Source: SAR202 cluster bacterium Io17-Chloro-G4
GTDB lineage: Bacteria; Chloroflexota; Dehalococcoidia; Lucifugimonadales; UBA3495
Direction of reading: 5' to 3'
DNA length: 39,281 bases
NCBI GenBank assembly: GCA_002816455.1
Contig: MUCR01000063.1
Coordinates: 1 to 39,281 of the forward strand
In this document: positions 1 through 39,281 of the stretch, piece by piece
Position numbering within the stretch: the first letter of the stretch is position 1
Layout of the letters: each line of letters starts with the position of its first letter
The notes under the pieces: model-generated
The model's input: only the letters and a program-made list of their open reading frames with translations
The model's database searches: none
What the model was told of the DNA's origin: nothing
Position numbers and translations under genes: made by a program

Positions 1-23
1 GCGCGCTGAAGAGTAGGAACGAT

Positions 24-97
24 TCACCGCAGAGACGCAGAGACCGCGGAGTCTCTTATATCAGTAAATCTCAGCGAACTCTGCGTCTCTGCGGTGA
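24..97. repeat. Palindromic intergenic repeat, copy 1
   Basis: Two perfectly complementary 19-base arms (24-42 and 79-97), with core CACCGCAGAGACGCAGAG, enclose about 36 bases. The element could fold as a long hairpin in RNA. Two relatives with the same CAGAG(G/A)CxCxGAG theme lie at 1421-1495 and 7831-7895, so this is a dispersed REP-like family. It sits just upstream of the first hydrolase gene. Confidence 0.85.
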
Positions 98-149
98 TTT
101 TTGACCCCGAGAGCAACAATCCTCAACCAAAGCAACCCAAGGAGCACAT

Positions 150-1040
150 ATGAAAAAAGCAGTGGAGTTTTACAGCGAGGGGTTCAAACTCTGTGGCGAT
201 GTTTACACTCCCGATGGCCTCCAGTCCGGAGAAGCGAGAGCCGCGGTGCTTTTGTGCCACGGCTATACCGGCGTGAAGGACCTGTATTTGCCGGACAATG
301 CCAAAGCGCTGAACGACGCCGGATACGTGGCCATGACCTTCGATTACAAGGGCTGGGGAGATAGCGAAGGCACCCGCAACCGCTTGGCGCCCTATAGTCG
401 GGTGATGGATGCCCAGGCCGCCATGACATTTTTGGGTCTACAACCTGAGGTGAACGAGGAGAAGATCGGCATATACGGCACCAGCTACGGCGGCGCTACA
501 GTGTCCTGGGTAGGCGCTGTGGACCCGCGGGCCAAGTGCATCGTCAGCGTGGTGGGAATCGGCCACGGCGCCCGCTGGATGAGCCGGGTGCGCCGGGTTG
601 ATGAGTGGTACGACTTACAGGAACGGTCCAAGGCAGACCGGGAGGCGCGGGCCACCACCGGCAAGTCCCAATTGGTGGAACGAAGCGAAATTCTCTTGCC
701 AGACCGCCAGTCCGCCGAATTGGCCGAGGCCGCCCGGCGCAACAATCCGGCCGCCGTCAGCACTATTCCCGTGGAATACGTAGACGACACCGTGGGCTTC
801 AACCCCGAGTGGATCGTGGGGCAGATTTCACCAAGACCCATCTTGTTTATTACCAGCGACAACGATCGATTGGTATTGCCCGAGGAATCTGAGCAACTCT
901 ATGCCCACGCCGGGGAACCCAAAAAACTGGTGGTACTGAAGGGATACGGCCACTACGAAGTCTACGTGGAACCGGCGTTCAGCGAAGTCATGGGCGCCAC
1001 CCTGGACTGGTACCAAAAATACCTGCCCTCTCGCGGGTGA
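150..1040 (+). CDS. Alpha/beta hydrolase (dienelactone hydrolase / acylpeptidase-like)
   Basis: A 296-residue serine hydrolase of the alpha/beta fold, probably cytoplasmic, since no signal peptide is visible. The oxyanion strand LLCHGYTG is at about 34-41. The nucleophile elbow GTSYGG places Ser112, the acid is probably Asp239 in SDNDRLV, and the His is His268 in GYGHYE. The triad is therefore complete and correctly spaced. The start ATG has an AAGGAG site about 6 bases upstream. The stop overlaps or abuts the next gene, suggesting a two-gene transcript with the nitroreductase-fold protein. The substrate cannot be told; the family cleaves esters, lactones or peptides. Class confidence is high, specificity unknown. 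Confidence 0.9.
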   Translation: MKKAVEFYSEGFKLCGDVYTPDGLQSGEARAAVLLCHGYTGVKDLYLPDNAKALNDAGYVAMTFDYKGWGDSEGTRNRLAPYSRVMDAQAAMTFLGLQPEVNEEKIGIYGTSYGGATVSWVGAVDPRAKCIVSVVGIGHGARWMSRVRRVDEWYDLQERSKADREARATTGKSQLVERSEILLPDRQSAELAEAARRNNPAAVSTIPVEYVDDTVGFNPEWIVGQISPRPILFITSDNDRLVLPEESEQLYAHAGEPKKLVVLKGYGHYEVYVEPAFSEVMGATLDWYQKYLPSRG

Positions 1041-1402
1041 TTATGGATCCTCAAGTGGCCAAGGCGTTGGAACAGGACAGGACCATCGACATCACCACGG
1101 TAGGTAGAAAGTCGGGGCAGACCAGGCGCACCGAAATCTGGTTTCATAACTTGGATGGCCAGTTGTTCATCACCGGCTTTCCCGGGACCAGGGATTGGTA
1201 CGCCAACCTAGTGGCTCACCCCGGGTTTACGTTCCACCTAAAAGAGAGCGCCCAAGCAGACTTGCCAGCGCTGGCCAAACCGGTATTGGACAACGCCCAA
1301 CGCCGTGAAATCATGACTGCCATCCACGGAAAACTAGAGTGGAGCCGGGACTTGGAGGAATGGGTGGCCGACAGTCCTCTGATTGAAGTTGAATTGACCT
1401 GA
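1037..1402 (+). CDS. Nitroreductase-family deazaflavin (F420)-dependent protein, DUF385/Ddn-like
   Basis: A 121-residue single-domain protein. The N-terminal strand pattern ITTVGRKSGQTRRTEIWF, followed by GQLFITGFPGTRDWYANLVAHP, is the signature of the split-beta-barrel Ddn/DUF385 family, whose members bind coenzyme F420 or related flavins and reduce quinones or nitro compounds. The start is either GTG at 1037, overlapping the previous stop by four bases, or ATG at 1043; MDPQVAKAL from the ATG is an equally good N-terminus. Translational coupling to the upstream hydrolase is likely. F420 use is inferred from the family and fits the other F420-type enzymes nearby. Normal length for the family. 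Confidence 0.85.
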   Translation: MIMDPQVAKALEQDRTIDITTVGRKSGQTRRTEIWFHNLDGQLFITGFPGTRDWYANLVAHPGFTFHLKESAQADLPALAKPVLDNAQRREIMTAIHGKLEWSRDLEEWVADSPLIEVELT

Positions 1403-1420
1403 ACCGCTGGCGCAGCCACC

Positions 1421-1495
1421 AATCGCCACAGAGGCACAGAGACACTGAGACCGGATTAAATTATATCTCTGAGACTCAGTGTCTCTGTGGCGATT
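1421..1495. repeat. Palindromic intergenic repeat, copy 2
   Basis: Left arm begins AATCGCCACAGAGGCACAGA (1421) and the right arm ends CTCTGTGGCGATT (1495). Left and right pair almost completely, but the left arm carries an extra 8 bases (GCACAGAG), which looks like a small internal duplication. It is related to the repeats at 24-97 and 7831-7895. It lies just after the nitroreductase-fold gene, where it could also act as a 3'-end hairpin. Confidence 0.8.
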
Positions 1496-1536
1496 TGCAC
1501 GCAAAAACTTGACTCCCACCCCGTGCCCAGCTGAGC

Positions 1537-1565
1537 TTGACATAGCTTCTCCCTAACCGTACGAT
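1537..1565 (+). promoter_or_regulatory. Sigma70-type promoter for the DUF1800 cluster
   Basis: TTGACA at 1537-1542, a 17-base spacer, and TACGAT at 1560-1565. Transcription would start near 1572, about 65 bases ahead of the DUF1800 start. The -35 hexamer is perfect and the spacing ideal. Prediction from sequence only. Confidence 0.6.
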
Positions 1566-1636
1566 GTTACCCAACTAATAGTGGTTATTACAATTAGATA
1601 TTGACCGGTAAATCCTTGACCGGAGGAGGGACAGAC

Positions 1637-3040
1637 ATGCCCCACCAAGAAGATATTGCGCTGATGGCTCACTTGATGCGGCGCGCCGGGTTCGGCGCCC
1701 ACCGGGAAGAGCTTGAAGCCCGAGTCGCCAAGGGTTACGAAGCGACCGTGGAGGAGTTGCTCCACCCAGAGGAGCAGCCCGCCATTGACGAAGATATTCT
1801 CTACCGGTTTTTCCCCGGTTACGAGGGCGCATTAGGACCCCCCATCAACCAAGCGGAGTGGGTATACCGGATGATCAATACTTCTCGTCCGCTGGAAGAA
1901 AAGATGGCCCTTTTTTGGCACCAATTGTTCGCCACCGGCAACTCCAAGGTGGATAATCCTCCGGAACTCACTCAGCAAATCGCCATGTTCCGCGAGCACG
2001 GCTTGGGGAGCTTCCGAGATTTATTGGTGGAGTTGGCCAAGTCGCCGGCGATGATCTATTGGTTGGACAACAACGGCAACCACGCCGACGCAATCAACGA
2101 AAACTGGGGCCGCGAATTGATGGAGCTCTTCGCCCTGGGCGTGGGCAACTACTCTGAAGACGACATAAAAGAAGCCTCCCGGGCATTCACCGGTTGGACT
2201 ATCGCCCCTAAAATTCCCCGTAATCCCCTGGGCCGTTTCTATTGGAATTTCGAATATAAGCCTGAGGACCACGACGACGGCGAAAAACACTTCCTGGGCC
2301 ACACCGGCAACTTCAATGGCGAAGACATTATAGATATCCTGGTTGACCAGCCAGCATCGCCCAAGTTCCTATCCCGGCACCTTTATAACTTCTTCGTGGC
2401 GGATGAGCCGCAGGTGCCAGCCTGGGACATCACGCCACCGGGAGACCCAGCGGCCATTGAGATGCTAGTTAACGCTTACGTGGAATCCAACTACGATATC
2501 CGCTCAATGCTGCGGGTCTTGTTCAACTCGGATTTCTTCAAAAACGCCCGGTTCGCCCGGGTGAAAAGCCCAGCCGAATTAGTGGTTGGCACCGCACGGA
2601 TGGCGGGCAACTACAACGCTCCCAGGCCGGGATTCAACATGCTGGCCATGGAATGCAACTGGCAGGGCCAGGAACTGCTTAACCCGCCCAGCGTCGAGAG
2701 TTGGCACACCGGCCCCGAATGGATTGACGGCGGCGCCTTGGTGCGCCGGGTGAACTACGCCGCCAACCTCATGGGCAATATCGACCTGCCGGGGATTAAG
2801 TCCGTCATAGCTCGGATCAAAGCCCAAGGCAACCTGCCCCCGGCGGATTTGGTGGCCGCTTGTCTGGATGCCATCGGCCCTCTCGATGTTAGCGAAGCGA
2901 CACACGGGGAGTTGCTGGCCCAAGCACAAGACGGCGGCGAACTCCGTTGGGACACTGAAGAAGATCAAACCAAGTCGGAGCAAAGAATTGGTATCCTGCT
3001 GTCCCTGATATCAGCATCCAGAGACTACCAGTTCGCCTAG
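1637..3040 (+). CDS. DUF1800 domain protein
   Basis: A DUF1800 family protein of 467 residues when started at ATG 1637, which has GGAGGAGGG 6 bases upstream. An in-frame TTG at 1601 lacks a ribosome site and is less likely. Family hallmarks are clear: HLMRRAGFGAHREELEA near the start, EEKMALFWHQLFATG, NWGRELMELFALGVGNYSEDD, EASRAFTGW, HFLGHTGNFNGEDIIDIL and RHLYNFFV. The biochemical function of DUF1800 is not established; such genes typically sit next to DUF1501 genes, as here (61-base gap). No signal peptide is seen, although many relatives are exported. Probably co-transcribed with DUF1501 and the NHL protein downstream. Confidence 0.93.
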   Translation: MPHQEDIALMAHLMRRAGFGAHREELEARVAKGYEATVEELLHPEEQPAIDEDILYRFFPGYEGALGPPINQAEWVYRMINTSRPLEEKMALFWHQLFATGNSKVDNPPELTQQIAMFREHGLGSFRDLLVELAKSPAMIYWLDNNGNHADAINENWGRELMELFALGVGNYSEDDIKEASRAFTGWTIAPKIPRNPLGRFYWNFEYKPEDHDDGEKHFLGHTGNFNGEDIIDILVDQPASPKFLSRHLYNFFVADEPQVPAWDITPPGDPAAIEMLVNAYVESNYDIRSMLRVLFNSDFFKNARFARVKSPAELVVGTARMAGNYNAPRPGFNMLAMECNWQGQELLNPPSVESWHTGPEWIDGGALVRRVNYAANLMGNIDLPGIKSVIARIKAQGNLPPADLVAACLDAIGPLDVSEATHGELLAQAQDGGELRWDTEEDQTKSEQRIGILLSLISASRDYQFA

Positions 3041-3101
3041 CTTTTTCAACAAGTATGTTAGGCAAGGTTTATCAACCCACCAGACTACAGGAGGATTTGG
3101 C

Positions 3102-4238
3102 ATGACAGCGACCAAAAAGGACCCGGTGCTAGTGATCCTTCAGCTCACCGGAGCCAACGATTACCTGAACACCGTTATCCCCTACACCGACCCTCATTAC
3201 CGGGACAACCGGCCCAAAGTCCATATTCCGGAAGACCAGATGTTGCGCATTGACGACAAACTGGCTTTCCGGCCCAACATGGAGCCGTTGAAAGCCATAT
3301 ACGACGACGGCAAGATGGCCGTTATCCACGGGATCGGCTTTGAAAACTCGCCCCGCTCCCACTTCCGGGCCATGGATATCTGGCATACCTGTGAGCCGGA
3401 AATTGTCGGCACCGAAGGCTGGGTCGCCAAGATGACCAGAGACCTGGACCCCACCGGCGAAAACGTCGTTAAGACCGTAAACTTCGGCCAGGGTTTGCCC
3501 AGGGCATTGGCGCTGCGGGGTACTCCGGTGACTTCGGTTTCCAACTTGGAGAACTACGGCGTCCTTTCCAGCGTTCCCGGCGTCACCGCCGAGGAAGAGC
3601 GGGACCAATTGCTGGAACGGTTCGCCCGCATGTATGCTCCTGCCGTTGGTACCGGGCCCACCATGGACTACCTGGGCCAGACTGGCCGCGACGCCTTAAA
3701 GGGCGCAGACATAATCAAGTCCGCTCCCGAGAAATACTCCTCGACGATAGAATATGCCGATAACCCAATAGCCAAATCCCTCAGGGACGTGGCCCGGGTG
3801 TACTTGGCCGACCTGGGCACCCAGGTGTTCTACACCGCCCACGGTCCTTTTGACACCCACTTTAACCAACCGCCCATGCACACAAAGCTTTGGACCGAAG
3901 TGTCCGGAGCCATTAGCGACTTCTTCGCCGACCTTAAAGAGCATGACGCTGGCGACAACCTGATCATGATGCTGTTCACCGAATTCGGGCGCCGGGTTAA
4001 GGACAACGGCACCGGCACCGACCACGGGGCTGGCGGTGTGGCCTTTGTCATCGGCGACAAGGTCAAGGGCGGCATGTACGGAACCTATCCTTCGCTGAAA
4101 CCTGAGGACCTAAGTCAAGGAGACTTGGCGCCCAACTACGACTTCCGCGGTTTCTATTCCAGCGTGATCGACCAGTGGATGGGCTTGGACCCCGTGCCCA
4201 TTGTTGGCGGTAAGTTCGAAGAAATGGCCTTCGTATAA
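3102..4238 (+). CDS. DUF1501 domain protein
   Basis: A 378-residue DUF1501 protein, a family with an alkaline-phosphatase/sulfatase-like fold but no settled activity. Characteristic stretches are VLVILQLTGANDYLNTVIPY at the N-terminus, MAVIHGIGFENSPRSHFRAMDIWHT, the QVFYTAHGPFDTHFNQ segment, MLFTEFGRRVKDNGTGTDHGAGG and FRGFYSSVIDQWM. ATG 3102 has a strong AGGAGG site at 3089-3094. Many DUF1501 proteins carry a Tat signal; this one begins directly with the first core strand, so it appears cytoplasmic unless the start is wrong. The partnership with the upstream DUF1800 gene is the usual arrangement. Confidence 0.93.
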   Translation: MTATKKDPVLVILQLTGANDYLNTVIPYTDPHYRDNRPKVHIPEDQMLRIDDKLAFRPNMEPLKAIYDDGKMAVIHGIGFENSPRSHFRAMDIWHTCEPEIVGTEGWVAKMTRDLDPTGENVVKTVNFGQGLPRALALRGTPVTSVSNLENYGVLSSVPGVTAEEERDQLLERFARMYAPAVGTGPTMDYLGQTGRDALKGADIIKSAPEKYSSTIEYADNPIAKSLRDVARVYLADLGTQVFYTAHGPFDTHFNQPPMHTKLWTEVSGAISDFFADLKEHDAGDNLIMMLFTEFGRRVKDNGTGTDHGAGGVAFVIGDKVKGGMYGTYPSLKPEDLSQGDLAPNYDFRGFYSSVIDQWMGLDPVPIVGGKFEEMAFV

Positions 4239-4250
4239 CGCAAACAAGTC

Positions 4251-4273
4251 CCTTCCCCCTTCACGGGGGAAGG
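4251..4273. repeat. CCTTCCCCC/GGGGGAAGG hairpin repeat, copy 1
   Basis: A 9-bp perfect stem (4251-4259 with 4265-4273) and 5-base loop, followed by GCTAGGATGGGGGCGAG. A close relative lies at 6647-6673. Dispersed intergenic repeat; it occupies most of the gap between the DUF1501 and NHL genes. Confidence 0.7.
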
Positions 4274-4341
4274 CTAGGATGGGGGCGAGTTGCCCCCCAA
4301 ATTCTCTCCCGATTCGAGAGAGGAGCTTCGGAGGGACTTAA

Positions 4342-5340
4342 ATGCTGACCACAGTTGCCGCCGGACGCGTGTTCGACTACAGCTATTGCATAGGCATGTA
4401 CGGCATGTCGGGCCAAGGTTTCTGGTCACCCCAGGACTTCGCTTTCGGCTCCGACGGCGTCATCTACGTCATCAGCCGGGGTGTTGAAGAAATAGGCCAG
4501 CGAATCACCCGGGTCACTTGGGACCACGAGTTCCTGGGTCAGTTCGGTGCCAACGGCTCCGGCGACGGCCAGTTCATCTGGCCCCGCTCCTTGGACTTGG
4601 ATCAAGCTGGCAACGTGTACGCCTCCGACGATTACTTGCACCGGATTTCCGTCTTCGACAGCGAGGGCGGCTTCTTATCCGCTTGGGGCGAAGCAGGCAG
4701 CGGCGATGGCCAGCTTAACGGGCCGTCGGGCATCGCCTTCGACTCCAACGACAACCTTTTCGTGGTGGACAGCCACAATAGCCGGGTACAGGAGTTCACC
4801 AAAGAAGGTAAATTCCTGGGAAAGTGGGGCAGCCAGGGCACGGGCGACGGCGAGTTGAACATGCCATGGGGCATCTGCGTCGACCGCGAGGACAATGTTT
4901 ACGTCGCCGACTGGAAGAACAATCGGGTGCAAAAGTTTACTCCAGACGGCAAGTTCTTGGTCAAGTTCTGTGGCAATGACAAGGGCGTGGGCGACCTCCA
5001 TGGTCCCACGGGCGTAGCAGTGGACTCAGAAGGAGATGTTTACGTCACCGACTGGGGCAATCACCGTCTACAGGTCTACGGGCCCGACGGCAAGTTCGTT
5101 ACCACGTTGGTCGGGGACGCCCAGCAACCTTCCCCTTGGACCCAGACCTACATTGACGCCAATCCGGACATTATCAAGGCCCGGCGCCGCGCCGACTTGG
5201 AGCCGGAATGGCGTTTCCACCGCCCCGTGGCCGTGAACGTGGACAGCCAGGACCGCATCGTCATACTGGAGTCCTACCGGCACCGGTTGCAGATTTACAA
5301 CAAAGAAAAGGAATACGAAGAGCATTCCCTAAACTTGTAG
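4342..5340 (+). CDS. NHL-repeat beta-propeller protein
   Basis: A 332-residue protein made almost entirely of NHL repeats, predicted to form a six-bladed beta-propeller used for protein or ligand binding. Repeats are recognisable near residues 27-66, 74-116, 121-163, 168-210, 217-256 and 290-322; the clearest are GPSGIAFDSNDNLFVVDSHN, MPWGICVDREDNVYVADWKN and GPTGVAVDSEGDVYVTDWGN. No signal peptide or membrane segment. The ATG has GGAGGG 6 bases upstream. It is the last gene before a strong terminator and is probably transcribed with DUF1800 and DUF1501. An enzymatic role, as in peptidylglycine lyase-like NHL proteins, cannot be excluded but is unsupported here. Confidence 0.9.
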   Translation: MLTTVAAGRVFDYSYCIGMYGMSGQGFWSPQDFAFGSDGVIYVISRGVEEIGQRITRVTWDHEFLGQFGANGSGDGQFIWPRSLDLDQAGNVYASDDYLHRISVFDSEGGFLSAWGEAGSGDGQLNGPSGIAFDSNDNLFVVDSHNSRVQEFTKEGKFLGKWGSQGTGDGELNMPWGICVDREDNVYVADWKNNRVQKFTPDGKFLVKFCGNDKGVGDLHGPTGVAVDSEGDVYVTDWGNHRLQVYGPDGKFVTTLVGDAQQPSPWTQTYIDANPDIIKARRRADLEPEWRFHRPVAVNVDSQDRIVILESYRHRLQIYNKEKEYEEHSLNL

Positions 5341-5363
5341 GTTTTGCAAGAAGGCTAGAAAGA

Positions 5364-5400
5364 AAACACACCCGGATATCAACCGGGTGTGTTTCTTATT
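5364..5400 (+). terminator. Rho-independent terminator after NHL gene
   Basis: AAACACACCCGG (5364-5375) pairs perfectly with CCGGGTGTGTTT (5383-5394) around a 7-base loop, followed by CTTATT. It ends the DUF1800-DUF1501-NHL transcript. Confidence 0.85.
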
Positions 5401-5435
5401 GGGGGCAACCCTGATTCCAACAATGGGGTTAAATC

Positions 5436-5891
5436 TTGTCTTGGCGAAATTTTAGCGACTTAGAACCCGATCTTGCGACCCTGGGCGAAGAAATCATCGA
5501 ACGTACCGGCATGGTGATGCTGGGCACATTGCGGAAAGACGGCTCGCCCCGAATTTCCCCGGTGGAAGTACTTTTTTCGGAGGGACAGCTTTACTTGGGC
5601 ATGATGTGGCGTTCCAAAAAGGCTTTGGACTTGCTGCGCGACCCCCGCTGCACCGTCCACAGCGCCACTTCCAACCGGGACGGGAGCCAGGGCGACTTCA
5701 AGGTTTTCGGCAAGGCGGTACCGGTCAGCGACCTGGAAGAAAGGCGCCGGTACAGCGAAGCGGTCTACGAGAAGATTGGATTTAAACCCGAGGAGCCGGA
5801 GTTTCATCTGTTCTCGATAGATGTCGAGAGCGCCGCGTTGGTCGAATTCAAAAACGAGGAGATGACCCACCGGGTTTGGAAGGCTGATTAA
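5436..5891 (+). CDS. Pyridoxamine 5'-phosphate oxidase (PPOX)-fold protein
   Basis: A 151-residue split-barrel flavin- or F420-binding protein. The stretch GMVMLGTLRKDGSPRISPVEVLF, then GQLYLGMMWRSKKALDLLRDPRCTVHSAT and GDFKVFGKAVPV, follows the PPOX family order. An in-frame TAA at 5430-5432 forces the start to TTG 5436 or later, and no strong ribosome site is visible, so the N-terminus is uncertain. The 3' end overlaps the converging hydrolase gene by four bases (5888-5891), with no terminator between them. The cofactor, FMN or F420, cannot be decided from sequence. A role in redox detoxification is inference. Confidence 0.82.
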   Translation: MSWRNFSDLEPDLATLGEEIIERTGMVMLGTLRKDGSPRISPVEVLFSEGQLYLGMMWRSKKALDLLRDPRCTVHSATSNRDGSQGDFKVFGKAVPVSDLEERRRYSEAVYEKIGFKPEEPEFHLFSIDVESAALVEFKNEEMTHRVWKAD

Positions 5892-6601
5892 CCTAGCTCA
5901 CTGATGAATTCCTCAATCGCCCGATTCACTTCTTCCGGCTTCTCCGCCATGGGGAAGTGGCCGGCCTGGGAAAATTTCAAGTACTTGGAACCAGGCACCG
6001 CATGGTGGATTTCCTGCTCGTAGTCCGGCGGCTCCATGGGGTCGTCCACGCCACGTATTAGCAAAAGCGGTGGTTTGAGAGAACCGATGCGCTCCCGAAC
6101 GTCAAATTTGTCGATGGCTAGCAAATCGTTGTATTGGGAGACCGGCCCCACTTCTCTGTGGCGCTCCACCAGTCTCTCCCGCAGTTCCGGCTCAATGAAC
6201 ATCATCGTGTGGCGCATTGCGTCCAGCCATTTCTCCAGACCCTCCGCGGATTTGGCGGCATTAAGGCGCAATTCTAATGTTCCGGCGGCCCGTTCTTTCG
6301 GTTTCATAGCCACGGTCATGAGGACCAGTCCCTTGACCTCATCCGGATAATCCAGCCCGTATTGCAGGGCGATGCATGCCCCCAAGGTGAACCCACAAAG
6401 CACCAAGTCTCTCTTGGCCCCTTTTGCCCAAAGCCACCCTCGCAGCCATTCGGTATAACGGCCCACATCGGGGCACGGTTCCCCTAATAAATGGCCCGGC
6501 AAGTTTGGCGCTAAACTTTGGTGGAAACGGTCCATCTGGTAGGTAAACCCATCGGCACAAGCGCCGGCGCCCGGGCCGTGGATAAAAACTAGCTGGGTCA
6601 T
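5888..6601 (-). CDS. Alpha/beta hydrolase with Thr at the nucleophile elbow
   Basis: A 237-residue alpha/beta-fold protein. The oxyanion region is VFIHGPGAGA (5-14), the acid probably Asp187 in RGVDDPMEPP, and the His is His215 in QAGHFPMAEKPEEV, a typical C-terminal motif. The elbow reads CGFTLGA (69-75), so the usual Ser of GxSxG is Thr72. The codon is ACC, so this is not an ambiguous base. The protein may use Thr, may bind rather than cleave, or may have lost activity. Starts at ATG 6601; ends tail-to-tail with the PPOX gene. Substrate unknown. Confidence 0.85.
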   Translation of the reverse strand: MTQLVFIHGPGAGACADGFTYQMDRFHQSLAPNLPGHLLGEPCPDVGRYTEWLRGWLWAKGAKRDLVLCGFTLGACIALQYGLDYPDEVKGLVLMTVAMKPKERAAGTLELRLNAAKSAEGLEKWLDAMRHTMMFIEPELRERLVERHREVGPVSQYNDLLAIDKFDVRERIGSLKPPLLLIRGVDDPMEPPDYEQEIHHAVPGSKYLKFSQAGHFPMAEKPEEVNRAIEEFISELG

Positions 6602-6646
6602 GCGGCTTTCCTCATCGTCGAATTAGATGGCTTGAAACATAAGAGG

Positions 6647-6673
6647 CCCTTCCTCCTTTACGGGGGAAGGTTA
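6647..6673. repeat. CCTTCC/GGAAGG hairpin repeat, copy 2
   Basis: CCCTTCCTCCTTTACGGGGG followed by AAGG, the same element as at 4251-4273 with small changes. The 216-base gap 6602-6817 is made mainly of such repeats: this copy, the 26-base element 6674-6699 and the hairpin 6778-6800. No gene is seen in it. Confidence 0.65.
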
Positions 6674-6699
6674 GGTCCGACTTCGTCGAGACTCTCGAT
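6674..6699. repeat. 26-base dispersed repeat, inverted copy of 18023-18048
   Basis: The 26 bases beginning GGTCCGACTTCGTCGAGACT match the reverse complement of 18023-18048 at 25 of 26 positions. Both copies lie in gene-free gaps more than 11 kb apart. Confidence 0.75.
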
Positions 6700-6777
6700 T
6701 TATTGGAGATGGGGGTGACGCCCCGCAATTATCTGTCTCCGTTGATTAAGGAGCCAGCTACCATTGCCCTCACCTCA

Positions 6778-6800
6778 ATCCTCTCCCAAAGGGAGAGGAT
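6778..6800. repeat. Short perfect hairpin ATCCTCTCCC/GGGAGAGGAT
   Basis: Ten-base arms (6778-6787 and 6791-6800) around an AAA loop, 18 bases beyond the stop of the LLM gene on the minus strand. It may serve as that gene's 3'-end hairpin, but no clear T-run follows, and the surrounding sequence resembles a common intergenic repeat. Confidence 0.6.
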
Positions 6801-6817
6801 GCTTTAAGCCCTATCCA

Positions 6818-7804
6818 TTACAAGAAACTGGGCAGCACTTCCTCCACTAGGCGGCGGAACTGGGCTTGTTGCTCCCACGATGGGATGCGCAGCAGGATGT
6901 CTGTGGCCCCGGCGTCCACGAATGTCTGAATTTGGCTAATGCACTGTTCCGGCGACCCAAGTGCCACCCAGTTTTCCACCGTTTCACGCTTGTAGTCCAC
7001 CGAATAGTACTGGTCCAAGTAGGTCTTGGACTCTTGAAATGCCGCCTCCTGGTCCTCATTGATGTTGATGTTGTAGTACAGGGATGAGGGGAGGCCCTCA
7101 AAGCTGCGGCCATAATCCTCGGCGTACTCGTGGACCCGGCGGTTCAGCTCCTCAAACTGATCGGCGGGAGTAGCGGTGGTCATGAAACCGTCTCCCATCC
7201 GGGCCACCCGCCGCAATGATCTCTCGATGATGTGGGGTTTGCCCGTGGCGAGGCGGGGGTTACTGATTACCCAGATGGGCGGCGGGTTTTGCACGGGCTT
7301 GGGCTCTATGAAAGCGTTTTTCAAGGTATGAAACTGCCCTTCGTAATCGAGTCTGTCCTCGGTCCAAAGCTTGCGGAGGATTTCAATGTTCTCCTCCATG
7401 CGCAAAGCCCTGTCGAAGCCTTTTATTCCCATGTTGGTGTACTCCGCTCGGTGTTCCTGCTCGCCTATGCTGCCGCCCATGCATGCGCCTAGGATCATGC
7501 GGCCATCGGAAAGCAGGTCCATGCTGGCCCACTGATAGGCCAAAGTTATGGGCTCGCGGGAAGGGAAGCTGGCCATGCAGGCCACGCCGATCTTCACCCG
7601 TTTGGTCCGAGCGGCGATGGCCGACATCAGCGTGATGGACTCCATCCGTGGCTTGGCCATTATGGAGTCGCCGACCCAAACGTGGTCGAATGCTCCCGAA
7701 GCCTCGGCCAGCTCCGCCATATCCAATATCTCGCTGGGCTGAATCAGCCCCAGCAGGACGCCCCGGTTGGACAAAGTTAAGCCGAATTTCACTTTCTGCG
7801 CCAT
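6818..7804 (-). CDS. LLM-class (luciferase-like) flavin/F420-dependent oxidoreductase
   Basis: A 328-residue TIM-barrel enzyme of the bacterial luciferase-like superfamily. The N-terminus KVKFGLTLSNRG, the segment FDHVWVGDSIMAKPRMESITLMSAIAARTKRVKIGVACMAS and the loop GRMILGACMGG are typical; the end SPEQCISQIQTFVDAGATDILLRIP is the usual last barrel strand. Members use FMNH2 or reduced F420 to oxidise or reduce small organic molecules. ATG 7804 has GAGGG 5 bases upstream. It follows the amidohydrolase at 7913-9295 on the same strand, with a palindromic repeat between, so the two may act in one degradation route. Exact substrate unknown. Confidence 0.9.
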   Translation of the reverse strand: MAQKVKFGLTLSNRGVLLGLIQPSEILDMAELAEASGAFDHVWVGDSIMAKPRMESITLMSAIAARTKRVKIGVACMASFPSREPITLAYQWASMDLLSDGRMILGACMGGSIGEQEHRAEYTNMGIKGFDRALRMEENIEILRKLWTEDRLDYEGQFHTLKNAFIEPKPVQNPPPIWVISNPRLATGKPHIIERSLRRVARMGDGFMTTATPADQFEELNRRVHEYAEDYGRSFEGLPSSLYYNININEDQEAAFQESKTYLDQYYSVDYKRETVENWVALGSPEQCISQIQTFVDAGATDILLRIPSWEQQAQFRRLVEEVLPSFL

Positions 7805-7830
7805 AACACCCTCGACTATTTCGGATTTGA

Positions 7831-7895
7831 ATTAGCCACAGAGGCACGGAGGCTAAAAAAATAAATCTCCGTGTCTCCGTGCCTCTGTGGCTAAT
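7831..7895. repeat. Palindromic intergenic repeat, copy 3
   Basis: Perfect 21-base arms (7831-7851 and 7875-7895) starting ATTAGCCACAGAGGCACGGA, followed by a T-run at 7894-7900. Related to copies at 24-97 and 1421-1495. It lies between two genes of the minus strand, and a transcript read in either direction would form a stable hairpin. Confidence 0.85.
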
Positions 7896-7912
7896 TTTTT
7901 GTGCCCCGCAAC

Positions 7913-9295
7913 CTAGACAATGGGCCAGCGCTGGGGGAAGGAAATGCCGGTCCTTTGGAGCATACCGGCGCCCAGTTCTTGGACTTTTTGGATTAGTTCC
8001 CATTCGTCCACGAAGGTTGGTTTGTGGTCTTCAACCACAACATTGCCGTCCACCAGTACTGTATGGACGCTGCGGCCGTCGGCGTTGTACACCAGATTGT
8101 TCACTGGGTTAAACATGGTCCGCCATTCGGGGCGTTTGGTGTCGAAAAGCACCAAGTCGGCCTTCTTCCCCACCTCGATGGAGCCAATTTGGCTGTCAAG
8201 GCCCAGAGCTGTGGCGCCTTGGATGGTGGCCATCTCCAACGCCGTTTCCGCGGGTATCATGCTGGTTGACTGCCGAGCATCCTTAAAAATTACGGTAATC
8301 AGGTACATGGAGCGCATGGCTTCGATGAGGCTGGAGTTGTTGCCGGCGTCGGTACCCAGGCCCACGCAAATATTCTGTTCCAGCATCTCGGGCAGCATCC
8401 CCTTGGAGGTGATGCCTTGGCCCATTTTCAGCGCCGCTGTGGGGCACATGACCGCCCTAGTTCCGGTGCGGGCCATGGAATCGACTTCGCTTGGGTCCAC
8501 CCCAATCACATGGGCCAACAGCACGTTGGGGCCCAAAACACCGATATCTTCCAGGTACTTTATGGGCCGCTTGCCGTATTTTTGCTGGTGGAAATCGATG
8601 GCGAACCGAGCGTTTGATTGATGTAATGTCATGCTGGTGTTATACCGGTCAGCGATATCCTTGGCTGCCACAAGCAAATCCGTGTTGCAGTATTCCGACG
8701 CAAAAGGCATGGTCCAAGCGCTGATCCGGCCGTCCAACATTCCGTTGTAAGACTTAACCGTGTCCTCCATGATGGAGACGGCCTCATTTAGGGGATACAC
8801 TGGCAGGTTCAGCGGATTATCTTGATCCACGACCTGCTTGCCCAAGACTATTCGGCACCCCGATTCCTCGTAGGCTTTCATGCAGGTATCGAGGAACTTT
8901 GTGCTGCCCGGATCAAGGAAGCATGTGGTCCCGTACTTAAGAAGCTCGGTGATGCCCAAAAGGGAGGTCAGGTACTCCTCCTCTTCGGTCATAGCTGATT
9001 GCAGAGCAAAAACGTTGGTCAGATAATCACCAGGATCCAGGCTGTCCGGGAAAATGCCCCTAGTGGCGTGGGCATAGCTAATGTGCATATGCCCGTTACA
9101 AAATCCCGGCGTAACCACCATCTCGCTGGCGTCAATCACCCGGTCAGCGGCAACGCCCGCCATCTCAGAAGCCTTGCCCACTTGGGTGATGTCCCGGCCC
9201 TCTATCAAAATCGACCCGTCTTGGATGATCCGGCGCCCTTGGTCCACCGTCAAGATGAACTTGGCCCCCTCGATTTTTACCGTGGACCCTGCCAT
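7913..9295 (-). CDS. Metal-dependent amidohydrolase, TrzA/AtzA/MTA-SAH deaminase type
   Basis: A 460-residue amidohydrolase-superfamily enzyme that would deaminate or dechlorinate a nitrogen heterocycle, or remove an amine. With the chosen start, metal ligands are His69 and His71 in GFCNGHMH, His225 in MTLHQSN, His262 in LLAHVIG and Asp316 in GLGTDAGNN, all in the expected order; the C-terminal composite sandwich IGSIEVGKKADLVLFD is present. Two starts compete: ATG 9307 has no ribosome site, while ATG 9295 has GAGG six bases upstream, so I prefer 9295. It lacks the CBS or peptidase features of related families. The downstream LLM oxidoreductase is probably co-transcribed. The true substrate is unknown. 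Confidence 0.88.
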   Translation of the reverse strand: MAGSTVKIEGAKFILTVDQGRRIIQDGSILIEGRDITQVGKASEMAGVAADRVIDASEMVVTPGFCNGHMHISYAHATRGIFPDSLDPGDYLTNVFALQSAMTEEEEYLTSLLGITELLKYGTTCFLDPGSTKFLDTCMKAYEESGCRIVLGKQVVDQDNPLNLPVYPLNEAVSIMEDTVKSYNGMLDGRISAWTMPFASEYCNTDLLVAAKDIADRYNTSMTLHQSNARFAIDFHQQKYGKRPIKYLEDIGVLGPNVLLAHVIGVDPSEVDSMARTGTRAVMCPTAALKMGQGITSKGMLPEMLEQNICVGLGTDAGNNSSLIEAMRSMYLITVIFKDARQSTSMIPAETALEMATIQGATALGLDSQIGSIEVGKKADLVLFDTKRPEWRTMFNPVNNLVYNADGRSVHTVLVDGNVVVEDHKPTFVDEWELIQKVQELGAGMLQRTGISFPQRWPIV

Positions 9296-9421
9296 ATCCA
9301 ACCTCATCTAATCGCGCCGCCACTCGGGCTAGGGCAAAGGCCCGGCTAACGCATAATCTCCAAGTGCCCCAAGAGTATAATCGGACCGGAGTAATCTAGC
9401 ACCCCCTGAGCCCAGCACAAG

Positions 9422-9450
9422 TTGACCCTATTGTTGTCTGCGCCTATGAT
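9422..9450 (+). promoter_or_regulatory. Sigma70-type promoter for the amidase gene
   Basis: TTGACC (9422-9427), 17-base spacer, TATGAT (9445-9450). The predicted start near 9457 gives a leader of about 54 bases. The rest of the 9296-9510 gap shows nothing else clear. Confidence 0.55.
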
Positions 9451-9510
9451 GCGCTTTTACCCCGGCCGATTAATATCTTCGAGGCCAATTCCTACCCAGA
9501 AGGTGACGCC

Positions 9511-10911
9511 ATGGACAAAGCCGACATTCCCTTTTTGTCAGCATCTCTACTCGCCGGGTTGATCAAAAATCGAGAAGTCTCCTCGGTGGAGGCGGTAGAA
9601 GCCTACTTGGACCGGATTGACAGCCTAAACGGCCAGCTATTCGCCTACCTCACTGTGTGCCGTGAGGAAGCATTACAGGCGGCAAGGGATGCCGACCAAG
9701 CGTTGAGTCAGGGTAAAGAATTAGGTCCCATGCACGGCGTCCCAGTGGCGGTTAAAGACCAGATTTATTCGGCGGGAATCCGCACTACCGGCGGCACGCC
9801 AATCTTCAATGAATTCGTCCCCGACTACGACGCCACAGTGGTGGCAAACCTTAAATCCGCAGGGGCCGTTCTTTTGGGCAAGCTCAACATGACTGAGTTC
9901 GCCACCACCGGCCTTTCCCACGCATTTGACACCGCCCGCAATCCTTGGGATACGGAGCGGTTTACTGGTGGCTCCAGCAGCGGCTCTGGAGCAGCCACCG
10001 CCGCATTCATGTGCGCGGCCTCCCTGGGTGAGGACACCGGAGGCTCAGTGCGATTTCCCGCCACGTGGTGCGGCCTGGTGGGACTCCGCCCCACTTGGGG
10101 CCGGGTCAGCCGCTACGGGGTCATGCCCGGCGTCTGGTCCATGGACCAAATTGGTCCCATCACCCGCACGGTGGAGGACTGCGCCCTGACACTTCAAGCG
10201 ATTGCGGGCAAGGACCCCAAAGACGACTACACTTCCAGCGCCCCGGTTCCTGACTACCGCCAGGCCTTGGACGGGAACATCAGCGGCCTCAGAGTGGGTG
10301 TTGTTAAAGAGATGCTCCACACCAACGCCGTGGACCCGGAAATACGGGACGCCATAACTGCGGCGGCCAACGGTCTAGGCGAGTTGGGGGCAACGGTGGA
10401 TGAGGTTTCCATTCCCATGACCAGTCATGCGGGGACCATTTCCGGCTCCATCCGGGTTGAGGCTCCCACCAATTACCGCAACCTACTGCTGAATCACTTG
10501 AAGGAAATTCGCCACGACAACCGGATCGGGTTCTTGACCAGCAACATTCTGCCAGCGACTGCGTATTACAAGGCTCTGAAGCTGCGGGCGCTCTTAAGGC
10601 AGGAAGTACTGAAGGCCCTGGAGAACTTCGACGTTCTGGTGACACCCACAGCGGGGGTAGCTGCGCTGAAGGTTGAGCCAGACCCAGACATTGACTCCAA
10701 AAACAATACCAACCGGATGCCATGGCTGCTGACCACGGCATTTAGCCTGGCTAGCGTCCCGGCGGCCAGCATCTGCTGCGGATTTACAGGCGAGAACTTA
10801 CCAATCGGACTCCAAATAGCCGGCAGGCCTTTCGAAGAGGGCAAAATATTGAACGTGGCTTACGCCTACGAGCAAGCTAACGATTGGAAAGACCGAAGGC
10901 CTCCGAATTAG
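9511..10911 (+). CDS. Amidase-signature family enzyme (GatA-like amidase)
   Basis: A 466-residue amidase-signature hydrolase that splits amides to acid plus ammonia or amine. The Ser-cisSer-Lys triad is visible: Lys82 in PVAVKDQI, Ser155 in FTGGSSSGSGAA and Ser179 in EDTGGSVRFPA, with the 24-residue Ser-Ser spacing of the family. AAGGTG precedes ATG 9511. It resembles the A subunit of tRNA-dependent amidotransferase, but no gatB or gatC lies nearby and the neighbours are catabolic oxidoreductases, so a stand-alone amidase is more likely. Full length for the family, no signal peptide. Confidence 0.88.
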   Translation: MDKADIPFLSASLLAGLIKNREVSSVEAVEAYLDRIDSLNGQLFAYLTVCREEALQAARDADQALSQGKELGPMHGVPVAVKDQIYSAGIRTTGGTPIFNEFVPDYDATVVANLKSAGAVLLGKLNMTEFATTGLSHAFDTARNPWDTERFTGGSSSGSGAATAAFMCAASLGEDTGGSVRFPATWCGLVGLRPTWGRVSRYGVMPGVWSMDQIGPITRTVEDCALTLQAIAGKDPKDDYTSSAPVPDYRQALDGNISGLRVGVVKEMLHTNAVDPEIRDAITAAANGLGELGATVDEVSIPMTSHAGTISGSIRVEAPTNYRNLLLNHLKEIRHDNRIGFLTSNILPATAYYKALKLRALLRQEVLKALENFDVLVTPTAGVAALKVEPDPDIDSKNNTNRMPWLLTTAFSLASVPAASICCGFTGENLPIGLQIAGRPFEEGKILNVAYAYEQANDWKDRRPPN

Positions 10912-10915
10912 GGCT

Positions 10916-10990
10916 ACTGCCGGGGAGGCGGATTCCTCACGCTCAGAGTTACTTGAACCGGTTTGGCGGGTGATGTATGCTCCCGGCAGT
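10916..10990. repeat. Interrupted inverted repeat after the amidase gene
   Basis: ACTGCCGGGGAG (10916-10927) and CTCCCGGCAGT (10980-10990) are complementary apart from one extra G, separated by 52 bases. It may be a 3'-end hairpin of the amidase transcript. The right arm overlaps the predicted promoter of the next gene. Confidence 0.5.
10953..10981 (+). promoter_or_regulatory. Sigma70-type promoter for the LLM gene at 11081
   Basis: TTGAAC (10953-10958), 17-base spacer, TATGCT (10976-10981); start expected near 10988. Confidence 0.45.
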
Positions 10991-11080
10991 CCTCGCGTCA
11001 TCATGTGAAACCAGGCGCCCGCAAAACTTGTCTCTTCACGGGCGTCCATAGCGCAAAATCCCTTAGAAAGGAGCCTCAAG

Positions 11081-12166
11081 ATGAAATTCGGTCTTTTCAC
11101 CATCGTGCCTTGGCATGAAGATTGGACCCAAGAAAGGTCCATAAATGAAGCGCTGGAGCAAATCGAGTTGGCCGACCAGTTGGGCTTGGACGAGGTGTGG
11201 ATAGGGGAGCACCGCTTCTCCCGTCACGGTCTGGTTTCCGGTGTCTGGTCATTCTTGGGCCAGGTGGCAGCCCGGACCAAGCACGTACGCATCGGCACCG
11301 CCGTGGTAGTGCTGCCTCTGCACAATCCCATCCTGGTAGCGGAAGAGGCTGCTATGGTGGACGTTTTGAGCGGTGGCCGGCTGAATTTCGGCATCGGTTC
11401 CGGCTATCAACGCCAAGAGTTCGACGGGGTTGGCGTGGACATCAACGAGAGCCGGGAACGTTTCCACGAAGCCGTGGACGTAATAATTAAGGCCTGGACA
11501 GAAGAGAAGTTGAGCTACCACGGCAAATTCACCGACGTGGAGAACCTCTGGGTGTTGCCGAAACCGTTGCAGCAGCCTTATCCTCCCCTATTCCAGGCTG
11601 TGAGCACAACCCCTGAGAGCATCGAGTTTGCCGCCCGTAACAAGATCCAAGTCATTGCCGGCGGTCCCACGGACATCCTGGGACAAGCGCCTCAGGTCAT
11701 CAGCCGCTGGCGGGCCAAGATGGACGAGTTCGGCCACCCTCACGCACACTTAGACCCTCCCATGGCCAAGGCCATCTACGTTGCGCCAACCATGGAAGAG
11801 GCCGAGACAGACCCGGTGGGACGGGAGGACTTCTCATCCCGAATTTTGAGTTCTGTGGGCAGCAACGGCGCAGCGATTGGCCTGCCGTTGGATAAAGACG
11901 GTAATATTCCGCCAGGGTATGAGAACTGGGCCGACCGCCAAAAAGACCGCGACCGGCGGGACGATCCCGGCCACGCCGGGCTGCCACCCCTGCGGGGGAC
12001 GCCAGAAGTGGTGGTGGAGCGCCTTAAGGAAACCCAAGCCGCCGGGATTAACCACGTCTTTGGCGCATTCGGGTTCCCTGGACTGCCCCATGAGAAGGTA
12101 ATGCGGTCCATAGAGCTGTTCGCCACCCAAGTCATGCCCCACTTCCAGGAAGCAAAAGTGAGCTAA
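11081..12166 (+). CDS. LLM-class flavin/F420-dependent oxidoreductase
   Basis: A 361-residue luciferase-like TIM-barrel oxidoreductase. Typical features are MKFGLFTIVPWHED, DEVWIGEHRFSRHG, the strand RIGTAVVVLPLHNPILVAEEAAMVDVLSGGR, and GRLNFGIGSGYQRQEFDGVGVD. The substrate-side loop between about 240 and 300 contains a charged, Pro-rich insertion (NWADRQKDRDRRDDPGHAG), which makes the protein longer than its neighbour at 12304. The ATG has AAAGGAG 7 bases upstream. Paralogous to the next gene; both share the ExH(R/H)FSxxG motif of the alkane/alkanal monooxygenase-like branch. The flavin partner (FMNH2 or F420) and substrate are not determinable. Confidence 0.9.
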   Translation: MKFGLFTIVPWHEDWTQERSINEALEQIELADQLGLDEVWIGEHRFSRHGLVSGVWSFLGQVAARTKHVRIGTAVVVLPLHNPILVAEEAAMVDVLSGGRLNFGIGSGYQRQEFDGVGVDINESRERFHEAVDVIIKAWTEEKLSYHGKFTDVENLWVLPKPLQQPYPPLFQAVSTTPESIEFAARNKIQVIAGGPTDILGQAPQVISRWRAKMDEFGHPHAHLDPPMAKAIYVAPTMEEAETDPVGREDFSSRILSSVGSNGAAIGLPLDKDGNIPPGYENWADRQKDRDRRDDPGHAGLPPLRGTPEVVVERLKETQAAGINHVFGAFGFPGLPHEKVMRSIELFATQVMPHFQEAKVS

Positions 12167-12303
12167 GCGGTTGAGCGCCGGTCTATGCTGCAACTTCGTT
12201 AGGCCACTAGCCCTAGATCGCGACTTGGAACAAGCCGCAGGGGAGAGGAAATTCCTCACCCTCTTGCTTATCTACGCCCAACGCATGTTCTTAGGAGTTA
12301 TAG

Positions 12304-13332
12304 ATGAACTTCGGGATGTTCACTGACTTTCACGTCCGCAAGGGCATGAGCCAACCCGAGGCTTTCGATGAGTCCTTTGCCCAGGTTACGGAGGCCGAAA
12401 ATATGGGCATCGACTCAGTTTGGCTGGCAGAGCACCATTTCAGCCCGGATCGGTCGGTATTGGCCTCGCCTATGGTGCTCTGCAGCGCGATTGCCGCCCG
12501 CACCAGCAGAATCCGTATTGGCATGGCTGTTCAAGTGCTGCCTTTAACCAATCCCTTGCGGGTTGCCGAAGAAGCCGCCACGGTGGACCAGATTAGCAAA
12601 GGAAGGTTCGAGTTTGGCATTGGTCGCAGCGGCCTAACCAAGTACTATCAAGGATACAACGTTCCTTATTCTGAGAGCCGCCAGCGATTTTTCGAGGCTC
12701 TAGAAGTCATCATGACGGCTTGGAACAATCCTCAGTTTTCTTATCACGGTGAGTTCTACGCCTACAATGAAGTGACGGTGGTGCCAAAACCTTATCAAGA
12801 ACCTTACCCCCCGACCCGTGTCGCCGTAGCAAGTGAAGACACCTTCTCTTTGGTCGGCAATATGGGACATCCGATTTTCATAAGCGCCAACACGCCCATC
12901 CCACAACTCCGAGAAAGGTTGTTGCTATACCGCCAGGCCAGACAGAAATCTGGCCATGAGGGCCCTGGAGAAGTGTCCATGCGCGTTCCCATATATGTTT
13001 CGGAAGACGCTAAGAAAGCCGAGTCGGAGCCCGAATCCAGCGCCATGCACGCCATTCGTTACGGCGCAGAGGAGCTAAGCAAAACGGCCGCCTCTTCTGA
13101 AGGGGCCGAGCGTTTGCGCAAGATGGCCAGCGTACCCTATGAGGAAATACTGCAAAATCGGGTGATTTTCGGAACTCCCGCAGCCGTGACGGATCGGCTG
13201 CAAGAATTCCAGGAAACGCTGGGCATAACTGGTGTGGTATTGGAAGTGAACTATGGCGGCCAAATACCCAATGGACAAGTAGTAAACTCCGTCAAACTGC
13301 TGGCTGACAAGGTCATGCCGAATTTTAAGTAG
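12304..13332 (+). CDS. LLM-class flavin/F420-dependent oxidoreductase
   Basis: A 342-residue luciferase-like monooxygenase. It opens MNFGMFTDFHVRKGMSQPEA, has SVWLAEHHFSPDRSVL, then RIGMAVQVLPLTNPLRVAEEAATVDQISKGRFEFGIGRSG, and ends with the last barrel strand ITGVVLEVNYGGQIP. AGGAG lies six bases ahead of ATG 12304. It is a tandem paralogue of the upstream gene (137-base gap), consistent with the family expansion known in SAR202-type Chloroflexota. The pair could act sequentially or on related substrates; this is inference. Confidence 0.9.
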   Translation: MNFGMFTDFHVRKGMSQPEAFDESFAQVTEAENMGIDSVWLAEHHFSPDRSVLASPMVLCSAIAARTSRIRIGMAVQVLPLTNPLRVAEEAATVDQISKGRFEFGIGRSGLTKYYQGYNVPYSESRQRFFEALEVIMTAWNNPQFSYHGEFYAYNEVTVVPKPYQEPYPPTRVAVASEDTFSLVGNMGHPIFISANTPIPQLRERLLLYRQARQKSGHEGPGEVSMRVPIYVSEDAKKAESEPESSAMHAIRYGAEELSKTAASSEGAERLRKMASVPYEEILQNRVIFGTPAAVTDRLQEFQETLGITGVVLEVNYGGQIPNGQVVNSVKLLADKVMPNFK

Positions 13333-13550
13333 CCCCTCCCCTCAAGCCGCACTGAAAATGAAGCCGCACTGAAAACCTGAAATCGAATCTCGAGGCACAA
13401 CAATCACCGATGACCAACAATTAATCAAGGCTCGCTACTGCTTGCGCCAAACGATGCAGGTGTAGAACATTTACTGCTTTATCAGCGCATTCCCAATCCG
13501 TGGGAAAAGAACTAGGCTAAGGTGAAACGGTTGCTGGAGGCACAATATCT

Positions 13551-13939
13551 ATGGAATTTGAAATATCCATATTATTTCCGCTACTCCGGTTCAAATCTAC
13601 AACGCTTGGCTGGACTCCGTCGGCCACACTGATATAACGGGCGGCGCGGCCACAGCCAGCACGGAGTTAGGCGGGGCGTTCGACGCCTGGGATGGCTACA
13701 TTCACGGCAGTAACTTGGCTTTGGACCCGGGAAAACGCATAGTCCAGTCTTGGCGCACGACCCAGTTCGAAGCTTCTGAAGAAGACTCGCAGATCGAAGT
13801 AGTCTTGGAAGAGGTTGACGGCGGCACCAAGCTGACTTTGCGGCACACCAATCTTCCGCCCCACGGCACCCGGTACGAGCAGGGCTGGAAAGACCACTAC
13901 TTCAACCCGATGAAAGAGTATTTCAGCAGTCACTCCTGA
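13551..13939 (+). pseudogene. SRPBCC / AHSA1-domain protein, interrupted by a one-base frameshift
   Basis: The SRPBCC (AHSA1-type) ligand-binding fold is readable over about 129 residues but in two frames. ATG 13551 gives MEFEIS, a normal family N-terminus; the frame must then shift near 13567-13570 to read IISATPVQIYNAWLDSVGHT, followed by GGAFDAWDGYI, LDPGKRIVQSWR, DGGTKLTLRHTNLPP and a normal end at TGA 13937-13939. A missing base in TCCAT (for example TCCCAT) would explain it. The downstream frame has a TGA at 13559, so it cannot start further upstream. It is either a recent pseudogene or a sequence error. GGAGG lies about 10 bases before the ATG. The rest of the gap 13333-13550 shows nothing recognisable. 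Confidence 0.75.
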
Positions 13940-13995
13940 TCCGGCGACCTGGGAGTACCCAAAAATTACTGGTGTTCGGTCAGCATCGCGCGCCT

Positions 13996-15411
13996 CTACA
14001 CCAACCCTCCCAAGGGAGTCGTCGGTCCCACGCATTCCAAGAACTTGCCGTAACCCGGCTGCTGTTCCAGCTTGCCTTGGTTTAGCAGCACCTTCCCCCG
14101 CAGCAAGGTCATCCATGGCCGACCGCTGACCTGCCAGCCCTCGAATAGACTGTAGCCAGCGTTGCTCTGGTGGTCCTTAGCGGTGATAATCCGGTCGCCG
14201 GCCGGATCGATGATTAACAGGTCTGCGTCAGAGCCCACCTGTATAGTGCCCTTTTGGGGATAAAGGCCGAAAATTCGAGCCGGGTTTTCCGACATCACCC
14301 TCGCCAGCCACCAGATGGGCAATCCCCGCTTGACTACGCCCTCGCTATACATCAAAGACACGATGGTTTCCAGCCCCGGAGATCCAAAGGGCACAGACGC
14401 TCCATCAGGAGTGACGAAAATGTTTTCCCATCCAACCTGCTTTAGCTCGTAGGGATGGGGCGCATGGTCACTGGAAACTATCGACGTGTGACCTTGGGCC
14501 AAGCCCCGCCACAGAGCGTCCCGGTCCGGCCCGTCTTCGGCACGGAGAGGAGGGCCGATTTTCGCCAACGGACCGTATTTGGCCATCTCCGCATCCGAAA
14601 GCAACAGATACTGGGGGCAGGTTTCGGTATACACCGCTTGGCCCAAGGACTGGGCCTGCTTGATCCGTTCTAAGCCAAGTTGTGTGCTTAGATGTACCAC
14701 GTAAGTCGGGCACTTGGTGGCTGCGCCCATCTTAATGGCGCGGTTGATGGCTTCCTCTTCGGCCCAGTCGGGGCAGGCGGAAGGGAAGTCCGTGGGATGG
14801 GTGTGGCCCTCGCCGATCAGCTTGTTTTCTAGGTAGTCGATAATGTTCCCGCTCTCGCAGTGGAGTTGAAGCACTCCTCCGCCGGTGGCCACCGATTCCA
14901 TGGCCTGGCAAATGAAATCGTCCTCGCACATCCGGCCCGGCCGCTTTTTATAGGTCATGAACATCTTGTAAGATTTCACGCCCATCTCCATAGCTTGGCG
15001 TAATCCGTCTAATATGTAAGGTCTATTCTGCAGAATAAAATGAAATCCGAAGTCCACCACCGCCGACGCCTCTATCTCTTCACGAATGCGGTTCACCGCC
15101 GCAGGTAGCGTTTCTTCTTTTTCCATGTCGTAGGTGCCAAAGGGAATCAGCGTCGTGAGTCCAGCGTATGCCGCCGCTCTAGCGCCAAGGGCGTAGTCGT
15201 CATGGCCGTCCAAGTGAACGTGGGAGTCGATTAGGCCTGGCAGCACCAACTTGCCCTCGGCGTCGATGTAATTGTCGGCAGGTGGCAGCAGGTTCTCCGG
15301 CCCTAAAGCAACTATTTTCTCCCCGGCAATTGCAATTGCTGCATCGTAAACCTGGGTCGAAGAAACCACTTGGCCGCCGCGGACTATGGTGTCGACTCTT
15401 GCCTCGGGCAT
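13996..15411 (-). CDS. Dihydropyrimidinase / hydantoinase-family amidohydrolase
   Basis: A 471-residue cyclic amidohydrolase that opens a hydantoin, dihydropyrimidine or similar ring. The binuclear metal site is complete: His64 and His66 in GLIDSHVHLD, Lys149 in GVKSYKMFMTY (the lysine normally carbamylated), His184 in LQLHCES, His240 in YVVHLST and Asp315 in SSDHAPH. The C-terminal GTIQVGSDADLLIIDP is typical. Start ATG 15411 has GGGAGG 7 bases upstream. Single gene, running against its neighbours. Dihydropyrimidinase, D-hydantoinase and allantoinase-like roles are all possible; the K149 motif favours the dihydropyrimidinase/hydantoinase group. Confidence 0.9.
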   Translation of the reverse strand: MPEARVDTIVRGGQVVSSTQVYDAAIAIAGEKIVALGPENLLPPADNYIDAEGKLVLPGLIDSHVHLDGHDDYALGARAAAYAGLTTLIPFGTYDMEKEETLPAAVNRIREEIEASAVVDFGFHFILQNRPYILDGLRQAMEMGVKSYKMFMTYKKRPGRMCEDDFICQAMESVATGGGVLQLHCESGNIIDYLENKLIGEGHTHPTDFPSACPDWAEEEAINRAIKMGAATKCPTYVVHLSTQLGLERIKQAQSLGQAVYTETCPQYLLLSDAEMAKYGPLAKIGPPLRAEDGPDRDALWRGLAQGHTSIVSSDHAPHPYELKQVGWENIFVTPDGASVPFGSPGLETIVSLMYSEGVVKRGLPIWWLARVMSENPARIFGLYPQKGTIQVGSDADLLIIDPAGDRIITAKDHQSNAGYSLFEGWQVSGRPWMTLLRGKVLLNQGKLEQQPGYGKFLECVGPTTPLGGLV

Positions 15412-15642
15412 GTGGGACCTCCCTTTTGGAGCAATATTCTGGGTGCTGGGTTACAGCCTATGTCTTTTTAGCCCCAAATTCCTATTGGTGCCTGTCATTC
15501 TGAGGCGACCTCCCTAATCCCGGCTCCAATTCGTTTCGCTAAGATCTAATAACCCGGATAGGCAGAACCAGAGCATAGCAAGAAAGCAGCTTGGTAGGCA
15601 ATTCTGCTCCTGTGCCTCCAGTAACAGGGCTTGTGAATTGCG
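15412..15642. other. Gene-free gap between divergent genes
   Basis: Of the 312-base gap 15412-15723 between the hydantoinase-type gene and the TPR gene, this part shows only the minus-strand ribosome site. No ORF, RNA gene or clear repeat is seen. The right end holds the promoter listed separately. Confidence 0.6.
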
Positions 15643-15671
15643 TTGACACGGAGAATACCGCGGATTACACT
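15643..15671 (+). promoter_or_regulatory. Sigma70-type promoter for the TPR-SDR pair
   Basis: TTGACA (15643-15648), 17-base spacer, TACACT (15666-15671). The leader would be about 46 bases and carries AGGAG at 15710-15714. Confidence 0.65.
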
Positions 15672-15723
15672 CCAAATTAGAGGCCTCGATTTGGGGTGGT
15701 ATTAGCCACAGGAGACAGCAAAT

Positions 15724-17151
15724 ATGAACGACCGATACGGGCTTCCCATGGGCACAAGTTCGCCACAGGCGGCGGACCGCTATTCAGAAGGGCTGGACAT
15801 GGTTCTCTCGCAGCAATACGGCGCCGAAGAAAAATTCCAAGAAGCTGTGAGCGCCGACGAAGGTTTCGCCTTGGCTCACGCAGCATTGGCCTACGTGCAG
15901 ATGATAAGGGTCGCACCCCAAGAGGCCAGAGAAAGTGCGGCGCGGGCCACGGCTCTAACCTCCGGGGCGTCCCAACGAATAAATCAACACATTGAAACAA
16001 TCAGCTTGTTTGCTCACGGCAGGAACCAAGAGTCATACGCTCTGCTTCGTCAGCAGGTAGATGAGTTTCCAGGGGATGCTCTGATGCTTCGGGTTGCTCA
16101 GCGGCTGATGGTCCAGGGGTGCACCGGTGCAGGTGTGGCCAATTACCCCCCTATTTTCTATGAATTTATGAAGAGCGTGGAGCCCCTCTATGGTGAGGAC
16201 TGGGCGTTCATGGGCCAGTACGCCTGGGCCAATCACGAAATCGGGCTCATGGACGAAGGCATACGCTTGGCCCAGCGCTCCCTTGATATGCGTCCGGACA
16301 ACGCTGTAGCTGCTCATTCGGTGGCCCACGTACAATTCGAGACTGGCGACAATTCCCAAGGCGCCGATTTCCTAGGCAACTGGCTGGAAGGCTTCGACCG
16401 CAGAGCGGCCTACCGAGTCCACTTGTCCTGGCATCAGGCCTTGTTCCAGTTGGCGTTGGGACGCTACAGCAATACCCTGACGCTCTATGAAAACGACATT
16501 CGACCAGCAGTGGCCGCCAAAAGCTACCAGTCGCTGGCCGACAGCGCGTCCTTGTTCTGGCGCATGTATATCTACGGCGATGCCCTGCCTGCCGTAGATT
16601 GGGATGAGTTATTAGTGCTGGCCGCCCCGGCGGCCGAACGCCCCGGTCCGTCGTTTCGGGACGCTCACGCAGCTCTGGCATTCACCGCTGCGGGTGATGA
16701 GGCTTCGATGGACCGGTTACTTGACGGCCTCAAAGACTTGGCTGATAAGGGGAGTCATGTAGCCACCGAATGCATGTTGCCCTTAGTTCAAGGAATTGCA
16801 GCTTTCGGCCGGGGAGAATATGGCGAAGCTGCACAGTTGATCGAGCCTGTTTTTCCTCAGCTTACCCGCGTCGGCGGCAGCCATGCTCAGAGAGAAGTGT
16901 TCGAGGATACACTCCTGGAAGCCTATTTGCGGGCGGAGCACTTCGACAAAGCTGAAACCATGCTGAGGGAACGCCTTAATCGGCGAGAGACTCCCCGTGA
17001 CAACCTTTGGCTGGCGCGGGTACAAGCAGACACCGGAAAACCAGACGTTGCCAAGAACAGCCTGGGATTGGTTGCCCAAGGATGGCAATCCGCAGATGCA
17101 GACTCTACCGAGTTTGGTGCCTTCAACCGGTTATCGGAAAGAGTGGGTTAA
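15724..17151 (+). CDS. Tetratricopeptide-repeat protein, TTC38-like
   Basis: A 475-residue, mostly alpha-helical protein with TPR-like helical pairs. Examples are AADRYSEGLDMVLSQQYGAEEKFQEAV (about 15-41), FALAHAALAYVQMIRVAPQEARESAARA, the central DWAFMGQYAWANHEIGLMDEGIRLAQRSLDMRPDNAVAAHSVAHVQFETGD, and C-terminal EYGEAAQLIEPVF and AYLRAEHFDKAETMLRERL. The central segment with AAHSVAHVQFETGD resembles the TTC38 family. No signal peptide, membrane segment or catalytic motif. It is followed after two bases by the SDR gene, so the two are almost certainly co-transcribed. The role is unknown; a scaffold function is only an inference. Confidence 0.8.
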   Translation: MNDRYGLPMGTSSPQAADRYSEGLDMVLSQQYGAEEKFQEAVSADEGFALAHAALAYVQMIRVAPQEARESAARATALTSGASQRINQHIETISLFAHGRNQESYALLRQQVDEFPGDALMLRVAQRLMVQGCTGAGVANYPPIFYEFMKSVEPLYGEDWAFMGQYAWANHEIGLMDEGIRLAQRSLDMRPDNAVAAHSVAHVQFETGDNSQGADFLGNWLEGFDRRAAYRVHLSWHQALFQLALGRYSNTLTLYENDIRPAVAAKSYQSLADSASLFWRMYIYGDALPAVDWDELLVLAAPAAERPGPSFRDAHAALAFTAAGDEASMDRLLDGLKDLADKGSHVATECMLPLVQGIAAFGRGEYGEAAQLIEPVFPQLTRVGGSHAQREVFEDTLLEAYLRAEHFDKAETMLRERLNRRETPRDNLWLARVQADTGKPDVAKNSLGLVAQGWQSADADSTEFGAFNRLSERVG

Positions 17152-17153
17152 AC

Positions 17154-17936
17154 ATGGCTTTGGAGAACAAAGTGGCCCTAGTTACCGGAGCCGGGCGCGG
17201 CATGGGCCGTGCTATCTCGTTGGCCCTGGCGGCAGAGGGAGCCCAAGTGGTTGTTTCGGACATCAACATGGAGGAAGTTGGGGACACCAGCATTGCCGTC
17301 CGGCAACTAGGTCAGGCGAGTCTTGCAATCAACGCCGACGTGGGGCAATTGGACGATATTGACCGAATGGTGAAGGAAACGGTGGAAGGATTCGGCCGCA
17401 TCGATATCCTGGTCAACAATGCGGGCATCACCCGCTACATCGACATCATGGACGTGGAAGAAGAAGACTGGGACCGCATACACCGGGTAAACGCCAAAGG
17501 GTCTTTCTTTACTATGCAACGGGTGGCCAAAGAGTTAATTAAACAAGGAGAAGGCGGACGCATCATTAATATCGCCTCCATAGCCGGCAAAGGATACTCG
17601 GGTACCTCCAACGCAGCCTATGCGGCCAGCAAGGGCGCCGTAATCGCCATGACCTACATTGCCGCCAGCCAACTGGGCCAACACGACATCAACGTCAACG
17701 CCATTTGCCCCGGCTCCACGTTAACCGCCATGGCGGAAAGCACCATGGCCCAGCGTGCTGAGTCAATGGGCGTTCCCGTAGGCGATTTGCAGGCCCGGCG
17801 GTCGGAAAGAATACCTATAGGCCGCGCCAACGAACCGGAGGACATCGCAGCCATGGCAGTGTTTCTAGCTGGGGCGGGCGCCCGGAACATCACCGGCCAG
17901 ACCTTTAACGTCGACGGTGGGTTGGTGATGCACTGA
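17154..17936 (+). CDS. Short-chain dehydrogenase/reductase (FabG-like)
   Basis: A 260-residue classical SDR. TGAGRGMG (11-18) binds the dinucleotide; Asp36 at the end of beta-2 (VVSDIN) suggests NAD(H) rather than NADP(H). NNAG is at 88-91, with catalytic Ser142 (NIASIAG), Tyr156 and Lys160 (YAASK). The C-terminus ITGQTFNVDGGLVMH is typical. An upstream in-frame extension to 17007 overlaps the TPR gene and is not protein-like, so ATG 17154, two bases after the TPR stop, is the start. It resembles 3-oxoacyl-ACP reductases, but without a fatty-acid gene context the substrate is open; a catabolic alcohol or ketone is plausible. Confidence 0.92.
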   Translation: MALENKVALVTGAGRGMGRAISLALAAEGAQVVVSDINMEEVGDTSIAVRQLGQASLAINADVGQLDDIDRMVKETVEGFGRIDILVNNAGITRYIDIMDVEEEDWDRIHRVNAKGSFFTMQRVAKELIKQGEGGRIINIASIAGKGYSGTSNAAYAASKGAVIAMTYIAASQLGQHDINVNAICPGSTLTAMAESTMAQRAESMGVPVGDLQARRSERIPIGRANEPEDIAAMAVFLAGAGARNITGQTFNVDGGLVMH

Positions 17937-18002
17937 CGCCTTTCTCGCCACCCTTGTGCGATAATAATTTTGGCGCGACGTTGGATTGCGCCATGGGCGG
18001 TG

Positions 18003-18118
18003 GTTCGACAAGCTCCGATTCCATCGAGAGTCTCGACAAAGTCGGACCTGTCCTGATTCGGTCGAAAGGCTTACCACGAACGGAGGTCGTCCCCGCTCAT
18101 CCTGAGCCTGTCGAAGGA
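18003..18118. repeat. Palindrome-flanked repeat island with 26-base dispersed repeat
   Basis: Ends TTCGACAAGCTC (18004-18015) and GAGCCTGTCGAA (18104-18115) are inverted with one mismatch, giving a MITE-like unit of about 115 bases. Inside, 18023-18048 is an inverted copy of 6674-6699 (25 of 26 identical). TCATCCTGAGCCTGTCGAAG (18097-18116) is a type of intergenic repeat seen widely in bacterial genomes. No ORF. It fills much of the 246-base gap before moaD. Confidence 0.65.
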
Positions 18119-18182
18119 TTTATTCCTCTACCAAGCAAAGTACGATCCGATTACAATTAGAGCTAGAAGCGAGAGCCCCTCA

Positions 18183-18428
18183 ATGGAATTGGTGGTTAGA
18201 TTTTTTGCCTTATACCGGGAGCGGGCCGGAGCCAACACTCACCGGTTGGAATTGCCGGAGGGCGCAACGGTCGCGGATCTAACCGTCGAGGTACGTCGGC
18301 TGTTTCCCCGGTTGGCGCCGCCCGAGGTTCAGATCGTGGTGGCGGTCAACACCGATTACGCCGAGCCGGAGACTGTATTGCGAGATGGTGATGACGTCTG
18401 CCTGATACCGCCGGTAAGCGGAGGATAA
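18183..18428 (+). CDS. moaD: Molybdopterin synthase sulfur-carrier subunit (MoaD/ThiS family)
   Basis: An 81-residue ubiquitin-like beta-grasp protein ending in the obligatory Gly-Gly (PPVSGG). The start LVVRFFALYRERAG and the pattern VNTDYAEPETVLRDGDDVCLIPPVSGG are standard MoaD. The C-terminal glycine is thiocarboxylated and hands sulfur to precursor Z within molybdopterin synthase. moaE follows after four bases, with its GGAGG ribosome site inside the last moaD codons, so the two are translationally linked. No strong ribosome site precedes ATG 18183. Confidence 0.93.
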   Translation: MELVVRFFALYRERAGANTHRLELPEGATVADLTVEVRRLFPRLAPPEVQIVVAVNTDYAEPETVLRDGDDVCLIPPVSGG

Positions 18429-18432
18429 CCTT

Positions 18433-18903
18433 ATGATTGAACTAACTCACAATCCATTAAACCCGGAGAAAATAACTCTCCAGGTCCGCCGGGACACCAA
18501 CGGAGCTGTGGTCACATTCCTTGGCAACACCCGGAACAATTTCGAAGGCAAGCAGGTGCTCACGTTGGAGTACGAGGCCTACGACGACATGGCCTTAAAG
18601 AAACTGGGAGAAGTTCGGGAAGAGCTAATAGCCCAGTTCGGCCTGGAAGACATCGCCATTTCCCACCGCATCGGTAGTGTGCCTATTGGCGAGACCAGCC
18701 TAGTGGTGGCCGTCGCCTCACCCCACCGCAAAGAAGCATTTCAAGCCTGTCACGCGGCGGTTGACCGAATCAAAAAGGTTGTCCCTATTTGGAAGAAAGA
18801 AATCTTCCAGGACGGCTCGCGCTGGGTAGCCTGTGAGGACCACGAATTCGACCCGCCGGAATTTGATCCGTCGGAAGCGGCGGCCCACACTCACCGAGAC
18901 TAG
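18433..18903 (+). CDS. moaE: Molybdopterin synthase catalytic subunit MoaE
   Basis: A 156-residue MoaE, the catalytic large subunit that converts precursor Z to molybdopterin using MoaD thiocarboxylate. GAVVTFLGNTRNNFEGKQV (24-42), LEYEAYDDMA, ISHRIGSVPIGETSLVVAVASPHR and DRIKKVVPIWKKEIFQDGSRW are diagnostic; the catalytic lysines correspond to Lys114/115 and Lys121. The C-terminus runs on with a short acidic tail. It supplies molybdenum cofactor, so molybdoenzymes must exist elsewhere in the genome. It ends five bases short of the converging radA gene. Confidence 0.95.
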   Translation: MIELTHNPLNPEKITLQVRRDTNGAVVTFLGNTRNNFEGKQVLTLEYEAYDDMALKKLGEVREELIAQFGLEDIAISHRIGSVPIGETSLVVAVASPHRKEAFQACHAAVDRIKKVVPIWKKEIFQDGSRWVACEDHEFDPPEFDPSEAAAHTHRD

Positions 18904-18908
18904 CGGCG

Positions 18909-20354
18909 TTACTCTGGGTCGAAGCTGGGAGGCAAAACTGCAGCCGTACCATCCGCTCTGTCCGTAAGGCCCGTTCCCAATACGGCCCGAAATGCTTGAC
19001 GCAAGGTCCTAGCAGGGACCAGGCTCATTCCCGGCGGTACGGATAGGCCGTCAGCCACGTTCTCTGAAAGCAAGCACGAACTCAAGCCGAGCCGGGAGAC
19101 CTCAGCCAACCGGCGTTGCGCCTGGGGCACGCTGCGCACCTCACCGCTTAGTCCTACTTCACCCATGGCTGCCAATCCCGTATCTAGGGCCCGATTGCGC
19201 ATGCTGGATGCTATGGCCAGCACTATGGCCAAATCCGCCGCTGGCTCGCTGACCCGGAACCCACCGGCAACGCTGACGATGATGTCTTGGTTTGCCAGTT
19301 CCAGCCCCGCCCTGCGAGAAGCCACTGCGGCGAGCATCAACAACCGGTTGTGGTCCACTCCATTAGCAACTCTTCGTGGCACCGGCAACTGGGACGGAGA
19401 GGTAAGGGCTTGAATCTCCATAAGCAGAGGACGGCTGCCTTCCAAAACCGGCACCAAGGCGGTACCCACCGCTTGGTCGTATCTTTGGGACAACAACGCT
19501 TGCGACGGGTCGGCTACATCTGCCAATCCCTGGCCGGTCATCTCAAAAACGCCAATCTCCGAGGTGGACCCGAACCGGTTCTTGCTACTGCGAATTATCC
19601 GGTAATCGCTAAATTCTTGGGACTCCATGTAGGCCACCACGTCCACCATGTGCTCCAAGACCCTGGGTCCCGCTACTGAGCCGTCTTTTGTTAGATGGCC
19701 CGCCAGCAACAAGGGCACATGGCGCTGCTTGGACCATCGCATCAGTTTCAAGCCAGCTTCTCTAACCTGGGCAACACTGCCTGGGCCGGAAGCTGTGTCC
19801 TGAGAGTACAGGGTCTGGATGGAATCAACGATTCCCAGGGCGGGACTGGATTCTTCCAGTTGGTTGACCACCAAGTCCACGTCGGTCTCCGAGAATAGAT
19901 AGACGCCTTCTCCCGGAAATCTTAGCCGTTGGGATCTGATCTTTAGCTGTTGGGGAGATTCCTCCCCACTAACGTAAAGCACCTTTTGATTCTGAGCGGC
20001 CACGGACTGGGCAATTTGCAGCAATAGCGTGGATTTGCCCACCCCAGGCTCGCCTGCCAACAAAACAACTGAGCCGGGCACCAACCCGCCGCCTAGTACC
20101 CGATTTAGCTCTTCGGATGAAAGTCCGATCCTGGGATGACTTTCATGGCTCACTTCAGCCAGTTCTTGGATGGGCGCTGCTGATCCAACGTTCCAGGCTT
20201 GCTTGGCTGACACTTCAGGAAGCGGTTTGGTCTCAACAAGAGGAAGGCTGGAGCTGCAAGCTGGTGATGGACAAAATCCCATCCACTTAGCGCTCTCATG
20301 ACCGCATTCTTTGCAGATGAAAACTGATTTCGGAGCTCGGGATTCCCGGACCAC
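18909..20354 (-). CDS. radA: DNA repair protein RadA (branch-migration ATPase)
   Basis: A RadA/Sms homologue of 481 residues, an ATPase that drives branch migration in homologous recombination. In order: an N-terminal zinc finger (Cys14, Cys17, Cys28, Cys33), Walker A GEPGVGKS (101-108), the RadA signature KNRFG (258-262), and a Lon-like C-terminal domain (VSVAGGFRVSEPAADLAIVLAIASS). The second zinc pair is CPSPAC, four residues apart instead of the usual two. An upstream TTG at 20369 is in frame, but AGGAGA then falls inside the gene; placing the start at GTG 20354 puts that AGGAGA about 7 bases upstream and matches the normal N-terminus. It follows clpC, a common pairing. Confidence 0.95.
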   Translation of the reverse strand: MVRESRAPKSVFICKECGHESAKWMGFCPSPACSSSLPLVETKPLPEVSAKQAWNVGSAAPIQELAEVSHESHPRIGLSSEELNRVLGGGLVPGSVVLLAGEPGVGKSTLLLQIAQSVAAQNQKVLYVSGEESPQQLKIRSQRLRFPGEGVYLFSETDVDLVVNQLEESSPALGIVDSIQTLYSQDTASGPGSVAQVREAGLKLMRWSKQRHVPLLLAGHLTKDGSVAGPRVLEHMVDVVAYMESQEFSDYRIIRSSKNRFGSTSEIGVFEMTGQGLADVADPSQALLSQRYDQAVGTALVPVLEGSRPLLMEIQALTSPSQLPVPRRVANGVDHNRLLMLAAVASRRAGLELANQDIIVSVAGGFRVSEPAADLAIVLAIASSMRNRALDTGLAAMGEVGLSGEVRSVPQAQRRLAEVSRLGLSSCLLSENVADGLSVPPGMSLVPARTLRQAFRAVLGTGLTDRADGTAAVLPPSFDPE

Positions 20355-20402
20355 GGTCTGTCTCCTCAATAAAGTTGCACGAGGCCTGCAGAGGTGGGAA
20401 TA

Positions 20403-20460
20403 GCCCAGAAGGCTGGGCAGATTATAACAGCAGAAGGCCCCGCTTAGGCGGGGCCTTCTG
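20403..20460 (-). terminator. Two hairpins between clpC and radA
   Basis: A perfect 13-bp stem with 4-base loop at 20431-20460 (arms CAGAAGGCCCCGC and GCGGGGCCTTCTG) begins 31 bases after the clpC stop, followed by a second small hairpin GCCCAG-AAGG-CTGGGC at 20403-20418. The T-run is weak, so termination may be partial and radA may be read through. Confidence 0.65.
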
Positions 20461-20491
20461 TCAGTTCCATTTTGGGTATTCCTCCGTCGGG

Positions 20492-22993
20492 TTATGCCGT
20501 TGCTGGCGCTTCCTCGGGTTCTTCTTCCGTCGCCGGTTCAGCGTCCACCTTCTCTTTGGTGCGACAGACGACGATATCGTCCTCGAAGTCGATTATCACT
20601 GTGTCGCCTTCCTTTATGCGCCCGCCCAAAAGCTCTTCCGAGAGAAGGTCTTCCACTTCGTTCTGAATGAGTCTGCGCAGAGGCCGCGCTCCCAATACGG
20701 GGTCGAAGCCGTTTTCGCCCAAGTGGTCTCGAGCTTTGTCGGTGACTTCCATCAGGATATTCTTCTCCGACAACTCGTCGCGCACTTGATTCATCATCAA
20801 GTCGACGATGGCCAAGATTTCCGCTCGGCTCAACTGGTGGAAAACCACGGTGGCGTCGATGCGGTTTAAGAATTCGGGCCGGAAAAAGCGCTTGACTTCT
20901 TCCATAACCTTATCCTTCATCCGCTGGTAAGAACTTTCATCGGTCTGGGCGTCGTCCGTCTTTATGCTGAAGCCCATAGTGGTTTCTCGTTTGATCAGGT
21001 CCGACCCCAAGTTGCTGGTCATCACCAGGATCGAATTCCGGAAATCCACCCGGCGACCTCTGGCGTCGGTCAACTGCCCGGCGTCAAATATTTGAAGCAG
21101 AATGTTGAACACTTCGGGGTGAGCCTTTTCTATTTCGTCCAGCAGTACGGCGCAATAATTCTTGCGGCGTACGCCCTCTGTCAACTGCCCGCCTTCGTCG
21201 TATCCAACGTATCCCGGAGGCGCGCCAATCAGCCGGGCCACAGTGTGCCGTTCTTGGAACTCGGACATGTCCAACCGGATCATGTTGTCTTCATTGCCGA
21301 ACATGAACTCGGCCATGGCCCGAACCAACTCCGTCTTGCCCACACCGGTGGGCCCAAGGAACATGAACACGCCGATGGGCCTGCGCGGGTCTTTGAGCCC
21401 AGCCCGGGCTCTGCGGACCGATTTGGAAATGTTGATAATCGCCTCGTCTTGGCCAATGATCCGCTTGTGGATCTCCTCCTCCATCCTTAGGAGGCGTTCA
21501 GTTTCTTCCGCCGCCAGCCGGGTTACGGGAATTCCCGTCCACATGCTGACAACTTCCGCAATGTCATCTTCGGTCACCACCGCCCGCTCTTTGTCCCGGC
21601 CTTCCTGCCACTCCCGTTCCAAGGTATCCAGGTCCTCGTTGGCGTGAAGTTCCCGGTCACGTAGTTCTGCGGCCGTCTCATATTGCTGGGAAGCGATGGC
21701 TTCGGCTTTCTCTTTGCGCACCTCTTCAACCACTTGCATGGCGTCTTTAAGGGACGTTGGGGTAACGCTGCCCCGTAGCCGGACCCTTGAGCCAGCCTCA
21801 TCGATCAAGTCGATTGCCTTGTCCGGCAAGAAGCGGTCCGGTATAAACCGGGAGGCCAGCGTCGCCGCTGATTTTATCGCCTCGTCGGTAATATCGACTT
21901 TGTGGTGGTCCTCATAGCGGGATCTGACACCCATCAAGATTTGCACAGTTTCTTCGTTGGAGGGCTCTTCCACCTTTACGGGTTGAAGCCGCCTTTCCAA
22001 AGCCGGGTCTCGCTCCACGTATTTACGGTAGTCGTCCAACGTGGTAGCTCCGATGCACTGAAGCTCGCCTCTCGCCAACGAAGGCTTGAGGATATTAGAA
22101 GCGTCCACTGCGCCTTCCGCTGCGCCCGCGCCCACTATGGTGTGAATCTCATCGATAAAAAGGACGCAGTTGCCGGAGGCTTTAATCTCTTCGATAACTT
22201 TCTTTAATCGCTCTTCAAACTCGCCCCGGTACTTTGTGCCAGCTACTAGGGCACCCATGTCCAGGGTGACCAGCCTTTTGCCTTGAAGAGTCTCAGGAAC
22301 ATCCCCGGAGCCTATGCGCTGGGCTAGAGCTTCTACAATTGCGGTCTTTCCTACGCCGGGCTCGCCAACCAAAACGGGGTTGTTCTTGGTCCTGCGGCTG
22401 AGTATTTGGACCACCCTTTGAATTTCTTGTTCTCTACCGATAACCGGGTCCAGCTTTTCCGCTCGTGCGGCTACGGTCAGGTCCACGCCCAATTGGTCCA
22501 AAGTTGGGGTCCTAGTAGTGCTGCGGGCGCCGGTTGCGCCGCCACTGCCCGTGTTGCTCAAAATTCGGTGGGTTTCGGCTCGAACTTTGTCCAGAGTTAC
22601 GCCCAAACTCTCCAGCACTCCGGCTGCGACGCCTTCACCTTCCCGCATCAAGCCAATGAGCAGGTGCTCCGTGCCGATATAGGTGTGGTTCATGCGCCGG
22701 GCTTCGTCTACAGCGAGTTCAACTACTTTCTTGGCGCGGGGGGTGAGTCCGATCTCGCCCTGGGGTGGCTTTTCTCCTCGACCGATGATGAACTCTACCG
22801 CCGAACGCACCTTGCTCAAGTCAACTGTCAAGCTGGAGAGCACCCTGGCCGCCACGCCCTCGGTTTCGCGCACAAGTCCCAAGAGGATGTGCTCGGTCCC
22901 AATATAGTTGTGGTTAAACCGCTGGGCCTCTTCCTGAGCTAACGATAGGACTCGCCGGGCACGTTCGGAGAACTTTTCAAATCTACTTCCCAT
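20492..22993 (-). CDS. clpC: ClpC ATP-dependent unfoldase (Clp/Hsp100)
   Basis: An 833-residue class-I Hsp100 unfoldase that feeds proteins to ClpP. It has an N-domain of two Clp repeats (1-145), AAA module 1 with Walker A GEPGVGKT (210-217), a central UVR/coiled region (about 420-460), and AAA module 2 with Walker A GPTGVGKT. The sequence is complete and unbroken. AGGAG lies 7 bases before ATG 22993, behind a strong sigma70-type promoter at 23191-23219. No CtsR or CIRCE operator is visible in the leader of about 190 bases. The C-terminal tail is acidic and Ala/Glu-rich. radA follows downstream. Confidence 0.97.
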
Positions 22994-23190
22994 TATCTGC
23001 TCCTGATGGTTGAAGGTGAGAGATGGGAACCATTTTGGGCAGGGTACTCAGAGTCATGTTGGCTTGGAATGTCACGGAGCAACGGCGCTCCTGATTGGTC
23101 GGTCCGCAGTTACCCTACTCCAACCCCATTCCCCTGGTTAACTCTGCGTTAGAAAGCCAATCCAGGCACAAAGCCGACACCGCTAACCCA
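22994..23190 (-). other. clpC leader, no further gene
   Basis: The region between the clpC promoter and its start codon, part of the 374-base stretch between clpC and the 5S gene. It holds only the ribosome site and no recognised heat-shock operator. 23220-23367 likewise shows no gene; a weak TCCGA/TCGGA stem there might end the 5S transcript. Confidence 0.5.
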
Positions 23191-23219
23191 ATTATAGGGG
23201 ACGCCTCTAGCAGTGTAAA
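23191..23219 (-). promoter_or_regulatory. Sigma70-type promoter for clpC
   Basis: Read on the minus strand: TTTACA (23219-23214), 17-base spacer, TATAAT (23196-23191). Near-consensus; start near 23184. Confidence 0.7.
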
Positions 23220-23367
23220 GGTGAGTTGCTGCGTTCTTTGGGAGTAATGCCCGTAACCAGCCATGGAAATTGCGGGCTAAGAGCCAAGGTTGCTTAGTTT
23301 GAAGAGAACGCTCGCAAGACGGTTCGGCCAGTCCGAAAATCTCGGATGTCGGGGTTGTCGCATTGCC

Positions 23368-23485
23368 TCCCGGCGGTGACCTATTTTCCCACCCCGTTAC
23401 CAGAGCAGTATCGTCGGCGCTGAGGCGTTTCACTACCGTGTTCGGGATGGGAACGGGTGGGGCCACCTCGCTCGAACCACCAGGA
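23368..23485 (-). rRNA. rrf: 5S ribosomal RNA, solitary
   Basis: About 118 bases. The minus strand contains the universal 5S core CCCATCCCGAACACGG and GTGAAACGCCTCAGCGCCGA, then GGTAACGGGGTGGG. Helix I is formed by TCCTGGTGG (5' end) and CCGCCGGGA (3' end), nine pairs including two G-U. No 23S or 16S sequence is present on either side: the 246 bases upstream lead directly to the promoter of the GuaB-like gene on the opposite strand. The 5S gene is therefore separate from the large rRNAs, at least at this locus. Confidence 0.95.
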
Positions 23486-23500
23486 AGCAACTACCCGTTC

Positions 23501-23529
23501 AGTATGCACCATTTTTCACAAGTCCGCAA
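23501..23529 (-). promoter_or_regulatory. Promoter of the 5S rRNA gene
   Basis: On the minus strand: TTGCGG (23529-23524), 17-base spacer, CATACT (23506-23501). It lies 16 bases ahead of the mature 5' end, the correct distance for short-leader transcription. It supports independent expression of 5S. Confidence 0.55.
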
Positions 23530-23629
23530 GGGCTTTTGGGATGACCGCTGTATCCAGACAGTGTATCGTTGCTTTTTCCGGACAGCCATAAATTCGGGTC
23601 CCGGGCCGGCCGTTGCATGGCATAATCTG

Positions 23630-23658
23630 TTGACTTTTCTTTTTGTTTCCGATAAATT
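23630..23658 (+). promoter_or_regulatory. Sigma70-type promoter for the GuaB3-like gene
   Basis: TTGACT (23630-23635), 17-base spacer, TAAATT (23653-23658); start near 23665, leader about 67 bases. It is divergent from the 5S promoter. Confidence 0.55.
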
Positions 23659-23731
23659 CAAGCAACAATCAAAGACGATTCCATGATCGATACAAAGCCA
23701 CATATAAAGCCTTGATTTGAGGTAAGAAGGG

Positions 23732-24874
23732 ATGGGTAGGCGCCTATTTAAGGAACTGGAAAGAGTCTACGGTTTCGACGAAGTGGCGATTGTTCCTGGA
23801 CAGGTGACCATCAACCCGGAATTGACCTCCACTAAAATGTCCATTGGTGACCGGGGTTTTGACATCCCGGTTTTGGCCTCCGCCATGGACGGAGCAGTTT
23901 CCCCCCACTTTGCAACGCTTATGCACGAGATGGGCGGTCTGGGCGTCCTAAACGCCGAGGGGCTCTACACCCGCTACGAAGACCCCTACTCTGTCTTAGA
24001 AGAGATTGTCTCCACCCCTCAAGAAGACGTCACACATTACCTGCAAGAAGTGTACTCTGAGCCGATTCGCGAGGAGTTGATCGGCCAGCGAGTCCAAGAA
24101 ATCCGAGCCTCCGGCGCTACCTGCGCCGTCTCTTTCACTCCCCAGAACACGAAGCGCATGTCTCCCATGGCTGTTGAGGCCGGGGCCGATATCGTGTTCG
24201 TCCAGTCCACGGTGACCACCGCAAGACACATGTCACGAAGCTACCGTGGTTTGGTCTTTTCCGAATTAGTCAAAGCCCTCAAGGTGCCGATAGTGGTGGG
24301 CAACTGCGTGACCTACGACGTGGCCAGGGAGCTCATGGAGACCGGCATAGACGGGGTGTTGGTTGGGGTGGGTCCAGGCGCCGCTTGCACCACCAGAGAG
24401 GTCGTCGGTGTCGGCGTGCCGCAAGTAAGCGCAACTTTGGAATGCGCCGCCGCCAGGGAAGATTACTTCCGACGCACCGGCCGTTACGTGAACATTATTA
24501 CCGATGGTGGTTTCCGCACCGGCGGGGACATTTGCAAAGCAATAGTTAGCGGGGCCGACGCTGTAATGCTGGGGACGCCCTTCGCCCAAGCCAATGAAGC
24601 GCCCGGCCACGGATTCAACTGGGGCATGGCCAATCCTCACCCCGAGTTACCCAGGGGTACCCGCATTAAGGTAGGCACCAAGGGCAGCCTACAACAGATA
24701 CTCTACGGGCCAACTTCCCGCACAGACGGCACCCAGAACTTCATGGGAGCGTTGCGAGTTGCCATGGGAATGTGCGGCGCTTACACAATCCGGGACCTGC
24801 ATAAGGCCGAAATGGTGATTGCTCCGTCCATCAAGACCGAGGGCAAATACTTCCAGTTCGCTAACGGCGGCTGA
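23732..24874 (+). CDS. IMP dehydrogenase-related protein (GuaB3 type)
   Basis: A 380-residue TIM-barrel protein of the IMPDH/GMP reductase family. Barrel motifs are FDEVAIVPG, FDIPVLASAMDGAVSP, GGLGVLNAEGLYTRYED, and the active-site loop GVGPGAACTTREVVGVGVPQ with the candidate catalytic Cys219, then IITDGGFRTGGDICKAIVSGADAVMLGTPFA. It has no CBS domains and is about 100 residues shorter than true GuaB, matching the GuaB3 group found in Actinobacteria and Chloroflexota. The exact reaction of that group is less certain than for GuaB. It may share a transcript with the selenoprotein gene 81 bases downstream. Confidence 0.9.
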   Translation: MGRRLFKELERVYGFDEVAIVPGQVTINPELTSTKMSIGDRGFDIPVLASAMDGAVSPHFATLMHEMGGLGVLNAEGLYTRYEDPYSVLEEIVSTPQEDVTHYLQEVYSEPIREELIGQRVQEIRASGATCAVSFTPQNTKRMSPMAVEAGADIVFVQSTVTTARHMSRSYRGLVFSELVKALKVPIVVGNCVTYDVARELMETGIDGVLVGVGPGAACTTREVVGVGVPQVSATLECAAAREDYFRRTGRYVNIITDGGFRTGGDICKAIVSGADAVMLGTPFAQANEAPGHGFNWGMANPHPELPRGTRIKVGTKGSLQQILYGPTSRTDGTQNFMGALRVAMGMCGAYTIRDLHKAEMVIAPSIKTEGKYFQFANGG

Positions 24875-24955
24875 GCAGTCCGCACTAAGAAAAGCTTTCA
24901 AAGCCGCTGTCTTTGAGGCTGTCGCCTCAACCATGTCACATTTGGAGTAAACAAT

Positions 24956-25486
24956 ATGCCCACTATTCAGATTCTTGATCCTACTGCCGAAGATGTGCCC
25001 GAAGAACTGGGATTGAGTCCCAAACTTCCAGACCTGCGCGGAAAAGTTGTGGGATTGTTGGAAAATCGCAAGTACCATGCCGACTCTTTCCTTCAAGAAC
25101 TGCAGGAGGTCTTGGTCAGTGATTTTGGGGCGGAAAAAGTAATCTACGCGACCAAATTTAGCTACAGCGCCCCATGCGCCGATGAAACGCTGGACTCACT
25201 CACTTCCGAGTGCGATGTGGTGGTTCACGCCATCGCTGATTGAGGCTCCTGCACGGCGTGGGGTCTCCACGACACAGTAAAGACCGAGTCCAAGGGCGTT
25301 CCTTCAGTTAGCGTCATCACCAGCACGTTCACTCGGGCTGCCCTTGCCAGGGCAACGTCCCTGGGCATGCCTGGCGTTCGCATCGTGGTCTTGCCCAGTC
25401 CATTGGCCACCCGGAGCCCGGAAGACGTGCGGAAGATGGCCCACGAATATGCTCCCGAAATCGTGGGGCTGGTGGCTGGCGACTAA
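24956..25486 (+). CDS. UGSC-family selenoprotein, Sec96 encoded by in-frame TGA
   Basis: The first 95 codons (MPTIQILDPTAEDVP to VVHAIAD) end at TGA 25241-25243. The same frame then continues open as Gly-Ser-Cys-Thr-Ala-Trp through VPSVSVITSTFTRAALARA and MPGVRIVVLPSP to TAA 25484-25486. Read with TGA as selenocysteine, the product has 176 residues and the motif U96-G-S-C99, the defining motif of the UGSC (seleno)protein family. A hairpin 13 bases after the TGA fits a bacterial SECIS. TTGGAG precedes ATG 24956. The Sec/Cys pair suggests thiol-type redox chemistry, but the family's reaction is not established. Translation needs SelA, SelB, SelD and tRNA-Sec, which must be encoded outside this window. 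Confidence 0.92.
25241..25271 (+). promoter_or_regulatory. Sec codon TGA and SECIS-like hairpin
   Basis: TGA is at 25241-25243. Thirteen bases further, CGTGG (25257-25261) pairs with CCACG (25267-25271) around loop GGTCT. The loop begins 18 bases after the TGA, inside the bacterial SECIS range, and contains the GGUCU sequence also found in the apical loop of the E. coli fdhF SECIS. G62-T66 could wobble-pair, leaving GTC. Confidence 0.8.
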
Positions 25487-25608
25487 CGGCGGACTACTTT
25501 AACTAACCGGGCCAAGCATTCCCCACGCTCTTTCCGATGAGAATTCCCGCTTTGTATTATTTGCTTGCGTGCTTTGCCTGAGCACCTTTCTGTCCGCCCC
25601 AGTCAACG

Positions 25609-26730
25609 ATGGCTACCAGGAACAAGCCCTCAAATCTAAACCCATCTAGGCAGGAATTCATAGTGAACCCCATCGCTCTTCAGGCTCGCCGCATAGATGT
25701 TCCAGACAGCTTTGAGGCGGTCCAGGACTATTGCTGGGAGCAAGGTTGGACCGACGGTATGCCGGTGGTCCCGCCCACTGAGGAAGCGGTGCGCCGGATG
25801 CTGGCGGGTTACGGGGAAGACCCGGCCCTCTCACTAGGAGTGATTCAACCCCGGAACGCAAAAGCGACTCTAGAAAAGATTGCGATAAATGCTGTGATGG
25901 CCGGATGCGTGCCTGAATACTTCCCGTTGGTTGTAGCTTCTGTGCAGGCAGTACTCAAAGAGGAGTTCAACGTAGCCGGTGTTTCCGCCACCACGGGAGG
26001 CGGAGCTCCCGTAATTATCGTCAATGGTCCCATAGCCAAAGAATTGAACATAAACGGCGACGCCGGTTGTTTCGGTCCGGGCTACCGGGCTAACGCCGCC
26101 ATAGGAAGAGCGCTTCGCTTGGTGATACGCAACTTGGGTGGACTCATCCCGGGTGAGATGGACAAGGCGACGCTTTCAACAACTGGAAGGTATAGCTTTT
26201 GCTTCGCTGAAAACGAAGAGCGTAGCCCTTGGGAACCCCGCCACTTAGAACTGGGCTATGCGCCGACTGACAATATCCTGACCATTATCGGCATCAGGGG
26301 CGTCTATACAGTCATGGAAACGACGGTACCCACGGGAACTGAGGTGCTGCGGACCATCGTCGCCACGATGAAGGCTGGAGGCGTCTCCAACTATTACCAG
26401 ATCGGGACGGGCGCTCAAATCGCATTGGTCTTGTGTCCTGAGCATGCCCAAGACATTGCGACATCCGGTCTATCCAAGGCCGACGTGCGGGAGTACATCT
26501 TCCAGAATGCTCGTATGCCCATCCGCCAGCTAAAAGACATGGCCCATTGGGGAAACCGGAATTGGCCAGCCTGGGTAGACGAAGACAATCCGGAAACGCT
26601 GGTGCCTATTGCCCGCTCGGTAGACGATATCGTGGTGATTGTCGCAGGCGGTGACGGCCGACACTCTGCTTGGTTAGCCGGTTGGGGTGTAACCAGGGTT
26701 GTTACCCAGCAAATTCAGCTGCCATCTTAG
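25609..26730 (+). CDS. Conserved protein neighbouring the UGSC selenoprotein
   Basis: A 373-residue protein whose function I do not recognise. It has an ordered, conserved-looking core: SFEAVQDYCWEQGWTDGMPVVPPTEE (about 35-60), the Gly-rich GVSATTGGGAPVIIVNGP, GDAGCFGPGYRANAAIGRALRLVIRNLGG, SFCFAENEERSPWEPRH and a C-terminal VIVAGGDGRHSAWLAGWG. No signal or membrane segment. ATG 25609 has no ribosome site; GTG 25663, with AGGAA six bases upstream, is a good alternative start giving 355 residues. It sits 122 bases after the selenoprotein on the same strand, and a functional link is likely. Conserved Cys in AGCVPEYF and GDAGCFGPG might exchange with the Sec. Confidence 0.82.
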   Translation: MATRNKPSNLNPSRQEFIVNPIALQARRIDVPDSFEAVQDYCWEQGWTDGMPVVPPTEEAVRRMLAGYGEDPALSLGVIQPRNAKATLEKIAINAVMAGCVPEYFPLVVASVQAVLKEEFNVAGVSATTGGGAPVIIVNGPIAKELNINGDAGCFGPGYRANAAIGRALRLVIRNLGGLIPGEMDKATLSTTGRYSFCFAENEERSPWEPRHLELGYAPTDNILTIIGIRGVYTVMETTVPTGTEVLRTIVATMKAGGVSNYYQIGTGAQIALVLCPEHAQDIATSGLSKADVREYIFQNARMPIRQLKDMAHWGNRNWPAWVDEDNPETLVPIARSVDDIVVIVAGGDGRHSAWLAGWGVTRVVTQQIQLPS

Positions 26731-27197
26731 CCGAAGATCCCGATCGTTCCTTAAGCGTACCGCCAGTCCGCTCCTGATATCACTATCCTCTACTGTCTCC
26801 CTTTCGGCTCTTATGAGCAGAGCATTGTCATGTAGTGAACTGATTTCGTCAAAATGCGCAATGGTTCAAACATGACCATTAGCTTCAGCCAACCGGAAGT
26901 CCCTTCTTATGCGTAAAACGTAGGAGAGTCAATACCACGGTCACCTAGCCACATAGACCGGGTTATCACCGGTGCTAGAGTAATTCTGTCCCCTAGAACC
27001 TAAGGAAATTATGGCGCATCTTAGTAATACAACGGGGTAATACAGCGGGAATAATTCTCGTGGTTAAATGGAATTACGAACAATCGTCAATTCCCTGGGA
27101 TAATCGGACATTATGAACGATTCCGTCTATATCTATGGGGTAACGTGGCTGATGCCCTTCAATAGACGAGTGTATGACGGCTATGTCTCTAAGAATA
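26731..27197. other. Gene-poor gap, lower GC
   Basis: Most of the 526-base gap between the UGSC partner and the zinc-ribbon gene. It is visibly more A/T-rich than its neighbours. I found no convincing gene, tRNA, riboswitch consensus or insertion sequence. A 45-codon open frame at 27113-27250 overlaps the promoter at 27198-27227 and is not accepted. It may be decayed coding sequence or an unrecognised RNA. Confidence 0.5.
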
Positions 27198-27227
27198 TTG
27201 ACGAATACCTACTAGCTCTGCTAGAAT
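27198..27227 (+). promoter_or_regulatory. Sigma70-type promoter for the zinc-ribbon gene
   Basis: TTGACG (27198-27203), 18-base spacer, TAGAAT (27222-27227). Start near 27234, followed by AGAGG at 27243-27247 and ATG 27257. Confidence 0.55.
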
Positions 27228-27256
27228 ATAAGCCTGAGATACAGAGGTAATTAACT

Positions 27257-27529
27257 ATGACGCAGCAAGCAGAAATAACAAAGATCTCCGAAGAGTTTAT
27301 CGACGAAGGGCCCCAATGCATGCACTACTGGGTAATCCAACCGGCCACCGGCCCGGTTAGCCCCGGAATATGCCAAACATGCGGAGAGACCCGGGACTTC
27401 AAAAACTACGTGGAAGGAGCCTCTTGGGGCGACTCCCGACTTTCCAACCGCTCTAATGGCGAGGAAACGAAAGAAGTCTCCAGAGCCGTAGTCGACTCCT
27501 CGGACGGAGATGAGCAAGACGAGGAATAA
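27257..27529 (+). CDS. Small zinc-ribbon-like protein
   Basis: A 90-residue protein. Residues about 20-50 read CMHYWVIQPATGPVSPGICQTCG followed by ETRDFKNY: one Cys/His pair and one CxxC that could bind a metal. This CxHxW...P.G...G.C..CG..R.F.N pattern is common in small Chloroflexota and Actinobacteria proteins of unknown function. The C-terminal 35 residues are acidic and Ser-rich, probably disordered. It is a single-gene unit with its own promoter and terminator. No function is proposed. Confidence 0.75.
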   Translation: MTQQAEITKISEEFIDEGPQCMHYWVIQPATGPVSPGICQTCGETRDFKNYVEGASWGDSRLSNRSNGEETKEVSRAVVDSSDGDEQDEE

Positions 27530-27577
27530 AACCTCGCTTTTCTCAATCTCGCCCCGTCTACATGGTTAATTTCGGTA

Positions 27578-27614
27578 GAAAAATGGCCCCTGAAAATTTC
27601 AGGGGCCATTTTTC
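27578..27614. terminator. Strong bidirectional terminator
   Basis: GAAAAATGGCCCCTGAAA (27578-27595) pairs completely with TTTCAGGGGCCATTTTTC (27597-27614). A GC core flanked by A-run and T-run means it can terminate on both strands. It ends the zinc-ribbon transcript and insulates dnaE. Confidence 0.9.
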
Positions 27615-27696
27615 TTGGGCTATTAATTTACGCTGAGTAACTCTATATTTCCTAGTAGCCAATTCCTCAACAGTTACTACATCTGGTATTTTCCCC

Positions 27697-27729
27697 TTGA
27701 CAGTGGGTTAGTGGGCCAGGGATTATAAT
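27697..27729 (+). promoter_or_regulatory. Possible dnaE promoter
   Basis: A perfect TATAAT at 27724-27729 lies 63 bases before dnaE, with a perfect TTGACA at 27697-27702. The spacing is 21 bases, longer than the normal 16-18, so the two hexamers may not act together. GATTAT at 27721-27726 would give an 18-base spacer. Confidence 0.4.
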
Positions 27730-27791
27730 ACTTCCACTGTAGAGTTGGTACTGCCCGTATTGGCGGCGCTCTAATTATCGCTGGAGGCCGG

Positions 27792-30700
27792 ATGCCCGAA
27801 CCAGGTCCACAAACTTCCTTCACCCATCTGCACACCCATACCGAATACAGCATGCTGGACGGCATCAGCCGCATCCCCGATTTGGTGGCTCGCACCAAGG
27901 AATTAGGGATGGAATCTTTGGCCATCACCGACCACGGCACGTTCTACGGCGTGGTGGATTTTTACTCAGCCTGCAAAGACGCGGGGATCAAACCGATCAT
28001 CGGTTGCGAAGTTTACGTGGCCCACTCAAGCCGCTTCGATAAGTCCGGCAGCGAGCGCAGCCCTCATCATTTGGTCCTGCTGGCCAGGGACAACACTGGC
28101 TACCAAAACTTGATGCGACTGGTCACTCAAGCCCACGTTGAGGGTTTCCACTACCGGCCGCGTATCGACAGCGACCTTCTGGAGGAACACCACCAAGGCC
28201 TGATTGCCCTTTCCGGCTGCCCATCGGCCGAGGTCCCTCGCCTATTGACCGACGGCAACGCCGAAGAGGCGGCCAAGGTGGCCTGTTGGTACAAAGAGCG
28301 CTTCGGCGATGGCTACTTCTTGGAGTTGCAGCGCCACGAGCACGTTCCCAATCTACCTGAAATAAATCAGGCGTTGGTCCAGTTAGGCAAGGAACTGGAT
28401 ATCCCCTTGGTGGTCACCAACGACTCCCACTACGTGCGCCAAGAGGAATCACCTCTACAGGACATCTACATCTGCATCCAAACGAATACCACGGTCAAAG
28501 ATGAGAAACGCCTCCGGATGGAGGACAACTCCTACTACATTAAAAGCCCTCAAGAAATGGCTCAGCTCTTCTCCGATTTTCCGGAAGGATTGGCCAACAC
28601 TCAGCTCATCTCTGACATGTGCCAGGTGGATTTAGACTTCGGCCAGACTCACCTGCCAAATTACCCCGTCCCGGGCGCCATGGACGCCGACCAATACTTG
28701 ACTCAACTGTGCTGGGATGGTTTCAAAACCCGCTATCCCCACCCGACGGCTGCGGCCGAAGAGCGGTTGAAGTACGAATTGGAAGTTATCCAGTACACCA
28801 ATTTCGCCAACTACTTCCTCGTCGTGTGGGACATCATCGATTTTGTTCGCCGCAACGGCATAATGTACGGCGTTCGGGGCAGCGCCGCCGGAAGCGTGGC
28901 TCTGTACTGCTTGGGAATCACCAACGTGGACCCAATGCAATACCGGCTGGTCTTCGAGCGTTTCCTGAACTTGGAACGCAAGGAAATGCCGGACATTGAC
29001 TTGGACTTTCAGGACGACCGTCGAGACGAGGTGCTCCATTACGTCGTCGACCGCTACGGCAGCGACCGTGTGGCTCAAATTATTACCTTCGGCACTCTGG
29101 GCGCCAAAGCCGCCCTTCGGGACGTGGGCCGAGCCCTGGGCATGCCCTACGGCGATGTGGATCGTATTGCTCGCATGGTGCCATTAAAGTCCCGCACCCT
29201 AGCGGACGCGCTAAAGGCTAACAACGAATTGCAAACAGCCTACGACAACGAGCAACCGGTGACCCAATTGGTGGACACCGCCCAAGGGCTGGAAGGGATA
29301 GTCCATCACGTCAGCACCCACGCCGCCGGCGTGCTCATCGCCTCCGAGCCCTTGACCCAGACAGTACCGTTGCAACGGCCTGTCCGCGGCGACGAAGACA
29401 GCCCCGTTCTGATGACCCAGTTTTCCATGGACCCAGTCGCCCACTTGGGCTTGCTCAAGATGGACTTCTTGGGATTGACCAACTTAACCATCCTTGACCG
29501 GGCAATAAAGTTACTGGACCAAACCCAGGGAATCCGAATCGACCTCGACCGCTTGCCCTTGAACGACGTGGCCACTTTCGAGTTGCTTTCCTCGGGCAAT
29601 ACGACTGACTTGTTCCAACTGGAAAGCGCAGGCATGCAACGGTATATCAAGGACTTAAAGCCCTCCAACTTGGGGGACATCGCCGCCATGATTGCCCTGT
29701 ATCGACCAGGGCCTATGGAGAATATCGGCACCTTCATCGACGCCAAATTTGGTCGTGTGGAGGTGACTTATCCCCATCCCAGCTTGAAAGACCTTCTGGA
29801 CGAGACCTACGGAATCATCGTCTACCAAGACCAAGTGCTGCTAATCCTGCAACAGTTCGCTGGCTACACTCTGGGCAGCGCCGACATCGTTCGCAAAGCC
29901 ATGGGCAAGAAGATTGCCTCTCTCATGGCCCAAGAACGGGAGCGATTTGTGGAAGGCGCCAAGGGTAAAGGCTTCGATGAAGCACTGGCGGTGGACATCT
30001 TCAACCTGATCGAGCCTTTCGCCGGTTACGCCTTCAACAAAGCCCACAGCGTCAGCTATGCCCTTATCTCCTATTGGACCGCCTACTTCAAGGCTAACTA
30101 TCCCTTGGAGTACATGACCTCGGTCCTCAATTCCCGCATGGACCATCCCGACAAGATCGTCACATCCATAAACGAGTGCTTCCGTTTGGGGATTCCAGTA
30201 CTTTTGCCGGACATCAACAAATCCGATGAGTTTTTTAGCATTGAAAAAACTGGAGCGCCCAACCGACAACAGAAAAGAATTGCAGAAAGCGGAATCGGCG
30301 GCGCTCAAAGCATTCGTATGGGATTGGCCGCCGTTAAGACCGTGGGTGAAGGCGCAGTGCGTCCATTGGTGGAAGAACGAAAGAACAAAGGGGAGTTCGC
30401 CTCCATCGATGATTTTTGCCGCCGGGCCGACCCGAAAGGACTAAACCGGCGCACCATGGAAAGCCTGATAAAAGCCGGGGCATTCGATAGCTTGGCGTCG
30501 CGGGGAGCCGTGCTTGAGGCGGTGGATATCATCGTCGCCACAGCCCAGCGGGAAGCCCGCACCCGCAACTCCGGTCAGACGAGCATGTTTGGCGGCGAAA
30601 CCGACCAACCTGGGTTAGAGCAAGCGCCAGGTATTCCCCTCACAGGCGCCGAAGTGACCGCCGAAGAGAAAGCAGCCTGGGAGCGGGAGCTCTTGGGGTT

Positions 30701-31529
30701 GCCCCTTTCCGTTAACCCTCTCAGGAGACTAGCCTCGCTGGATCCTGGTGACGCAACGGTGTCGCTGGACCACCTTGATGAAGGGATGCAGGGCAAAACT
30801 ATGACCCTGTTGGGCCACGTTTCGGCCCTCAACGAGCGGTACACCAAAGAGCAAAAAAAGTTTTTGGTGGTCACCTTCGATCTTTTGGGCGGGCAGGTAG
30901 AGGTCATAGTTTGGCCAGATGTCCTGGAACGGACCCAGGGAATCTGGACGGAAGGAAAGCTGCTTCGAACAACCGGCAAGCTGCGCTTTCGAGGAGACCA
31001 GTTTTCTCTGGCGTGTGACCAAGTGCAGGAGCACATGTCCGATGAATCGCTGGATCGTCCCTCCAACGGCCCACCTTCAACGGATAGTAACGGTAACGGA
31101 AATGGCGCCAGCCACGCAAACGGCCACTCCACTGCCCCAGCCAATCGTTCTTCGGGCCGACCGGCTAGAAACGGAGGGGGCTCCGCCTCCACTACCTCTG
31201 GCGCCAACTCTGGCGCCGGAACGGCTGGAAAATCCGCCAATGGTGATTCAAATTCCCGTACGGTGTTTTTGACAGTGACTGAATCCGACGATGCCGCCAC
31301 CGACGCCCAACTATTACGGGAAGTCATTGGAGTAATTCTGGATTACCCCGGCAAAGACCGAGTCAACTTGGAGATACGCACCGGCGGGCGCAAAGTTGTA
31401 ATGGAATTGCCGGTGGTGAGCACGGGCTACTGCCAAGACCTGAAACAGCGCTTGGAAGAGCTTCTGGGAACCGGGACTGTGGCGCTGGCGGATAAGTCCC
31501 GAGCCTACGAGGCAAACGTGCCAGCCTGA
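27792..31529 (+). CDS. dnaE: DNA polymerase III alpha subunit
   Basis: A 1245-residue DnaE, the replicative polymerase. PHP domain starts FTHLHTHTEYSMLDG (about 10-24) with LAITDHGTFYG, so its metal ligands look intact. Palm aspartates are Asp401 and Asp403 in MPDIDLDFQDDRR and Asp558 in KMDFLGLTNL. The helix-hairpin-helix tandem region spans about 840-905. An OB-fold begins near 1004 (MTLLGHVSALNERYTKEQKKF). Residues about 1085-1160 are a Ser/Gly/Asn-rich low-complexity linker leading to a small C-terminal domain (about 1160-1240, with LEIRTGGRKVVMELP). CTGGAGG precedes ATG 27792. Complete and unbroken. Confidence 0.97.
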   Translation: MPEPGPQTSFTHLHTHTEYSMLDGISRIPDLVARTKELGMESLAITDHGTFYGVVDFYSACKDAGIKPIIGCEVYVAHSSRFDKSGSERSPHHLVLLARDNTGYQNLMRLVTQAHVEGFHYRPRIDSDLLEEHHQGLIALSGCPSAEVPRLLTDGNAEEAAKVACWYKERFGDGYFLELQRHEHVPNLPEINQALVQLGKELDIPLVVTNDSHYVRQEESPLQDIYICIQTNTTVKDEKRLRMEDNSYYIKSPQEMAQLFSDFPEGLANTQLISDMCQVDLDFGQTHLPNYPVPGAMDADQYLTQLCWDGFKTRYPHPTAAAEERLKYELEVIQYTNFANYFLVVWDIIDFVRRNGIMYGVRGSAAGSVALYCLGITNVDPMQYRLVFERFLNLERKEMPDIDLDFQDDRRDEVLHYVVDRYGSDRVAQIITFGTLGAKAALRDVGRALGMPYGDVDRIARMVPLKSRTLADALKANNELQTAYDNEQPVTQLVDTAQGLEGIVHHVSTHAAGVLIASEPLTQTVPLQRPVRGDEDSPVLMTQFSMDPVAHLGLLKMDFLGLTNLTILDRAIKLLDQTQGIRIDLDRLPLNDVATFELLSSGNTTDLFQLESAGMQRYIKDLKPSNLGDIAAMIALYRPGPMENIGTFIDAKFGRVEVTYPHPSLKDLLDETYGIIVYQDQVLLILQQFAGYTLGSADIVRKAMGKKIASLMAQERERFVEGAKGKGFDEALAVDIFNLIEPFAGYAFNKAHSVSYALISYWTAYFKANYPLEYMTSVLNSRMDHPDKIVTSINECFRLGIPVLLPDINKSDEFFSIEKTGAPNRQQKRIAESGIGGAQSIRMGLAAVKTVGEGAVRPLVEERKNKGEFASIDDFCRRADPKGLNRRTMESLIKAGAFDSLASRGAVLEAVDIIVATAQREARTRNSGQTSMFGGETDQPGLEQAPGIPLTGAEVTAEEKAAWERELLGLPLSVNPLRRLASLDPGDATVSLDHLDEGMQGKTMTLLGHVSALNERYTKEQKKFLVVTFDLLGGQVEVIVWPDVLERTQGIWTEGKLLRTTGKLRFRGDQFSLACDQVQEHMSDESLDRPSNGPPSTDSNGNGNGASHANGHSTAPANRSSGRPARNGGGSASTTSGANSGAGTAGKSANGDSNSRTVFLTVTESDDAATDAQLLREVIGVILDYPGKDRVNLEIRTGGRKVVMELPVVSTGYCQDLKQRLEELLGTGTVALADKSRAYEANVPA

Positions 31530-31559
31530 TCTCCTTTGCGCTCCGGCCATGGGAACAAC

Positions 31560-31594
31560 AAAAAAGAGCCCCGATTAAATCGGGGCTCTTTTTT
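31560..31594. terminator. Bidirectional terminator between dnaE and the radical SAM gene
   Basis: AAAAAAGAGCCCCGAT (31560-31575) pairs with ATCGGGGCTCTTTTTT (31579-31594) around TAA. T-run on both strands; it serves the two converging genes. Confidence 0.92.
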
Positions 31595-31613
31595 GAAGTC
31601 GCTGTATAGACGG

Positions 31614-33149
31614 TTAGTCGCCGCCCATGGTGATGGCTGTCCGCTCCAAGCCCGCAGCCAATGTCGAGCCGGGGAACTTGGCCGGGTGGATCCCTTCTTC
31701 CGGAAGCATTTCTTCAATGAGTTTCTCGTTCTCATCGTAATACTTACCTTCGACGGTTTCCAGGTATTTGATCCACTTCTTCGTGCTGCGACGGATTTCC
31801 CATGACCAATAGTTATAGGCGATTCGCTTCAGGCCACACCAGATATCACCCTTTAGTAGCCGGCGCATGACCTGTTTCGGCCCATAGAACTTCTGGTAAG
31901 CCGCGTTAATCTCACGCTGCAGCGTGCTCGGTTTCATGTTCTTCGGCAAGAACATCACGAAGGTACCATCTAGCCTATCCCAAGAAGGCAAGAAGAAACG
32001 GTTGATTTTGATATTGGGCGAGTTCAATTCCGGGTAGCCGCTCAGAGGGAACAGAGCAACGTAGTCAATATCAATCTCGATGGCGGCTTGAATCGTCGCC
32101 CGAAGGCTATCCACCGTGTCTTCATCGGAGCCCATCACGAAGGAGCCTAAGACTCTTAACCCGTGGTCCTTGATGGTCGCCAAGGATTTCCTCAGACCTT
32201 CTTGAGTCTGGGCCTTGTTCAATAGCTTCAAGACGTTGTTGTCAAAGGACTCCAGTCCCATATATAAAGTGTTTATCTGGGCCTTTTTCAACAAGGCCAG
32301 CAATTCCTCGTCCCGGGCCACTTCCATCCTGGTGAAGCAAATGCCGTACCACTTGATTCCTTCGTCGATGATCCGGTTCAGCAGGTCCTTGGTGCGTTGC
32401 CGGTTCACAGTGAAGTGGTTGTCTACAATGAAGAAATACTTGGTACCAACCAGCTTTTGCTGGTATTTGATGTCTTCGATTATGTTATCTATGCTGCGCA
32501 ACCGGTAGGCGCGCCCCAGCTCCCTGGGAGCGATGCAAAAGGAGCAGTCATAAGGGCAACCCCTACTAGTCTGAAGGAGTTGCCAGCGCATCTTAAGCTT
32601 GCTCAGTAGCTTCCAACGAGGCCATTTCATATAACCTTGAATCAACTCCAAATCTGGAATTGTTTCAAATTCCTGGGTAAACGGTCGATCCGGCGTGCTC
32701 CTGACCTTCCCATGATCCCAGTACGATATCCCCATGACCTGACTCAGTTCTTGGTCATTCTTCCAAGTTTTCAAAATTTCCGGCAAGGTCTCGTCGCCTT
32801 CCTTCCGGACCACTATATCGCAGTACTGGAGAGTGTCTTCCCACATCACGGAGGCGTGAGTCCCGCCGATAATGATAGGCATCTCCGGCTTGACCGCTTT
32901 AATCTTGTTGATGTAATCGATCGTTTTGGGCATGGTGGAACTGAAGGCATGGAAACAGACCACGTCAGATTTCACCACATCGTCCCAGTCTATGGGACCT
33001 ATATGCTCCACGTAGGCTTTAACGTCATATCCAGCGTCCCGGGTAATAGTCGCCACAAGCGGCATGCCGTATTCGGGGAACAGGGCGTGTGTCACCAAGT
33101 TCCAATAGGGTAGCTCGGGGCTAATAAACGCAACTTTTTCAATTTTCAC
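31614..33149 (-). CDS. B12-binding-domain radical SAM protein
   Basis: A 511-residue radical S-adenosylmethionine enzyme. The N-terminal Rossmann-like cobalamin-binding region runs about 1-140 (VAFISPELPYWN, VVCFHAFSSTMP, PIIIGGTHASVMWED), without the DxHxxG lower-ligand motif, as in many members. The [4Fe-4S] motif is Cys198, Cys202, Cys205 in SRGCPYDCSFC, followed by the SAM barrel (FFIVDNHF, TLYMGLESFD, VLGSFVMGSDEDT). The C-terminus is about 100 residues of helical extension. Start is GTG 33149 with AGGGGG about 7 bases upstream. It resembles the BchE/HpnJ-type class; the substrate is unknown. A promoter at 33312-33340 leaves a long leader. Confidence 0.92.
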   Translation of the reverse strand: MKIEKVAFISPELPYWNLVTHALFPEYGMPLVATITRDAGYDVKAYVEHIGPIDWDDVVKSDVVCFHAFSSTMPKTIDYINKIKAVKPEMPIIIGGTHASVMWEDTLQYCDIVVRKEGDETLPEILKTWKNDQELSQVMGISYWDHGKVRSTPDRPFTQEFETIPDLELIQGYMKWPRWKLLSKLKMRWQLLQTSRGCPYDCSFCIAPRELGRAYRLRSIDNIIEDIKYQQKLVGTKYFFIVDNHFTVNRQRTKDLLNRIIDEGIKWYGICFTRMEVARDEELLALLKKAQINTLYMGLESFDNNVLKLLNKAQTQEGLRKSLATIKDHGLRVLGSFVMGSDEDTVDSLRATIQAAIEIDIDYVALFPLSGYPELNSPNIKINRFFLPSWDRLDGTFVMFLPKNMKPSTLQREINAAYQKFYGPKQVMRRLLKGDIWCGLKRIAYNYWSWEIRRSTKKWIKYLETVEGKYYDENEKLIEEMLPEEGIHPAKFPGSTLAAGLERTAITMGGD

Positions 33150-33311
33150 CGGAATACCCCCTTTACAGGTGGGCCGGGCTAACGAACAAGCCGGGCTTTA
33201 ACTGAGTTCGGACCCCCAATCAGACTCACAGTCCCATCCCTCATTAAAGTTCTGGGCCAGCATCCGTTCGACTAATATATCTGTTCGGGATTAATAAAGG
33301 AAATCCTTTAA
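33150..33311 (-). other. Long leader of the radical SAM gene
   Basis: About 156 bases between the predicted start of transcription and GTG 33149. It contains AGCCCGGC twice (near 33170-33200 on the opposite strand) and can form some hairpins, but I do not see the conserved box of the cobalamin riboswitch. Together with the promoter and 33341-33474 it makes a 325-base gap with no gene. Confidence 0.45.
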
Positions 33312-33340
33312 AAAATACCGGCATGAAATCGTTCTGTCAA
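33312..33340 (-). promoter_or_regulatory. Sigma70-type promoter for the radical SAM gene
   Basis: Minus strand TTGACA (33340-33335), 17-base spacer, TATTTT (33317-33312). Perfect -35 and ideal spacing. Confidence 0.6.
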
Positions 33341-33474
33341 CGCTTACTAGAACGACTAAATGCGAGAATTCCTTCGTGTCCTTTATTTGCGCTTCTTGGG
33401 TAAGACCTCCCGTCCATTGCAATTCTCAATTTTGTCCACGAGGATATGGCCTAGTTGGCCTCAAAATCAGGCCG

Positions 33475-34353
33475 TCAGCCTTCCTCGATGAACTCCCGGA
33501 TGGCCTGAGATAATTCATTGGGTTTGTGATAGCCGATGTCATGCATGGTTTCGGGGATCCAATGCACGCGGCCATTTTCCAAAAATCCCATGGCCGACTC
33601 CACCATGGCAATTCGTCTCAATGCAAATTCGGAGCCTACCCGGTCCGGAGTAGGACCCGCGGGAATGATCAGCGAGGGGCATTGCACTTTTGGCAACAGA
33701 GACGCTGGCGGGTAATCCCACATGGTTCGGATTACCTGGGCATGATTATCCGGCCTCAATATATCTTGAATCTGCCCTTCTTCATCTTCGTAGACCATTG
33801 TTTGGACGATCCGTTCTAAATCATCGCTCCAGCAAGACGCCAATTGGGTCCGCAACCGGTCTAGAAATTCCTCCCGATTTCCGGTCACGTCTCTGGGGCG
33901 CACTCGCTGAGAAAAGCTTTCCCAAGTGGCTTCCTCACCCAGCCGAGCGTCCAAAAACCCACCGTCAATCATGATCAGCTTTTGCACCCTTTCCGGATAA
34001 TGGGCTGCCAAGGCCGATGCCACATGGCCGCCCCAAGAGTGGCCCAACACGATCGCCTCTGAAATATCCTCTTGGTCCATCAGCGAGGTAATGTCCGATG
34101 CCAAAGTAGGCCAATCGTAGCCGCTGCTGGCTTGGGTTGTTTGGCCATGGCCACGTTGGTCTGGAGCAATAACGCGGTAACCATCAGAGAGCAGATTGGC
34201 CACCATGTCGTACCAGTTGCCGGAGGATGCCAAGCCGTGCAAAGCCATGATGGGAGGCCCATTGCCACCCCAGTCAACGTAGCGCATGCGAAGCGGGCCC
34301 ACATTGGCCCACTTGTCCGCTGGCAGGCGGAGAATCGAGGTTTTTTCCACCAA
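33475..34353 (-). CDS. Alpha/beta hydrolase
   Basis: A serine alpha/beta hydrolase of 292 residues with the preferred start. The oxyanion loop is MALHGLASSG, the nucleophile elbow GHSWGG (Ser106), and the C-terminal His in WIPETMHDIGYHKP. The frame is open to ATG 34428, but the extra 25 residues look unlike a hydrolase N-terminus; TTG 34353 has TTAGGAG eight bases upstream and gives MVEKTSILRLPADKW, so I choose it. It has the APDQRGHG signature of epoxide hydrolase/haloperoxidase-like members. Substrate unknown. It follows the methyltransferase gene on the same strand. Confidence 0.88.
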   Translation of the reverse strand: MVEKTSILRLPADKWANVGPLRMRYVDWGGNGPPIMALHGLASSGNWYDMVANLLSDGYRVIAPDQRGHGQTTQASSGYDWPTLASDITSLMDQEDISEAIVLGHSWGGHVASALAAHYPERVQKLIMIDGGFLDARLGEEATWESFSQRVRPRDVTGNREEFLDRLRTQLASCWSDDLERIVQTMVYEDEEGQIQDILRPDNHAQVIRTMWDYPPASLLPKVQCPSLIIPAGPTPDRVGSEFALRRIAMVESAMGFLENGRVHWIPETMHDIGYHKPNELSQAIREFIEEG

Positions 34354-34489
34354 GGGGCAAACTCCTAAACCGCCGGCAGTCAGAGAGACTTGCCAGCTAG
34401 CGAGATTATCCGAAACATGATAACCCATCGCAAGTCATATTGGCAGCAATTGTTTGAAAACCGGCGGAGAGGGCAATAACTCTTTGAGA

Positions 34490-35032
34490 TTAATTCCCGG
34501 AGCTGACTCGGTGGTCTTGTTCCATGTTTAGCAGTTCCGCTTTAACCTTCAGTCCACCGGCGCCGTACCCCCTCAGGTCCCCATCGCTGGCTATGACCCG
34601 GTGACAAGGTATTACCAGCGCAAACGGGTTCCGGGCCATGGCCTGTCCTGCCGCCCTGACCGCCAGTGGGCTTCCTGCTTCGACGGCCAGCCACGCATAG
34701 CTCCTAGTTTCTCCGGCGGGAATGCGGCGGCAGGCCTGCCAAGCGGCGCTGAAAAAGGGCGGAGCGCCTGAGAGGTCCAACTCGATCTCATCCAAAGCTT
34801 GTGCCTCTCCCGAGAAATACCTCTCCAAGCAATGTTGTTCTTTAGAAAAATATGATGGGTCGTTTTCCGACCGGTCCAAATCCGGCCCCAGCCCTTCCAG
34901 CGTTTTATCCAGAGTCGGCTGAAGGCTAAGTCTACGCAAGCCGTTTCCGGCTCCTATAAAGCCAATCCAACCGGCGCTAACTTGGAACAGGTGATACTTC
35001 AGAGAAAACTTCCCTGACTTTTTACCGGCCAT
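34490..35032 (-). CDS. Methylated-DNA-protein cysteine methyltransferase (Ogt/MGMT)
   Basis: A 180-residue O6-alkylguanine repair protein that moves the alkyl group from DNA to its own cysteine. The active site ALVIPCHRVIASDGDLRGYGAGG gives Cys143 in PCHR; the helix-turn-helix region RRIPAGETRSYAWLAVEAGSPLAVRAAGQAMARNP is present upstream. The N-terminal region is an Ogt-type domain of about 90 residues. ATG 35032 has GAGGAGG 8 bases upstream. It lies 37 bases after the transglutaminase gene on the same strand and may be read as part of that operon. Confidence 0.95.
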   Translation of the reverse strand: MAGKKSGKFSLKYHLFQVSAGWIGFIGAGNGLRRLSLQPTLDKTLEGLGPDLDRSENDPSYFSKEQHCLERYFSGEAQALDEIELDLSGAPPFFSAAWQACRRIPAGETRSYAWLAVEAGSPLAVRAAGQAMARNPFALVIPCHRVIASDGDLRGYGAGGLKVKAELLNMEQDHRVSSGN

Positions 35033-35069
35033 TTTTCCAGCCTCCTCGTCCCTTCTTCTATATCTTTCC

Positions 35070-37583
35070 CTATCTCCCTTTCGGAGCGAAAACTCGCCCT
35101 AGCATGGGCAAACGTATTCGCAGCCATGCTTCCACTATCCGGTTGCGGTCGTCCACGCTCAGCCGCTGGCCGCCATACTGGCTTCGGACGTATGATTCAA
35201 CCAAAGTGTTCACTTCGCCACTATAGTTGGGCAATGCGTTCCGGAGCCGCTCGCCATATTGATAGGGAGTCTGATGGGTCAGGGGTCCTAAGGACCCGAG
35301 CCTAGCCAGGAGGGCCATCCGGAGGTAAGCGGTTTGCGGGTCGTCTGTGGACTTCATGTACCGCCTCCAAAGGAAAGCTCCAATGCCCGCTATGATTGCC
35401 AGAACGACTAGAATTATCAGCAACCAGAGCAATCCGTCGATCAACCTTTCAGACAAACTGGCGGGCGAATCATCTAGCGCACCGTCCAACGGTCCGGCGT
35501 CTTCCTCATCGCATTCAAAGCTCTCTTCAAAACACTCCAGAGCCGCCGGGTTCTGCTCCCCCGTAGCTTCAAGAGTTTGCGGTTCAATTTCCTGTTCCAC
35601 CAGCAATGGATTCGGTATGTTCCCGCCAGGCGTGGGCTCAAAGTTAACCCAACCGTACTCCGGGAAATATACCTCTACCCAAGCGTGACTATGGCTATCC
35701 GTTACCAGATAGACATCCTCGTCCTTCAACTTGTCGCCTTGGGTGTAACCCGTGGCCAGCCGGGTAGGCACGCCGACCGTGCGGAGCAAGACCGCCATGG
35801 AGGAACCGAAATACTCGCTGTAGCCTTGCCGCAGCGTGAACAAGAAGTGGTCTACGCCGTCCGCATCGAATGGAGGAGGCGTAACTTGGAGATTATATGG
35901 AAGCGGAGCCAAGTAATCTTCAATAGCCTTCGCCTTGTCGTAGGGCGTCTCGACTCCCTCGGTCAACTGGGCGCCCAGGTCCCATACTCGTTGGGGAAGG
36001 TCCTCCGGGAGTTGGGTATATTTCAAAATCGCCCAAGCCGGGTAGTCGGTCCCTGCATTTCGCAACTCACTGGGCGTGGCCACGGACACCGAAGAGGTAA
36101 TTTGGTATTCTTCGCCTGCTTTGACCTTGCCGTCCGAGTTGCGCGCCGCAAGCACGTCCTGCTGGACGGGGAGGGTCTCCACCACAGTCACGCCGGTTAC
36201 TGCGCTTTGGTCCCGATGCACTTCCATCAAGAGCTGCCCCGGAGGTACTGCAGCGGCCAGAGAGGCATCGTCGACCAACGTTCCCCTTTGGTCGATTATC
36301 TGGGATAACCTGTCGGCGGTTTGGGCCAGCGCACGCGGCAAACTTTGCCTTGTCCCGTCACCCGCCAAGCTCAACCGGTACTGAGGGGAGTCGAATGTTT
36401 CCACCCCAATAGAGCGGTCCGCGGCTAATATGCGGTCGCCTGCAAACACGGTCCTCGTGGCATAGTTGGGTTTCACGGTGTAGGTAAATTCCAGCCGGCT
36501 CTTGGCCGGCTGTGGTTCAGCATAAGTAGGAACCCAATCCAGAGCCTCCCAGGTGGTTTCTTCGGACACCCAACCTTTGGCCGTATAGGTACCGTAAGAA
36601 CGCGCTTTCCAATACATAGCCGCCGGGGACTCAACTCGCAGCACTTGGAGCGTGGTAGGATTTATGGTTCCCTGGAAAGCCATGGCGTCGCCCCATATCC
36701 TATAACCAAGGGGACGTCTGGCCGGGAGACCGGCAAATAGCCTGTTAAAATCATCTTCCCAAGTTTCCAAGGGCGAACGAATAGCCTCGTAGACGTCGTG
36801 AGCCGGGCCCACGGTGTTGCCGGTGGGCACTAGAAACGCGACTATCATTACAGCAGCAGCCAGGAAGAAACTGTCGGATACTGACAGGGCCCCCAAATGC
36901 CCGTCGTACCGGATGTTGCGGCTTATCCAATTCTGCCGACGGCGCACCGCCTGCACGCGAGCAACCAATAGCAGAGCCGAAAACAAATACAAGCCCAGAA
37001 ACACACTGGCATTGGGCGGCAGATATGTCAGGTTTGAGAGTAGACCGGCAGAGCCCAATATAAAGACACCCCAAAAATTCCGGTTCCGGCCAAATACCCA
37101 AACCGCAGCATACCCGCACAACCAACTGGCGGCCAAGACGCCGAATGCGAAGGGGACTTGGTCTATGTTGATGTCGCCCGCTTTCACCGCCGTGAACCAG
37201 AGCTGCAAACGGTCCCACAATTGGGCTGAACTTGCCACCGTGTCTTGCCCGCCTGTAAAGGAAGTCATTTGCCAGACAACGGTCAAGATCCCCACAGCCA
37301 ACCCAAAAGGGAAAACCAGAATCCCCCAAAACGGCAAGCGGTAGAGGACCAATCCCGTCAACATCCCCAAAAGGAGCACGCCGACCAAGTTCGGCGTTTC
37401 CACCCAGTCGGCGTGAACAACCGACCAAACCACTATGATCAGGTTCACCGCCAGCAGCGCAAGCGCAAGCCACCCATCGGAAGGCTGCAATATTCTAGCC
37501 AGGCCAAGTGCGCCGTCTTGCACCGATTCGGCGCTAAATCTTCTGCCCGTGTCGACGGGTTCGGCAATATCAGCCTGGCTCAT
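35070..37583 (-). CDS. Transglutaminase-like membrane protein (TgpA family), Cys-to-Ser variant
   Basis: An 837-residue protein. It has about seven N-terminal membrane segments (near 38-57, 66-82, 86-105, 144-164, 170-187, 192-210, 237-254), a periplasmic-side transglutaminase-like core, one more membrane segment near 712-740, and a C-terminal DUF4129-like tail. In the core, FLFTLRQGYSEYFGSSMAVLLRTVGVPTRLATGY has Ser589 (AGC codon) where the catalytic Cys is expected; HAWVEVYFPEYGWVNFEPTPG carries the His. The ATG overlaps the end of the DUF58 reading frame by four bases (ATGA). moxR-DUF58-TgpA is a known operon type, possibly for assembly or modification of surface proteins; this role is uncertain. 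Confidence 0.92.
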   Translation of the reverse strand: MSQADIAEPVDTGRRFSAESVQDGALGLARILQPSDGWLALALLAVNLIIVVWSVVHADWVETPNLVGVLLLGMLTGLVLYRLPFWGILVFPFGLAVGILTVVWQMTSFTGGQDTVASSAQLWDRLQLWFTAVKAGDINIDQVPFAFGVLAASWLCGYAAVWVFGRNRNFWGVFILGSAGLLSNLTYLPPNASVFLGLYLFSALLLVARVQAVRRRQNWISRNIRYDGHLGALSVSDSFFLAAAVMIVAFLVPTGNTVGPAHDVYEAIRSPLETWEDDFNRLFAGLPARRPLGYRIWGDAMAFQGTINPTTLQVLRVESPAAMYWKARSYGTYTAKGWVSEETTWEALDWVPTYAEPQPAKSRLEFTYTVKPNYATRTVFAGDRILAADRSIGVETFDSPQYRLSLAGDGTRQSLPRALAQTADRLSQIIDQRGTLVDDASLAAAVPPGQLLMEVHRDQSAVTGVTVVETLPVQQDVLAARNSDGKVKAGEEYQITSSVSVATPSELRNAGTDYPAWAILKYTQLPEDLPQRVWDLGAQLTEGVETPYDKAKAIEDYLAPLPYNLQVTPPPFDADGVDHFLFTLRQGYSEYFGSSMAVLLRTVGVPTRLATGYTQGDKLKDEDVYLVTDSHSHAWVEVYFPEYGWVNFEPTPGGNIPNPLLVEQEIEPQTLEATGEQNPAALECFEESFECDEEDAGPLDGALDDSPASLSERLIDGLLWLLIILVVLAIIAGIGAFLWRRYMKSTDDPQTAYLRMALLARLGSLGPLTHQTPYQYGERLRNALPNYSGEVNTLVESYVRSQYGGQRLSVDDRNRIVEAWLRIRLPMLGRVFAPKGR

Positions 37584-38851
37584 GCCCGGCCTCCCCGGCC
37601 GGGACGGGCAGCGATAGCCGCATCACCCCCTTCTATTGGGGCCCTGCTAGACAACGGCGCTCGAAGGCAATCATTTATGGGCACACCCTTTTTGACCAGG
37701 TAGCTGGTGACATCGTTGGCAGCCAGCGCTTGAAGGACCGGTTCAATGCTCGGCGCTTCACCAAAGTCTTGAGGGTCAATCATCACGGCGTTAACATTGA
37801 CGCCCTAGCGCCGCAATTCGCTGATGGCGTGGACCCAGTCAGTTCTGGAGGACGGAGTGATCACCGTCAGGGTGTTGAAGCGGCTGTAGGAAGGCCTCAA
37901 GTCATATAGGAACCGCTCCAGACCGACAGTACCGGATGCCCGTACAACCGCCAGGGTCTCCATCAATCTTCCCGGGTGCTCTGGGCTGGTGTTGGGCCGG
38001 TGCACATGCCTGTTGTCTCCATTGGCGGCAAGTCCCACGGGAAAGGAAAACTCGGTGAGCCTGGCGATTAATGAGGCCGCCACAATCACCGCAATTTCCT
38101 CAGTGTTGACCACCGGGTCGGCGTCCACCCCCACATGAACCCCGGCCTCCATGTCCATCACAACCCAACTTTCGGCGGACAAGCCCATATCGAACTCCTT
38201 AACCATCAGCGAGTTCATACGGGCGGTGTAGGGCCAGTGAATCCGGCGATAGCTATCGCCGTCATTGTAGTGGCGGATGGATGCTACATCTGTGGCGATG
38301 TGGTCCCAGTGGCGGGTGACACGCCCGTCGCTGGGCAAACTGGCTAGAAGGGGGTCCATGTCGGGTAGGGAATGGGCAGCGGGCAGCACCGTAATTGTTT
38401 TGGATTCGAGAAAACGGCGTCGCAGCCGGAACAAGCCAAAGGGGTCTTGGCTGGTTACATCTAGTTCTCCCGTTTGGAATACACCTCGGCGGCTCAGGTA
38501 AGTCTCTGTCCGCCAAACGCGGACTTGATCTCCAATTACGGCCAAGCCGCGGCCCGTAGACGGGTCAGGCAGGTCCGTGATCTCCACAACTTCGAGCCAT
38601 GATTTGGGCAGGCGAATGCGATTCCGAAAACGGATGTGGCCCACCAGGTACTCGCCCACCGTGCCCCGCGTGGCGGTTCGAAATAGGTTTAGGTCGATAC
38701 CTCGCAAACCCATCCACGACCAAAACAGACCCATGCACAGCAACAATATCAACGAGTAGAAGAACCGGTAAAAGAAGTTGAATCCGGTTCCGAAAGCATA
38801 AAATCCAATGACGGCCAGCAAGACCAAGATTGCTATGCTTCGTTTGCTCAC
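37580..38851 (-). pseudogene. DUF58 protein gene interrupted by an in-frame TAG
   Basis: The first 348 codons encode a DUF58 protein: two membrane helices (about 6-24 and 30-47), then a vWA-like region with the family motif DGDSYRRIHWPYTARMNSLMVKEFD. Translation stops at TAG (37805-37807) after SRTDWVHAISELRR. The same frame resumes directly as GVNVNAVMIDPQDFGEAPSIEPVLQALAANDV and runs to 37580, overlapping the TgpA start by ATGA. That continuation is the normal DUF58 C-terminus (ELRRRGVxVxxVxLDPxxFG), so the ancestral gene had about 423 residues and the stop is a nonsense change, sequence error, or readthrough site. Start is GTG 38851, with no strong ribosome site. Confidence 0.85.
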
Positions 38852-38932
38852 TGTTAATCCAGGGGAAATCCAGATTCTTTCTGAAGCGACGGGAGCTATT
38901 GTGCCGGTGACCTCGGGCCGGATCAGGGCTCG

Positions 38933-39281
38933 CTACCGGGTCGCCCCCGGAACAGCCACGCTTTCTAGAAGCTCGGACACCACGTCTTTTTGCGCCACGC
39001 CTCGCATCCTTGCCGAGGAGGAAAGGATAATCCGGTGAGCCATCACGGGCACAGCCAGGGCTTTAATGTCGTCGGGAAGCACAAAATCCCGGTCCTGAAC
39101 AAGGGCCAATCCTCTAGCGGCTCTAAAGAGCCCCAACGACGCCCTGGGTGAGGCGCCCAAGGAGATGTCTTGGTGCCCTCTGGTGGCCTCCACCAAGCTC
39201 ACAATATATTGGCGTACCAATCGGTCTACGTACACCGATTTGGCGGCGGTTTGTAGGTTGGCCACGTCGTCAGGAGTTGCC
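38933..39281 (-). CDS. MoxR-family AAA ATPase, C-terminal part (runs off window)
   Basis: Only the last 115 or so residues lie in the window; the frame is open to the window edge, so the gene is cut by the boundary and is not broken. The visible sequence VRQYIVSLVEATRGHQDISLGASPRASLGLFRAARGLALVQDRDFVLPDDIKALAVPVMAHRIILSS is the typical lid region of MoxR ATPases, including the GASPRAS motif. MoxR proteins act as chaperone-like ATPases, usually upstream of DUF58 genes, as here with an 81-base gap. Confidence 0.92.
   Translation of the reverse strand, partial: ATPDDVANLQTAAKSVYVDRLVRQYIVSLVEATRGHQDISLGASPRASLGLFRAARGLALVQDRDFVLPDDIKALAVPVMAHRIILSSSARMRGVAQKDVVSELLESVAVPGATR

Follow-up and report, generated by a model that had tools for sequence, protein, structure and literature searches.

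A UGSC-family selenoprotein gene with a putative selenocysteine codon, and its conserved partner gene, in a SAR202 cluster bacterium

Is the TGA at which a standard ORF caller ends a 95-aa product in this SAR202 cluster bacterium a true stop, or is it a selenocysteine (Sec) codon inside a longer gene? The window, by which we mean the whole 39,281-nucleotide stretch of DNA analyzed, is contig C63 of a 1.92 Mb assembly that is 71% complete. Three features of the window define the question:

24956–25486, forward strand: UGSC-family selenoprotein gene, 176 aa with Sec at residue 96, TAA stop codon included
24944–24947, forward strand: GGAG, a plausible ribosome binding site 8 bases 5' of the ATG, from reading of the sequence
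25241–25243, forward strand: TGA predicted to be read as Sec, residue 96 (the U of U-G-S-C), from homologues, Cys forms and synonymous bias

From the start ATG at 24956, 95 codons precede the TGA. The next three codons, GGC TCC TGC, give Gly-Ser-Cys, and the same frame stays open for 80 codons past the TGA until it ends at the TAA (25484–25486). When the TGA is read as Sec, residues 96–99 form the U-G-S-C motif and the product has 176 residues. The letters and coordinates on which the original prediction was built, an open frame beyond the TGA beginning with Gly-Ser-Cys, proved correct.

The translation belongs to a named family, as had been proposed. It matches PF24696 ("UGSC") with 172.6 bits against a cut-off of 25 and NF041046 ("UGSC family (seleno)protein") with 141.5 bits against a cut-off of 125, and both matches span the TGA. 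Furthermore, each half matches the same families alone: residues 1–95 with E-values of 4.2e-19 (PF24696) and 2.2e-12 (NF041046), and residues 97–176 with 7e-23 and 2.3e-20, respectively, single halves scoring below the NF041046 cut-off, as fragments should. Because residues 1–95 and 97–176 each find these families independently, a chance open frame is excluded, and the matches across the TGA and by each half indicate that the sequence beyond it is protein-coding in the same frame. The translation, together with family matches before and after the TGA, thus bears out the proposed product of 176 residues, with Sec at codon 96, rather than 95. These results support the view that the gene extends past the stop codon at which routine annotation would end it and that its full product contains Sec; the gene is an expected new member of a known family.

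Could the TGA nevertheless be a true stop or a decayed codon, leaving a product of 95 residues, as standard ORF calling has it? A search of 30 related genomes, the organism's own included, found 134 UGSC homologues in 23 genomes, and exactly one in-frame TGA is common to all of them (134/134), which argues against a stop. In the 64 distinct Sec-type sequences read, the TGA lies at the U-G-S-C site or a variant of it. Among ten distant named loci (L074–L083), five carry CGSC (L074, L076, L077, L080 and L081; one Archaeoglobi and four Novosphingobium or Sphingomonadaceae), four carry UGSC, one of these with the Sec form in two genes, and in one, L082 (Ruminococcaceae), the site is occupied by neither Sec nor Cys. 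Cys in place of the TGA in five distant loci also speaks against a stop. It speaks equally against the possibility that UGA encodes tryptophan or some other residue here, as these five loci have Cys at the site and none has Trp. The original prediction depended on homologues having Cys or Sec at this position and similarity past the TGA; Sec or Cys was found, and the similarity continues.

The two sides of the TGA seem to be under similar constraint, since their synonymous bias is similar, which is again unfavorable to a true stop. Compared with L041, a same-genus copy, the window gene has 43 identical, 42 synonymous and 10 changed codons among the 95 before the TGA, and 41 identical, 29 synonymous and 10 changed among the 80 after it; third-position changes prevail in both parts (8/4/46 before and 10/4/33 after). 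Cys99 is kept in 66 of 67 UGSC sequences. Motif variants occur in other copies, namely U-G-T-C (L106, L107 and L111), U-G-A-C (L122) and U-C-T-C (L102), and a fused subgroup (L104, L105, L109, L110 and L115) has U-G-G-C after His, not U-G-S-C after Asp.

The search for selA, selB, selD and tRNA-Sec that the original prediction called for gave a divided answer in the organism's own assembly. SelB and SelD are over the cut-off, whereas SelA and tRNA-Sec are not over it in this 71% complete assembly, and their absence can be counted in favor of a true stop. Incompleteness is the simplest reason for these gaps. SelA is over the cut-off in 27 of the 30 genomes, and a tRNA-Sec match of more than 60 bits is present in 25 of the 30, including the same-genus genome G001 (68.4 bits), where ARAGORN calls it tRNA-SeC with anticodon tca; SelA, SelB and tRNA-Sec were all found in G001. 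Genes for Sec synthesis are thus present, SelB and SelD in the own assembly and SelA and tRNA-Sec in G001, and the existence of SelB, SelD and a same-genus tRNA-SeC is a second point against UGA being read as tryptophan. Eight tRNA-Sec matches in the own genome were set aside as ordinary tRNAs (Ser, Trp, Arg, Tyr, His and Gly by ARAGORN). The own SelD (L140, G000:C24, 44–1099) has an in-frame TGA at codon 21 of its open frame and is probably a selenoprotein itself. In genome G019, SelA and SelB are over the cut-off, whereas the tRNA-Sec matches do not exceed 47.3 bits and UGSC is absent.

The original prediction also pointed to a hairpin with the loop GGUCU that starts 13 bases past the TGA:

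25257–25271, forward strand: bacterial SECIS apical hairpin, by comparison (60 of 64 Sec forms)

The pairing is present, with arms at 25257–25261 (CGUGG) and 25267–25271 (CCACG) enclosing the loop GGUCU at 25262–25266, the hairpin starts 13 bases past the TGA, and it is conserved among Sec homologues. The comparison drew on the region of the site in 69 non-identical sequences, 64 with Sec and 5 with Cys; L082, which does not have the motif, and L094, whose truncated gene is represented by another entry, had been left out. The criterion for a stem was an uninterrupted run of four or more base pairs enclosing positions +19 to +23 after the codon as a five-base loop. The stem is present in 60 of 64 Sec forms and in 0 of 5 Cys forms, counts that are not independent events, as the sequences are related to each other. 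Resampling of synonymous codons (1000 trials) yielded a mean of 6.2 stems and a maximum of 14 compared with the 60 observed, and when the 3' arm was slid by 1–3 bases, at most 3 of 64 kept the stem. The stem types include GUGG/CCAC (51), GUGC/GCAC (4) and AUGG/CCAU, GUAC/GUAC and GCGC/GCGC (1 each), and at all four pairs next to the loop, changes occur in both arms. Paralogues differ in the loop. Similarly, in the 43 sequences that read Trp-Gly-Leu-His-Asp, Gly is GGT in 43/43, Leu is CTC in 42 and His is CAC in 43, compared with a background in which GGT makes up 716 of 4395 Gly codons (16%) in pooled genes. The predicted hairpin is thus kept beyond what the amino acids require, at a fixed spacing. 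Four of the 64 Sec forms are without the stem in the common register. L078, L079 and L083, which are Burkholderiales-type Sec forms, have no common-register stem, and their computed fold is a hairpin a few bases earlier.

The evidence for this putative hairpin is comparative, not energetic. The 66-nt stretch 25235–25300 folds no more stably than shuffled versions (z −0.13), and the hairpin is not its minimum-energy fold; in the 45 nt after the TGA, on the other hand, the hairpin lies within the minimum-energy fold. Rfam searches of the window and of 25150–25400 gave no SECIS family match, and Rfam SECIS_1 gave none in the own genome, a result that carries no information, as controls gave none either.

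The conserved hairpin adds to the evidence against a true stop, which we regard as highly improbable, and a reading of UGA as tryptophan or another residue appears more improbable still. The identification of 24956–25486 as a UGSC-family selenoprotein gene with Sec at codon 96 holds. Judging from the sequence comparisons, it is almost certain that SelB would read the SECIS hairpin 13 bases downstream and that UGA would be translated as Sec, producing a 176-residue protein with a U-x-x-C active site.

Does this protein act alone? The original prediction, right about the gene and the hairpin, had not seen the gene that lies next downstream, the number of copies per genome or a relation to GrdB/PrdB. 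The downstream gene is:

25609–26730, forward strand: partner gene, 373 aa, conserved part starting near 25681, from linkage and fusions

Neither Pfam nor NCBIfam has a match for the partner protein; with 39 members of its alignment as queries, matches stayed at chance level (best E 0.03), and a sequence search against the PDB gave none. In the same 30 genomes, the partner was found in the same 23 (143 matches, some of them fragments). It lies within 350 bases of the UGSC gene in 108 of 134 cases and within 2.5 kb in 125 of 134, and all 125 are on the same strand, upstream or downstream, with none opposite; of the remaining UGSC genes, 7 have their nearest partner farther off and 2 have none on the contig. 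In other loci, 19 distinct single-ORF fusions of UGSC and partner without a TGA between the domains were observed, ten of them from nine named distant loci. L038 (the same place as L100) was rejected as a fusion, as a TGA separates its two domains. UGSC fused to a domain named Unknown_1 has already been reported (accessible part of PMC2398784), and Unknown_1 is likely the partner seen here. The linkage and the fusions indicate that the UGSC protein is, very probably, one half of a conserved two-protein module whose parts act together.

Upstream of the gene, the context is also well conserved among the closest relatives:

23732–24874, forward strand: guaB3 (IMP dehydrogenase-related), upstream neighbor, TIGR01304 433.7 bits against a cut-off of 342.1

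The 33 closest named loci (L041–L073) have UGSC proteins 68–88% identical to that of the window, the closest being from Dehalococcoidia bacterium UBA1141; their records are labeled mostly Dehalococcoidia, SAR202 cluster or Chloroflexi, with three labeled otherwise. In 31 of these 33 loci, guaB3 lies upstream of UGSC (partial at the contig end in some). Could the UGSC–partner pair then work in purine metabolism together with guaB3? The flanking genes of the other copies suggest that it does not. We chose 94 of 194 candidate ORFs flanking other copies in 20 regions, and these neighbors are varied oxidoreductases, esterases and transporters; the commonest families are MFS transporters (6), short-chain dehydrogenases (5), luciferase-like monooxygenases (4) and GMC oxidoreductases (4), and IMP dehydrogenase families do not appear in the list of the 25 most frequent ones. 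The genes of this sample are mixed, with no single pathway; they fit small-molecule metabolism and prove nothing. A role in purine metabolism is therefore unlikely. The UGSC proteins of L043, L070 and L073, labeled Planctomycetaceae, Proteobacteria and Rhodothermales, are 68–75% identical to that of the window, and L043 and L073 also carry a partial guaB3 that is 86% identical; either wrong binning or transfer would account for the labels. A 5S rRNA gene (23368–23484, reverse strand, 86.7 bits) lies between guaB3 and a ClpC-looking gene, the latter named by eye.

The gene is one of several in its genome. The own assembly holds three more UGSC copies, and 18 genomes of the same family have 2 to 11 copies each. 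Of 100 other genomes of the phylum, 5 have UGSC, with 1 to 3 copies each.

What kind of chemistry might the module perform? One answer is that UGSC is a plain thiol/selenol redox selenoprotein, thioredoxin-like, which would reduce disulfides or peroxides and not attack a substrate carbon. The U-x-x-C motif favors this role, and a thioredoxin-like fold was suggested for UGSC in the GOS paper (accessible part of PMC2398784). The predicted structure points elsewhere. An AlphaFold model built from 45 sequences, with Sec modeled as Cys, has a mean pLDDT of 92.9, and its five strands and five helices alternate strictly (b-a-b-a-b-a-b-a-b-a), as in a flavodoxin-like fold; Sec96 lies directly after strand 88–94 and before helix 97–112. 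The fold is thus predicted to be flavodoxin-like alpha/beta, with Sec at the end of a central beta strand, where a helix starts. Foldseek gave weak PDB matches to this model, mostly generic alpha/beta with TM-scores of about 0.3–0.5; the rows include lumazine synthases, a NagZ domain, flavodiiron and flavodoxin-like domains and LarB, and no thioredoxin is among the best 50. The published thioredoxin-like suggestion is not supported by the predicted model. A model of the fused relative L081 (pTM 0.82, mean pLDDT 79.9) had no PDB match below E 1e-3 (best 1.2e-3), and in neither Foldseek search, UGSC or L081, did a named enzyme family fix a function. By sequence, the best PDB match of UGSC had an E-value of 0.24.

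A second answer comes from GrdB and PrdB, the selenocysteine subunits of glycine/betaine/sarcosine and D-proline reductases. We compared profiles of 67 UGSC sequences and 34 GrdB/PrdB-like sequences from the clade and phylum with hhalign, and the two aligned Sec on Sec over 73 columns with 94.3% probability (E 1e-7). The score was 52.7 compared with a best of 23.5 among 100 column-shuffled decoys (at most 5.5% probability), and with the Sec column masked, the match still reached 88%. Smaller, shallower profiles gave 81% and 68% for UGSC versus GrdB (two runs), 7% when only PrdB-like sequences were used and 27.5% after masking of the Sec column; block shuffling (ten columns per block) produced one decoy among 60 that scored 39.9, compared with 40.0 for the real match. 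Control pairs gave 3.2% (UGSC versus GrdE) and 8.2% (partner versus GrdB/PrdB), and the partner was rejected as a GrdE relative, with a profile comparison of 0.2%. No match of the window UGSC to PF07355 was listed at E up to 10; the PF07355 search of 61 phylum genomes gave 1 match. Sequence searches of GrdB and PrdB-like proteins against the PDB were not convincing (best E 0.015 and 0.074, respectively). These profile comparisons suggest that UGSC is likely a distant relative, not a member, of the GrdB/PrdB Sec domain.

Further observations concern the GrdB/PrdB-like genes themselves. In several of them from the clade, a hairpin lies at about the same distance after the TGA (10 genes; SelD is less clear). 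The GrdB-like genes L185, L186 and L199–L209 have U-G-T-C, nearer to the UGSC motif than the U-G-T-S read in seven other clade GrdBs, and GrdB adjoins a GrdE-type gene (PF09338) in several genomes. The own genome has a PrdB-like gene (L164, G000:C34, reverse strand) with an in-frame TGA and the motif U-P-L-C, about 2.4 kb from one of its other UGSC copies.

The partner linkage, the predicted flavodoxin-like fold and the GrdB/PrdB kinship together favor a nucleophilic selenol enzyme built with the partner. In GrdB/PrdB, a selenolate attacks the substrate. By analogy, the UGSC protein and the 373-aa partner would form a complex in which the partner holds a small organic substrate and the selenolate attacks one of the carbons or heteroatoms of that substrate; Cys99, as the resolving residue, would close a selenenylsulfide and release the product, and cellular dithiols would reset the selenenylsulfide. 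The several copies per genome may be versions for different substrates. This sequence of attack, release through Cys99 and reset by dithiols, taken as one scheme, is a tentative proposal that we rate slightly short of an even balance. A thioredoxin-like redox role, against which the alternating strands and helices, the fold matches and the profile relation to GrdB/PrdB all weigh, seems to us less probable than the nucleophilic alternative, yet it deserves real weight; a redox role on a non-thioredoxin fold is compatible with all of the fold and profile evidence. As a whole, the data are probably best explained, in our judgment with good confidence, by a Sec protein that forms a module with its partner and may carry out GrdB/PrdB-like nucleophilic selenol chemistry.

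UGSC is among the commonest selenoproteins of ocean metagenomes, with 255 Sec forms and 21 Cys forms in the GOS study (accessible part of PMC2398784). It made up 8.2% of selenoprotein genes in another report (accessible part of PMC9402790), and a 2016 survey listed 33 UGSC genes in 26 organisms (accessible part of PMC5029168, Table 3). The accessible parts of PMC2398784, PMC13188914, PMC9312934, PMC5330540, PMC9402790, PMC5029168 and PMC7539508 state no function for it, and a 2026 review describes the functions of its group as largely uncharacterized (accessible part of PMC13188914). A literature search on SAR202 and selenoproteins found none; as most subscription journals lay outside it, absence is not proven. 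Standard ORF calling halves UGSC-type genes in this uncultured marine lineage. Apart from family membership, what adds interest is that the partner is constant, that copies are numerous and that kinship with GrdB/PrdB is likely. Linking UGSC to one partner and to the Sec domain of GrdB/PrdB makes this orphan accessible to testable questions about an enzyme. GrdB/PrdB-type selenol chemistry is known from anaerobic amino-acid fermentation. It is conceivable, though we would not yet favor it, that UGSC and its partner represent a new two-component (or fused) class of selenoenzyme that uses such chemistry on small substrates outside that setting, in up to 11 versions per genome of SAR202-type ocean bacteria.

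How does the locus compare with known systems? The hairpin has the same GGUCU loop and the same 18 bases from UGA to loop as the E. coli fdhF SECIS, but its stem sequence is different. Thioredoxin-fold selenoproteins have the U-x-x-C motif in common with the window protein, whereas its predicted fold differs from theirs. GrdB/PrdB (PF07355) and UGSC have three sequence features in common, an Asp preceding the strand, U-G-[ST], and E-x-x-G-[IV]-P following the helix; on the other hand, UGSC is without the long N-terminal part and without a PF07355 match, and its partner is not GrdE by profile. The closest likeness is to the UGSC family itself (PF24696/NF041046 and the GOS UGSC proteins), which the window protein matches over its full length with Sec-Gly-Ser-Cys at the same place. 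According to the accessible part of the GOS paper (PMC2398784), many of those proteins have Sec and some have Cys, as do the homologues of the window gene; compared with the fusions reported there, the window copy is unfused, with its partner gene next downstream. Finally, its clade carries 2 to 11 copies per genome, compared with the 33 genes in 26 organisms given in the accessible part of the 2016 survey.
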